Assembly (NCBI GenBank): GCA_016869765.1
Contig: VGES01000024.1
Coordinates: 1 to 52,555, forward strand
Direction of reading: 5' to 3'
Length of the DNA stretch: 52,555 bases
DNA from: Alphaproteobacteria bacterium
GTDB taxonomy: Bacteria > Pseudomonadota > Alphaproteobacteria > SHVP01
Shown here: positions 1-52,555 of the stretch, piece after piece
Numbering within the stretch: position 1 is the stretch's first letter
Layout of the letters: each line of letters opens with the position of its first letter
Notes under the pieces: generated by a model
Told to the model about the DNA's origin: nothing
Seen by the model: the letters and a program-made list of their open reading frames with translations, nothing else
Databases searched by the model: none
Position numbers and translations under genes: made by a program

Positions 1-66
1 CGCCTCGTCGCCCGGCGCTCGCCCGGCCAACCCACCCGTGGTGCCGAACGCGCCCGTGCACTAACA

Positions 67-1128
67 TTACAACCGGACCACTCCAAGGGGGCTGGTCACG
101 GCCGCATCGGCGCGTACGACGCCCGACATGTTGATCACGGAGCCGACGACGCTGCGCGCCGCGTTGGCACTCAGTTGGACGACGCCGCCCTGGGCGACGA
201 TCTCGCCCGTATTGACCACGGGCGCGGCCAGCGCCTTTTGGTTGGGACCAAGCGCCTGGGTCAGCACCTTGTCGTCGACGGCGATCTACACGAGCTGATC
301 GCCATAGAGGTCGATCGTGAACGTGTTGCCCGAGGCGAGCGCGACCTTGCCGAGGCGCGCGTTGACGACGCCCGCGTTCTCGACGCCCGGCGCCACCAGC
401 GCGGCCATCCCGCCTTCGCCGATCGTGATTGCGCCCTGGTTGACGACCGCGCCATCGGCGCGGCCCGCCAAATTGAACTGCATCTTGCCGGCCATGAAGG
501 CCGAGTCGGGAATGTTGGCAGTCGTCGCGACGAGCGCGCCCACGTCGATGCGCGCGGTGGGCGTGATGTGAACGCCGGCGGCGTTCGACAGCAGGAATTG
601 CCCCGGCGCCTTGACCTGGCCCGCGATCTGGGAGACCGCACCGCTCAAGTCGCGGTTCAAGGCCTGCCAGTGCTGGCCGCCTTGCAGGAAGTTTACGAGT
701 TCACGGACGCCGACGTTGAAGCTTGTCCAGTTGATGATGACTTTTTCGGAATGCTGGTTGACCGTGAGCGCGTTGGGCGCGGTCTGCGTGACCGTCGCCG
801 AGCCCTGAACGACCGTCGGCCCGACGGGCAACGCTTGCAGGCGCGAGACCGGAACGCCGGAGAGCCCGATCCCGGTAAGGGTGAGGACGGCGTAGGATGC
901 GACGCTGCGGCGCAGCGCCGAACTCGACAGCAGGTCGTCGCGCGAGAGCGGTGGCAGGAGTTCGTCCCACGGCCGCCCCAACGGCAAAGTGGGATCGAGC
1001 CCGAGAACCGCGTCCGTCATCGACGGATCGCCGGTCCAGGCGAAGTAGTCCTGGAAGGTGTACGTCGGACGAATGCTGACCGAGGAAGCGACTACCCCGG
1101 CGTCATCCGCCCGTTCGACCACGCGCAC
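67..1128 (-). pseudogene. Broken two-partner-secretion exoprotein (FHA N-terminal TPS domain)
   Basis: The minus-strand frame encodes a haemagglutination-activity (TPS) domain of the FhaB/HxuA type. Typical stretches are visible: INWTSFNVG, FLLSNAAGVHI, VNQGAITIGEGG, GKVALASGNTFTIDLYGD. In intact relatives the domain runs on without interruption (DFYGDGL then VDD-like residues). Here a TAG codon at 286-288 falls between DLYGDQLV and IAVDDKVLTQALG in the same frame, and a second stop (TAA) lies at 67-69. In the family this domain targets the exoprotein to its TpsB pore, followed by a long beta-helix. Neither the first stop nor the short end fits a working exoprotein, so I call it a pseudogene. 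The 5' end is unsure: GTG at 1128 and ATG at 1020 are both open, and a signal-like hydrophobic stretch follows near 850-930. The rest of the gene may continue beyond the window edge. Confidence 0.72.
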
Positions 1129-1417
1129 GATCTCCGCACCTACTGCGTGCGCCGAGCCCCCAACTCACGGCACGGTTATTCCAAACTCCTGTTCGTTCTC
1201 CGAACACGCCCCGGGGTTTTTCACCCGCGTTTTCAGCCGCTTATGGCGCGCTCGTCTCCAAATTTGATGAATTCCCAGCGACAATTCCAGCAACTGGAAG
1301 GATTTTCTTGGGCTCGATGGGTCCTTGCGGTTTAGTAGCGGTGACTACTTGGCTGACCTAGGCGAGGATCGCCATCCGTAGCACTACTTAACGACGAATT
1401 TTGCGGCGTTCTGCCGC

Positions 1418-1546
1418 TTAGAAGCGGCCGGTCAGCACGAAGAAAAAGCGCGGGTCCTCGGACCCGGAATCCCCACGCGTTGCGACCGAACCGATCAGTG
1501 GACGCGCCACTTCGGCGTTCCCGGACAGCCACTCGGTGAGGTTGGC
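1418..1546 (-). pseudogene. Remnant of an outer-membrane barrel C-terminus (possible TpsB)
   Basis: On the minus strand a 42-codon frame bounded upstream by TGA (1547-1549) ends in PRFFFVLTGRF followed by TAA at 1418-1420. Alternating aromatic/hydrophobic residues and a C-terminal phenylalanine are the usual signature of the last beta-strand of an outer-membrane barrel, including FhaC/ShlB-type TpsB transporters. It sits just upstream of, and in the same direction as, the broken TPS exoprotein, where tpsB genes are often found. The identification rests only on this short tail and on position, so it is tentative. Confidence 0.35.
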
Positions 1547-1589
1547 TCAATCGCCGGCCGAACTGAGCGGACAATAGGGTCTTTGGATC

Positions 1590-1622
1590 GAGCCCGCCCC
1601 CGCCGGGGCGGGCTCTTTTTTT
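1590..1622 (+). terminator. Rho-independent terminator
   Basis: A perfect GC-rich hairpin (arms AGCCCGCCCC at 1591-1600 and GGGGCGGGCT at 1605-1614, loop CGCC, closed by a G-C pair) is followed directly by a run of T at 1616-1622. It has the form of an intrinsic terminator for plus-strand transcription, although no intact plus-strand gene lies just upstream. It would insulate the TRAP binding-protein gene at 1708. Confidence 0.75.
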
Positions 1623-1707
1623 GGCCATGGGCCGGGCCATGCGCGGTTATGATGCCACCACGGGTCGCCCCTCATGAGCGACCTCCAACATAGGGAGAAA
1701 TCCAAGC

Positions 1708-2808
1708 ATGAAACGTCGTGAGTTCCTGACCACCGCCGCCGTCGGTGCCGCCGCCGCGGCGACCGCATCGTCCTTTCCGACGCCGGCGATCTCGCAGGGC
1801 CGCATTGAAATGCGGATGGTCACGTCCTGGCCGAAGAACTTTCCCGGCCTCGGAGTCGGCGCCGAGCGACTTGCCAAGCGCATCAACGACATGTCGGGTG
1901 GCCGTTTGACGGTGCGCGTCTTCGCCGCCGGCGAAATGGTTCCGGCGCTGCAGGCGCTCGATGCGGTGCTCGGCGGTTCGGCGGAGATGAGCCATGCCGC
2001 GGCGTACTACTGGCAGGGCAAGTCGACCGCTCTGTCGTTCTTCACCGGCGTGCCCTACGGCATGACCTCGCGCGAACTGGCGGCCTGGGTCCGCTTCATG
2101 GGCGGCCAGCAGATCTGGGACGAGATTTACGACAAATTCGGCGCCAAGGGCTTCCTGTCCGGGGATACCGGAACCCAGGCTGGCGGCTGGTTCAAGAAAG
2201 AACTCACCAGCGTCGCCGACATCCGTGGCCTGAAGTTCCGCACGCCCGGCCTCGGCGGGCAGACCTGGCAGAAGTTGGGCGCGTCGGTGACCAACCTCGC
2301 GGCCGGCGAGATCTTCCAGGCACTCCAGTCGGGTGCATTGGACGCCGCGGAATTCGTCGGCCCGTACAACGACCTGGCGCTCGGTTTCCACCAGGTGGCG
2401 AAGAACTACTACTTCCCGAGCTTCATCGAGCCCGGCCTTGCCACCGAATTGGTGGTCGACAAGAAGAAGTTCCTGGCGCTGCCGAGCGACCTGCAGGCGA
2501 TCATCGAGAACGCCTGCCAGGCCGAATACGACCACGTCGCGTCGGACTTCTACGCCAACGACCCGATCGCCCTGAAGACCCTCGTCGACAACCATGGCGT
2601 CAAGGTCCACGCCTTCCCCGAGGACATCCTCAAGGCGGGAGCCGACGCGGCCCGCGAGGTCATCGCGGCGGTCCGCAGCAGCAACGACCCATTGGTCAAG
2701 AAGACGGCGGAGAGTTACGTGGCGGCGTTCAACACCCTGCGCACGCGCACGCGCGCCGTCGATAGCGCCTACCTCATCGCTCGCGAGAAGTACTTCACCT
2801 TCGGCTAG
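1708..2808 (+). CDS. dctP: TRAP transporter solute-binding protein (DctP family)
   Basis: A 366-residue periplasmic substrate-binding protein of the TRAP (tripartite ATP-independent periplasmic) type. The N-terminus MKRREFLTTAAVGAAAAA is a twin-arginine-like signal followed by an AIS cleavage region near residues 29-31. The body has the DctP fold landmarks: binding of the ligand carboxylate is expected at the Arg in LKFRTPG (about residue 178), and EIFQALQSGALDAAEFVGP is the usual conserved block. It follows an AGGGAGAAA ribosome-binding site. TRAP receptors bind organic acids such as keto acids, sialic acid or aromatic acids; the ligand cannot be read here. The membrane subunits lie downstream on the opposite strand, so this is a convergent rather than co-directional TRAP locus. 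Confidence 0.92.
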   Translation: MKRREFLTTAAVGAAAAATASSFPTPAISQGRIEMRMVTSWPKNFPGLGVGAERLAKRINDMSGGRLTVRVFAAGEMVPALQALDAVLGGSAEMSHAAAYYWQGKSTALSFFTGVPYGMTSRELAAWVRFMGGQQIWDEIYDKFGAKGFLSGDTGTQAGGWFKKELTSVADIRGLKFRTPGLGGQTWQKLGASVTNLAAGEIFQALQSGALDAAEFVGPYNDLALGFHQVAKNYYFPSFIEPGLATELVVDKKKFLALPSDLQAIIENACQAEYDHVASDFYANDPIALKTLVDNHGVKVHAFPEDILKAGADAAREVIAAVRSSNDPLVKKTAESYVAAFNTLRTRTRAVDSAYLIAREKYFTFG

Positions 2809-2830
2809 CGACCGAGCGACGAAACCGAGG

Positions 2831-2859
2831 AAAAGGGCCTGCTTCGGCAGGCCCTTTTT
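2831..2859. terminator. Bidirectional terminator between dctP and dctM
   Basis: The hairpin GGGCCTGC (2835-2842), loop TTCG, GCAGGCCC (2847-2854) is preceded by AAAA and followed by TTTTT. It can therefore end transcription from both strands: dctP from the left and dctQM from the right. Confidence 0.82.
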
Positions 2860-2866
2860 CTTGGGC

Positions 2867-4258
2867 TTATTGGAACACCAGCTTCGGCAGCCAGGTCGCG
2901 AGCCCGGGGAACCAGATCAGGAGGCCGACCGCCATGACCTGCAGCCCGACGAACGGAATGACGCCGCGATAGATGTCTCCGGTCGAGATCGTCGGCGGCG
3001 CGACCCCACGGAGATAGAACAGCGAAAACCCGAAGGGCGGCGTGAGGAAACTCGTCTGCAGGTTGACGCCGATGATCACGCCCAGCCAAACCGGGCTCAC
3101 CCCCATCGCCAGCAGAATAGGCGCCGTGATCGGCATCACGATGAAGATGATCTCGAAAGTGTCGAGGATGAAGCCGAGGACGAACATCAGCGCCATCACG
3201 AACAGGATGGCGCCGAGCGCGCCACCCGGCAGGCTGTGCAGGAGTTCCTCGACCACCTTGTCGCCCCCCATCATGCGGAAGACGATCGAGAACACCGACG
3301 CGCCGAGGATGATCACGAACACCATGCACGTGATCTCGGCCGTCGACGCCATCACCTCCCGCAGCGACTTCCGGGTCAACCGCCCGCGCAGGGCCGCCAT
3401 CACCATGGCTCCGACGGCGCCGACCGACGCGGCCTCCGTTGCCGTCGCGATGCCTCCGAGAATCGAACCCAGCACGGCGACCACCAGCACGAGCGGAGGG
3501 ATGAGCGCCACCATCACGTCACGCCCCAGGGTTCGCCGCTCCTCCGCGGTGACGGTAAGGGCCGGGCAGCTCTTGGGGTCGGTCGCCGCCTTATAGATCA
3601 CGTAGCCGGCGTACAACGCGACGAGAATCAGGCCGGGGATGAAGGCCCCCGCGAACAGGTCACCGACCGAGACGATCGTCGGCGCAAAGTTACCCTTGGC
3701 CATCTGCACTTGCGCATTCATGCCCGCCAGCATGTCGCCGACGAAGATCAGGATCGTCGATGGCGGAATGATCTGCCCCAGCGTGCCCGAGGCGCAAATC
3801 ACGCCGGTCGCGAGCTTGGGATCGTACTTGGCCCGCGTCATCGCAGGCAGGCTCAAGAGGCCCATGGTCACCACCGTGGCGCCGACCACGCCGGTCGAAG
3901 CCGCGAGCAATGCGCCGACGAGCACCACCGAGAGCCCCAGCCCACCGCGCAACGAGCCGAACAGTCGACCCATGGTGGTCAACAATTGCTCGGCGATTTG
4001 CGAGCGTTCGAGCATGACCCCCATGAAGATGAACAGCGGCACCGAGACCAGCACCTCGTTGATCATGCTGCCCATGTAGCGCGCACCGATGGCGCCGAGC
4101 GTCGAGGGATCGAAGGCGCCGAGCAGATAGCCGATCAACGCGAAGAACAGCGACGTGCCGGCGAGCGTGAACGCCACCGGATAGCCCAACATCAGAACCC
4201 CGATGATCCCGAAGAACATCGTGACCGCCAGGATCTCGCCGATGAGAACGCCGCTCAT
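2867..4258 (-). CDS. dctM: TRAP transporter large permease (DctM family)
   Basis: A 463-residue polytopic inner-membrane protein with about 12 hydrophobic segments from start to end, matching the usual length of the TRAP large (12-TM) subunit. Typical sequence blocks are visible, including GTLGQIIPPSTILIFVGDM, the conserved proline-rich loop, and FGFSLFYLRGVAP near the C-terminus. This subunit is the sodium-driven transport channel working with DctQ and a periplasmic DctP. Its start is 8 bases after the stop of dctQ, so the two are co-transcribed. The likely partner binding protein is the convergent gene ending at 2808, because no other DctP is in the window. Confidence 0.93.
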   Translation of the reverse strand: MSGVLIGEILAVTMFFGIIGVLMLGYPVAFTLAGTSLFFALIGYLLGAFDPSTLGAIGARYMGSMINEVLVSVPLFIFMGVMLERSQIAEQLLTTMGRLFGSLRGGLGLSVVLVGALLAASTGVVGATVVTMGLLSLPAMTRAKYDPKLATGVICASGTLGQIIPPSTILIFVGDMLAGMNAQVQMAKGNFAPTIVSVGDLFAGAFIPGLILVALYAGYVIYKAATDPKSCPALTVTAEERRTLGRDVMVALIPPLVLVVAVLGSILGGIATATEAASVGAVGAMVMAALRGRLTRKSLREVMASTAEITCMVFVIILGASVFSIVFRMMGGDKVVEELLHSLPGGALGAILFVMALMFVLGFILDTFEIIFIVMPITAPILLAMGVSPVWLGVIIGVNLQTSFLTPPFGFSLFYLRGVAPPTISTGDIYRGVIPFVGLQVMAVGLLIWFPGLATWLPKLVFQ

Positions 4259-4266
4259 GCCGTGAC

Positions 4267-4809
4267 CTACGCCGAGTACCGGAACGACGGCGGAACGAGA
4301 TCGTCACGCCTCATCAGCACCAGGATGGAGCGCAGCACCATGGCTAGGCCCTGCAGCGCGATGACCACCGCAAACACCATGATGAACGTCTTGACGATGA
4401 ACAGGCCCTCGAGCCCGCCAGCATTCAACGAACTCTCGCTGATCCGCCACGAGCGCCGCACGTAGTCCCAGCCCCAGTAGATGATGGCGTAGCAGAATGG
4501 CGTGAGGAAAATCAGCGACCCGATCAGATCGATCCAGGCCTTTCGGCGGAGAGACGCGGGCCGATAAAACACGTCGACCCGCACGTGACCATTGCGCAGG
4601 AACACGTAGCCGGCGATGCCCGTGAACATGATTCCATTCATCCAGACGTAGAGATCCTGCATCCAGATGAAGCTGATCGAAAACACGTAGCGCAGGACCA
4701 CGACGGTGAAGCACACCAGCACGATCGCGAGCGAGAACGTGGAAAACAACCGACCGAGCAACGCGTTGAAACCGCTGATCGCCCAGATCATGCGGGACAG
4801 CAACGTCAT
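4267..4809 (-). CDS. dctQ: TRAP transporter small permease (DctQ family)
   Basis: A 180-residue membrane protein with four hydrophobic segments (around residues 22-42, 55-75, 95-115 and 140-162), the standard layout of the 4-TM DctQ subunit. The conserved WMQDLYVWMNGIMFTGIAGY region, carrying tryptophan and aromatic residues before TM2, is typical. DctQ is a membrane scaffold that pairs with the large subunit DctM. It is the first gene of a two-gene dctQM unit on the minus strand. An inverted repeat (4834-4853) lies 25-44 bases upstream of the start codon and might belong to its leader. Confidence 0.9.
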   Translation of the reverse strand: MTLLSRMIWAISGFNALLGRLFSTFSLAIVLVCFTVVVLRYVFSISFIWMQDLYVWMNGIMFTGIAGYVFLRNGHVRVDVFYRPASLRRKAWIDLIGSLIFLTPFCYAIIYWGWDYVRRSWRISESSLNAGGLEGLFIVKTFIMVFAVVIALQGLAMVLRSILVLMRRDDLVPPSFRYSA

Positions 4810-4833
4810 AGTTCCTCCGAGATCGACACGAGC

Positions 4834-4853
4834 GCGCCCCGTGGATGGGGCGC
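4834..4853. other. Inverted repeat upstream of dctQ
   Basis: Perfect 7-base arms (GCGCCCC at 4834-4840 and GGGGCGC at 4847-4853) with a 6-base loop lie in the 120-base gap between the lipoprotein gene and dctQ. There is no T-run on either side, so it is a poor intrinsic terminator. It could be a leader hairpin or an operator; nothing in the sequence decides between them. Confidence 0.35.
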
Positions 4854-4929
4854 CGCTGGCAGGGCTGGTTGCCGAGCCTAGCGTGGAACACAGGTCTAGC
4901 CAACGATTCGCGGGGAAAAAGCACTCTAT

Positions 4930-5406
4930 TCAGTCGGCCACCACCATCTCGAGTCCGGCGTGGGCCTTGAGGAAGTTCGCGATGTCCATTGGGCCTCCCC
5001 GAACGGCGTCGAACTCGCGCGTCACACCGTGGCGCGTGGCCAGTGCCACGATGTCACCGCGCGGTTCCAGCCGTTGCGGCTGGCCCGCCCCGAGTCGCCA
5101 GAAGGACGCGGTGTAGAACGCATCCCCGTCGTAGCGCGCCTGGACGAGCCAAAGATCGCCCTGAACTCGAACCGCGCGAAATGTTCCCTGCCGGCTGCGG
5201 CCGCCGAACGTCTCGGTGAACCGATAGTCGTTGCCCTGACCGGAGCGCGTGACGCGCCCGGAACGACCTAGCACCACGCCCGAGTCCTTCTGACCGGGGA
5301 TGATCTCGCCCGCAGAGACGGGGATCGCCTCGCGCTCGAGCTCGTAACACGCGGCGACCAGCAGGAGCACCGTGAGTGCCGCCAACGACCGCATCACGTT
5401 CTTCAT
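4930..5406 (-). CDS. Putative lipoprotein of unknown function
   Basis: A 158-residue protein beginning MKNVMRSLAALTVLLLVAAC. The hydrophobic stretch ending in a VAAC lipobox predicts a type II signal peptide, with Cys20 as the lipidated residue. I chose the ATG at 5406 because it gives this clean signal peptide and has GAGAGG upstream; an earlier in-frame start would add an unlikely arginine/proline-rich tail. The mature part (ELEREAIPVSAGEIIPG then an Arg/Gly-rich beta-type region) matches no family I recognise. It is the last gene of a minus-strand run, 26 bases after the D-threonine aldolase-like gene, and its product probably sits in the envelope. Confidence 0.7.
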   Translation of the reverse strand: MKNVMRSLAALTVLLLVAACYELEREAIPVSAGEIIPGQKDSGVVLGRSGRVTRSGQGNDYRFTETFGGRSRQGTFRAVRVQGDLWLVQARYDGDAFYTASFWRLGAGQPQRLEPRGDIVALATRHGVTREFDAVRGGPMDIANFLKAHAGLEMVVAD

Positions 5407-5432
5407 CTGGCACCTCTCGGCGTCGAACCATT

Positions 5433-6530
5433 CTAGTCGCTGCGGCCACGGGCGACGATTGGCCACCATTCGGCGAGTTTCCCTGATCGAAATACCGCGT
5501 AACGATCATGGAGATTGACGGTGGTGTCGCAATGGCTGGGTTGCAACACGACTTGGTCCCCGACACGAAGGCCGAGCGGACGCTCGGCGACCAAGGCGCC
5601 ATGCTCGTCCCCGGCGAATTCGAAGCGCCACCCCGGGTGCGTCGGGACGCTCGGCGGCCCGGAATCGCTGCTCAACGCTTTCCAGCCAGCATCCACGATC
5701 ACGCGAGATTCCTCGGGCGCACTCACGACGGTCGCGATGACCGCGAGTGACTGCTCGAAGGGCGGTGCCTCGCCGGTGGTCCAGCCGATGGCGCGATATC
5801 TCGCATCCATGAAGACATAGCTGCCCGGCTGGAGTTCGGTGAGACCGGCGAGCGCGATATCCACGGCACTCGTTCCCGTGCCGCCTCCGGTCAGTACCGC
5901 GATGCGATGATCGGCGACGGTGAGCGCGGCGACAGCGGCCTGGAGACGCCGCAAGGATATCTCCGCGGCGTGGCGCCGGGCCGCGACGTCCGGTTCCATC
6001 TGGATGCGACCGTTGTAGCCCTGAAGGCCGACGAGAGTCAGGTTTGGATGGCGAGCCACTTCGTGAGCCAACGCGACCGCCTGTGCGTCGTCCCGAACGC
6101 CACAGCGGTTCTGCCCGACGTCGATCTCGATGACGATGCCGAGATTCTGTTTTCGGGCCGTCGCCTCCGACCCGAGAGCCCGCACGTTGGCGAGATCATC
6201 GGCGACGACGGCGACGTTCGCTCGGGCCGCCAGCGCCACGAGGCGCCCGATCTTGGCGGCGCCCACGACGGGCGTGGTGACCAGGACATCGTCGATGCCG
6301 CCTGAGACCATGACCTCGGCCTCGCCGAGCTTGGCGCAGCACACGCCCACGGCGCCGGCCACCACCTGCATGACCGCAATGTGCGGCGACTTGTGCGACT
6401 TGGCATGGGGCCGCAACCGCACCGAGCGTCCGCGGACCTGATCGGCCATGCGGGCGATGTTGCGCTCCAGGACATCGGCATCGATCGCGAGAACCGGGGT
6501 CGCGACGGTCGCAGGAAGATCGAATAGCAT
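5433..6530 (-). CDS. D-threonine aldolase / D-serine dehydratase-like PLP enzyme (DSD1 family)
   Basis: A 365-residue fold-type III pyridoxal-phosphate enzyme. The N-terminal alanine-racemase-like barrel has RPHAKSHKSPHIA near residue 40, where the second-to-last Lys of HAKSHK-type motifs carries the PLP. Glycine-rich GGGTGTSA (about residue 215) binds the cofactor phosphate. The C-terminal domain has PSHCDTTVNLHD, matching the metal-binding His and Cys of D-threonine aldolases and eukaryotic D-serine dehydratases. The family cleaves D-beta-hydroxy amino acids or dehydrates D-serine; which reaction applies cannot be read. Start ATG at 6530 lies 10 bases after the amidohydrolase stop, so it belongs to the same operon. 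The context of gamma-glutamyltransferase and amidohydrolase suggests amino-acid or peptide salvage. Confidence 0.85.
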   Translation of the reverse strand: MLFDLPATVATPVLAIDADVLERNIARMADQVRGRSVRLRPHAKSHKSPHIAVMQVVAGAVGVCCAKLGEAEVMVSGGIDDVLVTTPVVGAAKIGRLVALAARANVAVVADDLANVRALGSEATARKQNLGIVIEIDVGQNRCGVRDDAQAVALAHEVARHPNLTLVGLQGYNGRIQMEPDVAARRHAAEISLRRLQAAVAALTVADHRIAVLTGGGTGTSAVDIALAGLTELQPGSYVFMDARYRAIGWTTGEAPPFEQSLAVIATVVSAPEESRVIVDAGWKALSSDSGPPSVPTHPGWRFEFAGDEHGALVAERPLGLRVGDQVVLQPSHCDTTVNLHDRYAVFRSGKLAEWWPIVARGRSD

Positions 6531-6540
6531 TGTCGTTGCC

Positions 6541-8223
6541 TTAGGCCAGTTCCCCGTGCACGAGCTTGCCACCCACCAAAGTGGCGAGGGCGCGGATGTC
6601 CTTGAGCCGCTCGAGGGCGATCGACAGCGGGTCGCCATCGAGCACCGCGAGATCGGCGTATTTGCCGGGTTCGATCGAGCCTTTCTTGGACTCATCGAAA
6701 GTCACGACCGCCCCATCGATCGTTGCCGAGCGCAACGCGTCCTCGCGACTCAACGCTTCCCCGGCACCGACCGCGCCATCGACGGTGCGGTTGTATCGGG
6801 AAACCGCCTGCCAAACCGGATAGAACAGGGACGTGGGCACGTTGTCGCTCGCCAGCGAGACGGGGACCCCCGCCTGCCGCAGCGTCCGCAACGGTGATAT
6901 TTCGTTTTCCCGCGTCGACCCGAGGCGCTCGCGCAGCAGATGCCCTTCTTTGTAAATGTAGCGGTTGGTGTGAGTCGTCACCACGAGGTCGAGCCGAACC
7001 ACGGCTTCGATCTGGGCTGGCGATAGGGCGCTGACGTGTCCGAGCACCCAGCGTCTGCCCCGCAGCGGCACGACCTTGTTTACCTCCTCGAACAGCTCGA
7101 TCACGTACGGCCAGATCCCGATGACGCGGATGCCGAGCCGCGCCGCCTCGATCATCACTTCGAGGGCCCGTGGACGGTCGAGCGCGATGTCGTAGTTGAA
7201 CCCCGCCCAGCCGGTGTAGGGCGCCGACTGAAGCCGGAGTTTGTGCTCGGGCGATCCGCCGACCTCCAGAATCAGGCCGCCCAACTTGAGCCAATCGTCG
7301 CCGAGGCCGGGCCCGGCTAGGAACGAACCCCAGCCCTCGAGAAGCGCGGCCGGCGATGTTCCGGGCGCCACACACCCCCAATTGGGGCTCGCGACGAGCG
7401 TCGTTCGCATGGTCAGTTCGCCGCGACGGCGGCTTTCCATGTAGGCGCGAACGAGTTCGCCGGCGGCGCCATGCTCCTCGAATACGCTCGTTGTTCCGAA
7501 TCGATGATAGGCGGCCATCGCGCGCGGCAAGGTGTCCACGCGGTCCTCGGCACGGAACCCGGGAGCGACCTTCATCAGGCTCAGCTCGACCATCGGCATC
7601 ATCGTCCACTCGAGAAAGACGCCGTTCGGCTCGCCCGTCGCGAAATCACGTTGAATCTCGATCGTACTCACCGGCGCGACCGTATAGCGATCGATCCCCG
7701 CCAGCGCGAGTGCGCGTGAATTGGCGATCGACACGAGCGGCATGGTGTGGCGCCAAAATCCCCAGATCGAGCGGATGTAGACAGGATTGTCCGGCGCTGC
7801 GCGGTCGAGATCGTGGCGATTGGGATAACGCTTCTCGGCCAGCGCCTCGGGCAAATCCCAGTAATACGGCGGCTCGCCCACCGGCATCGTCACGATCCAT
7901 TCGCCCGGCCTCTTGGTGCGGGCGATCGCCGCGATTCGGTCACAAACCTCGGCAACGGAACGCGCCCCTGCGAGACTCGGGAACACGTCCTTCAAGCCCT
8001 CGCGGTCCATGTGGGCATGACCATCGATCAGGCCGGGCATCACGGTCTTCCCTGCCAAGTCGATGAAGCGGCTTTCCTTCGTGGCGAGCGCCGAGACCTC
8101 CCGATCACCCCCGACTGCGACGACGCGATCGCCAGCGATGGCGACGGCCTGCGCGATCGAGAATTCAGCATCGACCGTGATCACCTTGCCATTTCGCAGG
8201 ATGAGATCGGGGGTTGTCGGCAT
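6541..8223 (-). CDS. Metal-dependent amidohydrolase (YtcJ/amidohydrolase_3 family)
   Basis: A 560-residue hydrolase. The N-terminal beta-sandwich start PDLILRNGKVITVDAEF is followed by GLIDGHAHMD, in which the HxH pair binds the catalytic metal. Further family blocks are LGHVSAL with a metal His in the middle and ASDNVPTS with the catalytic Asp near the C-terminus, and the closing EPGKYADLAVLDGDPL. YtcJ-like enzymes hydrolyse amides or esters of varied, mostly unknown substrates in the cytoplasm. The ATG at 8223 was chosen because the family start (MPTTPDLILRNGK) is there; it comes 2 bases after the gamma-glutamyltransferase stop, implying translational coupling. It may process products of its upstream neighbour, but this is inference. 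Confidence 0.88.
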   Translation of the reverse strand: MPTTPDLILRNGKVITVDAEFSIAQAVAIAGDRVVAVGGDREVSALATKESRFIDLAGKTVMPGLIDGHAHMDREGLKDVFPSLAGARSVAEVCDRIAAIARTKRPGEWIVTMPVGEPPYYWDLPEALAEKRYPNRHDLDRAAPDNPVYIRSIWGFWRHTMPLVSIANSRALALAGIDRYTVAPVSTIEIQRDFATGEPNGVFLEWTMMPMVELSLMKVAPGFRAEDRVDTLPRAMAAYHRFGTTSVFEEHGAAGELVRAYMESRRRGELTMRTTLVASPNWGCVAPGTSPAALLEGWGSFLAGPGLGDDWLKLGGLILEVGGSPEHKLRLQSAPYTGWAGFNYDIALDRPRALEVMIEAARLGIRVIGIWPYVIELFEEVNKVVPLRGRRWVLGHVSALSPAQIEAVVRLDLVVTTHTNRYIYKEGHLLRERLGSTRENEISPLRTLRQAGVPVSLASDNVPTSLFYPVWQAVSRYNRTVDGAVGAGEALSREDALRSATIDGAVVTFDESKKGSIEPGKYADLAVLDGDPLSIALERLKDIRALATLVGGKLVHGELA

Positions 8224-8225
8224 GA

Positions 8226-9728
8226 TCACTCCGCTAGGGCGCTGGCCTCGCGCCGCCAATCGGCGCAAGCCACGAGCGTACCATCGCTGCGGCGCTCGAT
8301 GATTTCCGCCGACCCAAAAAACGGTGAGGTCGATTCGCCAAAACGCGCCTGGGTGCCTTGCCCGTTCAAGGCCCCAAGAACGGCGTCTCCGAAACCACGC
8401 TCGATCAACACTTCGCCCTCGAGGTCGGTGCTCCAGCGTGGGGCGGCGATCGCTTGCGGCAGGGACATTCTCCGGTCAACCAGTCCGCTCAGCACCTGGG
8501 TCAGGGTCAATGTCTGCCCCGGCCCTCCCGGGGTCCCAAGACAATAGGCCAGCGAATGGTCGCGCGTGACGATGACCGGGTTCAGCGTGTGCGCCGGTCG
8601 CTTGCCGGGCCCGACCTCGTTGGCATGCCCGGGCGTCGTCACGAAGCCAATCATCCGATTGTTGAAGATGACCCCGCTCGCCGCGTCGGCCACGGCCGAC
8701 CCGAAGAGCAGGAAGATGCTCTGAACGAGGACCGCCGCGTTGCCGTCGCGATCGACCACCGAGACCACCGCCGTACCACCACGATTCGGCTGCCCGGGGG
8801 GCGTTCGCGCAGCGAGCGGTTGCTCTGCCTGCATATCGGGATCGGCCACCCGTCGATCACCGGCGGCAAAGGCCTCACGCATGGCGGTGATCAGGCGCCC
8901 GAGGCGAACCGCGTCGGCGCCCCGGAGGTCCTCCGGGTGATCGACCAAGGCACGAAGCTGGAGCGCCATGTAAAGCCCGTAAGAGTTGGGAGGCATCAAG
9001 GCGACGTCGAGCCCACGATAGGGCTCGACGATCGGTTCGACCCACTGCGAGCGGTGGTGCGCCAGGTCCTCGGCCGTGATCGCTGCGCCTCGCGCTTCCA
9101 GTGTCGTCATCAGCGACCGCGCGACGGCGCCCCGGTAGAACGTGTCCGGCCCCTCTTCGGCCACTTGAGCCAGGGTCCTTGCCAACGCCGGTTGTCGCCA
9201 GCGTGTCCCGGCCTCGAGTTCGCCCTGGTCGCGGGCAATCACCGCCTGCATCCCATCGTCGGCGAGGATGAGCGCTCGATATTGCCGTGTCGCAGCCGCG
9301 AGGCCGGGGGAGACCGCGAACCCCTCGTCAGCCAGCGCGATGGCTGGGGCCAAGAGCGACGTCCACGGTAGCCGTCCGTGGCGCGCGTGCAGCACGCCCC
9401 ACCCGTCGACCACACCCGGTACCGCGATCGCTGCGGCGCCACGTTCGGGAATACCGTCATCGAACCGACGACGCACGGCGTTGCGACCCGATCGCCCCGA
9501 TGCGTTCAGTCCACAAATCCGTCCCGTACGAGCCTCGTAGGTGAGAGCGAAAGCATCACCACCGAGCGTGCACGCCTGGGGCAACACCACGGCGAGCACC
9601 GCGGCCGCGGCGATCGCGGCATCCGCGGCGCTTCCGCCGCGCGCAAGCACATCACGGCCGGCAAGACTTGCCAGCGGATGGCCCGAGACGATGGCGTGGC
9701 GTGTCCCGTGAAAAAGCGGCGGCAACAT
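8226..9728 (-). CDS. ggt: Gamma-glutamyltransferase family protein
   Basis: A 500-residue member of the Ntn-hydrolase gamma-glutamyltransferase family. Landmarks are ASLAGRDVLARGGSAADAA at the N-terminus, PGVVDGWG near residue 105, and the small-subunit start GGTAVVSVVDRDGNA, where Thr319 aligns with the autocatalytic nucleophile of the family. PGKRPAHTLNP and GTPGGPGQ, the oxyanion and substrate loops, follow. No secretion signal is obvious, which fits the cytoplasmic or atypical branch. These enzymes cleave gamma-glutamyl amides such as glutathione. It is the first gene of a four-gene minus-strand operon (with amidohydrolase, DSD1-type enzyme and lipoprotein). An upstream extension of the open frame overlaps the MFS gene antisense and is not believed. 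Confidence 0.88.
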   Translation of the reverse strand: MLPPLFHGTRHAIVSGHPLASLAGRDVLARGGSAADAAIAAAAVLAVVLPQACTLGGDAFALTYEARTGRICGLNASGRSGRNAVRRRFDDGIPERGAAAIAVPGVVDGWGVLHARHGRLPWTSLLAPAIALADEGFAVSPGLAAATRQYRALILADDGMQAVIARDQGELEAGTRWRQPALARTLAQVAEEGPDTFYRGAVARSLMTTLEARGAAITAEDLAHHRSQWVEPIVEPYRGLDVALMPPNSYGLYMALQLRALVDHPEDLRGADAVRLGRLITAMREAFAAGDRRVADPDMQAEQPLAARTPPGQPNRGGTAVVSVVDRDGNAAVLVQSIFLLFGSAVADAASGVIFNNRMIGFVTTPGHANEVGPGKRPAHTLNPVIVTRDHSLAYCLGTPGGPGQTLTLTQVLSGLVDRRMSLPQAIAAPRWSTDLEGEVLIERGFGDAVLGALNGQGTQARFGESTSPFFGSAEIIERRSDGTLVACADWRREASALAE

Positions 9729-9827
9729 CTCCGAACGATGCCCCGATGCCCGCGGGGCCGCAACCTGCTGGCTCCGACCACCACGCGAGTCTAGTATGCC
9801 GATCCACCGCACCCTGTCGCTTCTTCG

Positions 9828-11102
9828 TTGGCTGGTCCCCTCCCCTCCGCCGGTCCTGAACCGGATTTTCCGCCGCACCCCTATCGCTGGGTGATGCTGG
9901 CTGGGACGTGGCTCGTCTATTTCTGTTTTGGCCTGTCCAACGGCGCGATGCCGCCGCTCGTCGATGCGATCACGCGCGACCTCGGGCTTAGCCACACTCA
10001 GATCGGCAGCGTGCTCGGCGCCTGGCCGTTGGTCTACATCGCGGCCGCTCTGCCCTGCGGCGCGCTTGTGGACCGCATCGGGTTGCGGCGCGGGCTCATG
10101 GCCGCCTGCGTGATCATGGCCATATCCGGGTTCCTCCGCATGATGGCCTGGGACCACCTGTCCCTGTTCATCGCCGTCGCCGTCCTCGGCCTCGGTGGCC
10201 CGATGATTTCGGTCGGCGCCCCGAAACTGATCGCCCAGTGGTTCGCCGGCAAGGAACGCGGCCTCGCGATGGGGATTTACATCACCGGCCCCGGCCTTGG
10301 CGGCATCGTCGCCCTCTGGCTCACCAACAGCACGCTCATGCCGCTGCTCGACTCGCGCTGGACGAACGTCGTGCTGGTCTACGCCCTGTTCGTGCTCGCG
10401 GCGGGTGTTGTCTGGCTGGTCCTGAGTGCCCATCCGGCCAGCCGCGATGCGGAACGTCGTCAGGCGGCGGGGCCGCGCCCACCCCAGTTCCAGGTGTTTG
10501 CCGCGATCATCCGGCTGCGGGCGGTCCAACTGGTGCTCGTCATGAGCATCGGCATTTTCTTTCTCAACCACGGTCTCAACAACTGGTTGCCGACGTTGCT
10601 GCGTTACGACGGCTTCGACGGCGCCACGGCGGACTATTGGGCTTCGGTACCGACCGTGGTCGGCGTGATCGCGGCGTTGATCATCCCGCGGCTAGCAACC
10701 CCGGCGCGCCGCTTTCTCATCTTCGGCCTGTTGCTGGTGAGTTCGGCATTGGCGACGCTCGCCTTGCAGTCGAACGAGTGGCCGATCCTGGCCCCAGGAC
10801 TGCTCCTCCAGGGCATCGCACGCAGCTCGCTGATGACCGTCGCGATCCTCATCCTCATGGAGACCCCGGGGGTCGACCCGCGCAACATGGGGGCGGCGGG
10901 CGGCCTGTTCTTTACTGCCGCAGAGATCGGGGGCGTGCTCGGACCGCTCACGATCGGGATCCTGCTCGACGCCACCCGGGGTTTTTCCGCCGCGCTCTTC
11001 ATGCTGACGGCCATCAACATCGGCTTGCTCGGGCTGATGATGATCCTCCGCGCCGAGGCGCAGCGCGCCGGCGACGGTCCGGGCGGAACCGGCGCGCAAT
11101 AG
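9828..11102 (+). CDS. MFS transporter
   Basis: A protein of up to 424 residues with 12 predicted membrane segments and the MFS loop signature after TM2 (GALVDRIGLRRGLMAA). The conserved loop between TM2 and TM3 and the TM5 glycine-rich stretch YITGPGLGGIVALWLT are typical of the cyanate/nitrate-like (CynX/NarK-related) and OFA-like branch. The annotated start is TTG at 9828; the nearest in-frame ATG at 9892 would begin inside TM1, so a non-ATG start is likely. It is divergent from ggt across about 100 bases and could share a regulatory region with that operon. Substrate is not readable from the sequence. Confidence 0.82.
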   Translation: MAGPLPSAGPEPDFPPHPYRWVMLAGTWLVYFCFGLSNGAMPPLVDAITRDLGLSHTQIGSVLGAWPLVYIAAALPCGALVDRIGLRRGLMAACVIMAISGFLRMMAWDHLSLFIAVAVLGLGGPMISVGAPKLIAQWFAGKERGLAMGIYITGPGLGGIVALWLTNSTLMPLLDSRWTNVVLVYALFVLAAGVVWLVLSAHPASRDAERRQAAGPRPPQFQVFAAIIRLRAVQLVLVMSIGIFFLNHGLNNWLPTLLRYDGFDGATADYWASVPTVVGVIAALIIPRLATPARRFLIFGLLLVSSALATLALQSNEWPILAPGLLLQGIARSSLMTVAILILMETPGVDPRNMGAAGGLFFTAAEIGGVLGPLTIGILLDATRGFSAALFMLTAINIGLLGLMMILRAEAQRAGDGPGGTGAQ

Positions 11103-11107
11103 CCGTG

Positions 11108-11136
11108 TTGACATCCTCCTCGCCGCTTCGGACGAT
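11108..11136 (+). promoter_or_regulatory. Candidate sigma-70-type promoter for the pot operon
   Basis: A perfect TTGACA (11108-11113) is followed, after a 17-base spacer, by GACGAT (11131-11136), a weak -10 box. It lies about 35 bases before the start of the polyamine-binding protein gene. The -35 match is exact but the -10 keeps only three consensus bases. Confidence 0.35.
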
Positions 11137-11170
11137 TCACCCCACCGTGCCCGCCTGAAGGAAGCCCGCC

Positions 11171-12262
11171 ATGATCCGACCCGTTGTCGCCGTACTGTCT
11201 TTGTTGCTCGCCCTTGCGCCGGCGGCCTGGGCCCAGGAAGAGAAGGTTCTCAACGTCTACAACTGGTCGGACTACATCGCCGAGGACGTCCTCAAACGCT
11301 TCACCGAACGCACCGGCATCAAAGTCAACTATGACGTCTACGACTCGAACGAGATCCTCGAAGCCAAATTGTCTGCCGGCCGCTCGGGCTACGACTTGGT
11401 CTTTCCGACCTCCAGCCCGTTTTTCGGCCGCCAGATCAAGGCCGGGCTCTACCAAAAACTCGATCGCGGCAAGATCAAGAATTTCGCCAAGGTCGACCGC
11501 GCCGTTCTGGATCGGTTGAAGACCGTCGACCCGGAAAACGCCCATGGCCTGCCCTACATGATGGCCGGCACCGGCATCGGCTACAACGTCGAGCGCCTCA
11601 AGGCGCTCGCCCCGGACGCGCCCCGCGACAGCCTGGCGCTCCTTTTCGATCGCAAACACCTGTTTCGTCTCAAGGGCTGCGGCGTCACCCTGCTCGATGC
11701 GCCGGAGGAAGTGCTGCCCGCGGCCCTCGCCTATCTCGGCCGCAATCCGATTTCGAGCGAGGCGGCCGATCTCGATGCCGCGGTCGATCTCGTCACCAAG
11801 GTGCGCCCGAACTACCGCTACATTCACTCCTCGGCCTACATCAACGACCTCGCCAATGGCGCGACGTGTGTCGCCATGGGGTATGCCGGCGATCTCGTGC
11901 AGGCACGCGATCGTGCGCGGGCCGCGAAGCGAGGCGTGGAACTCGGGATATTCCTCCCCAAGGAAGGGGCGGCCTACAACATCGACGTCATGGCGATCCC
12001 CAAGGACGCGCCGCACCCGGGCAACGCCCACCTCTTCATCGACTTCCTGCTGGAGCCCGAGAACATCGCCGCGATCTCCAACGTCGTGGGCTATGCCAAC
12101 GCCGTGGGCGAGTCGGCCGCGCTGGTGAAACGCGAGCTGCGCGACGACCCGGTCGTCTACCCGCCAGCCTCCCTGAAGCTCTATTCGGTGCCGGAGGTGG
12201 GCAAGGACTTCGAACGCCAGCGCAACCGGGCCTGGAGCCGAATCAAGGCGAAACGTAGCTGA
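11171..12262 (+). CDS. potF: Polyamine ABC transporter substrate-binding protein (PotD/PotF-like)
   Basis: A 363-residue periplasmic protein. Residues 1-21 (MIRPVVAVLSLLLALAPAAWA) form a Sec signal ending AWA-QEE. The mature protein starts KVLNVYNWSDYIAEDVLKRF, the characteristic PotD/PotF opening, whose Trp and Asp line the polyamine site. Later blocks GYNVERLKAL and GYAGDLVQARDRA match the family. It delivers putrescine or spermidine to the membrane complex; which polyamine is preferred is not clear. It is the first of four tightly packed genes (binding protein, ATPase, two permeases), with the ATPase start 2 bases after its stop. Confidence 0.9.
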   Translation: MIRPVVAVLSLLLALAPAAWAQEEKVLNVYNWSDYIAEDVLKRFTERTGIKVNYDVYDSNEILEAKLSAGRSGYDLVFPTSSPFFGRQIKAGLYQKLDRGKIKNFAKVDRAVLDRLKTVDPENAHGLPYMMAGTGIGYNVERLKALAPDAPRDSLALLFDRKHLFRLKGCGVTLLDAPEEVLPAALAYLGRNPISSEAADLDAAVDLVTKVRPNYRYIHSSAYINDLANGATCVAMGYAGDLVQARDRARAAKRGVELGIFLPKEGAAYNIDVMAIPKDAPHPGNAHLFIDFLLEPENIAAISNVVGYANAVGESAALVKRELRDDPVVYPPASLKLYSVPEVGKDFERQRNRAWSRIKAKRS

Positions 12263-12264
12263 CC

Positions 12265-13338
12265 GTGACGCCACCGGCTGGGGTCCCGGCGGTTGCCATC
12301 GCCGGCGTCGCCAAGCACTACGGCGACGTAAGAGCCGTCGACGACGTGTCGCTCGAGGTTCCGAGCGGCGCCTTCTTTTCGCTGCTCGGCGCGTCGGGCT
12401 CGGGAAAATCGACGCTGCTGCGCCTGATCGCCGGGCTCGAGTTCCCCGATCACGGTCGAATCCTGATCGCCGGGCAGGACGTCACGCGGGTCCCGGCCTA
12501 TCTGCGACCGGTGAACACCGTGTTTCAATCCTACGCGTTGTTCCCGCATCTTTCGGTCTTCGACAACGTCGCCTACGGGTTGCGCCGCGAGGGGTTGGCG
12601 CGTCCCGAGATCGAACAGCGCGTGAGCGAAACGCTCCGCATGGTGGCGATGGGCGATTTCGCGCGCCGCCGGCCGAACGAGCTTTCGGGCGGCCAGCAGC
12701 AACGGGTGGCGATCTGCCGCGCCATCGTCAAACGTCCGTTGTTGTTGCTCCTCGATGAACCGCTGGCGGCACTCGATCGACGCCTGCGCGAACACACGCG
12801 CTTCGAACTCAAGAGCCTGCAAGACAGGCTCGGTATCACCTTCCTGATGGTGACCCACGACCAGGAAGAGGCGATGAGCATCTCGACGAAACTCGCAGTC
12901 ATGGACCACGGCCGCATCGTGCAGCAGGGTTCGCCACAGGAGGTCTACGCCCGGCCGCGCAATCGTGCGATTGCCGACTTCATCGGTGATGCCAACCTGT
13001 TCCAGGTTGACGTCGAGCGCCGCGAGGACGAACGGACCTGGGTGCGTGTCGCGGGCGGGCGCCGGGCGGTCTCGGTAACGGGGACTCCGCCCCAGGGCGA
13101 TCACGCAACTCTGCTGCTGCGTCCGGAGGAGATCCGGTTGGCCCGCGACGGCTCATCGGTACTGGACGGCCAAGTCACCGGCGTGTCGTTCCTGGGCAGC
13201 GCTTCGGTCGTGATGGTGCGGCTCGACGACGGTCGCATGGCTGAAGTCCGTGCGCAGGGACCGGCCGGCGTCACCGCCGGTGATCGCATCGGTCTGACCT
13301 GGGCGACGGACGTCGGGGTCCTCCTGGAGGCGGAATGA
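12265..13338 (+). CDS. potG: Polyamine ABC transporter ATP-binding protein (PotA/PotG-like)
   Basis: A 357-residue cytoplasmic ATPase of the CUT1/polyamine class. Walker A is GASGSGKST (about residue 50), the signature is LSGGQQQR, Walker B is LLLLDEPLAALD, and the switch His is in VTHDQEEA. A C-terminal TOBE domain follows (residues 240-355), as usual for the polyamine/iron/maltose subfamily. Translation starts at GTG 12265, 2 bases after the potF stop, and its stop overlaps the potH start by four bases (ATGA). It energises import through the two permeases that follow. Confidence 0.93.
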   Translation: MTPPAGVPAVAIAGVAKHYGDVRAVDDVSLEVPSGAFFSLLGASGSGKSTLLRLIAGLEFPDHGRILIAGQDVTRVPAYLRPVNTVFQSYALFPHLSVFDNVAYGLRREGLARPEIEQRVSETLRMVAMGDFARRRPNELSGGQQQRVAICRAIVKRPLLLLLDEPLAALDRRLREHTRFELKSLQDRLGITFLMVTHDQEEAMSISTKLAVMDHGRIVQQGSPQEVYARPRNRAIADFIGDANLFQVDVERREDERTWVRVAGGRRAVSVTGTPPQGDHATLLLRPEEIRLARDGSSVLDGQVTGVSFLGSASVVMVRLDDGRMAEVRAQGPAGVTAGDRIGLTWATDVGVLLEAE

Positions 13339-14231
13339 GCGCCCGGCCATCGAACGCCAACGCCGGCTCGTTTTTCGTAGCGGGCCTGCCTTACGGCTGG
13401 CTGCTGGCGTTCGTCGCAGCACCGCTTTTCGTCATCGCGGCAATCAGCCTCACCGACCCGGCCGAGGGCGTTCCGCCCTACACCGCACTCGTTTCACGCG
13501 GGGACGGGACGTGGCGATGGACCGGTGATCTCGACAACTACTGGACCCTCGGCGGCGATTGGCACTACGTCGCGGCCTACCTCGGCTCGTTGCGGGTGGC
13601 CTTCGTCGCGACGCTACTGACGCTGTTGCTGGGGTATCCGATGGCCTATGCCATCGCCCGCGCCCGGCGCGAATGGCGGGTTCTCCTGCTGACCGCCGTC
13701 ATGCTGCCGTTCTGGACCTCGTTTCTCATTCGTGTCTACGCCTGGATCGGCATCCTCAACTCGAACGGCTTCATCAACACGGCGCTGCTCGATCTCGGCC
13801 TGATCGAGGAGCCGCTGGCGCTCCTCTACACGGAGTTCGCGGTCTACATCGGCATCATCTACGCCTACCTGCCGTTCATGGTGATGCCGATCTTCGCCGT
13901 GCTCGAGCGCCTCGACCGCGCGCCCGTGGAGGCCGCGATGGATCTCGGGGCGCGCCCCATCACCGCGTTCCTTACGGTGACGCTGCCGCTGTCGCTTCAC
14001 GGCGTCCTCGCCGGCTGCCTGCTCGTCTTCGTTCCGGCGGTGGGTGAGTTCGTCGTTCCGGAACTGCTCGGCGGGTCGGACTTCCTGATGATCGGTCAAT
14101 TGTTGTGGACCGAGAGCTTCCAGAATCGCGACTGGCCGCTGGCTGCCGCGATCGCCGTTGCCCTGCTGCTGGTCGTCGCGGTGCCGATCTTGGTGCTGCA
14201 GAAGCTCTCGCCGCGGGCCACCCGAGCATGA
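13335..14231 (+). CDS. potH: Polyamine ABC transporter permease (PotB/PotH-like)
   Basis: A 298-residue inner-membrane protein with six hydrophobic segments. It carries the permease EAA-type loop, seen as APVEAAMDLGARPITAFLTVTLPLS (shown here only in part, VEAAMDLGARP), which contacts the ATPase. The first cytoplasmic-periplasmic loop after TM1 is long, as in PotB/PotH proteins. Its start overlaps the ATPase stop, and its own stop overlaps the start of the next permease, so the three are translated in a coupled way. With PotI it forms the translocation pathway. Confidence 0.92.
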   Translation: MSARPSNANAGSFFVAGLPYGWLLAFVAAPLFVIAAISLTDPAEGVPPYTALVSRGDGTWRWTGDLDNYWTLGGDWHYVAAYLGSLRVAFVATLLTLLLGYPMAYAIARARREWRVLLLTAVMLPFWTSFLIRVYAWIGILNSNGFINTALLDLGLIEEPLALLYTEFAVYIGIIYAYLPFMVMPIFAVLERLDRAPVEAAMDLGARPITAFLTVTLPLSLHGVLAGCLLVFVPAVGEFVVPELLGGSDFLMIGQLLWTESFQNRDWPLAAAIAVALLLVVAVPILVLQKLSPRATRA

Positions 14232-15043
14232 GCCGGCGCAGCACCTTCCTCTTGTCGGCGCTCGTGGTCGGCTACGCCTTCCTTTACATACCGATCGCGC
14301 TGGTTATCGGCTTTTCGTTCAACGAATCGCGATCGGTCGCGGTGTGGAGCGGCTTTTCGACAAAGTGGTACGCCGCCCTTTGGGAAAACGACGCGCTCCT
14401 GGGTGCGGTGGGATTGAGCCTTAGGATCGCCACCGTCGCGGCGACGGTCGCGGTGGTGATCGGCACGGCGGCCGCGTTCGCGCTGGATCGCTTCCGCCGC
14501 TTACCCGCCAAGCCCGCGTTCGCGCTCTTGCTGGCCACGCCACTCATCCTCCCGGAGACAATCACGGGATTTTCGCTGCTCTTGCTGTTCGTCTGGCTGG
14601 AAGAAGCCGTTGGCTGGCCGGGGGGACGCGGCGCGACCACCATCACGCTCGCCCATGTCACGCTCGGCATCGCCTTCGCCACGGTGGTGATTCTGGCGCG
14701 ACTACGGCAACTCGATCGCACCCTCGAAGCTGCGGCCGCCGATCTCGGGGCAACCGGTTGGGTCACCTTCCGGACCGTGACCCTGCCCTTGCTCGCACCG
14801 GCGATGTTGGCGGCCTGGCTGCTCGCGTTCACCTTGTCGCTCGATGATCTCGTGATCGCGAGTTTCGTTTCGGGTCCGGGCTCCTCAACGCTACCGATGG
14901 TCGTGTTCTCGTCGGTGCGCCTGGGCGTCAGTCCGCAGGTGAACGCCCTGGCGACGCTGTTGGTCGTCGCCGTGACCGTCGTGCTCGGCCTGGCCGCCTG
15001 GCTGCTCGCCCGTCACGAACGACGGCGACGCCAGGCGGCGTAG
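14228..15043 (+). CDS. potI: Polyamine ABC transporter permease (PotC/PotI-like)
   Basis: A 271-residue inner-membrane permease with six hydrophobic segments and the EAA-type loop LEAAAADLGATGWVTFRTVT. SFNESRSVAVWSGFSTKWY, a common PotC/PotI block after TM1, is present. The ATG at 14228 overlaps the potH stop by four bases, so earlier in-frame starts are unlikely. It is the last gene of the pot operon and converges with rhlE, with only four bases between the two stop codons; no classic terminator is visible there. Confidence 0.92.
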   Translation: MSRRSTFLLSALVVGYAFLYIPIALVIGFSFNESRSVAVWSGFSTKWYAALWENDALLGAVGLSLRIATVAATVAVVIGTAAAFALDRFRRLPAKPAFALLLATPLILPETITGFSLLLLFVWLEEAVGWPGGRGATTITLAHVTLGIAFATVVILARLRQLDRTLEAAAADLGATGWVTFRTVTLPLLAPAMLAAWLLAFTLSLDDLVIASFVSGPGSSTLPMVVFSSVRLGVSPQVNALATLLVVAVTVVLGLAAWLLARHERRRRQAA

Positions 15044-15047
15044 CACG

Positions 15048-16238
15048 TTAGGCCGCTTTCCGACGATGCTCGTTCGGGCGCTGCCCGTGCGGGGCCGGCC
15101 GCGTATTCTGGCCGAAGGGAATCGGCGCCAGGCGCTGCTTCGTCACGCGCTCGATCTCGCGCCAATCGCCGCGCTCGCTCGGATCGCAGAACGAGATCGC
15201 GACACCGGCCGCCCCGGCACGCGCCGTGCGGCCGATGCGGTGGGTGTAGCTCTCCGGCGTGTTGGGAATCTCGAAGTTGACGACGTGGCTCACGTCGTCG
15301 ACGTCGATGCCGCGCGCGGCCACGTCGGTGGCCACGAGCACCCGAATCTGGCCGCTGCGGAAACCCTCGAGCGCCCGTTGACGGGCGCCCTGAGCCTTAT
15401 CGCCGTGGATCGAATCGGCGATGACGCCGTTCTTCTCCAGGCGAATCGCCAGACGCTTGGCTCCATGCTTGGTTCGGGTAAACACGACGACCCGGCTCAA
15501 CTGCGGATCGCGCAACAGCGTCATCAGCAGATTGCTCTTTTCAGGCGCAGCAACGGCATAGACGCGTTGTTCGATGCGGTCGGCGACCCGCGTCGTCGGC
15601 GCAATGTCGATGCGCGTCGGCGAGCGCAGGATTTCGTTGGCGAGCTTCACGACTTCGTCGGGCATCGTCGCCGAGAACAGAAGCGACTGCCGCTCGCGCG
15701 GGATCGTCGCGACGATCTTACGTACGTCGCGGATGAAGCCCATGTCGAGCATGCGGTCGGCTTCGTCGAGCACGAGGACGCTCACGTGATGCAGCCGTAC
15801 GTGACGCTGGTTCATGAGATCGAGCAGGCGCCCCGGGGTGGCGATCAGGAGGTCGATACCGCGACGCAGGGCGTCGACCTGGGGATTCTGGCCGACGCCG
15901 CCGAAAATCACGGCCTGACGCAAGCCGAGGTGGCGACCGTAGGCTCGGCAGGACTCGCCGATCTGGAGGGCGAGCTCACGGGTCGGGGCGAGAATCAACG
16001 CGCGCGGCGATTGTGGCACCGGCGCCCGACGGTCTTGGGCGAGACGGTGCAGGATCGGAAGCGCGAACGCGGCGGTCTTGCCGGTGCCGGTCTGCGCGAT
16101 GCCGATCAGGTCGCGCCCCGCGAGCACGACCGGGATGGCCTGCGCTTGGATCGGAGTCGGAGTCACATAGGAATCGGCCGCAAGGGCGCGATTGAGCGCC
16201 TCGGAGAGTCCGAGGGCGGCAAACGTAGAAACAGTCAT
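15048..16238 (-). CDS. rhlE: DEAD-box ATP-dependent RNA helicase (RhlE-like)
   Basis: A 396-residue helicase with the complete DEAD-box set: Q motif TPIQAQAIP, motif I AQTGTGKT, motif II DEAD in VLDEADRM, motif III SAT, motif [11 protein letters not shown], and motif [13 protein letters not shown] short basic tail ([17 protein letters not shown]) follows the helicase core, consistent with the RhlE group, which remodels rRNA and mRNA, often in the cold. The ATG at 16238 is chosen because [12 protein letters not shown] is the normal start of this family. The unusually long gap upstream (about 450 bases to the next gene) could hold a long 5' leader, but no recognisable cold-shock element was seen. 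Confidence 0.93.
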
Positions 16239-16691
16239 CACTAGGGGTAGTCCTTCAGAGGCGCTTGGCGAAGCCCTTGGCATTCGCACAAAAGCGCGGT
16301 CGCCACTGCGCGCAATGCAGGAGCGACGTTACGGGGATTGTCTCGGGAAAGTCGACTGACGGCCTTGGCCGAAAAACGCTTCGCGCTACCGCGAGAGAAC
16401 CTAACGGCGCCCATGTAGGAGTCCCGACCCGGAATGTCAAACGAATTCGCCCTTCGTTCGCTCGACAGCCGCCGAAAGGCCAACGCCGCGAGCGCCGACA
16501 CGCCCCAAGACGCGCCTGTGATCGACTTTGGCCATCCGCGCCACCCCCAACAGAACTTCTCCATCGCAAAGTCCTGCTAAAGGGTCATCCGACCGGGCGC
16601 GACGCCTGCGACATCGCTACCGCAGCCGCGGAGCCACCAAGATTCCGCTACAATGGCGCCAGCAACAAACTTGGGGGGGAGGAAAGAACCC
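16239..16691. other. Long intergenic spacer, no gene recognised
   Basis: This 453-base gap separates the divergently transcribed rhlE and the solute-binding protein gene. The open frames through it have arginine- and cysteine-rich, low-complexity translations and no good ribosome-binding sites, so I call no gene. A TACAAT box at 16649-16654, 38 bases before the solute-binding-protein start, could be a -10 element, but there is no convincing -35 at the right distance. Confidence 0.5.
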
Positions 16692-18254
16692 ATGATCAGT
16701 CTCGAAACGAAGCGAGCGTGGCGCCGGGTAGGTTTGGCCGGTACCACGGCCCTCGCCGCACTGCTGGCTTCGACGGTCGTCAGCGCGCAACAACTGCCGC
16801 CGGACACGCTGCGCCTCGGGCTGCGAACGCTGCCGCCCGCCTTCGGCCAACCCGACCAGGGCACGGCCTCGCCGCTCGTCTACGCGTTGTGGCCGATGTA
16901 CGACTCCTTGACCAGAGTGAACCTGAAGTCCGAGGTCGAGCCACTGTTGGCGGTCGAGTGGAAGAACATCGACGCGACGACGTGGCAGTTCAAGCTACGC
17001 CCGAACGTCAAGTTCTCGAACGGTCAGACGGTGAACGCCCAAGATGTCGCGGGCTGGTTCAACTACCTGATGACCGACGCCGGGGTTGGCACGGTCGCCG
17101 GCACCAACATGCGCAACCTGGCGCGCCTCGATTCGATGCGCGCGATCGACCCGCTTACGCTCGAGGTCAAGACCAAGTCGCCGCAGCCGATCCTGCCCAA
17201 CATGATGTCGCAGGCCTGGGTGCCGGAGTTCAAGGCGCTGCGCGACGCCGGTATGCCGGCGTTCGGCAAAGCGCCCGTGGGCACCGGCCCCTACAAGCTC
17301 GTATCCTGGAAGAACGAAGAGGTCGAGTGGACCGCCAATGAGACGAGCTGGCGGGCGCCTCGGATCAAGAACCTCAAGGCCGTGACCCTGGTCGAGGCCG
17401 CGACGCGCGACCAGGCCATCCTGTCCGGACAGATCGATATCGCGCAGGGATTGGCGTTCGACTCGGCCGATCGGCTCACGCGTGACGGGCACGTGATGGA
17501 CTACGCCAAGCGACCCTCGGTCATGGGCTGGCGCCTATTCGCCACCTCACGGCCGAATCCGTTCAACGACAAGCGGGTCCGCCAAGCCGCCAACTACGCC
17601 ATCGACCGCGAGTCGATGTCGAAGAACCTGTTGCGCGGCCAGGCCAAACCCGCGAGCCAGTGTGCGACCGACTTCACCAACGGCTACAACCCGCGGATCG
17701 AGCCCTACACGTATCAGCCGCAGAAGGCGAAGCAGTTGCTGACCGAGGCGGGGCACCCCAATGGCTTCGACACCATCATCGAGGTCATCACGGGATCGTT
17801 CCCGGCCGACGCCGAAATCTATCAGGCGGCGGCAGCCAATCTGACGTCCGTCGGCATTCGGGTCGAGTTGCGCCAGATCGTGTTCGCCGACTGGCTCAAG
17901 AAATGGTTCGTCCCGGCCGGCACGCCGACCATGGGCTTCGTCGGTGGCGGCTTCCAGAACGAGTGCCACAATGACCAGATGGATGCGATCGGTTCGTTCC
18001 GGAACCTGTCGTGCCGGCACACACCGGCGCACCATTGCGATCAGGACGAAATGAAGCTGATCGAGGCGGTCGAGGCCGAGTTCGATCCGGCTAAGCGTAA
18101 GGTGATTCTCGAGAACCTGCTGGCGCTCAACAAGGAAAACGCGCCGATGATCTGGTTCACCGAGTTGCTCGACGTGACCGGCCTGCACAAGCGCGTGCAG
18201 GGCTTCACCAACGAGATCCAGCGCTGGAACGTGCATCAGGTGACGTTCCGCTAA
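16692..18254 (+). CDS. ABC transporter substrate-binding protein, family 5 (orphan)
   Basis: A 520-residue periplasmic binding protein of the dipeptide/oligopeptide/nickel (SBP_bac_5) class. A Sec signal (residues 1-33, with AALLASTVVSAQQ) precedes DTLRLGLRTLPPAFGQ. Family blocks are the LAVEWKNIDATTWQFKLRPNV region, VKFSNGQTV and GTGPYKLVSW, then RQAANYAIDRESM in lobe II. The start at 16692 follows GGGGGGAGGAAAG. No permease or ATPase gene lies beside it, so it must use a transporter coded elsewhere. Two conserved-looking His/Cys clusters (ECHNDQMD; CRHTPAHHCD) near the C-terminus may form disulfides or a ligand-contact loop. A strong terminator follows. Confidence 0.88.
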   Translation: MISLETKRAWRRVGLAGTTALAALLASTVVSAQQLPPDTLRLGLRTLPPAFGQPDQGTASPLVYALWPMYDSLTRVNLKSEVEPLLAVEWKNIDATTWQFKLRPNVKFSNGQTVNAQDVAGWFNYLMTDAGVGTVAGTNMRNLARLDSMRAIDPLTLEVKTKSPQPILPNMMSQAWVPEFKALRDAGMPAFGKAPVGTGPYKLVSWKNEEVEWTANETSWRAPRIKNLKAVTLVEAATRDQAILSGQIDIAQGLAFDSADRLTRDGHVMDYAKRPSVMGWRLFATSRPNPFNDKRVRQAANYAIDRESMSKNLLRGQAKPASQCATDFTNGYNPRIEPYTYQPQKAKQLLTEAGHPNGFDTIIEVITGSFPADAEIYQAAAANLTSVGIRVELRQIVFADWLKKWFVPAGTPTMGFVGGGFQNECHNDQMDAIGSFRNLSCRHTPAHHCDQDEMKLIEAVEAEFDPAKRKVILENLLALNKENAPMIWFTELLDVTGLHKRVQGFTNEIQRWNVHQVTFR

Positions 18255-18273
18255 GAGTGGAGTTTTTGAGACA

Positions 18274-18306
18274 AGAGGGGCGGCCGGTGGCCGCCCCTCT
18301 TTTTTG
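18274..18306 (+). terminator. Rho-independent terminator after the solute-binding protein
   Basis: A 12-base-pair hairpin (AGAGGGGCGGCC at 18274-18285, loop GGT, GGCCGCCCCTCT at 18289-18300) is followed by a T-run to 18305. It ends the single-gene unit starting at 16692 and separates it from the lipoprotein gene at 18347. Confidence 0.85.
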
Positions 18307-18346
18307 TCCGGTGGTCAATCGGCCGCGACCATGGAACGATGGCAGC

Positions 18347-18895
18347 ATGATGCGCTTGGTCGCGTTGATGGCCGCCGCCCTGATGGCGGGTTGCGCCGCT
18401 GGCGATGCCGCCGCGCCAATGACCGCGGCGGTCGCGCCGGGCCTGGGCGCGGCCGAGCGCGACCGCGCCATTGCGCTCGCCGAAGCCGATCAGCCAGGCG
18501 GCCGTGTCGTCGCCGTGACATCCCATCCCGACCCGACCCGCCGCATCGCCGTCGTGCTGCGTTACGATCCGGTCGTGGACCTCACGCGACGAGCGTTCAT
18601 CGACGTCGCACGGGGCGAGGTGCTGCGCCGCGACGACCTCAAAGCCTACCCCACGCCTCTCCACCCCGAGGAGATCGAGCAAGCCCTCGCGCTGGCCCGG
18701 CGCGCGGTCCCGGCCGTCGAAACCGCGTTTCGTGCCCCGGGAGGGCCGCCTCGCCACGACTGGGTCAACGTTGTCCATGGCGCCGGCCCCAGGTTCGGCC
18801 ATCGCCTCGTGGTGCTGCGCTTCCATCACCGTGAGCTGCCGGCCAGCGTCCTCGTCGACCTCACAGCCGGAACGGCGGTGCGCGATGATAACTAG
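18347..18895 (+). CDS. Putative lipoprotein resembling copper amine oxidase N-terminal domains
   Basis: A 182-residue protein starting MMRLVALMAAALMAGC, a lipobox with Cys16 as the predicted lipid site. The body has two similar modules. Each pairs a helix (ERDRAIALAEA; HPEEIEQALALARRA) with a beta-sheet ending in RRAFIDVARGEVL or ASVLVDLTAGTAV. Both endings resemble the VDLTAGRV strand seen in the N2 and N3 domains of copper amine oxidases. The following gene overlaps its last 11 bases and encodes the matching catalytic domain. I infer that the two chains may together make a split amine-oxidase-like enzyme, with this one anchored to a membrane. It could also simply be a decayed or repurposed N-terminal half. 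Confidence 0.55.
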   Translation: MMRLVALMAAALMAGCAAGDAAAPMTAAVAPGLGAAERDRAIALAEADQPGGRVVAVTSHPDPTRRIAVVLRYDPVVDLTRRAFIDVARGEVLRRDDLKAYPTPLHPEEIEQALALARRAVPAVETAFRAPGGPPRHDWVNVVHGAGPRFGHRLVVLRFHHRELPASVLVDLTAGTAVRDDN

Positions 18896-20135
18896 AGGGC
18901 TCGTCGTTCTCCTGGGGTTGTTCGCGACAGGTGTGGCCGCGGCCCAGCCCGTGGCGCCATGCCCGACCAGCGATCGGAGCGAGCAGTACTTCCCGCCCGG
19001 GAGCGCGCCGGAGCGGGCAAGCAGCGGTTGGCGGATCGCGTGGCAACTCTGGCCGGCGACGCCGCCCAACGGACCCGCCGCAAAATGGGTGATTGCGGGC
19101 GCCGAATTCATGACGCGTGGACACGACGGCGCCCCACGTTGGCTCAAGGTCCTCGACCATCTCCACCTCTCGGAGATGTACGTGCCCTACGATAGCGGCC
19201 ACGAGCTGTTCGATATCTCGGCCAACAACTTCTCATTTGTCCCGATCGCCGAGGGCACGTCCGTTGCCGCGGCCGCTCCTACGCCACCCTGCCACCACCG
19301 TCAGATCGTTCTCGAAGAAGTCCGCGACGACGATGTCCGTTGGGTCGACGACCGGAGGGCAAGCCAGATCGGCCGCGGCCACGAACTCGTCCTGTGGGCG
19401 ACGCTCGACGGCGGCAACTACCGTTACGTGGTCCGTTACGGCTTCGCCGACGACGGCTCGATCCGTGCACGGGTCGGAGCAACCGCGAGCAACCTGCATC
19501 ACCGGCGCCGCGACCGCGATCCGCGCGCCGAGGTCGTTGCCGAGGACGACATCCATGTCCACATGGCGGGGTGGCGACTGGAAATGCACCTGGGCGATCC
19601 CGCGGCCAATCGCGTGACGCTGCTCGAACGGCGCGCGTGTTCCGATCCAGGCGCCGCCTGTGGCACCGAACGTGGCGCCGTCCTCGAACGACGGACGTTC
19701 CTCAACGAGGGTAGCGCAGTCTGGCGCCCCGAACGCTTCGGCATGATCGTCATCGAGAACGGTGCGGGCGAGCGTCGGCCAGGCTACACCATGGTCCCGC
19801 GCAGCGCCGGGGTCGTTCGCAGTGCCCGCCCGTTCAGTCAGTCGGATTTCTGGGTGTCACGGCGCGATCCCCAAGCGCTCCTCGCCGGATGCGCGCGACG
19901 CATTCCCCCGGAATGGGTGTTCATCGATCTCCCGACCTGGCAGTCCTGCCCGCAGACCCTCGTCGGGCACGCCGCCGTACTATGGCACCAGAGCGCGGCC
20001 TATCACTGGCCGCGCGGCGAGGATTTCGGGGCCGGCAGCGATCACCGCGATTCGGGCGTCGCAACCACGGCTTGGTCAGGCTTCGACCTGATCCCGCGCG
20101 ACATCCTGCCGGGGACGCCGCTGTTGCGGCGTTAG
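18885..20135 (+). CDS. Copper amine oxidase-like catalytic domain protein (short form)
   Basis: A 416-residue secreted protein (signal MITRGLVVLLGLFATGVAAAQP). It matches the catalytic domain of copper/topaquinone amine oxidases: HLSEMYVPYDSG (family L/IAEMVVPYGD), NYRYVVRYGFADDGSI, HVHMAGWRLEMHLGDPAANRV and AAYHWPRGEDF. The copper ligands are kept: His224, His226 and His374. The precursor tyrosine of topaquinone would be Tyr179, but its flanks differ from the T-x-x-N-Y-D/E consensus: DGGNYR, with Asp at -4 relative to Tyr and Arg at +1. The usual N2/N3 domains are missing and are seemingly coded by the overlapping upstream gene. It is periplasmic by signal peptide. Whether it makes topaquinone and oxidises amines is uncertain. 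Confidence 0.7.
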   Translation: MITRGLVVLLGLFATGVAAAQPVAPCPTSDRSEQYFPPGSAPERASSGWRIAWQLWPATPPNGPAAKWVIAGAEFMTRGHDGAPRWLKVLDHLHLSEMYVPYDSGHELFDISANNFSFVPIAEGTSVAAAAPTPPCHHRQIVLEEVRDDDVRWVDDRRASQIGRGHELVLWATLDGGNYRYVVRYGFADDGSIRARVGATASNLHHRRRDRDPRAEVVAEDDIHVHMAGWRLEMHLGDPAANRVTLLERRACSDPGAACGTERGAVLERRTFLNEGSAVWRPERFGMIVIENGAGERRPGYTMVPRSAGVVRSARPFSQSDFWVSRRDPQALLAGCARRIPPEWVFIDLPTWQSCPQTLVGHAAVLWHQSAAYHWPRGEDFGAGSDHRDSGVATTAWSGFDLIPRDILPGTPLLRR

Positions 20136-20178
20136 CCGTACGGCGGGCTCTCTCCCTGCGCCGGAGAAGCGGCCGAAG

Positions 20179-20382
20179 CTATTCGTCGAGGATAAACGTC
20201 ACTTCCATCGTGATGCGGTACTCGGCGATCTTGCCCTTGGCGACCTTGGCCTTTTGGCTCACCACCTCGAGGCCGGTGATGCCCCGCAACGTGCGTGCGG
20301 CACGGCCCAGGCCACGGTCCACCGCATCCTGAAAATTCTTGCTCGACGACGACGTGATCGTGGTTACGCGGGCAACAGCCAT
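20179..20382 (-). CDS. Dodecin family protein
   Basis: A 67-residue protein with the complete dodecin fold sequence: an N-terminal strand (MAVARVTTITSSSSKNF), a helix (QDAVDRGLGRAARTL), and two strands (GLEVVSQKAKVAKGKIAEY and RITMEVTFILDE). Dodecins form hollow 12-mers that bind FMN, riboflavin or FAD pairs and act as flavin stores or scavengers, sometimes also CoA. The ATG at 20382 is preceded by GGGAGGAACC. The gene follows methyltransferase paralog 1 by 19 bases in the same direction, so the two probably share a transcript. It converges with the amine-oxidase-like gene. Confidence 0.93.
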   Translation of the reverse strand: MAVARVTTITSSSSKNFQDAVDRGLGRAARTLRGITGLEVVSQKAKVAKGKIAEYRITMEVTFILDE

Positions 20383-20401
20383 GGGTTCCTCCCGGTTGAC
20401 G

Positions 20402-21526
20402 TTAAGACTTACGCGCCTCCAACAAATACCAATCACCACGCAACATCGCCGTACGATAGGCCGACGGCGCCAACAGGTCCTGCACGTTGCGGCGACGGAA
20501 TCCGGCGTGCTCGGCTTCGGCCACGAGATCCATCTCGAACAATCGCGGCATGAACGGCTCGTCGTTGTAGTGAGCCTCCCAATAGGCGCCGATCTGATCG
20601 AACGGGTCACGCCGGAACTTGTGAAAGCCGGGAACCTCGCTGTGGACGGCCATGCCGCCGGGGGCGAGCAGGCGATAGGTCTCGCGCAGGATCTTCGGCA
20701 CGGCCCGCGCCGAGGTTTCATGGAACAGGATGTGGGAAACGATCAGGTCGAAGAACCCGTCGTCGAAATCCGTTGCCTCGGCCGACTGCTGGACGAAGTG
20801 GACACGCTTGCCGAGCCCCTCCGCTCGCGCGTGCGCGTAGCGCAACTGTGCGGCAGCGACGTCGATGGCGTGAACCTCCGCCTCCGGAAAGGCATCGACG
20901 TAGGGCAGCGTCGAGTGGCCCGCCGCACAACCCATGTCGAGAATGCGACGCGGCGAGAAATCCGGGCGCGTCCGACGCAGGTGCGCGATCACCGTGGCGC
21001 CCATGTCGTCATTGAGCGGTCCGAGCGTTCCCGTCGCATAGCTGTAGACGGCATGATCGTAGAGCGCGCCCGCGAACAGGTCGTCGCTCCCGTGATAGCC
21101 GCCGGGCTGAATGTGGATGTCGACCAAGGTGTTGTACCGCGGGATGGTCACCTTGGGGTCGAGGCGGAGCGATCCCCTGGTGCGTCCCGCGGTGAGTTTT
21201 CGCGCCGCCGTCCGTACCGTCTCGTAGCACCGTTCCGTGGTCTCGCCCGAAGCCGCCCACATCATCTCCTGCTGCGTCCGCTTCAGCGACGAGAACATCT
21301 GATAGACCGGTTCGTTCAGCATCGCGCGCCGAATCTCGTGGCGATTGTGGGGCTTGCGTCCGTGGTCGCGCGAGAACTGCGGCACAACGCGCCCGTCATA
21401 GGCCAAGCGATTGCCGGGCAATACATCGGCAAACAGGTTGCGCTTGAAGCTACGCACGAATTCCTGGCGCGAGGCTTCGTCGTGGGTAGCCCTGGGCAAT
21501 ACCGGGTGCTGAAACTGACTCGACAT
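20402..21526 (-). CDS. Long SAM-dependent methyltransferase, paralog 1 of 4
   Basis: A 374-residue cytoplasmic protein. Residues about 1-165 form a domain I do not recognise, opening QFQHPVLPRATHDEASRQEF and containing LKRTQQEMMW, RLDPKVTIPRY and QPGGYHGSDDLFAGALYD. From about residue 190 a class I (Rossmann) methyltransferase fold follows: motif I ILDMGCAAGH, acidic end of strand 2 in EVHAIDVA, then FDLIVSHILFHETS and LLAPGG. Three paralogs elsewhere in the window share both halves. The ATG at 21526 follows AGGGGAG. The substrate is unknown. It is upstream of dodecin in the same operon, suggesting a link with flavin metabolism, which is only inference. Confidence 0.82.
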   Translation of the reverse strand: MSSQFQHPVLPRATHDEASRQEFVRSFKRNLFADVLPGNRLAYDGRVVPQFSRDHGRKPHNRHEIRRAMLNEPVYQMFSSLKRTQQEMMWAASGETTERCYETVRTAARKLTAGRTRGSLRLDPKVTIPRYNTLVDIHIQPGGYHGSDDLFAGALYDHAVYSYATGTLGPLNDDMGATVIAHLRRTRPDFSPRRILDMGCAAGHSTLPYVDAFPEAEVHAIDVAAAQLRYAHARAEGLGKRVHFVQQSAEATDFDDGFFDLIVSHILFHETSARAVPKILRETYRLLAPGGMAVHSEVPGFHKFRRDPFDQIGAYWEAHYNDEPFMPRLFEMDLVAEAEHAGFRRRNVQDLLAPSAYRTAMLRGDWYLLEARKS

Positions 21527-21647
21527 GAACACTCCCCTAAGGTCGATCGTGGCGAGAGCTTACCACCCGTTGCCAGCGGCCTTGAAACCGCAGGCGGTTG
21601 TCCAGGGTATCGCTAGGAGGTCGGCGGCGAAAACCGGGGGCGATGCG

Positions 21648-21791
21648 ATGAATTCTGCAGGATTCTGGCGCCGGATCTGGCAATTGCTCGCCGGTCGACG
21701 CGATACGCGGCTGCTGCTGGCAACGCTCGGCCAGGCCCGCGAACGACCGGCCGACGAACTGGAAACCTGGCGACGGCAACTTCGTCACTAG
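21648..21791 (+). CDS. Small hypothetical protein (47 aa)
   Basis: A short open frame, MNSAGFWRRIWQLLAGRRDT at the start, gives a 47-residue basic, helical peptide with a tryptophan-rich N-terminus and a charged C-terminus. It fills the gap between methyltransferase paralog 1 and the histidine kinase and converges with the kinase gene (three bases between the stop codons). Its ribosome-binding site is weak, and I recognise no family, so it may be spurious. Confidence 0.3.
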   Translation: MNSAGFWRRIWQLLAGRRDTRLLLATLGQARERPADELETWRRQLRH

Positions 21792-21794
21792 GTG

Positions 21795-23141
21795 CTAGGC
21801 CGCATCGCGGCGGCGCTCGGGCAGGTCGACGAAAAATGTTGTCGGATGCCCGGCTTTGCTCTCGAATCCGATCGTCCCGAAGTGCCGCTCGACCAGCAAC
21901 TTCGCGATCGCCAGGCCGAGCCCGGTTCCGCTCGCGCCTTTGCCGCTGTGGGCACGACTGAAGCGCTGGAAGATGCGGCCGCGGAACTCGTCCGGGATGC
22001 CGGGGCCATCGTCGCTCACGTCGAAGCGAACAAAATTGCCGTGGCGGCGTAGGACGGCACGAACGTGGCCGTTGGCCGGCGAGAACTTGATCGCGTTCGA
22101 CAGTAGGTTGGTCAACACCTGAATCAGTTGATCGCGATCGCCGAGGATGAGCGCGTCATCGTCGGTGCGCTGAACTTCGATCGCGACGCCGCGCTCGTAA
22201 GCGATCGGCGTGATCGCCTCGATCGCTTGGCGCAGCACGGCGTGAGCGTTGAGCGGCACGAGTCTGGTATCGATCGCGCCCGACTCGATACGCCCGAGGT
22301 CGAGGATGTCGTTGATCAGGCGGACGAGCCGATTGCTGCTGGACGCTGCGATACGGATCAGTTTTCTGGCCTCTGGCGGAATCTCGCCCGCCATGCCGGC
22401 ATCGATCATCGACAGCGACCCCTCGACGGCGGTGAGCGGCGTACGCAATTCGTGACTGACCATCGACACGAATTCGTTCTTGATCTCTTCGACGCGCCGA
22501 CGCTCGTCGACATCGATCACCGTGATCTGGACGGCGGGAGCGCCATCCCAATCGATCTCGCGAACCGCGGCCTCTACCCAGATTTCGCTGCCATCGAGCC
22601 GCCGGGCCGGGAACACCGAGCCCGCCGACAGGAGGTTGCGCTTCTCGCCCTGGGGGCGAAAGGTTTCGCCCTCGCGCAGCGGTCGCGGCGCGAGCGAGGC
22701 CTGTGAACCGAAGCGGTAGACGTGTTCGGGGGAGTCGAACCCGAAGATCTCGGCGTAGGCCCGATTGCAATAGAGCGGCAGGAAATTGCGTTGAATGCAG
22801 ATGCCCTGGATCGAGCCGTCCGCCAAGGCGCGAAATTTCTCGGCGCTTCGTTCGGCGGCCGCCTCCGCCTTGAGCAGGCGATCGACGACGAAGCACAGTG
22901 GGTAGAACGCGATCAGACTCACGCCCAAAGGAATGACGATGATCATCGCCCCCCCGAATGGGCGCTCGGAGTACCCCGGCAGGCCCATCAGCTCGATCCC
23001 CACAACGGCGACGGCATTGATCAGGGCCGTCAAAACCAATGCGCCAGCGACGCTGCTACCGAGAACGCCGGCACGTTCGATGCCGGCGACGAGCCAGCCG
23101 GGCAAACTGGTCGAAGCGTTGGTCTTGCTGCCGTCGGTCAT
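21795..23141 (-). CDS. PAS-domain sensor histidine kinase
   Basis: A 448-residue inner-membrane sensor kinase. Two membrane segments lie near residues 25-50 and 64-88, then a PAS domain (about 100-225: EKFRALADGSIQGICIQ, with YAEIFGF). The dimerisation/phosphoacceptor box is VSMVSHELRTPLTAVEG. The ATPase domain has the N box LLSNAIKFSPA, G1 DDGPGIP, and G2 GTGLGLAIAKLL. It lacks a receiver domain and no response regulator gene is near, so its partner is elsewhere. Its start is 2 bases after the stop of the hydroxyacid dehydrogenase gene, so expression is coupled to that enzyme. The signal is unknown; the short periplasmic loop makes cytoplasmic PAS sensing likely. Confidence 0.9.
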   Translation of the reverse strand: MTDGSKTNASTSLPGWLVAGIERAGVLGSSVAGALVLTALINAVAVVGIELMGLPGYSERPFGGAMIIVIPLGVSLIAFYPLCFVVDRLLKAEAAAERSAEKFRALADGSIQGICIQRNFLPLYCNRAYAEIFGFDSPEHVYRFGSQASLAPRPLREGETFRPQGEKRNLLSAGSVFPARRLDGSEIWVEAAVREIDWDGAPAVQITVIDVDERRRVEEIKNEFVSMVSHELRTPLTAVEGSLSMIDAGMAGEIPPEARKLIRIAASSSNRLVRLINDILDLGRIESGAIDTRLVPLNAHAVLRQAIEAITPIAYERGVAIEVQRTDDDALILGDRDQLIQVLTNLLSNAIKFSPANGHVRAVLRRHGNFVRFDVSDDGPGIPDEFRGRIFQRFSRAHSGKGASGTGLGLAIAKLLVERHFGTIGFESKAGHPTTFFVDLPERRRDAA

Positions 23142-23143
23142 GC

Positions 23144-24121
23144 CTAGTGTCGGTCGTCGGCGCCGACCAGCCGGTCGGCGCGTCCCTCGGCGAGGTAGCG
23201 GCGCACGTTCTTCGCCGCATGGCGCGCGGCGCTCGTCAGGTAGCCAGCGACCTGAGCCGAATTGTGCGGCGAACCGAGAACGTTGGGCAGATCGAAGAAC
23301 GGATGTCCGATTTCGAAACGTCCGTGGCTCAGGGGTTCGATCCACCAAGCATCGAGGCAGGCCGTGAATTCGGGCGTCGCCTTCAGGTGGGCATAGAGCG
23401 CCGCTTCGTCGATCACAGCGCCGCGGGCGACGTTGACGATGATCGCGGTCTTCTTCATCCAGGACAGCTCGCGCGCCCCGATCAGGTGATGGGTGCGCCG
23501 GTTGAGGCCGAGCGACAACACCACGAGATCGGCCGCACGCAACACCGGCTCCAGGTCCTCGAGCGTGCCGATGAATTCGAGGTTGTCGGTCGTCCGCCCC
23601 GACCGGTTGAGCCCGTAGACCCGCATCCCGAAGGGCCGAACCAGGCGCGCGGTCTCGCGCCCGATCGCGCCGTAGCCGATGATCGCGCACGCCCCATCGC
23701 GCAGGGTTCCGAGCGCCCCGAACTGGTCGAAATCGCCTTTGGCCATGCGCACGTGGCGATCGAGCAGTTTCTTGGCACCGGCCAGCGCCATCGCCAGGAC
23801 GTGCTCGGCCATCTGTTCGGCGAACGCGCCGCCGTTGTGCGCGATCAACGTCGTGCTGGGCAAAAGATCGAAGGGCACTCGGTCGACGCCGGCGTACATC
23901 AGTTGCACGAGCTTGCGATCGGCGTGGGCGAGTTCGGTGGGTCGAAACTCCGACTTGATCGACTGCGTGAAGAACGCGTCAGCGGCCTGGACGGCTGCCA
24001 CGCGCTCGGCCTCGGGAAAATCCGTCAGGCGGCGAACGGTCGCCGCACCGCCGATCACATCGGCGATGGCGGCAAGCACCGGCGCGCGTGCGGCATACGT
24101 GACCAATACGGAACGGGACAT
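23144..24121 (-). CDS. D-2-hydroxyacid dehydrogenase, NAD(P)-dependent
   Basis: A 325-residue enzyme of the D-isomer 2-hydroxyacid dehydrogenase family. The nucleotide-binding fold is seen at IIGYGAIGRETARLVRPFG (residues about 148-166), the active-site Arg in NVARGAVIDEAAL, and the catalytic His in GSPHNSAQV. The family reduces 2-keto acids or oxidises D-2-hydroxy acids such as glyoxylate/hydroxypyruvate, phosphoglycerate or lactate; the exact substrate is not clear. The ATG at 24121 gives the usual family length. It is the first gene of a two-gene operon with the histidine kinase. Confidence 0.9.
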   Translation of the reverse strand: MSRSVLVTYAARAPVLAAIADVIGGAATVRRLTDFPEAERVAAVQAADAFFTQSIKSEFRPTELAHADRKLVQLMYAGVDRVPFDLLPSTTLIAHNGGAFAEQMAEHVLAMALAGAKKLLDRHVRMAKGDFDQFGALGTLRDGACAIIGYGAIGRETARLVRPFGMRVYGLNRSGRTTDNLEFIGTLEDLEPVLRAADLVVLSLGLNRRTHHLIGARELSWMKKTAIIVNVARGAVIDEAALYAHLKATPEFTACLDAWWIEPLSHGRFEIGHPFFDLPNVLGSPHNSAQVAGYLTSAARHAAKNVRRYLAEGRADRLVGADDRH

Positions 24122-24162
24122 GAAAAACCTCGGACGGCCGAGAACTCTAGCACGCTCCCGCG

Positions 24163-26037
24163 TCATTCCTGGGGAATGAAGCCGCCGACCTGGCGATTCC
24201 ACAGCCGAGCGTAAGCACCCCCCTGTGCCAGAAGCTGCCGGTGGCTGCCGTCCTCGATGATGCGCCCGCGGTCGAGGAACAGAATCCGGTCCATGCTGGT
24301 GATCGTCGACAGGCGGTGGGCGATGGCAATGACCGTGCGGCCTCTCATGACCTGCCAAAGTGCGTCCTGGATGACGTGCTCGGACTCGGAATCAAGCGAG
24401 GACGTCGCCTCGTCCAGGACCAGGATTGTGGCGTTCTTGAGCATGGCGCGAGCAATCGCCACCCGCTGGCGCTCGCCACCCGAGAGCTTGATCCCCTGCT
24501 CGCCCACGATGGTGTCGTAAGCCTCCGGCCGGCGGCGGATGAATTCATCCGCGTAGGCCTGCTCCGCCGCCTTGCTCACGTCGCCGTCGCTCGCAGCGAG
24601 GCGACCGTAGCGAATATTCTCGCGGATCGGGCGATGGAACACACCGGGCGCCTGCGAGACCTCGGCGACGGCCTCGTTGACCGAGTCCCACGTAGCCGTC
24701 GCGATGTCCTGACCATCGATCAGGATCCGACCGCCCTGCGGCTCGAACTGCCGACGCAACAGTTTGACCAGCGTCGACTTCCCGGCCCCCGAGGGACCGA
24801 CCAGTGCCACCTTCTGACCCGCCGGCACGACGAAACTCAACCCCTCGAACAGCGGAATACCATCGGGATGGCGGAACTCGATGCGATCGAACGTGATCGC
24901 CCCGCCGGTGACGACGAGCGGCCGGGCGCCGGGGCGATCGACGATCTCGTGGCGCTGGGTCACGAGTTCGAGGGCCTCGCTCAGGGTTCCGAGCTGCTCG
25001 AAGAAATCGAGCAGGCGATTCGACAGGTTCCAGACGTTGAGGCCGATCATGTTGGTGAGCGTCAGCACCATGACGAACGACCCGATGTCCATCGATCGGT
25101 CGAGCGCGTCGCTCACGGCGACATAGGCCATGATCGCCAGCATGGTGAGGACGGCGACCGCCTGATAAAGGCGCATCAGGGCGAGGAACCAGCGCAGTCG
25201 CACCGAGCGCGTGCGTTCTTCGGCCATGAAGCCGCTGATGAACGAACGTTCGAAACGCCAGCGGGCGAACGAACGCACGAGATCGGCGTTGGCGATCGAA
25301 TCGATGAGCCGGCCCGCCGACGTGCTCGCCGCCTCGGAGAACTCGTGCGAGAGTTGCTGACAGCGTCGCGCCAGGACGGCCGAGATGCCAACGTAGACCG
25401 CCGCCCAGGCGATGAAGATCAGCGCCAGCGTCGGCCGCTGCAACCACAGCAGCACCAGCGCCACAATCACCATCGCGACCAGGCGCACGAACTCGAAGCA
25501 GAACTGGTCGAGCAGGCTCAGCGTCGCCCGGCCCGCCTCCTTGATCTTCTGGCCGAGCTTGCCGGCGAAGTTCTCCTGGAAATAGCGCGGCGAATGGCCG
25601 AGCAGATAGCCGAACATCACGTTCTGGACGCGCTCCCGGAGCGAGGGTCCGGTGTAGATGTCGATCATCTGATAAATGCGGATGAACGCCTGGGCGATGA
25701 ACCACAGCACCACCATCAGCACGAACAGTTGCCACACGTACTCGAGGTCGCCCGAACCATTGCGTACGGCGATGACGGCATTGATCACGAGGCGCAGGAC
25801 GTAGGAATCGAAGATGTCGATGCCGGTACCGAGCGCCACCGCGAGCATCATCGCCAGGTAACGACCCGCATAATGGCCGCGTGCCACCGCCCAGATCAGG
25901 CCCCAGGGCGAGGTGGGAATCGTGGCGACCGGGACGATCTGGTCGGCTGGCGGCAGTTCGGCCTCGCGCTCGATTCGCTTCAAGCGAACGAAGGGTGTGA
26001 GGCCCCAGAGCACCTGCGATGTCGTCCGTTCGACCAT
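24163..26037 (-). CDS. ABC exporter, permease fused to ATPase
   Basis: A protein of 624 residues (640 if the TTG at 26085 is used). It has six predicted membrane segments in the first 330 residues, then a nucleotide-binding domain: Walker A GPSGAGKST, Q loop in VSQAPGVF, signature LSGGERQR, Walker B ILVLDEATSSLD, switch HRLST. It is a MsbA/LmrA-type homodimeric half transporter. I placed the start at the ATG 26037 because AAGG stands 6 bases upstream; ATG 26061 is the alternative. The window shows no clear cargo gene next to it, so lipids, drugs or peptides remain possible. Confidence 0.88.
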   Translation of the reverse strand: MVERTTSQVLWGLTPFVRLKRIEREAELPPADQIVPVATIPTSPWGLIWAVARGHYAGRYLAMMLAVALGTGIDIFDSYVLRLVINAVIAVRNGSGDLEYVWQLFVLMVVLWFIAQAFIRIYQMIDIYTGPSLRERVQNVMFGYLLGHSPRYFQENFAGKLGQKIKEAGRATLSLLDQFCFEFVRLVAMVIVALVLLWLQRPTLALIFIAWAAVYVGISAVLARRCQQLSHEFSEAASTSAGRLIDSIANADLVRSFARWRFERSFISGFMAEERTRSVRLRWFLALMRLYQAVAVLTMLAIMAYVAVSDALDRSMDIGSFVMVLTLTNMIGLNVWNLSNRLLDFFEQLGTLSEALELVTQRHEIVDRPGARPLVVTGGAITFDRIEFRHPDGIPLFEGLSFVVPAGQKVALVGPSGAGKSTLVKLLRRQFEPQGGRILIDGQDIATATWDSVNEAVAEVSQAPGVFHRPIRENIRYGRLAASDGDVSKAAEQAYADEFIRRRPEAYDTIVGEQGIKLSGGERQRVAIARAMLKNATILVLDEATSSLDSESEHVIQDALWQVMRGRTVIAIAHRLSTITSMDRILFLDRGRIIEDGSHRQLLAQGGAYARLWNRQVGGFIPQE

Positions 26038-26163
26038 GATGAACCTTGCGGCCGTCGTCATAGGCGGGAACGCCGCCGCGGACAACCGTTAACGCACCGC
26101 CATGCGACGGCCGTCACCCTTATCGCGAGAATGGTCCACGATCGGGCGCGGATGGAACCGCCG

Positions 26164-26964
26164 TCACGAGCCGTCGAAGAACGCCCTAGCCTTCTCCGCG
26201 ACTTCGCGGGGATAGACGTAGAACACGCCGAAGCCCCAATCCTCGATCTCGATCATCCGGCCGTTCTTGATCAACGGCGCGGCGCGCGGGGTGATCTCGT
26301 ACATGTCGTCTTTGGTATTGATGCAAAGCACCTCTTGCGTGACCCGCGGCAGGCGCTCGGCCGTCGGGTAGCGGAACGCGGCTCGGCCACCCCAGGCCGC
26401 CCGATCGCCGCCGCGCAGCTTGCGGGCGAAGGACTCGGCGATCTGGGCGGTGGTCATCTTGGGATGGCGCCAGGTCACCGAGCGTTGCCATTCGGTCATG
26501 ACGTGGGCGCCGTCCTCGCTGATCGGGGGTGGCCAGGGGGTCGCCTCGAACGCGCGGCGCTCGGCGTCGTGGATCACCGGAATGCAGACCAGGAACAGCC
26601 TGCGCACCCGTTGCGGTCGCGCGAGGGCGACCTCGATCGCGATCAGCGAGCCGGTGTGATAACCGACGAGATCGAGGGGCCCCGACCCGGTGCGATCGAT
26701 CAGGTCGAGCATGGCCGCGGCGTAGTCGGCGACCTCCGGGGCCCGCGGCGGAAAATCCGACATGCCGAACCCGGGCGTATCCGGGGCGTAGACGACGCGA
26801 TCTTCCGCCAGTACGGGAAGGAAATCGCGATAGACCTCGGCCGAGTGCGGGGAATGGTGGAAACAAACCACCGACGGCCGAACGACCGATGTCGGCCGCG
26901 CCGTCGTGACGTGAAGTTGCCCGAACCGGCTGTCGACATAGGAGCGGCGCACGCTGACAGACAT
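26164..26964 (-). CDS. Alpha/beta hydrolase-fold protein with altered catalytic triad
   Basis: A 266-residue alpha/beta hydrolase-fold protein. The oxyanion region CFHHSPHS, YAPDTPGFGMSD and the nucleophile elbow LVGYHTGS are recognisable. The elbow position that should be Ser (G-x-S-x-G) is His103 (G-Y-H-T-G). The position of the C-terminal catalytic His, usually in a G-H-G-x-F block, is Phe245 (DWGFGVFYVYP). Only an Asp around NTKDDMYE remains. With two of three triad residues missing it should not act as a normal serine hydrolase; it may be a binding protein or act differently. GTGAGG lies before the ATG at 26964. It is divergent from the OYE/FadH-like gene, whose alternative start shares its first bases. 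Confidence 0.85.
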   Translation of the reverse strand: MSVSVRRSYVDSRFGQLHVTTARPTSVVRPSVVCFHHSPHSAEVYRDFLPVLAEDRVVYAPDTPGFGMSDFPPRAPEVADYAAAMLDLIDRTGSGPLDLVGYHTGSLIAIEVALARPQRVRRLFLVCIPVIHDAERRAFEATPWPPPISEDGAHVMTEWQRSVTWRHPKMTTAQIAESFARKLRGGDRAAWGGRAAFRYPTAERLPRVTQEVLCINTKDDMYEITPRAAPLIKNGRMIEIEDWGFGVFYVYPREVAEKARAFFDGS

Positions 26965-27013
26965 GATGCCTCACCCGATTGCTTTTTCCGACGACGCTTC
27001 ACAGACTGCCGCC

Positions 27014-28969
27014 ATGTCGACGCCGTCCGCTGCGCGCTACCCTACCCTGTTCTCGACGTTCAAACTCGGTCCGATCACGCTCAAGAACCGCGCCGTGATG
27101 AGCGGCCACCACCTCGGCCTGGGCGATGGTTTCGGCGGCGTCGGCGAGCGTCTACACCGTTACATCGTGGCCCGCGCCAAAGGCGGCGCCGCCATGGTCG
27201 GGATCGAGTCTTGTCCGGTCCATCCGAGTTCGGTCAAAGGCATCCGGCCACACCTGTTCGATGAGGACGTCGTTCCCGGCCTCGCGGCCTTGGCCGATGC
27301 CGTCCACGAGGCCGGCGCAAGACTCTCGGTGATCCTCTGGCACGCCGGCCACAACATGACGCACCTGGGCGCCGGCCCTGCCTGGGCGCCCTCGGCCGTG
27401 CCCTCAGCGCTCTACAACGAGACGCCGAAGACGATGACGCGGGCCGACATTCGCGAGCTGATCGCGGCCTACGCCGCCGCCGCGCGCCGCTGTCGCTCCG
27501 CCGGGCTCGATGCCCTCGAGGTGCAGACTTCCTCGGACTACCTGCTCGGCTCGTTCCTCAATCCCGCCTTCAACCGGCGGCAGGACGAGTACGGCGGCTC
27601 GCCCGAAAATCGCCTCCGCCTCATCTGTGAAGTGCTCGACGCGGTGCGCGATGCGGCCGGCACCGGGATGGCGGTCGCGGTGCGCACGTCGATCGCGCAC
27701 CAGGTCCCGAGCGACCCGCAAGGGTATGGTGAAGCGCAATCGTTCGCCGCGATGCAGGAACTCGTGCGCCGCGGGCTGGTCGACTACGTCAGCCTCATCT
27801 CGGGCTCGCACTTTGCGCTGCAGGCGCTGATGCCGCCAATGCACACGCCGCGGGCCGAACTACGGGCCGCCGCCGGTCGTTTCCGTCGCGCGCTCGGCAT
27901 CCCGATCACCGTCGCCGGTCGCATGCGCACGGCGGCCGAAGCCGAGGATGTCCTCGTCTCGGGCGATGCCGACGTTGTTGCTTCGGCGCGCAACTGGATC
28001 GCCGATGCCGATTGGATCGCCAAGGTGGCGGCTGGCCAGGAGGCGACGATCCGGCCCTGCATCTCGTGCAACCAGGCGTGCACGTTCGCCCAACGCAGCA
28101 TCGGGCCCGCCACCTGTTCGATCAATCCCGAGGCCGGGCGCGAACGCGAGTTGGGATTCCTCGATCGCGTGTCCACGCCGCGCGACATCGCGGTCGTGGG
28201 TGCTGGCCCGGCCGGCCTCGAGGCGGCCCGGGTGGCGGCGCTGCGCGGCCATCGCGTGACGCTCTACGAGGCCCGCCGCGTGCTCGGCGGCGAGATGCGT
28301 CTGGCGGCCGACTCTCCTGGCCGCGACGAAGTCGCCGCCGTTCTCGACTGGTGGCAACGCGAGTTGACACGCCTCGGCGTGAACGTTCGCCTCGGCGAAA
28401 TGGTTTCGCCGGAACGACCGCCTAAGGCCGACCGCGTCGTTTGGACCATCGGGGCGGCGCCTTCGCCCACCGCCGTCTGGCGACGGCGGCCTACCTTGAC
28501 GGATGGGATTCCCGGCGCCGGGACCATCCACGGTCGCGCCGTGATGGCGGGCGAGCAGCGGGTCGCCGGTCATGTCCTGGTGATCGACGAAGAAGGCGGT
28601 TGGCCGGCGATCTCGCTCGTCGAGTGGCTCGCCAAACGACCCGACGTGACTCTGCTCACGGTGACGACGCCGTTGCACCATCTCGGCGTGCCCGATCTGG
28701 TCGCGACGGTCGAAATGCCCGAGGCAAGCCGCCGCCTTGCGGCCACCAAGGCCAAGATTCTCGCCAATACCCTGGTGGGACGAGTCGAGAACGGTGTCGC
28801 GACGCTTGGGGATGGTTCGACGATCGGTCCGTTCACGGCCGTCGTTCTCGCGACCGGCACGGCCGCCCGCCCCGTACCCGAAGACGGTTTGCGCGCGGGA
28901 GACTGCGTCGCCCCGCGCGGCTGGTGGGCCGCGGTCGACGACGCGGCCCGGTTGGCGCGAACGCTTTAG
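27014..28969 (+). CDS. Old Yellow Enzyme / FadH-type flavin-iron-sulfur oxidoreductase
   Basis: A 651-residue oxidoreductase of the 2,4-dienoyl-CoA reductase/trimethylamine dehydrogenase type. The N-terminal FMN barrel (about residues 10-330) begins PTLFSTFKLGPITLKNR and has the substrate His-rich HAGHNM block and the segment FNRRQDEYGGSPENRLR. A 4Fe-4S site follows with spacing C-x2-C-x3-C-x11-C at Cys349, 352, 356 and 368. A C-terminal FAD/NAD(P) part begins IAVVGAGPAGLEAARVAALRG. It passes electrons from NAD(P)H to enoyl- or enone-type substrates or in reverse. The start could also be ATG 26963; the choice of 27014 leaves 49 bases to the divergent gene. It converges with methyltransferase paralog 2 with one base between the stops. 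Confidence 0.9.
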   Translation: MSTPSAARYPTLFSTFKLGPITLKNRAVMSGHHLGLGDGFGGVGERLHRYIVARAKGGAAMVGIESCPVHPSSVKGIRPHLFDEDVVPGLAALADAVHEAGARLSVILWHAGHNMTHLGAGPAWAPSAVPSALYNETPKTMTRADIRELIAAYAAAARRCRSAGLDALEVQTSSDYLLGSFLNPAFNRRQDEYGGSPENRLRLICEVLDAVRDAAGTGMAVAVRTSIAHQVPSDPQGYGEAQSFAAMQELVRRGLVDYVSLISGSHFALQALMPPMHTPRAELRAAAGRFRRALGIPITVAGRMRTAAEAEDVLVSGDADVVASARNWIADADWIAKVAAGQEATIRPCISCNQACTFAQRSIGPATCSINPEAGRERELGFLDRVSTPRDIAVVGAGPAGLEAARVAALRGHRVTLYEARRVLGGEMRLAADSPGRDEVAAVLDWWQRELTRLGVNVRLGEMVSPERPPKADRVVWTIGAAPSPTAVWRRRPTLTDGIPGAGTIHGRAVMAGEQRVAGHVLVIDEEGGWPAISLVEWLAKRPDVTLLTVTTPLHHLGVPDLVATVEMPEASRRLAATKAKILANTLVGRVENGVATLGDGSTIGPFTAVVLATGTAARPVPEDGLRAGDCVAPRGWWAAVDDAARLARTL

Positions 28970-28970
28970 G

Positions 28971-30122
28971 CTACTTCTGCGCCGTTAGCACCCACCACAG
29001 CGCGCCGTAGGCATGCGTCTTGGCGTAGAGCTGGGAGGAGAACACGCTGGGCAGCCGAGTCTCGACGATCGACGGCTTCTTGAAGCCCGCGGCCGCCGCA
29101 ATTTCCGGCATGTCCATATCGCGCATCTTCGTGCGGAACGGCTCGGCGTTGAAGTGCGTCGTCCAATCGCGCTGGAACTGGTCGTAGCTGTCGGGCCAGA
29201 ACTTGTTGAACTCCGGCACGTCGCCGTGGACCATGATTCCGCCCGGCTTCAACACGCGGTAGCACTCGTTGATGACGTTGTAGATCGCCTTGGTCGAGGT
29301 CTCGTGGAACAGGATCAGCGAGGTCACGAGGTCGAACGTCGCGTCGGGGAAATCGGTCTTCTCGGCGTTCTGCTGACTGAAGTGCACGCGTTTGCCGAGC
29401 GCCTCGGCCCGGGCGTGGCCGTAGCGCACCATGGGGGCGCCCAAATCGCAGGCGTAGACCTCGGCCTCGGGGAACCCGTCGACGAGCGCCAGGGTCTGGT
29501 GACCGACGCCGCAGCCGAGATCGAGGATTTTCTTCGGTTTGAAGTTGGGGAAGTGCTTGCGCAGATAATCGACGGCGGTCGCGCCGACGTCATCGGTCAT
29601 CGGCCCCTGCCCGCCCATGCCGTACTGGTAGGCCCCGAGGTCGTAGAGGGCGCCGGCGAAGACGTCGTCCTTCTCGATCTCCGAGTGATAGCCGCCCGGT
29701 TGGCAGTGGATGTGGATCTCGCTGTTGTATCTCGGGATCGCGAGCTTCGGGTTGAGCCGCAAGGTGCCGAGTTTCTTCTTACGCCCGGCGATGTCGCTCG
29801 CTTTCGTCCTGAGGCGATCGAGTTGCCGGCCGGTGCGCTCGGTCAGCACGTCCCACATCATTTCCTGACCCGATCGGTTGAGCGAACTCCAGGTTCTCCA
29901 GAACGGATCGGCATGCATGGCATCGGTCACCTCGCGCCGATTCTGCGGCGCGTGCCCCGTGCGTTTGCGGAATTCGCCCTTGGCCCGGCGGTCGTAGACC
30001 GTCCGATTGCCCGGCTGGAGTTGAGTCAGCACATGCACCTTGTAGCTGGTGACGAATTCCTGGCGTGCCGACTCGTCGTGGTTGAGGTCGGGCAGCATCG
30101 GGTGGGCGAATTGGCCTTTCAT
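28971..30122 (-). CDS. Long SAM-dependent methyltransferase, paralog 2 of 4
   Basis: A 383-residue protein with the same two-part layout as the paralog at 20402-21526. The N-terminal domain starts QFAHPMLPDLNHDESARQEF and has LNRSGQEMMW, LRLNPKLAIPRYN and QPGGYHSEIEKDDVFAGALYD. The methyltransferase part has motif I ILDLGCGVGH, EVYACDLGAPMVRYGHARA, SQQNAEKTDF, LVTSLILFHETS and LKPGG. The ATG at 30122 follows GAGGAGATG. It converges with the OYE/FadH-like flavoenzyme. The conserved block in which the likely cofactor and substrate sites sit (RYGHARAEALGKRVHFSQQ) is nearly the same as in paralogs 1 and 3, so the proteins probably share the reaction type. Substrate unknown. Confidence 0.85.
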   Translation of the reverse strand: MKGQFAHPMLPDLNHDESARQEFVTSYKVHVLTQLQPGNRTVYDRRAKGEFRKRTGHAPQNRREVTDAMHADPFWRTWSSLNRSGQEMMWDVLTERTGRQLDRLRTKASDIAGRKKKLGTLRLNPKLAIPRYNSEIHIHCQPGGYHSEIEKDDVFAGALYDLGAYQYGMGGQGPMTDDVGATAVDYLRKHFPNFKPKKILDLGCGVGHQTLALVDGFPEAEVYACDLGAPMVRYGHARAEALGKRVHFSQQNAEKTDFPDATFDLVTSLILFHETSTKAIYNVINECYRVLKPGGIMVHGDVPEFNKFWPDSYDQFQRDWTTHFNAEPFRTKMRDMDMPEIAAAAGFKKPSIVETRLPSVFSSQLYAKTHAYGALWWVLTAQK

Positions 30123-30269
30123 GGCATCTCCTCGCGGAAAATGTGGCCAGAGCCTAGCGGCCCCTTGGCCGCGCGGCAATGTTCCCCTGCGACGCGGCAG
30201 CGGCACCAGGCCGGCCCCGGCAGGCCGGTAGCCAGGCCACCGCGGAGCGGCGTAATCTGGCCACGACAC

Positions 30270-30938
30270 ATGACCCGAGTCCTCTCGCGGCGCCTGTTCG
30301 AGGGTCAGGCCCTTCATACGCTGGGCCTGACGGCGCTGCTCGCCCTCGCTTACGGCGCGGCAGGGCTGCTCGACCTCACCGACCGGGTTGCAGCCTGGTA
30401 CTGGGGTGCGATCGGCGTTGCGGTTTTTCACCAGGTCTACGTGTGGCTGTGCTGGAGGAGCGAGCTGCACGGACGGCACCTGACGCGCCTGCTCGGGCGG
30501 GGAGCATTCCCCGTATACGCCGTGGGCTTCGTGACCCTAGTGCTCGTTCGTTTCGGCGTGCTGTTTCCGCTCGCCGCAATCGATCGCGAGTCGCTCTCGC
30601 TGCCCACGACCGTGCGCGAGATCGCGGTCGGCGTGCTCGCGATCCCGGTGATCTACGTGTTCTATTCGGTGCTTCGCTACTTCACGTTCCCCCGCGCGTT
30701 CGGGAACGATCACTTCCTGCCCGACGCCGCGGCGCGGCCCTTCGAGCGGCGTGGCATTTTCCGCTACGCCGACAACGCCATGTACACCTACGGCTTCCTG
30801 TTCGCCTGGTTGCCCGGCCTGTGGTGGGGCTCGCTCGCGGCCCTCGCCGCGGCGGCGTTCAACCACGCCTATATCTGGGTGCATTACTATGCCACCGAGC
30901 GGCCGGACATCGCCGTCATCTATGGGCGACGAACTTGA
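30270..30938 (+). CDS. Predicted membrane methyltransferase (PEMT/ICMT-like)
   Basis: A 222-residue protein with at least five hydrophobic segments. The C-terminal part (GIFRYADNAMYTYGFLFAW, then AFNHAYIWVHYYATERPDI) has the pattern of the phosphatidylethanolamine N-methyltransferase / isoprenylcysteine carboxyl methyltransferase group: a Tyr-x-x-N-x-Met-Tyr block followed by a His and an acidic-Arg-Pro motif that binds SAM. The function (lipid or protein methylation) is not settled. Its last 43 bases before the altered stop are repeated at 32121-32163 (see the direct-repeat entries), and the copy at 32167 carries what was probably the original stop. Confidence 0.7.
   Translation: MTRVLSRRLFEGQALHTLGLTALLALAYGAAGLLDLTDRVAAWYWGAIGVAVFHQVYVWLCWRSELHGRHLTRLLGRGAFPVYAVGFVTLVLVRFGVLFPLAAIDRESLSLPTTVREIAVGVLAIPVIYVFYSVLRYFTFPRAFGNDHFLPDAAARPFERRGIFRYADNAMYTYGFLFAWLPGLWWGSLAALAAAAFNHAYIWVHYYATERPDIAVIYGRRT
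30889..30931. repeat. 43-bp direct repeat, left copy
   Basis: This stretch starts ATGCCACCGAGCGG and ends TATGGGCGACG. It lies inside the 3' end of the membrane methyltransferase-like gene and is identical, by eye, to 32121-32163. The spacing from left copy to right copy start is 1232 bases and the serine-hydrolase pseudogene fills the interval. Confidence 0.85.
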
Positions 30939-30945
30939 TTGAGGC

Positions 30946-32079
30946 ATGATCTTCGACCGACGGCGCGTCCTCGCTGGCAGCGCGGCAGCGGCGACCATGC
31001 TGCTCGGTCGGTTTCCGGCCGCTCAGGAATCGCTTTCGCCGTCACCCGCCGAGCGCGAGAAGATGGCGGAGGCCGCGGAAGCCTTTCGCAAGGAGTACAA
31101 TGTCCCTGGCCTTGCCATTGCCTTTACCCGCGGCGGACAGTTCGTCCACGAAGCCGCGTTCGGGTTGGCCGACCGCGTGAGCGGCGAAACGTTGACGCCA
31201 GAGCACCGCTTTCGCATCGCCAGTATCTCCAAGCCGATCACAGCGGTCGCGATCTTCACGTTGATCGAAGCCGGCAAGCTCGGCCTCGACGATCGCGTAC
31301 TTGGACGCGAGGGCGTCCTCGGCGAAGTCTATGGGCCGATCTCTTCCGATTCGCGCTTGAGCCGCATCACGGTCGACCACCTATTGACCCACACCGCCGG
31401 CGGTTGGCCCAACGATCGTAGCGACCCGATGTTCTACGAGAGCAAGACCGAACAGGCGGCGCTGATCGAGGCGACGCTTTCCAATCGGCCTCCGACGCGC
31501 GACCCCGGTACGCAACACGCCTACTCCAACTTCGGCTACTGCCTGCTCGGCCGCGTGATCGAGCGGGTGAGCGGCTCCCCCTATGCCGACTAAGTCAAGC
31601 GGGTGCTACTGGCGCCGGTCGGGATCGGCGACATGGAGATCGCCGGCAATACGCTCGCGGAGCGCCAGCCACGGGAGGTCCGTTACCACATTACCCGCAG
31701 CGGCGACGCCTACACGATGAACGTGCGCCGCATGGATTCGCATGGCGGCTGGATCGCCAGCGCTGGCTCGCTCGCGCGCTTTGCCGCCGCCGCCGACGGT
31801 CGCTGGATTCCGCGACTGCTCAGGCCCGAGACCGTCACGCAGATGTCGGCCACCAACGAACTCCATCCAAACTACGCCCGCGGCTGGCGGGTCAACGCCC
31901 GCGGCAATGCCTGGCACACCGGCAGCCTCCCAGGTACCGCGACAATGATGGTACGTACCGCGAGCGGCCTCACTTGGGCCGCTCTCTGCAACACCCGGGT
32001 CGACGAGTCGACGCTCGGGCGCGACCTCGACCGCCCAATGTGGACAATGGCAAAGGCCGTGCCGCGCTGGCGCGCCTAG
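30946..32079 (+). pseudogene. Serine hydrolase (class C beta-lactamase family), broken by a stop codon
   Basis: Reading on through one stop would give about 377 residues of a beta-lactamase-fold serine hydrolase/esterase (penicillin-binding-protein-like). It has a TAT-like signal (MIFDRRRVLAGSAAAATMLLG), the nucleophile motif SISK (S-x-x-K, about residue 90), YSN (in HAYSNFGYCLLG) and a C-terminal HTG in WHTGSLPGT. At 31591-31593 the frame has TAA after SPYAD and then continues VKRVLLAPVGIGDM in the same frame; a tyrosine codon (TAC/TAT to TAA) is the simplest ancestor. The truncated 215-residue product would lack HTG and would be inactive. The whole copy is bracketed by 43-bp direct repeats. 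Confidence 0.8.
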
Positions 32080-32120
32080 CGCCCGAACGGCAAAGCGGCG
32101 TTCAACGATGCGTCACCACC

Positions 32121-32163
32121 ATGCCACCGAGCGGCCGGACATCGCCGTCATCTATGGGCGACG
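32121..32163. repeat. 43-bp direct repeat, right copy
   Basis: Same sequence as 30889-30931. It carries in frame the end of the membrane methyltransferase (YGRR then TGA at 32165-32167), and, on the other strand, the last codons and stop (32148-32150) of the DUF1194 gene. This shows that the two genes once overlapped convergently here and that the left copy is the added one. Confidence 0.85.
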
Positions 32164-32876
32164 TTGAGCGGCGCCGGCGCGGTGGAGATTTCCCGGGCGA
32201 GCTTGGCGATCAACGCTCGCGACACATCGGCAAAACCATCGGCCACGACGACGAACGAGCCGGCGCCGCCCGCGACGAACCGCACGAAGTAGTCCTCGAG
32301 CGTGCGCGAGCCGCGAAAGGGCAGGAACGCATCTTCCTTGATCGCCAGGGCATTGATCGTGACGCCTGCTTTGACCGCGTCGTCGCGCGCCGCCGTCACC
32401 TCGCGGCCCTGGTTGTTGATGCCATCGCCGGAAACGTCGATCACCCGTCGCTCGCCCTCGAAACCGTTGTTTTCGAACGCGGCGACCGCACGATCGAGGG
32501 CATCGCTGATCGAGGTCCCGCCCGACAGCACCGTTCGGCTGCCGCGCTGGAGCCGTTCGCCGAAGAGCTGCGCGCTCGCCAGCCCGTCGATCTTCATCCA
32601 GTCGACGACGACCTGGGTCGAGCCGGGCCCGGCCCATCGCATCAGGGTGACGGCAATCGCCCTGTGCGGGCCGCTCGTGATCGCTTTCTGGACCACGGGA
32701 TCGAGGAACGCTTCGGCGTAGCCCCGCATCTGCAGCGTGTACTCGCGGCTGTCGATCGAATCGGAGGCATCGACCGCGAGTACGAGTTCGAGATCGACCG
32801 CCTCGGCCCGTGCCGTCGACACGAGCGCGAAACAGAACAGCAGCGCGAGAAGTGAGCGGCGGATCGGTGCCGACAC
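32148..32876 (-). CDS. DUF1194 family protein (von Willebrand A-like)
   Basis: A 242-residue secreted protein. The GTG at 32876 gives a signal peptide (VSAPIRRSLLALLFCFALVSTARAEA) and comes 7 bases after the stop of the upstream kinase, so it is probably co-transcribed. The mature part has an A-domain (VWA) fold with a metal-ion-dependent adhesion site: LVLAVDASDSID (D-x-S-x-S), and VIDVSGDGINNQG as the Asp-rich loop. DUF1194 proteins are conserved in alphaproteobacteria, presumably periplasmic; function is unknown. Its 3' end lies within the right direct repeat. Confidence 0.85.
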   Translation of the reverse strand: MSAPIRRSLLALLFCFALVSTARAEAVDLELVLAVDASDSIDSREYTLQMRGYAEAFLDPVVQKAITSGPHRAIAVTLMRWAGPGSTQVVVDWMKIDGLASAQLFGERLQRGSRTVLSGGTSISDALDRAVAAFENNGFEGERRVIDVSGDGINNQGREVTAARDDAVKAGVTINALAIKEDAFLPFRGSRTLEDYFVRFVAGGAGSFVVVADGFADVSRALIAKLAREISTAPAPLNVAHR

Positions 32877-32883
32877 GCCTGCC

Positions 32884-33876
32884 CTAGAGCAGCTTCGCGT
32901 CGGCGACGTGTTTGCGCACGGAACGCGCGAACCAATCGAGTCCCGGAAAGTGGAACTGCACGTGGCCGATGGCGTTGATCGCGAGCGAGAAGCCACACAG
33001 GTATTGGAATTCCTTGGCCACCAGGAACAAGGGGATGTGTTTCTTTTCGATCGCCGACAGCGGACGAATCGTTTCGTAGCCTGCGAGAAACTCCTCCCAC
33101 AGCGCCACGGGGAGGTTGTTCTTTTCGATCGACCAGCGCCAGCTCATCAGTTCTTGGGCAAAGTGGTCACGGCCACAGGCATCGAAATCCATGATCGTGA
33201 TGCGTTCGTCTTTGGTGATGAACGCATTGTGAATATGAATGTCGCCGTGGATGGCGCCGTTCGGCACCTCGCCCCGCTTGACCACGTCCTCGTAGGCCGC
33301 GGGCAGCGCCTCGGCCACGCGACCGTAGAACGCGAGGTCGTCGGGTCGGTGCGCGACCAGCGCCTTGAGCCGCGGGAACGTTCGCCGGACCGGACCGACG
33401 TGGTCGATCGGCTTGTCCTTCTTCGGCTTGTAGGACGGCGACAGGCGATGGATGTGGCCGAAGATCTCGCCCATGCGCCGCGCGATCGACGCCGTCGGGT
33501 TCTTCGAATAGACCCGTCCATCGACCCAGCGGAACATGGCGACTTCGCGCGACCCCTCGGGCGAGGGCACCCGCATACCCGGGGCGCCGTCCTTGGTTCG
33601 CAGGGGCACCGGCACGGGAATCTGGTGCTTCAACAGGTGTTCGAGGAATTCGACCTCGTACTCGACGCCGTCCGGCGTCCGCTGGCCGACGCGCCACAGC
33701 TGGATGACGAACTGCTCGCCGCCCGCCCGCACCAAATAGAAGTCGTTCATGCCACGATGCAGGAGTTCGCAGCGGAACGGATCGCGCAGGCCATAGGTGC
33801 GCTGCACTTCATGGCCGAGGGCCTCGGCGTCGATGATCGAATGGGCGGCGGGGAGAATATCGTCGTGGGCGTCCAT
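32884..33876 (-). CDS. APH/choline-kinase-fold phosphotransferase, copy A
   Basis: A 330-residue kinase-like protein of the aminoglycoside phosphotransferase / homoserine-kinase-II fold. The catalytic loop is GAIHGDIHIHNAF (H-G-D-x4-N) and the metal-binding loop is ITIMDFDACG, with DFD replacing DFG, as usual for this family. A Gly-rich N-lobe (GMNDFYLVRAGGEQFVIQLW) precedes. Such proteins phosphorylate small alcohols (choline, homoserine, aminoglycosides, fructosamines); the actual substrate is unknown. It is the second gene of a tandem duplicate, starting 10 bases after the stop of copy B, and is followed by DUF1194. Confidence 0.83.
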   Translation of the reverse strand: MDAHDDILPAAHSIIDAEALGHEVQRTYGLRDPFRCELLHRGMNDFYLVRAGGEQFVIQLWRVGQRTPDGVEYEVEFLEHLLKHQIPVPVPLRTKDGAPGMRVPSPEGSREVAMFRWVDGRVYSKNPTASIARRMGEIFGHIHRLSPSYKPKKDKPIDHVGPVRRTFPRLKALVAHRPDDLAFYGRVAEALPAAYEDVVKRGEVPNGAIHGDIHIHNAFITKDERITIMDFDACGRDHFAQELMSWRWSIEKNNLPVALWEEFLAGYETIRPLSAIEKKHIPLFLVAKEFQYLCGFSLAINAIGHVQFHFPGLDWFARSVRKHVADAKLL

Positions 33877-33886
33877 GGCCTCCCTC

Positions 33887-34870
33887 CTACAGCACGCCCG
33901 CGGCCTTGACGTTGGCGCGCACGCGTTGGGCGAACCAGTCGAGGTCGGGATTGAGCAGCGGCGTATGGCCGACAGCGTTGACGTTGGCGGCGAAGCCGCC
34001 GAGGAAGCGCAACTCCTTGGCGGCATAGAACAGCGGCATCAGCGCCTTTTCGCGCGCCCCCATCGGGCGCTCGCTCTCGTAGCCGGCGAGGAAGGCTTCG
34101 CTGATCCCGCGATCGACGCCGACGTAGTCGTTGGCCCAGATGAAGCTGTTCAACTCCTGGGCGAAGCGATCGACGCCGCAGTTGTCGAAGTCGAGCACAA
34201 TGAAGCTGCCGTCGTCGCGACGGAACGCGTTGTAGAGATGGAAGTCGCCGTGGGTGGCGCCCGTCGGGGCACTCGCCTCATCGACCTTTTCGAGGGCGCG
34301 CGCCAGGGCCTCGCACGCCAGGGCATAGAACGCCGGGTCGCCGGGACGATGGGCCGTCATTTTCTGCAACGGCGCAGCGATCCGACGCAGTCCGCCGGCG
34401 AGATCGACGTGGCGCTGCCGCCGCGGCCGGAAATCCTTGACCGCCCTATGAAATCGGCCGAACCAACGACCGAGTTCGCGCGCCCCCGCCACGTCGGGCT
34501 TGTCGCCATAGGATTTTCCCGGCGCCCAGCGGAACAGCGCAAAGTAGCGTTGGCCTTCCGGCCCCCGCACCGGCGCATAGAGGCGACCGTCGCCAGCCGG
34601 GACGGCGGCGGGCACCGCGAAGCCCCGGGCGTCCAGGAAATTGACGAACTCGGTCTCGTAGGCGACATCGTCCTCGGTGCGGAACCCGGCGCGCCAAACG
34701 CGGCAGGCGTATTCGGTGCCGTTGCCATCACGCACGAGATAGACGTCATTCATGCCCCGCGTGAGAAGTTCGCAATGCACCGGGGCCTTGAGCGGGTATT
34801 GCCGCGCAATGCGCTCACCGAGCGCGTTGGCATCGAGAATCGAGTGCACGATCGGCAGGGTCTTGGTCAT
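33887..34870 (-). CDS. APH/choline-kinase-fold phosphotransferase, copy B
   Basis: A 327-residue paralog of the next gene (32884-33876). Shared blocks are HSILDANAL / HSIIDAEAL at the start, ELLTRGMNDVYLVRD, the catalytic loop GATHGDFHLYNAF, the metal loop FIVLDFDNCG, FAQELNSFIWAND, FLAGYESERPM, and the C-terminal AINAIGHVQFH / NVNAVGHTPLL. Identity is moderate, so the duplication is not recent and the two may act on different substrates. ATG 34870 is the first in-frame start that gives the matched N-terminus. It heads the unit kinase B - kinase A - DUF1194. Confidence 0.83.
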   Translation of the reverse strand: MTKTLPIVHSILDANALGERIARQYPLKAPVHCELLTRGMNDVYLVRDGNGTEYACRVWRAGFRTEDDVAYETEFVNFLDARGFAVPAAVPAGDGRLYAPVRGPEGQRYFALFRWAPGKSYGDKPDVAGARELGRWFGRFHRAVKDFRPRRQRHVDLAGGLRRIAAPLQKMTAHRPGDPAFYALACEALARALEKVDEASAPTGATHGDFHLYNAFRRDDGSFIVLDFDNCGVDRFAQELNSFIWANDYVGVDRGISEAFLAGYESERPMGAREKALMPLFYAAKELRFLGGFAANVNAVGHTPLLNPDLDWFAQRVRANVKAAGVL

Positions 34871-34936
34871 GGATGGTCCGGGCACGGATGAAAGACGGCG
34901 CGTCACGATGGCACGCCCGTTCCCACGTGCCAAGCC

Positions 34937-36175
34937 TCAGCCGCCCAATCGCCGCTCGACGGCTCGCACGGCCAACGCCAGCGGGAATGCCGCCAGACCC
35001 AGAGCCAGCACGTAGACTCCACCGGACGACCAACCGCCGAAGGCGGTGTTCACCGCGCCAAGCAGTGGTGGGCCAACAAGAACCCCCATGTTGGCACCGT
35101 GGATCAGGACGCCGTTGAACAATCCGACCTGGCCCACCCCTGGGGCGTGCACGCGGGCCCCCGCGATGAGACTCGGCGGCAAGGTGCCGGCGGCAAGGGA
35201 GAAGACGGCCGCCGCAATGAGACCGATGAGCAACGGAACGCCGGTATTGAACGTCACCGCCGCGCTCACGCCCATGATCGCCGAGCCGCAGCCGATCACC
35301 TGCCAACGCGGCACACGCCGCCGCATCATCCAGCCGCCGAGGAACGAGCCCGGGGCATGAATCATGGCGAGCACCGCCGTAAGCGCCCCCGCAGCGCCAA
35401 CCGTCCGACCGTGAACCTCGACCAGGAACGTGGGCATCCAGGTCATGATCGAGGCGAACTGGATCGCAAACATCCCGAAGCAGGCCGACAGGAGCCACGG
35501 ACCGGGCTTGACCACCATGGCCTTCAAATCGCGCCAAATCCGCTCGGGTTCGCGCGCCGCCGGGTTTCGAGCATGCCCGCGAGTCGCCGCAAACACACAC
35601 AACGCCATGACGAGGGCCAGGCCGACGTTGACCTGCCATACCAACCGCCAGCCCTCGCCCAGGAGCAGCGGTGCGAGGATGTACATGGCGGTGAGGCCCA
35701 GAGGCATGAACATGGTCCATAACCCGAGGCCCAATTCACGATCCGCGGGTTGTGCCGCCTGCATGGTGAGCGCCGGTCCCGAGACCACCATGAGGACGAA
35801 GCCCACGCCTTCGACGACACGGCTCACGAGAAGAACGTCGTAGCCGGGCGCGACGCTGCCGAGGGCCGCGCCGGCCGCAATGCACAGGAGGGCGGCCACC
35901 ATCGCGCGATGGGGACCGAAACGATCGGCGAGCGCCCCTCCGAGGAGGCCGATGACGACGGCGGTCCCGGGATACAGCGAGGCGATCCAGCCGCCGGCGA
36001 ACATGCTGAGACCGAGTTCGTCACGCAGGATCGGGAGCGACGGCCCGACTTTGGCGATCTGGGCCGAGGCCACCATGCCCGCCGCGAGCACCAGCAGTAT
36101 GAATGGCCAGCGCGTCGGAGGAGAGGACGGAGGATGGATCACGAGGGGCGCAACCCTAGGCGACGAAGCCGCCAC
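34937..36175 (-). CDS. MFS transporter (CynX/NimT-like)
   Basis: A 412-residue membrane carrier with 12 predicted transmembrane segments and MFS signature sequences after TM2 (GALADRFGPHRAMVAA). Other features typical of the cyanate/nitroimidazole (CynX/NimT) group are GGWIASLYPGTAVVIG near TM2 and GEGWRLVWQVN between TM5 and TM6. It begins with GTG at 36175. It lies upstream of the two kinases with a gap of about 65 bases, so co-expression with them is likely. A carrier beside two small-molecule kinases would suit uptake followed by phosphorylation, but this is inferred from position only. Confidence 0.85.
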   Translation of the reverse strand: MAASSPRVAPLVIHPPSSPPTRWPFILLVLAAGMVASAQIAKVGPSLPILRDELGLSMFAGGWIASLYPGTAVVIGLLGGALADRFGPHRAMVAALLCIAAGAALGSVAPGYDVLLVSRVVEGVGFVLMVVSGPALTMQAAQPADRELGLGLWTMFMPLGLTAMYILAPLLLGEGWRLVWQVNVGLALVMALCVFAATRGHARNPAAREPERIWRDLKAMVVKPGPWLLSACFGMFAIQFASIMTWMPTFLVEVHGRTVGAAGALTAVLAMIHAPGSFLGGWMMRRRVPRWQVIGCGSAIMGVSAAVTFNTGVPLLIGLIAAAVFSLAAGTLPPSLIAGARVHAPGVGQVGLFNGVLIHGANMGVLVGPPLLGAVNTAFGGWSSGGVYVLALGLAAFPLALAVRAVERRLGG

Positions 36176-36384
36176 GCGCCACCGTGTCGTCTTTACGATT
36201 GTGACGCCGGTCCGGGGCTCGACCGCGGCTCAGGCCGTTGCTTTGGGTTAACCACGCCCCAATTGCGGCGGAAGCGCCACAAATCGACCATCGCCCCGCC
36301 CAACACACCCCCTAGCGTGCCGAACGTCGCAGCCGTCGTGGCTGACGACACGTGTAGTCAACTTCCAAGATGGGAGACGTTTCG

Positions 36385-36630
36385 ATGAAGACCCTCGCGT
36401 ACGCTGCGGCAGCGCTGTTCGGCGCCAGCCTGATGACGACGCCGGCCTTTGCGGCATGCAAGGACGACCTCGCTTCGGTGCAGAAGCAGGTGGTCGAGAT
36501 GAAGGACATGAAGAAGGCCGACTCGGTGAAGAAGCTTTGGGGCGAGGCCGATGCCGCCCTCAAGGCCGGCAACGAGAAGGCCTGCGTCGAGAAAGTCGCG
36601 GCCGCCAAGAAGGAAGGCGGACTGAAGTAG
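36385..36630 (+). CDS. Small secreted helical protein with two cysteines, copy 1
   Basis: An 81-residue protein. Residues 1-24 (MKTLAYAAAALFGASLMTTP then AFAA) form a Sec signal peptide. The mature 57-residue chain is rich in Lys, Glu and Ala, has Cys25 and Cys67, and reads as two charged helices around KKADSVKKLWGEADAAL. Cys residues 42 apart could join the two helices as a disulfide hairpin. I chose the ATG at 36385, not that at 36370, because it gives the clean signal. Copy 2 follows at 36857. Function is unknown; no known family was recognised. The gene is followed by a hairpin (36665-36693). Confidence 0.7.
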   Translation: MKTLAYAAAALFGASLMTTPAFAACKDDLASVQKQVVEMKDMKKADSVKKLWGEADAALKAGNEKACVEKVAAAKKEGGLK

Positions 36631-36664
36631 CACCGGCGGACCGCCCCGCCCGAGACGAAGCGAG

Positions 36665-36693
36665 CCCTCCCGGTTCTCCGCCGGGAGGGTTCC
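36665..36693 (+). terminator. Terminator-like hairpin after small protein copy 1
   Basis: Arms CCCTCCCGG (36665-36673) and CCGGGAGGG (36681-36689) with a 7-base loop, followed only by a short TT and a CCC tail. It resembles an intrinsic terminator but the T-run is poor. Confidence 0.5.
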
Positions 36694-36720
36694 CACGTTT
36701 CGGATGCATCACTATTCCGT

Positions 36721-36743
36721 GTGGACGGAAAAAATTCGTCCAC
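36721..36743. promoter_or_regulatory. Inverted repeat between the two small-protein genes
   Basis: GTGGACG (36721-36727) and CGTCCAC (36737-36743) are perfect arms separated by 9 mostly A/T bases. It lies about 50 bases before a TATAAT box and might be an operator or a structured element. No known regulator binding site was recognised. Confidence 0.4.
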
Positions 36744-36794
36744 GACATTGTGGTTACTCAACCGTCGCGCGCTTTTGCCCGCCGGGCCCACGGC

Positions 36795-36800
36795 TATAAT
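36795..36800 (+). promoter_or_regulatory. Consensus -10 box (TATAAT)
   Basis: A perfect TATAAT lies 54 bases before the start codon of small protein copy 2. The -35 region at the right distance (36772-36777, CTTTTG) is a poor match, which is common in alphaproteobacteria. Confidence 0.5.
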
Positions 36801-36853
36801 CCGCCGCGACCACAAGAAGAGAGGAAACCCTCAATCGTTGGGAGAAAACCAAG

Positions 36854-37102
36854 ATGAACTACGTTGCTTTGGCGGCCGCCGTGTTGTTGGGAGTCGGCGT
36901 GTTTGGGGGCACACCGGCTATGGCAGCGTGCAAAGACGAACTCGCCAAAATGCAGGGCGAGGTCGGCAAGATCAAAGACGCCAAGAAATCCGATATGGTC
37001 AAGAAACTGTGGAGCGAAGCCGACGCGGCCAACCGCGCCGGCAACGAAAAGGGCTGCATGGACAAAATGGCCATGGCGAAAAAAGAAGCGGGCATGAAGT
37101 AG
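36854..37102 (+). CDS. Small secreted helical protein with two cysteines, copy 2
   Basis: An 82-residue paralog of the 36385 gene with signal peptide MNYVALAAAVLLGVGVFGG then TPAMAA, and mature part ACKDELAKMQGEVGKIKDAK. Shared residues include ACKD, the spacing between Cys26 and Cys68 (42, as in copy 1), VKKLWSEADAA, AGNEKGC and a KKE-G-K C-terminus. The two copies differ in many positions, so they are old paralogs. It has a good RBS (GGGAGAAAACC), its own TATAAT box and its own terminator, so it is probably a separate transcript. Confidence 0.72.
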   Translation: MNYVALAAAVLLGVGVFGGTPAMAACKDELAKMQGEVGKIKDAKKSDMVKKLWSEADAANRAGNEKGCMDKMAMAKKEAGMK

Positions 37103-37127
37103 ACGGCCGCTACGAAATCGTTGCGAC

Positions 37128-37166
37128 ACGAACCCCTGGCCCACCGGCCGGGGGTTCGTCTTTTTG
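37128..37166 (+). terminator. Rho-independent terminator after small protein copy 2
   Basis: ACGAACCCC (37128-37136) pairs with GGGGTTCGT (37151-37159), with additional GGC/GCC pairing inside, and CTTTTTG follows. It is a strong plus-strand terminator immediately before the stop of the BadI-like gene on the other strand. Confidence 0.8.
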
Positions 37167-37171
37167 CCCGG

Positions 37172-37963
37172 CTAGCGACGAGCTTTGCGGAAGTTGGGTT
37201 TGCGTTTGGCCAATAGCGCGCGCACGCCCTCGCGGCTTTCCTTGGAGTCGTAGTAGAGGCCGACTGCCAAATTGCCGAGATTGGCGATGCCCCGAATCGC
37301 CTCGGTGTCGGCGTTGAGGGCGCGCTTGGCGATGGCAATCGCGGTCGGGCTCTTGTCGAGAATTTCACGGCACCAGCGATCGACCTCGGCATCGAGCTTG
37401 GCTGCCGGCACCACGGCATTGGCGAGCCCCATCGCCAAGGCCTCCACCGCCGTGTAGCGCCGGCACAGGAACCAGATCTCGCGCGCCCGCTTCTGCCCGA
37501 CGGTGCGGGCCAGGAGGTTCGTGCCATACCCCGGATCGACCGATCCCATCGCGGGCCCCACCTGTCCGAAGATCGCGTTGTCCGCCGCAATCGTCAGATC
37601 GCACAGGGTCGCGAGCACGTTGCCCCCGCCGATGCACCAGCCACGGACCTTGGCGATCACCGGTTTGGGCGCATCGCGGATGATCCCGTGCAGGTCTTCG
37701 AACGGAAGTCCCAAGAGCCCGCGGCCGTCGTATTTGCCTTTCTTGCCCCCGTGCGCCTTCTGATCGCCGCCGGAACAGAACGCCCGCTCGCCGGCCCCGG
37801 TCAACACGATGACCCCGACGCGATCGTCCCACGCCGCACGCTGGAGGGCATCGATCATCTCCTCGCAGGTCCGACCGCGGATCGCGTTGTGCACCTCGGG
37901 TCGGTTGATCGTGAGCGTCGCCACGCCGCGACGAACCTCGAACTGGATATCGCGATAACGCAT
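37172..37963 (-). CDS. badI: BadI-like hydrolase (2-ketocyclohexanecarboxyl-CoA hydrolase, crotonase family)
   Basis: A 263-residue crotonase-fold enzyme. It carries the family's oxyanion-hole blocks AFCSGGDQKAHG (residues about 70-81) and GWCIGGGNVLATLCDL, FGQVGPAMGSVDPGYGT and the C-terminal LLAKRKPNFRK. The combination SGGDQ, GRGLLGLPFEDLH and VGPAMGSVDPGYG is much closer to BadI, which opens the ring of 2-ketocyclohexanecarboxyl-CoA to pimelyl-CoA, than to ordinary enoyl-CoA hydratases; MenB is the other related option. It starts 4 bases after the stop of an acyl-CoA ligase gene, so both are in one operon and probably act on a CoA ester made by that ligase. Confidence 0.78.
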   Translation of the reverse strand: MRYRDIQFEVRRGVATLTINRPEVHNAIRGRTCEEMIDALQRAAWDDRVGVIVLTGAGERAFCSGGDQKAHGGKKGKYDGRGLLGLPFEDLHGIIRDAPKPVIAKVRGWCIGGGNVLATLCDLTIAADNAIFGQVGPAMGSVDPGYGTNLLARTVGQKRAREIWFLCRRYTAVEALAMGLANAVVPAAKLDAEVDRWCREILDKSPTAIAIAKRALNADTEAIRGIANLGNLAVGLYYDSKESREGVRALLAKRKPNFRKARR

Positions 37964-37967
37964 GGTG

Positions 37968-39536
37968 TCAGTCCGATCCTGAGGGCCAGTAGGGCGCGCG
38001 AAGTTCGCGCTTGAGCACTTTGCCACCGGCGTTGCGCGGGAATTGATCGCGCCACTCGATGGCATGAATCCGCTGGTGCTTGCCCAGGCGCGCATTGGCC
38101 CAGGTGCGCAACGCTTCGGCATCGGCCATTGCGCCGGGGCGGCGGATGACAAGCCCGAGCGGCGTCTCGCCCCACTTCGGATGCGGCACGCCGATGACGA
38201 CGACGTCGTGCACGTCGGGATGGCCACCCAACACGCGCTCGATGTCGGCCGGATAGACGTTGTAACCGCCCGAGACGATCATGTCCTTCTTGCGGTCGAG
38301 CAAATAGAAATAGCCGTCGGCATCGAAGCGCCCGATGTCGCCCGAGCGCAGGAACGTGCGTCCCGATTTGGGCTCGCGCCAGATTGCCTCGGTGGTCTTG
38401 TCCGGCTTGTTGTAATAGCCGCGCATCAGGATCGGACTGTAGCCCACGATCTCGCCCGCTTCGCCCCACGGCAGCTCGCGTCCGTGATCGTCGATCACCC
38501 GCAAATCGTTGCCGATCATGGCCTGCCCCACCGAGCCCCATTTCTCCGGTGGATCGGAGGGCCGCAGGAGCGTCGCAAAGCCCTCGGTCAGACCGTAGAC
38601 CTCGTAGAGCCCACACGAGAACGTCTCGCTGATCTGGCGCTTCATCGCCTCGCGCATCAACGAACCGACGGTGCAGAGACTCTCGAGGGAGGAAAGGTCC
38701 CGGCGCTTCAGCTCCGCAGATTCGAGAATCATCTGAAACTGTGTCGGCACCATGATCGTGTGCGTGACCTGCCAGCGCTCGACCAGCCGGCACCACTCGC
38801 CGGCATCGAACTTGGGCATGACGACGACCGTGCATCCCGGGATGAAACCGCACAGGAGCAGCGTCCAGGCGGTGTTCGAATAGAGCGCGGTCGTGACCAA
38901 GACCACGGAATCCTGGGCGTAGCGCATGGCGTTGCCCATGACGAGCCCGTGGTTGAGTCGACAGAAGTGCGTGAGCGTGATGCCCTTGGGCACGCCCGTG
39001 GTTCCCGAGGAGTAAATGAGGCATGCGTCGTCGTTGGGCGCGTTCACGCCGACCTCGACCGGCGCAGCGCAGTCCCGCCATGCGGTATAGGGCTGCCAGC
39101 CCGAACCGGTTGCACCGATACCGACGTAGGCGTCGGTGGCCAACCGTTTGAGGCGGGGCCGCATGGCGTCGATCTTGCGCTCGTGTGGCGCGCTGGCGAT
39201 GACGAGTTTCGATTCGGAGTCCTCGATCATGAGTTCAAGGGCGTCGTCAGCGACGATGCTCGACAACGACGCGACCGCCGCACCGGCTCGCAAGGTACCG
39301 AAGTACGCCTCGATTCCTTGGATCGAGTTGTCGACGAGAATCCCGACCTTGTCGCCACGGCCGATCCCATGGGCGCGGAGCGCTCCAGCAACGCGATCGA
39401 GCTTGGCCGCGAACTCGCCCCAGGCGGTCTGCTCGTCGCCACAAATAAGCGCGGCCTTTCGCGGCTGGTTGCGGCCGTGGAGCGCGACGTAGTCGGGAAC
39501 GAGGACGGCGGGAACGTCGAAGGCGGCGGCGGTCAT
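37968..39536 (-). CDS. AMP-forming acyl-CoA synthetase (acyl-CoA ligase)
   Basis: A 522-residue adenylate-forming enzyme. The phosphate-binding loop is IYSSGTTGVPKGI; the A5 region is GLYEVYGLTEG; A7 has SGDIGRFDADGYFYLLDRKKD; and A10 PRNAGGKVLKREL carries the catalytic Lys. These motifs are in the usual order and the length is normal for the family. It activates a carboxylic acid to its CoA thioester in the cytoplasm. Being immediately upstream of a BadI-like hydrolase, a ring or branched carboxylate is a reasonable guess. ATG 39536 is chosen because MTAAAFDVPAVLVPDYVALHG matches the family start. It diverges from methyltransferase paralog 3 across 94 bases. Confidence 0.88.
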   Translation of the reverse strand: MTAAAFDVPAVLVPDYVALHGRNQPRKAALICGDEQTAWGEFAAKLDRVAGALRAHGIGRGDKVGILVDNSIQGIEAYFGTLRAGAAVASLSSIVADDALELMIEDSESKLVIASAPHERKIDAMRPRLKRLATDAYVGIGATGSGWQPYTAWRDCAAPVEVGVNAPNDDACLIYSSGTTGVPKGITLTHFCRLNHGLVMGNAMRYAQDSVVLVTTALYSNTAWTLLLCGFIPGCTVVVMPKFDAGEWCRLVERWQVTHTIMVPTQFQMILESAELKRRDLSSLESLCTVGSLMREAMKRQISETFSCGLYEVYGLTEGFATLLRPSDPPEKWGSVGQAMIGNDLRVIDDHGRELPWGEAGEIVGYSPILMRGYYNKPDKTTEAIWREPKSGRTFLRSGDIGRFDADGYFYLLDRKKDMIVSGGYNVYPADIERVLGGHPDVHDVVVIGVPHPKWGETPLGLVIRRPGAMADAEALRTWANARLGKHQRIHAIEWRDQFPRNAGGKVLKRELRAPYWPSGSD

Positions 39537-39630
39537 GGTCGCAGTTTCCCGAACCGGCACGCTTCGGGCAAGCGGACCGATTGCCTCACGCCGGCCCGCG
39601 CGGCACACTCGACCGCACACGGAGGGACCG

Positions 39631-40785
39631 ATGCCCCAATTTCGGCACGCCATGCTGGTCGACGTCGCCCACGACGAGCGCTCGCGTCAGGACTTCACCG
39701 CCGCCTTCAAATCGCACCTGTCCTCGAACGTCGCTGCCGGAACCAAGCTCGCGTATGAACGGCGCGCCAAGCCCACGTTCGCCCGCACGGCCGGCCGGGC
39801 CCCGCAGGATCGTCACGAGGTCCGCCGCATTTTGTCGGCAGATTCGTATTACCAGGCCGCGAGTTCGCTCAAGCGCACGGCGCAGGAACTGATGTGGGAT
39901 TCGGTGGGCGACTGCGTCGAGCGTCAGCTCGACCGACTGGTGGCGCGCGCCAAGACCATGCGCGGCCGGAAGGGATCGCTGCGCACCGATCCCAAGCTGG
40001 TCGTGCCGCGCTATCACAGCGCCGTCGACATCCATTGCATGCCGGGCGGCTATCACGGCGAGATTGCCCGGGACGACGTCTACGCCGGGGCGCTCTACGA
40101 CCGCGGCATCTATCTCTTCTCGATGGGCCTCCGCGGCGAACTCAACGACGATTTCGGGCAGAGCCTGGTGGCGTGGACCAAGCGCACCTTTCCCGACTTC
40201 CGCCCGAAGCGCATCCTCGACATGGGGTGCTCTGTGGGACATGGCACGCTGCCTTGGGTGGACGGTTATCCCAAGGCCGAGGTCCATGCCTTCGACATCG
40301 GTGCCCCGATGGTGCGCTACGCGCACGCCCGCGCTGTCGCGCTCGGCAAGACCGTGCACTACTCCCAACAGAACGCGGAGCGCACGGACTTCCCGGACGC
40401 GCATTTCGATCTCGTCGTGTCGCAAATCATCATTCACGAGACCTCACGTCAGGCGTTGCCGCGCATTCTTCGCGAGTGCCACCGGCTGCTGAAGCCAGGT
40501 GGGATCATGCTGCACATGGACGGGGTCGATTGGGCCAACCTCGACCCCTACGACGCTTTCGTGCCCGATTGGGACACCTACTTCAACAACGAGCCCTTCA
40601 TCGGCCCGATGCACGACCTCGACCTGCCGGCGCTGGCGGTCGAAGCCGGGTTCGCGCGCAAGAACGTGATCTTCACGTCGGCCACCTCGGCCCGGCGGGA
40701 CCGGGAGAACCAGGGCCGCCGCGAACTCACCTCGGGGGATTTCGGCAATGTCGGCGCCTTCATGGTGTTCGGCGCCGTCAAGTGA
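39631..40785 (+). CDS. Long SAM-dependent methyltransferase, paralog 3 of 4
   Basis: A 384-residue protein with the shared N-terminal domain (QFRHAMLVDVAHDERSRQDF, LKRTAQELMW, LRTDPKLVVPRYH, MPGGYHGEIARDDVYAGALYD) and the methyltransferase domain (ILDMGCSVGHGTLPWVD, EVHAFDIGAPMVRYAHARA, SQQNAERTDF, LVVSQIIIHETS, LKPGGI). The ATG at 39631 follows GGAGGGACCG. Compared with the others, it has the segment DVYAGALYDRGIYLFSMGL in the same position before motif I. It is divergent from the acyl-CoA ligase gene and may be controlled together with the ligase/BadI-like pair. Substrate is unknown. Confidence 0.85.
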   Translation: MPQFRHAMLVDVAHDERSRQDFTAAFKSHLSSNVAAGTKLAYERRAKPTFARTAGRAPQDRHEVRRILSADSYYQAASSLKRTAQELMWDSVGDCVERQLDRLVARAKTMRGRKGSLRTDPKLVVPRYHSAVDIHCMPGGYHGEIARDDVYAGALYDRGIYLFSMGLRGELNDDFGQSLVAWTKRTFPDFRPKRILDMGCSVGHGTLPWVDGYPKAEVHAFDIGAPMVRYAHARAVALGKTVHYSQQNAERTDFPDAHFDLVVSQIIIHETSRQALPRILRECHRLLKPGGIMLHMDGVDWANLDPYDAFVPDWDTYFNNEPFIGPMHDLDLPALAVEAGFARKNVIFTSATSARRDRENQGRRELTSGDFGNVGAFMVFGAVK

Positions 40786-40799
40786 GCGGCTGTGGCCGA

Positions 40800-41450
40800 C
40801 TAGAGCAACCTCTGCAACGTGGCGAGCGCGCCGATCCCGACGAAGAACATGGCGCCGAGCCGGATGGTCATCCGATCCTGCATTCGCACGATCTCCTGGC
40901 GCAACGTCACCACGGCCTGATCGAGATCTTTGCGCAACAACGCGTCGGCCTGTTCGAGGTCTCGGCGCAGGTCCGCGATCGCCTGCTCCACATCCTTGCG
41001 CAGATCTGCGATCGCCTGCTCCACATCCTTGCGCAGATCTACGATCGCCTGCTCGAAGTCTTTGCGCAGGTCCGCATTCGCCTGCTCCAAGTCTTTGCGC
41101 AGGTCCGCATTCGCCTGCTCCAATTCTTTGCGCAGGTCTGCGATCGCCTCTTTTACCTCTTTGCGTAGCATCGCTAGGTCCTGCTGGACGTCCTTGCGCA
41201 GCAATGCGATGTCCTGTTGGACATCCTGGCGCAGCAACGCGATGTCCTGTTGGACATCCTTGCGCAGTAACGCGATGTCCTGTTGGACATCTTTGCGCAG
41301 CAACAGGCTCGCCTGCTCGATGTCGGGCTTGGTCGCTACTTCGACCAGAATCATCTCGGTCATGATCGCGGCGTGCGCCTCCGCCTGGGCGCGGTCGACG
41401 CCAGCGTCCTGGAGCCGCCGCGCGTATTCGAGGGTATCGAGGATTCTCAT
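40800..41450 (-). CDS. Hendecad-repeat coiled-coil membrane protein (DUF1640/MCUR1-like)
   Basis: A 216-residue protein. Residues 1-48 (MRILDTLEYARRLQDAGVDRAQAEAHAAIM) resemble the start of CCDC90/MCUR1-like DUF1640 proteins. Residues 49-180 are 12 full copies of an 11-residue unit such as LLRKDVQQDIA or DLRKDVEQAIA. A period of 11 gives a long, nearly straight coiled coil. A C-terminal membrane segment (RLGAMFFVGIGALATLQRL) anchors it, so it is probably a rod projecting from a membrane. In mitochondria this family is tied to calcium uptake or complex assembly; the bacterial role is not known. ATG 41450 is the first start that gives the family N-terminus. Confidence 0.8.
   Translation of the reverse strand: MRILDTLEYARRLQDAGVDRAQAEAHAAIMTEMILVEVATKPDIEQASLLLRKDVQQDIALLRKDVQQDIALLRQDVQQDIALLRKDVQQDLAMLRKEVKEAIADLRKELEQANADLRKDLEQANADLRKDFEQAIVDLRKDVEQAIADLRKDVEQAIADLRRDLEQADALLRKDLDQAVVTLRQEIVRMQDRMTIRLGAMFFVGIGALATLQRLL
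40911..41306 (-). repeat. 33-bp tandem repeat array coding for the coiled coil
   Basis: Twelve 33-base units encode the 11-residue repeats of the coiled-coil protein. Units near 41210-41306 are almost identical at the DNA level (GATGTCCTG TTGGACATCC type) while others have drifted. Such tandem arrays can change copy number by slippage or recombination. Confidence 0.85.
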
Positions 41451-41601
41451 GATCGCCAACCCTTCCGGGCGGCGCTTGGCCGCCCAATGATCTCTATCCA
41501 CGGATCGGGGCCGTTTTTGGCGGGGTGACCCGACCCCCGAGTTGGCCTAAGATCGGGCGCAAGAAAGCCCGTGCCAAACGGGTGATTTCAGGGGAGGTCT
41601 C

Positions 41602-43125
41602 ATGAGACGTCATTCGGCGAGCCGAACGGCTCTCGCGGCCGTCTCGGCATTGATGATGGCCGGCTCGGCGGCAGCGCAGGAAAAAGTCATCCGCGTCGCC
41701 CACATCGGCTTCAATCCGCAGCGCGGCCAGGCCCATATGGCCTTTGGGGCGCAGTCGGCACTACCGCTCATGGTGTTCATGGATTCCATGATGTACGTGG
41801 GCGACAAGGGCGAACTCGAGCCCGGCCTCGCCACCACGTGGCGCTCGATCGACAAGGATACTTGGGAGGTCAAGCTCCGCCCGGGCGTGAAGTTCCACAA
41901 CGATCGGACGCTCGACGCCGCGGCGCTGGTCAAGGGCATCGAACAGCACATCAACCACGAGGACATGAAAACCTCGGTGGTGACGAACTTCCTGCAGTTC
42001 GCGAGCGCGCGCGCGGTCGATGCGATGACGGTCGAGATCAAGACCAAGCAACCCAATCCGATTTTCGATCGCTGGCTTGTGTTGCTGCGACCGCACGAGC
42101 CCGCCTACTTCGAGGAGGTCGGCAATAAGGGTTTCACCAACCTGCCGATCGGGACCGGGCCGTTCAAGGTCACGAACTGGAGCGACAGCCGCATGGAGGC
42201 GACGGCCTACCGCGGCGGCTGGCGGCCGCCGAAGGTCGACCGGATCGTCATCGAGTCGCTGACCGAAACCGCGACCCGGGTACAGGCATTGCAATCCGGA
42301 CAGATTCAAATTGCTTGGTCCCTCGCGGCCGACGACATCGAGAAACTCAAGGTGAGCGGACAGCAGGTCGTGGTGACGCCGGGTGACGACGTCGTTGCCG
42401 TCAAGTTCACCAACCTCGCCAACCGCAGCGAAGCGGACATCAAGCCGCTGCTCGACACCCGCGTCCGCCAAGCCCTGAACTATGGCGTCAACCGTGAGGA
42501 GTTCGTCAAGAATGTGCTCCGCGGCCTGACGGTGCCGGCAGGCCAGGGCGGGCCACGTTCGGCATACGGCTATCAGCCGGATTTGACCCCCTACCCCTAC
42601 GATCCGGAGCGTGCCAAGCGATTGCTCTCGGACGCCGGCTACGCCAGCGGCCTCAAGATCAAGATCGAATTGCTGCCGACCAACACCGAATACACCGACA
42701 CCGGGCAGTTCATTGCGTCCGACTTGAAGAAGATCGGCGTCGACATCGAGTTGCGTCAGACCGCGCTGGCCGACTTCCTGTCCAAGTTCCGCGGCCAGAA
42801 ACCGTTCGAAGGCCAGGGTTGGATCGGGGTCACCGAGAACTACCCGACCTTGGACCTGATGCGCGGGTACTCGAGCGATTCGTGCTCGTTCTTCGGCAAG
42901 TACCAGTGCGATGAGCGAATCCAGCCGACGATCAACGCCGCCAATGTCGAGTTCGATCCCAAGAAGCGCATGGAGTTGATGCGCGCCGCGCTCAAGCATT
43001 ACCGCGACGAGGCGCTGTTCATGTATATGTTCGAACGCTTCCAGATCGACGGGCTGGCCAGAAACGTGAGGAACTACAAACTCCACAACCGGACGGTGAA
43101 CTGGCACGCCCTGGAGTTGGGCTAA
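41602..43125 (+). CDS. ABC transporter substrate-binding protein, family 5, tandem copy 1
   Basis: A 507-residue periplasmic protein of the SBP_bac_5 class. The signal peptide (residues 1-25, SALMMAGSAAAQ) is followed by EKVIRVAHIGFNPQRGQAHM. Family blocks are LEPGLATTW, WEVKLRPGVKFHND, LPIGTGPFKVTNW and the VRQALNYGVNREEFVK stretch in lobe II. Good RBS (GGGGAGG) 8 bases ahead of the ATG. The next gene is a close paralog 26 bases downstream. There is no permease or ATPase nearby, so both depend on transporter parts coded elsewhere or act as alternative receptors. Confidence 0.87.
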   Translation: MRRHSASRTALAAVSALMMAGSAAAQEKVIRVAHIGFNPQRGQAHMAFGAQSALPLMVFMDSMMYVGDKGELEPGLATTWRSIDKDTWEVKLRPGVKFHNDRTLDAAALVKGIEQHINHEDMKTSVVTNFLQFASARAVDAMTVEIKTKQPNPIFDRWLVLLRPHEPAYFEEVGNKGFTNLPIGTGPFKVTNWSDSRMEATAYRGGWRPPKVDRIVIESLTETATRVQALQSGQIQIAWSLAADDIEKLKVSGQQVVVTPGDDVVAVKFTNLANRSEADIKPLLDTRVRQALNYGVNREEFVKNVLRGLTVPAGQGGPRSAYGYQPDLTPYPYDPERAKRLLSDAGYASGLKIKIELLPTNTEYTDTGQFIASDLKKIGVDIELRQTALADFLSKFRGQKPFEGQGWIGVTENYPTLDLMRGYSSDSCSFFGKYQCDERIQPTINAANVEFDPKKRMELMRAALKHYRDEALFMYMFERFQIDGLARNVRNYKLHNRTVNWHALELG

Positions 43126-43151
43126 TCCACAAAAAGCGAGGGAGACCGACG

Positions 43152-44678
43152 ATGAAGACGGGCTTTCGGCTTGCCGCTCTTGGAACGGCAGGCCTCTTGA
43201 TGGTGGCCGGATCGGCCGCCGCACAGGAAAAAGTGTTGCGCGTCGCCCACTACGGTTTCAATCCGCAGAAGGGCCAGTTCCACATGGCTTTCGGTCAGCA
43301 GGCGACGTTCCCACTGATGTCCTTTGCCGAATCGCTCACCTACATCGACGAGAAGAGCAAGGCTGTCCCGGGTCTCGCGCTCTCATGGCAGGCCAAGGAC
43401 AAGAACACATGGGTGTTCAAACTGCGGCCCAGCGTCAAGTTCCAGAACGGCAAGCCGATGACGGCCGAGCAGGTGGCGAAGAATGTCGAACTGCACGTCA
43501 CACACGATCAGGTCAAGTCATCGATTGCCGCGAACTTCCTTGAACTGGCGGGCGCCAAAGTCGTCGATCCGCTGACGGTCGAGATCACGACCAAGAAGCC
43601 CAACCCGATCTTCGATCGCTGGACAGCGATGTTCCGGATCATGGATGCCGACTATTTCCGTGACGTCGGTAACGACGGCTTCACCAATGCCCCGATCGGC
43701 ACGGGCGCGTTTCGCGTCACCAGTTGGTCGAACGACCGCATGGAAGCGTCGAGGTTCGCCGATGCGTGGCGCCCGGCCAAGGTCGATCGCCTGATCATCA
43801 CGTCGGTCCCCGAGGTCCCGACGCGCGTCCAAGCGCTACAATCGAATCAAGTCGACATCGCCTGGCAACTCTCGCCCGACGCAATCGACACGCTGCGTGC
43901 CGCGGGCAAAGAGGTTGTGATCGCGCCCAACGGCGAACTGATGACGGTGAAATTCATCAGCGTCGCCGACCGTACGACCGCCGACCTCAAGCCGGTGCTC
44001 GATGCCCGCGTGCGGCAGGCGATCAACCACGCGATCAACCGCGACGACCTGATCAAGAACCTGCAGCGCGGCATGACGGTCGCCGCGAGCCAGTCGGCGA
44101 CGCGCACCACGTTGGGCTACCAAGCGGACCTCAAGCCGTACGCCTATGATCAGGAGCGAGCGAAGCGGCTTCTCAACGAAGCCGGGTACAGCTCGGGCCT
44201 GAAGCTGATCAGCGAACTGATTCCGACCTCGACCGATTACACCGACACCATGCAGTTCATCGCCGGCGACCTGAAGCGCGTCGGGATCGATCTCGAACTC
44301 CGCCAGATCACGCTGCCCGACATCCTGGCCAAGTTACGCGGCCAGAAGAAGTGGGACAGCCATCTGTGGACCGGACTGGTCGAACCGTTCCCGACCGAGG
44401 ACGCGATGCGGTCGTTCTCGACCGATTCGTGCTCGTTCTTCGGCAAATTCCTGTGCGACGAGAAAATCCAGCCGGCGATCGACGCCGCGAATCAGGAGTT
44501 CGATCCGAAGAAGCGGACGGACCTCGTGCGCGAGGTCGTCAAGTACTATCACGACCAGGCCTGGATCACGTACATGTTCGAGCGCGTCCAGATCGACGGC
44601 ATTACGAAGAACGTGCGCAACTACAAGCACTTCAACCGTGCGGTGAACTGGCACGAGATCGACCTCGTCCGCGGCTGA
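43152..44678 (+). CDS. ABC transporter substrate-binding protein, family 5, tandem copy 2
   Basis: A 508-residue paralog of the 41602 gene, matching it along the whole length: signal LLMVAGSAAAQEKVLRVAH, GFNPQKGQFHMAF, VPGLALSW, FKLRPSVKFQNG, PIGTGAFRVTSW, ARVRQAINHAINRDDLIKN and the C-terminal DSCSFFGKF with an extra Cys. Both copies contain the unusual sequence DSCSFFGK near residue 420 and TMQFIAGDLK / TGQFIASDLK. They likely bind related ligands with different specificity. RBS AGGGAGACCG precedes the ATG. A terminator follows at 44694-44728. Confidence 0.87.
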   Translation: MKTGFRLAALGTAGLLMVAGSAAAQEKVLRVAHYGFNPQKGQFHMAFGQQATFPLMSFAESLTYIDEKSKAVPGLALSWQAKDKNTWVFKLRPSVKFQNGKPMTAEQVAKNVELHVTHDQVKSSIAANFLELAGAKVVDPLTVEITTKKPNPIFDRWTAMFRIMDADYFRDVGNDGFTNAPIGTGAFRVTSWSNDRMEASRFADAWRPAKVDRLIITSVPEVPTRVQALQSNQVDIAWQLSPDAIDTLRAAGKEVVIAPNGELMTVKFISVADRTTADLKPVLDARVRQAINHAINRDDLIKNLQRGMTVAASQSATRTTLGYQADLKPYAYDQERAKRLLNEAGYSSGLKLISELIPTSTDYTDTMQFIAGDLKRVGIDLELRQITLPDILAKLRGQKKWDSHLWTGLVEPFPTEDAMRSFSTDSCSFFGKFLCDEKIQPAIDAANQEFDPKKRTDLVREVVKYYHDQAWITYMFERVQIDGITKNVRNYKHFNRAVNWHEIDLVRG

Positions 44679-44693
44679 GCGAGCGGTTTGTTC

Positions 44694-44728
44694 AGACCCC
44701 GCGTCCCCAGGGCGCGGGGTCTTTCTTT
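44694..44728 (+). terminator. Rho-independent terminator after the tandem binding proteins
   Basis: AGACCCCGCG (44694-44703) pairs with CGCGGGGTCT (44713-44722), followed by TTCTTTG. The T-run is interrupted by a C but the hairpin is strong. Confidence 0.7.
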
Positions 44729-44732
44729 GCGC

Positions 44733-45296
44733 TCAGGTCCTATCCCGGAGCTGCAGCACCTTGGCGCGAATCTGGGTGACTTTGGCCGCCATCTCGCTCA
44801 CGAACGAATTGTGGGTACGCTCGGTGGTATCGATGAAGGACGACGGTTTGCTCGACAAGTGGGCGCGCAGGGTCGCCCGCTTCTCGTTCAACATCGTCCG
44901 CATCTTGTCGATCGCCTTCGTGACGGTATCGAGTTCTTCGAGCGTCGAGCACGCGACCTGATTGACCGCCGGATTCTTCTCGGCCAACGGCAGCACGGCA
45001 TCGAGGCACTTTTCGAGATTGCTCCGGATCGCGACGGCATTCTTCTCGGCGACCGTTACGGCCGCCGCGTGAATCCCGATGTGTTCCCCGGCGCTGATGT
45101 TGCCACCATCGGCGCTCAACTCGATCGTTTCCCGGACCATCCCAATCGCCTCGGAGAGGGCCCAGGAGGCCCCGAAGCAATAGAGCGTTCGCTCGAGCAG
45201 CGGACCCTCGTGATAGGCCCGCGCCGGCGCCGGCATCAGCGTCAACCCAAGAACTGTGACCAACATCGCGACGACAGCAACAACGGCCCTACGCAT
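44733..45296 (-). CDS. Secreted helical protein of unknown function
   Basis: A 187-residue protein with a Sec signal peptide (MRRAVVAVVAMLVTVLGLTL followed by MPAPARA). The mature part is mostly helical: SEAIGMVRETIELSADGGNIS, ISAGEHIGIHAAAVTVAEKNAV and a C-terminal stretch EMAAKVTQIRAKVLQLRD with leucine/valine spacing consistent with a short coiled coil. Cys residues in the mature chain (YCFGASW, EKCLDAV, VACSTLE) could form disulfides. I recognise no family. It is a single gene on the minus strand between the solute-binding proteins and the FAD oxidoreductase. Confidence 0.65.
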   Translation of the reverse strand: MRRAVVAVVAMLVTVLGLTLMPAPARAYHEGPLLERTLYCFGASWALSEAIGMVRETIELSADGGNISAGEHIGIHAAAVTVAEKNAVAIRSNLEKCLDAVLPLAEKNPAVNQVACSTLEELDTVTKAIDKMRTMLNEKRATLRAHLSSKPSSFIDTTERTHNSFVSEMAAKVTQIRAKVLQLRDRT

Positions 45297-45358
45297 GACT
45301 CACCTCCCGAACGAACGACCCAGGTGTGCTAAAAGGCGGCACCAAACCCGAGGCCGGC

Positions 45359-46756
45359 ATGTCCATTCTCGCACCCCCTAACCGCCTCTTCGAGACCAAT
45401 GTCCCCGTCCTGGTGATCGGAGCCGGCGCCTGTGGCATCTGCGCCGCGCTGACCGCCAAGGAGAACGGCGCCGAGGTGCTCATCGTCGAGCGTGACGAGA
45501 AACCGACCGGCTCCTCCACGCTTTCGACGTGCTTGATCCCGGCGGCCGGCACCAAGCTCCAGAAGGCGGCCGGCGTTTCGGATACGCCCGAGAAATTCGC
45601 GGCCGACCTCATCGCCAAGGCCAAGAACAAGAACGATCCCAGGATGGCCCTGTGGATCGCCCAGAACTCGGCAGCCACGGTCGATTGGCTGATCGATACG
45701 GTGAAGCTGCCGCTGTCGCTGCTCACCGGCTTTCGCTATCCGGGCCATAGCGAATACCGCATGCACGGCTCGCCCAATCGCACCGGCACCGAACTGATGG
45801 CCGTATTGCCGGAAGCCGCCGCCCGCGCCGGCATCGACATCGTGACCTCTGCGACGGTCACCGATCTCTACGCCGACAGCAAGTCCGGTCGGGTCGGCGG
45901 CGTGCGCCTGACACGGCCCGACGGCCGCACCGAGGACATCGGGTGTCAGGCCCTGGTGCTCGCCTGCAACGGCTTCGGCGGCAACCCCGAGATGGTGCGC
46001 CAGTACATTCCCGAGATCGCGGATGCGATCTACTTCGGCCACGTCGGCAACAAGGGCGACGCGGTCAAATGGGGCACGGCGCTGGGCGCCGCTGTGGCCG
46101 ACATGGGCGGCTATCAGGGCCATGGGGCGGTCACTCACCCGCATGGCACGCTCATCATGTGGGGCGTCCTCACCGAAGGCGGCTTCCAGGTCAATATCCA
46201 GGGCAAGCGGTTCTCGAACGAGGTGCGCGGTTACTCCGAACAGGCCGTCGAGGTGATCGCCCAACCCGAGCGCGTCGCCTGGGAGATCTGGGACGAGGCG
46301 GCCCATAAGATCGCCACCGATTTTCAGGACTATCGCGACGGCCTCGAAGTGGGCTCAATCAAACGGGCCACGACGATCGAAGAGTTGGCGCGTGTCATCG
46401 GCTGCCCGACGAACGAACTGACCAAGACCTTCGCCGACATCGTGGCCGCGCACGAGGGGCGCCAGGCCGATGCCTGGGGCCGCGACTTCGCAAACGTCGA
46501 GCCGCTGGAGCCGCCCTACTACGCGGCGCGCGTCACCGGCGCGCTTTTCCACACCCAGGGCGGCCTCGTCGTGAACGAAGAGGCGCGCGTTCTGCGCGGG
46601 GACGGCACGGCGCTGCCCAATCTGTTCGCCGGGGGCGGCGCTGCCCGCGGTCTCTCCGGCCCGTCGCGCTGGGGCTATCTCTCGGGCAACGGTCTGTTGA
46701 CGGCGACCGTGCTCGGTCGCCTGGCGGGTCGCGCCGCTGCCAGAATGGTGCGTTAG
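45359..46756 (+). CDS. FAD-dependent oxidoreductase (fumarate reductase/ketosteroid dehydrogenase type), copy 1
   Basis: A 465-residue flavoprotein. The dinucleotide-binding motif is VLVIGAGACGICAALTAKE (G-x-G-x-x-G) and the glutamate at the end of strand 2 in IVERDEKPTGSSTLS. The C-terminal signature is TGALFHTQGGLVVNEEA followed by LPNLFAGGGAARG and GYLSGNGLLTATVLGRLAG, as in fumarate-reductase/3-ketosteroid-delta1-dehydrogenase-like proteins. No signal peptide or heme motif is seen, so it is cytoplasmic. It probably introduces or reduces a double bond in an unknown substrate. ATG 45359 is chosen; a GTG at 45326 is also open. Confidence 0.86.
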   Translation: MSILAPPNRLFETNVPVLVIGAGACGICAALTAKENGAEVLIVERDEKPTGSSTLSTCLIPAAGTKLQKAAGVSDTPEKFAADLIAKAKNKNDPRMALWIAQNSAATVDWLIDTVKLPLSLLTGFRYPGHSEYRMHGSPNRTGTELMAVLPEAAARAGIDIVTSATVTDLYADSKSGRVGGVRLTRPDGRTEDIGCQALVLACNGFGGNPEMVRQYIPEIADAIYFGHVGNKGDAVKWGTALGAAVADMGGYQGHGAVTHPHGTLIMWGVLTEGGFQVNIQGKRFSNEVRGYSEQAVEVIAQPERVAWEIWDEAAHKIATDFQDYRDGLEVGSIKRATTIEELARVIGCPTNELTKTFADIVAAHEGRQADAWGRDFANVEPLEPPYYAARVTGALFHTQGGLVVNEEARVLRGDGTALPNLFAGGGAARGLSGPSRWGYLSGNGLLTATVLGRLAGRAAARMVR

Positions 46757-46915
46757 CTTCCTCCCCGGCGAAGCGGGCGCGCCCGATGGCTTGGCCATCA
46801 GCCCTCACCCTCGCGTCTGCGGCGCTCTGGCCTCTCCCGCTTCGCGCGAGAGGCGAGGCTGAGTGAACTGGGTGCTCGCCTCGCCGATGAAGTGTACGGA
46901 ATCGAACGGTAGCGG
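46757..46915. other. Intergenic spacer with an imperfect palindrome
   Basis: This 160-base gap separates FAD oxidoreductase copy 1 and the malonyl-CoA decarboxylase gene (converging). It contains a short hairpin (CCTCTCCCGC / GCGCGAGAGG, about 46831-46853) within a stretch that resembles common extragenic palindromes of alphaproteobacteria. No gene is seen. Confidence 0.4.
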
Positions 46916-48295
46916 TCAGATAAAGTCCTTCGCCAATCGCCTTACCGCGTTCGAGGCGCTCACGGTGCCATGCTCGGCGAAGGCTTCGTGGTTGGCTTCG
47001 ATCGCCTCGAGATCGTAGCGATAGTTGACCATGACACCCGCCGATTCGCGGAGGCCCTTGGCGGTGACGTCGGCCATCGCGTGAACGTCATGCACCGAGG
47101 CGCCGTTCCCGAGGTGAAAACGTGCGACGCGATCGATGGTGCGCCCCTTGGCATCCTTGCCGACCAACAGATAGGCCGCGGCCAACGCCCGCAGGCTCTG
47201 ATCGCCGCGTTGCGTGGCCGGCAGCGTCGCCCAGTCGTGCTGCACGAGGGCCTCGCGCATCCGTTGCGCCGCTTCGCCGAGTGCCGATGTCGGAACCTTG
47301 GTCGCATCGCCCTCGAGCCAACGCCGGAAGCCCGGCAGCGGCGACAACGTCACGAACGTCGAGAGGCGCGGCAGGTCGCGCCGGAGATCGTCGACCACCT
47401 GCTTAATCAGGAAATTGCCGAAGGAGATGCCGCGCAGGCCGGGCTGGCAGTTCGAGATCGAGTAGAACACCGCCGTGGTAGCCCGCTGCGGGTCGATCGC
47501 CTCGCGCTCCGAGGCGAGCAGCGCCTGGATCGATCCTGGCACGGAGTCGGTCAACGCGACTTCGACGAAGATCAACGGCTCGTCGACCAGCGCCGGATGG
47601 AAGAACGCGAAACAGCGCCGATCGACGGGCGCCAATCGGCGACGCAGGTCGTCCCAGGATTCGATCGCGTGCACCGCCTCGTAGCGGATGATTTTCTCGA
47701 GGATCGCCGCCGGGCTCGACCAATCGATACGCTGCAACACCAGAAACCCGCGGTTGAACCACGACGCGAGCAGATGGGCGAGATCGCCGTCGACCGCGGC
47801 CCCGCCCTCGATCACCGCCAAGTGCCGCAACAGGTCGGCCCGCATCTGCACGATCGTGGCCGTGCCGCCAGCCACTTGATTGAGCCGGCGAAACAATTCC
47901 TGACGGGAGGATTCGGCCGCCCGGGCCAGGGCGTGCAGGGTCGTGGCCGTCGGCGCGCGGTCGTACGCCACAAAGGCCTCGCGAACGGCAGCCGCGTCGG
48001 CATCGAACCCGGTCGCCATCAACCGCAGGAACGCGATTCGTCCCGCGTCGTCGAGCCGCCGGTACGCGGCCGCCAGCTCGCCCGCGATCGTCAGGCTCGA
48101 CACCTCGCCGCGCGCCGCCAGCAGACGCTGACAGAGCGCCGCAAGGGCGCCCGGCTCCGGTACTCGCCCGTCCTCGTCGTCGCGCCCCGGCCAGGGCAGC
48201 AGTTCGCGGCCACGCGCCGTGACGTTGCGCACGAGGTCTCTGAGGAAACCGACGTTGGGCAACGCCCGCCGCGAAAGGGTCTTGGTGTCAGCCAT
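46916..48295 (-). CDS. mcd: Malonyl-CoA decarboxylase
   Basis: A 459-residue enzyme matching the MCD family along its length. An N-terminal helical part (residues about 1-150) is followed by the catalytic domain, with the acyl-transferase-like SNCQPGLRGISFGNFLIKQV (Ser near residue 285) and the terminal HLGNGASVHDVHAMAD containing the catalytic His. It converts malonyl-CoA to acetyl-CoA and CO2 in the cytoplasm. Start ATG at 48295 is the first. It stands between FAD oxidoreductases 1 and 2 but on the other strand and diverges from copy 2. Confidence 0.93.
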   Translation of the reverse strand: MADTKTLSRRALPNVGFLRDLVRNVTARGRELLPWPGRDDEDGRVPEPGALAALCQRLLAARGEVSSLTIAGELAAAYRRLDDAGRIAFLRLMATGFDADAAAVREAFVAYDRAPTATTLHALARAAESSRQELFRRLNQVAGGTATIVQMRADLLRHLAVIEGGAAVDGDLAHLLASWFNRGFLVLQRIDWSSPAAILEKIIRYEAVHAIESWDDLRRRLAPVDRRCFAFFHPALVDEPLIFVEVALTDSVPGSIQALLASEREAIDPQRATTAVFYSISNCQPGLRGISFGNFLIKQVVDDLRRDLPRLSTFVTLSPLPGFRRWLEGDATKVPTSALGEAAQRMREALVQHDWATLPATQRGDQSLRALAAAYLLVGKDAKGRTIDRVARFHLGNGASVHDVHAMADVTAKGLRESAGVMVNYRYDLEAIEANHEAFAEHGTVSASNAVRRLAKDFI

Positions 48296-48389
48296 GGGCG
48301 GAGTCTAGCGCCAAATCGTGACGCGAATGCGACCCTTGCCAGTCAACCGCCGCTCGGTCAGCATGCAAGCCTTCCTTAGCGAGAACCCC

Positions 48390-49820
48390 ATGCCGATCCG
48401 CCCTGCCAAAGGAAAGAAGTTCGAAACCCATGTTCGCGTCGTCGTGGTCGGCGGCGGCGCCGCTGGGCTGACCGCGGCACTCGCGGCGCGCGACGGCGGC
48501 GCCGACGTGATCGTGCTTGAGCGAGACCATACCCCACGCGGCTCGACCTCCATGTCCCAGGGCAACATCTGCGCCGCCGGCACGAAGTCGCAGAGGGACT
48601 ATGGCGTGAAGGACTCGGGCGCGATCTTCGCGGCCGACATCATGGCGCTGACCAAGGGCCAGACCGACGCGCGTCTGGCGCGTGCCTTCGCCGATGCCTC
48701 CGGCCCCACCATCGACTGGCTGGTCGAGAAACACGCGATCCCACTCGCGCTCGACACCGATTGGGGCGCGCGACTCGGACACTCGCGCTCGCGCATCCAC
48801 GCCGTGCCCAGCAAGACCGGCACGGAACTCATCAACGCCCTGGTGAACGCCTGCGAGCGGGCTGGCGTCGACATCGTGACGGACGCGCGGGTGGTCGATC
48901 TCTACGCCGACGCCGAGCAGCGGATCAAAGGCGTGCGGTTCGTGCGTCCCGACGGCTCGGCCGACGACGTGGGCTGCGACGCGCTGATCCTCGCGTGCTG
49001 CGGCTTCGGGGCAAACCGCGCCATGGTGAAGAAATACATTCCGGAAATGGCCGACGCGCTCTACCACGGCCACGAGGGCAACGAGGGCGACGGCATCCAG
49101 TGGGGGATGAACTTGGGTGCTGCGGTGGCCGACATGACGGCGTTCCAGGGCCTGGGCGCCCTCGCCGATCCGCATCGCGTCCTCATTCATTACAATTTGG
49201 TGCTGCAGGGCGGCATCATCGTCAACGTCAAGGGCAAGCGCTTCGCCGACGAAAGCAAGGACATATCAGGCATGGGCCGCAGGGTGACGGCGCAGCCCAG
49301 GCACGTCGCCTGGTTCATCTACGACAAGAAGCGCCACGACTTCTGCACCAAGTACGTCGAGTACCAAGAGGCGATGGACGTCGGCGCCATCCGCGAAGCC
49401 AAGTCGACGGCCGAACTCGCCCGCATCGCCAAGCTGCCGGTCGACGTGTTGCGCCGTACGTTGAGCGACGTCGTCGGCCGCCAGACCGGCAAAATCAAGA
49501 CCAAGGATCCGCTCGGCCGCGATTTCCGACAGGACGATCCGCTCGAAGGACCGCCCTGGTACACCGTGCGCGTTTGTGGCGCCCTGTTCCACACCCAGGG
49601 CGGCCTCGTGATCGACGAACATGCCCAAGTGTGCCGTCCCGACGGCGCGCGCCTGCCCAATCTGTTTGCCGCGGGCGGCACCGCGCGCTCGACCTCGGGC
49701 CCGAGCGACTGGGGCTACATCCCGGCCGCCGGGCTGTTCACCGCGACGACGCAGGGTCGGCTGGCGGGTGAAGCGGCGACGCGATTGACGAGATCGTCTG
49801 CGGCACGGGCGGCCGAGTGA
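48390..49820 (+). CDS. FAD-dependent oxidoreductase, copy 2
   Basis: A 476-residue paralog of the 45359 gene. It has VVVVGGGAAGLTAALAARDGG, ERDHTPRGSTSMSQGNI (family STS near the flavin), MKTGTEL-like block SKTGTELINALVNACE, GFGANRAMVKKYIPEM and the C-terminal CGALFHTQGGLVIDEHA and LPNLFAAGGTARST. The ATG at 48390 was chosen by length comparison with copy 1; 48363 and GTG 48318 are alternatives. It overlaps copy 3 by four bases (GTGA), so the two are translationally coupled and may form a pair. Substrate unknown. Confidence 0.85.
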   Translation: MPIRPAKGKKFETHVRVVVVGGGAAGLTAALAARDGGADVIVLERDHTPRGSTSMSQGNICAAGTKSQRDYGVKDSGAIFAADIMALTKGQTDARLARAFADASGPTIDWLVEKHAIPLALDTDWGARLGHSRSRIHAVPSKTGTELINALVNACERAGVDIVTDARVVDLYADAEQRIKGVRFVRPDGSADDVGCDALILACCGFGANRAMVKKYIPEMADALYHGHEGNEGDGIQWGMNLGAAVADMTAFQGLGALADPHRVLIHYNLVLQGGIIVNVKGKRFADESKDISGMGRRVTAQPRHVAWFIYDKKRHDFCTKYVEYQEAMDVGAIREAKSTAELARIAKLPVDVLRRTLSDVVGRQTGKIKTKDPLGRDFRQDDPLEGPPWYTVRVCGALFHTQGGLVIDEHAQVCRPDGARLPNLFAAGGTARSTSGPSDWGYIPAAGLFTATTQGRLAGEAATRLTRSSAARAAE

Positions 49821-51232
49821 GCAGCGTCCGACCGACGTCCGAAGCACACTTCGGCACCACCGTCCCGGTGCTCGTCGCCGGGGCCGGAGCCTGCGGCCTC
49901 ACCGCGGCACTCGCTGCGCGGGACGCCGGTGCCGAGGTCGTCGTCCTCGAACGCTCGGTGGTGCCCCAGGGTTCGACCTCGATGTCGAGCGCGCTCATCC
50001 CGGGACCGGGCAGCCGCTATCAACGCGCCGCCGGGATCGTGGACACACCGCAGCGCATGTACGATGACCTCCTGGTCAAAACCAAGGGGCGTACCGATCC
50101 GGTCGTCGCGAAGCTCTGCACCGAGACCGCGGCCGCCACGATCGAATGGCTCGCCGATCGTTTCGGACTGCCGTTCGAGATGGCGCCGATCTGGCAAGCC
50201 TTCGGGCATTCGCGCGCCCGAATGCACCAACTCCCGGGCGGCACGGGCGAAGAATTCATCGAACACCTTACGGCGGCCGCGGAGCGTGAAGGCATCGACG
50301 TCATCACCGAGGCCCACGTGACGCAGCTTTTCGCCGATGCGGATGGCACGGTGACCGGCGTGCGGATCACGCGCCCGGATGGTGGGACCGAGGACATCGG
50401 CTGCGGCGCGCTGATCCTCGCGACCTCGGGCTTCGGCGGCAACGCCGAGATGGTCCGCGAACACGTGCCCGAGATCGCCGAGGCCACGTACTTCGGCTGG
50501 GAACACAATCGGGGAGACGCCATCCGCTGGGGTCGAGCGCTCGGTGCCGCCGTGCGCAACCTCGATGCGTACCAGGGTTTCCCGGCGCTCGCCGACCCGC
50601 ACCGCATCTCGATGAACCTCGAGGGCCTCAGTTCGGGTGGCATCCAGGTCAACGTCCACGGCGAACGCTTCTACAACGAGTGCGAGAGCCCCTCGACCGG
50701 CGCGCTGCACGTCCTGCGTCAGCCGGGCGGATCGGTGTTCAATATCTATGGCCAGCGCCAGTTCGAGATCGCCTGCGACCGCAAACGCACGCGGATGGCC
50801 GACGAGTTGGGGGCAATCAAACATGCCGCGACGCTCGATGAACTCGCGGGCATGATCGGTGTACCCGCCCAACCCCTGAAGGACGCGGTTGCCGAGGCGC
50901 AACGCCTGTGCGCGACGAACGGAGCCGACCGTTGGGGCCGGCGCTTCGAGCCCGACCTGGTGATGGCCCCGCCGTTCCACGCGATCCGGGTCACCGGCGC
51001 GCTATATCACACCCAGGGCGGTCTCGCGATCGACCACGAAGCGCGAGTCGTCCGCGAAAACGGGCAAGCCTTGCCCAACTTGTTCGCGGGTGGTGGTGCG
51101 GCGGTCGGCATCTCGGGCCCCGGGGGCGCGGGCTATCTGCCCGGCAATGGGCTTCTCACCGCCACCTGCCTCGGGCGCGCCGCCGGTTCCGCGGCTGCGA
51201 GGTTGGTCGCGCGACGCGAGGCCGCAGAGTAG
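49817..51232 (+). CDS. FAD-dependent oxidoreductase, copy 3
   Basis: A 471-residue third paralog, starting at GTG 49817 within the stop of copy 2. Key blocks are VLVAGAGACGLTAALAARD, GSTSMSSALIPGPGSRYQRAA, GGTGEEFIEHLTAAAEREGI, GFGGNAEMVREHVPEIAEAT and TGALYHTQGGLAIDHEARV, LPNLFAGGGAAVGISG. The equivalents GNKGDAVKWG / GNEGDGIQWG / HNRGDAIRWG are shared by all three copies. The copies differ most in the region before the C-terminal motif, suggesting different substrates. Methyltransferase paralog 4 begins about 150 bases further on in the same direction. Confidence 0.86.
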   Translation: MSSVRPTSEAHFGTTVPVLVAGAGACGLTAALAARDAGAEVVVLERSVVPQGSTSMSSALIPGPGSRYQRAAGIVDTPQRMYDDLLVKTKGRTDPVVAKLCTETAAATIEWLADRFGLPFEMAPIWQAFGHSRARMHQLPGGTGEEFIEHLTAAAEREGIDVITEAHVTQLFADADGTVTGVRITRPDGGTEDIGCGALILATSGFGGNAEMVREHVPEIAEATYFGWEHNRGDAIRWGRALGAAVRNLDAYQGFPALADPHRISMNLEGLSSGGIQVNVHGERFYNECESPSTGALHVLRQPGGSVFNIYGQRQFEIACDRKRTRMADELGAIKHAATLDELAGMIGVPAQPLKDAVAEAQRLCATNGADRWGRRFEPDLVMAPPFHAIRVTGALYHTQGGLAIDHEARVVRENGQALPNLFAGGGAAVGISGPGGAGYLPGNGLLTATCLGRAAGSAAARLVARREAAE

Positions 51233-51384
51233 CGCCAGGCGGGCGACCGGCCGCGACCTGGCTCTGGTGGTCGCTACCACGCTGCACCAATTGGCATGCC
51301 ACGCCGGGTGTTGCCAAGGCGCCCGCTCGCCCCCACTCTAAGGTCCAAGGCCCGGTTCACCGGGCAGACACAACGGAGTCGCCC

Positions 51385-52554
51385 ATGAACAGCCTCGGAA
51401 TCGCCACGTGGTCGGGTTTCGGCCGCCACACCATCTCGCCCCTCACCGATCACGACGAGTCGAGCCGGATGGAGTTCACCATCAACCTGTTCCGGGCGCT
51501 CAACGGCATCCAGGCGCACCACAGGACGATCTACGACAGGAAGGTCGAGCCCGAATTCAAGCGTCAGCACCGGCGTCCGCCCAAGGACCGCCACGAGGTG
51601 CGCAAGGCCATGCTCAAGGACTCGACCTTCCAGGTCTGGAGCCACCTCCGCGTTTTGGCCCAGCAACAGTTGTTCGAGAACGCGCGCATCTCGGTCGATC
51701 GCCAGCTCGACACCTTGATCGGCAAGGCGCGCTCCAAGTCGCGCGGCAAGATCAAGGGCTCGCTCGAACTCGACGCCAAATTCGAGGTGCCGCGTTACCA
51801 GCGGCCCTTCGACATGCACTGGATGCCAGGGAGTTATTTCACCGAGTTCGCCGAGAAGGACGACGTCGCCGCCGGTGCCCTGTACGACTTCGGCGGGCTC
51901 TACGTGCTGACCAACGGCATGCTGGGCAAATACAACGACGGCGCCGGCTATGCGGTGGTGCGCTATCTGCGCGAGAAGTTCCCCAAGTTCTCACCCAAGG
52001 CCGTGCTCGATCAGGGTTGCACCGTCGGCCACAATACGCTGCCCTTCAAGGACGCCTGGCCCAAGGCCGAGGTCCACGCCATCGACATCGGCGCCCCGGT
52101 CCTGCGCTATGGCCATGCCCGGGCCGAAGACCTCGGCTACGCCGTCCACTTCTCGCAGCAGAACGCCGAGAAGACCCACTACAAGAGCGGCATGTTCGAC
52201 CTGATCGTGTCGACCATGTTCCTGCACGAGACCTCCTACAAGGCCGTCTACAACATCGTCAAAGAGAACTACCGGCTCTTGAAGCCGGGCGGAATCATGG
52301 TCCACGTCGAGCAGCCGCCGTTCGCCATGGCCTCCTCGCCGTTCGATGCGTTCACCGGCGACTGGGACACGCACAACAACGAGGAGCCGTTCTGGGGCCC
52401 GATGCACGACATGGACTTGGCCGACGTCGCCGTCAAAAGTGGCTTCAAGCGGGCGAACGTGTTCCAGGAGTTCGCACCGATGGTCACGCCGGTGGCGGGC
52501 GACAACTACGCGCTGGGCAAGGGCCGCTGGTTCGTGTTCGGCGCCACGAAGTAG
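51385..52554 (+). CDS. Long SAM-dependent methyltransferase, paralog 4 of 4
   Basis: A 389-residue protein, the most divergent of the four. The N-terminal domain starts MNSLGIATWSGFGRHTI and has LTDHDESSRMEF, YDRKVEPEFKRQHRRPPKDR, HEVRKAMLKD and ELDAKFEVPRYQ, keeping the pattern of the others. The methyltransferase part has VLDQGCTVGHNTLPFKD, EVHAIDIGAPVLRYGHARA, SQQNAEKTHYKSGMFDL, STMFLHETS and LKPGGIMVH. The block MPGSYFTEFAEKDDVAAGALYDF replaces the QPGGYH-type block of paralogs 1 and 2. ATG 51385 follows ACGGAGTCGCC (GGAG). It follows the FAD oxidoreductase pair in the same direction and may belong to the same transcript. The window ends one base after its stop. Confidence 0.84.
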   Translation: MNSLGIATWSGFGRHTISPLTDHDESSRMEFTINLFRALNGIQAHHRTIYDRKVEPEFKRQHRRPPKDRHEVRKAMLKDSTFQVWSHLRVLAQQQLFENARISVDRQLDTLIGKARSKSRGKIKGSLELDAKFEVPRYQRPFDMHWMPGSYFTEFAEKDDVAAGALYDFGGLYVLTNGMLGKYNDGAGYAVVRYLREKFPKFSPKAVLDQGCTVGHNTLPFKDAWPKAEVHAIDIGAPVLRYGHARAEDLGYAVHFSQQNAEKTHYKSGMFDLIVSTMFLHETSYKAVYNIVKENYRLLKPGGIMVHVEQPPFAMASSPFDAFTGDWDTHNNEEPFWGPMHDMDLADVAVKSGFKRANVFQEFAPMVTPVAGDNYALGKGRWFVFGATK

Positions 52555-52555
52555 T

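Follow-up and report, generated by a model that had tools for sequence, protein, structure and literature searches.

Gene organization at the methyltransferase–DUF1194 junction

The window (the whole 52,555 bp stretch of DNA that was analysed, contig VGES01000024.1) contains two convergent genes with a third gene lying between them. The first, on the plus strand at 30270–30938, encodes a PEMT-like membrane methyltransferase of the phospholipid/isoprenylcysteine-methyltransferase type (PF04191; E 4e-7), which is intact and ends ...IYGRRT*. Its relatives terminate ...(T/V)E(K/R)PDM..IYG-X, and because they too end just past PDM..IYG, we judged the C-terminus of the protein to be intact as well. 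The second gene, on the minus strand at 32148–32885, encodes DUF1194, a VWA-type secreted protein (PF06707; E 3e-65), whose C-terminal length is typical among its relatives. The gene between them, on the plus strand at 30946–32079, encodes a serine hydrolase with a beta-lactamase/AmpC-like fold and a Tat-type N-terminus (DRRRVLAG), and carries one in-frame stop.

No second copy of the PEMT-like methyltransferase was found in this genome. Large SAM-methyltransferase paralogues of one type are located in the window at 28971–30122 and 51385–52554, and also at 20402 and 39652; members of this type recur elsewhere in the genome, at L096 (8503 and 9637) and L091 (8574).

A 43 bp direct repeat flanks the hydrolase gene

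A sequence-only reading of this DNA had placed the serine hydrolase between two copies of a 43-base repeat. Direct comparison within the window bore this out: positions 30889–30931 and 32121–32163, both read on the plus strand, are identical over 43 bp without mismatch, and the repeat reaches 46 bp if one mismatch, at 30886/32118, is tolerated. At either length, it far exceeds the normal target duplication of an insertion sequence, as the same reading had stated. In ten third-order Markov simulations of the window, the longest exact repeat was 16–18 bp, and a repeat of 43 bp is therefore far beyond chance. When as many as 3 mismatches were allowed, just these two sites matched the 43-mer in the whole genome (3.99 Mb, 164 contigs). 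Elsewhere in the window, at 40860–41357, a tandem array of eleven 33-bp units lies inside a coiled-coil gene (40800–41450, minus strand).

The left copy holds the last codons of the methyltransferase gene. Its location inside that gene had been read correctly, but the methyltransferase stop comes one codon later than in the right copy, and not two, as had been claimed. The right copy would close the methyltransferase frame as GRR* (TGA at 32165–32167), and its final 16 bases supply, on the minus strand, the closing codons of DUF1194 together with its stop (32148–32150); both assignments agree with the earlier reading. Since the repeat carries the 3′ overlap of the two convergent genes, the ends of both are intact. 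The C-termini of DUF1194 proteins are too variable among relatives to tell which copy of the repeat is native. When we merged the two copies in silico, the methyltransferase retained a coherent end (GRR*) and DUF1194 was unchanged, which makes insertion at the convergent junction a sensible model. The 3′ overlap of the two genes is ~20 bp, so that only insertions duplicating at least that length spare both of them. Sparing both overlapping genes may thus be the selective reason for a long repeat, in which case no special enzyme would be required.

Homology upstream of the right copy

Immediately upstream of the left copy, the methyltransferase segment at 30852–30888 (plus strand) has what appears to be a decayed counterpart at 32095–32120 (plus strand), in the position expected for the left part of a longer right copy. 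The two regions have in common an exact 12-mer, GCGGCGTTCAAC, beginning at 30852 and 32095, respectively. After the 12-mer, the right side shows an 11-nt deletion and several substitutions, with CACCACCAT standing against CATTACTAT in the methyltransferase gene; these two strings have three differences, all of which are transitions. The chance of finding such a 12-mer at a similar offset, estimated from random pairs drawn from the window, is ~3.5e-4. The p values from anchored alignment were 0.006–0.02 over 40–80 bp and 0.12 over 120 bp.

The decayed block indicates that the duplication was probably longer than a 43-bp target duplication. The alignment is suggestive, although not conclusive, of a duplicated segment of ~70–80 bp whose left part has since decayed, as opposed to a clean 43 bp. 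A perfect 43-bp block adjoining a strongly decayed one requires gene conversion, divergence of the donor, or a chance match upstream. The 3′ end of the methyltransferase gene has certainly been duplicated around the hydrolase, and the earlier proposal of an insertion with duplication of the target is compatible with the locus; the decayed homology speaks mildly against a clean 43-bp target duplication made in one step.

The serine hydrolase gene and its stop codon

With the in-frame stop read through as Tyr, the hydrolase matches PF00144 with an E value of 4e-62 and a score of 210.7 bits, against a curated cut-off of 27. A true class C beta-lactamase was ruled out (67 bits against a cut-off of 415). 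The stop is a TAA at 31591–31593 (plus strand), where one relative (L026) has TAC (Tyr) and another (L027) has TTC (Phe). A relative that is 73% identical and comes from another family has Tyr at this position. Relative to this protein, dN/dS is 0.20/0.85 before the TAA and 0.19/0.88 after it; nonsynonymous change is not in excess downstream of the stop, and no decay was seen in the gene beyond the single TAA. The equal ratios on either side imply either a very recent stop or an error in the sequence. The gene had been called a pseudogene, and the stop is indeed present; however, that designation depends on one base, with dN/dS unchanged past it.

The hydrolase gene starts 7 bp behind the methyltransferase stop, as an operon partner might, and its codon use is near-native (22nd percentile) and not clearly foreign. 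Given this spacing and codon use, the hydrolase may not be a newcomer. The account favoured below would make it the newcomer at the methyltransferase/DUF1194 junction.

Search for mobile-element features, relatives, and an empty site

The hydrolase gene is the only gene between the repeats. As the sequence-only reading had noted, there is no transposase or integrase: the scanned genes lying within 18.3–45.2 kb carry no recombinase or transposase domain, and the four tyrosine-recombinase matches in the genome are all on other contigs. No palindromic core was detected in the repeat (p 0.61). The segment has no clear terminal inverted repeats, the end-to-end inverted similarity being marginal in a single test (p 0.044). 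Insertion sequences and composite transposons likewise have direct repeats flanking the insert; however, theirs are roughly 2–14 bp, compared with ~43 bp here, and they differ from this locus in having a transposase and clear terminal inverted repeats.

The methyltransferase was absent, by protein search, from nine genomes of the family and from the sampled members of the order. A DNA search of 96 relatives, protein searches against the order and the class sample, and the contigs of GTDB genomes yielded no close homologue. The best relatives of the methyltransferase elsewhere are about 36–57% identical and are not syntenic. For the hydrolase, the nearest relatives belong to other families within the class; their genes have unrelated surroundings and no flanking repeats. 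A plasmid search for the hydrolase returned matches that were all <60% identical.

Other repeated 3′ ends in the genome

Across 2.44 Mb of the same genome, a repeat scan combined with gene calls identified three further loci at which the 3′ end of a gene is echoed downstream, at 88–93% identity, with one or two genes between. At L089:8644–9901 (contig C15), the last 74 bp of a short-chain dehydrogenase gene recur 1.18 kb downstream with 89% identity, and the one gene enclosed by the repeats encodes a methyltransferase and has very foreign codon use. At L138:2102–3759 (contig C9), ~140 bp that run from the end of a membrane-protein gene into the sequence downstream of it recur at 93% identity beyond a related gene. 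At L153:11839–14953 (contig C14), about 95–101 bp from the 3′ region of an alpha/beta-hydrolase gene recur at 88% identity ~3 kb away; this echo ends 55 bp short of the stop, and the interval holds a TPR gene and an FkbM methyltransferase gene whose codon use is foreign. No motif is common to the echo repeats, or to the 43-bp repeat and the other repeat-flanked loci. Two of the echo loci adjoin runs of related genes, in keeping with partial tandem duplication and replacement.

The count leaves out a fifth, weak echo (L106; 33 bp, 85%), and L091, L086, and L112 were rejected as further echoes because they proved to be either pairs of related genes or a palindromic element between genes. A single 5′-end echo (L134) was seen, versus four or five at 3′ ends, which is too few for a 3′ preference to be claimed. 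Related genes lying next to each other, tRNA genes, and palindromic elements between genes account for most other repeats in the 2.44 Mb. At L159:2183–3429, two tRNA-Arg genes (anticodons acg and tcg), 91% alike and 1.17 kb apart, enclose two small reading frames that look toxin-antitoxin-like by eye only.

The genome also encodes a LigD-Ku fusion: a single 714-aa frame near 92 kb on contig C6 (L095:1150–3294, minus strand) combines a LigD phosphoesterase domain and an ATP-dependent ligase domain with a Ku domain. End joining should therefore be available to this organism.

Origin of the repeat-flanked hydrolase

The explanation that we prefer, at about even odds, is that the locus is the scar of ordinary recombination, of the type known as "insertion with long target duplication", and not an autonomous mobile element. 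A segment bearing the hydrolase would have been placed between the methyltransferase gene and DUF1194, and the last ~45–80 bp of the methyltransferase gene would have been duplicated in the process. The two routes that seem most likely are homology-assisted integration, in which a circular or tandem molecule carrying a methyltransferase 3′ end beside the hydrolase would cross into the resident 3′ end, and an equivalent partial tandem duplication. After either of them, the shared gene end would be present twice in direct orientation. In favour of this account are the exact, genome-unique repeat at the gene end, the two intact neighbours with their coherent merged junction, the decayed homology beside the right copy (expected if a longer piece of the methyltransferase gene took part), the lack of recombinase and transposase genes nearby, the repeat-free settings of the hydrolase's nearest relatives, the three other 3′-end echoes, and published precedents. 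The operon-like spacing and near-native codon use of the hydrolase count against it, as does the perfect block adjoining a strongly decayed one. The event presumably persisted because the repeat keeps the ends of both convergent, overlapping genes intact. The hydrolase would afterwards have acquired one nonsense mutation, unless the base is an error.

A possible but clearly less favoured origin is the capture of a hydrolase fragment, in one step, at a staggered double-strand break, where 43-nt single-stranded ends would be filled in and joined by Ku/LigD to leave a clean, long target duplication. The LigD-Ku fusion could serve such a reaction, the right boundary requires no microhomology, and, as the repeat spans the 3′ overlap of the two genes, both would be spared by a long duplication only. 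However, the role of the fusion protein is deduced from the presence of its gene only, and the homology upstream of the right copy, with its improbable 12-mer and nothing but three transitions in the adjoining string, is not expected from such a capture. The right copy could also be the 3′ tail of an older tandem duplicate of the methyltransferase gene, most of which was lost or replaced while gene conversion held 43 bp identical; the decay upstream of the right copy would fit this. Tails lying beyond series of related genes at L089 and L138 offer a precedent; yet the genome has no second methyltransferase copy and the locus no array of related genes, and gene conversion would have to be confined to 43 bp, so that we regard this history as rather improbable.

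The sequence-only reading had also raised a cassette mobilised in trans, or an att-like pair. Attachment sites classically lie at the 3′ end of a gene and restore that gene, as the position of this repeat would allow, and the repeats could accordingly be pictured as attL and attR of a mini-element mobilised by a tyrosine or serine recombinase that targets gene 3′ ends, a picture to which the further 3′-end echoes lend something. We nevertheless consider it very unlikely: no recombinase is encoded in the 1.2 kb or its neighbourhood, and the repeat is unique in the genome, lacks a palindromic core, and shares no motif with the other loci. Known integrative elements at gene 3′ ends resemble this locus in that one side carries the restored gene end and the opposite side a repeat of it, but differ from it in these same respects, namely recombinase, core palindrome, and second site, and the segment here is only 1.2 kb. 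Scarcely any weight attaches, finally, to an assembly artefact or a mixture of strains. The draft is fragmented (164 contigs) and is most likely a metagenome-assembled genome, in which a lone stop could be a base error. Ordinary reads are, however, far longer than a 43-bp repeat, and the decayed upstream block and the distinct codon that ends each copy are unlike a duplicated overlap.

Comparison with known insertions

Judged from its sequence, the anatomy of the locus is best read as matching insertion with long target duplication, described in Helicobacter pylori (Nobusato et al. 2000, following the accounts in PMC1643837 and PMC3031569), although membership is incomplete. In those accounts, as at this locus, a gene lies between direct copies of host sequence that far exceed the target duplication of a transposon, and the insert has no transposase. 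The H. pylori cases differ in having been shown by comparison of strains and in frequently involving restriction-modification genes, whereas the present one involves a hydrolase with a beta-lactamase fold and is read from one genome. Transposed single genes in Arabidopsis are flanked by gene-derived direct repeats of >30 bp, a pattern attributed to tandem duplicates that recombined and a circle that was reinserted (PMC2869330). The flanking repeats come from gene sequence in both instances; Arabidopsis, however, is a eukaryote, and its donor and target sites have been identified, unlike those of the hydrolase locus.

A broader and, in our estimation, unlikely proposal is that single genes have been acquired repeatedly in this genome, immediately downstream of host genes, by a process that copies 40–140 bp of the host 3′ end to a position beyond the newcomer, perhaps via LigD-Ku, as a transposase-free and gene-sparing form of acquisition. 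This proposal would cover four cases in the 2.44 Mb, two of which have cargo of clearly foreign codon use. If such events were recurrent, in the absence of matching transposases, they would account for the entry of single genes into dense genomes with the neighbours left unbroken, and for the position of acquired genes immediately behind host genes.
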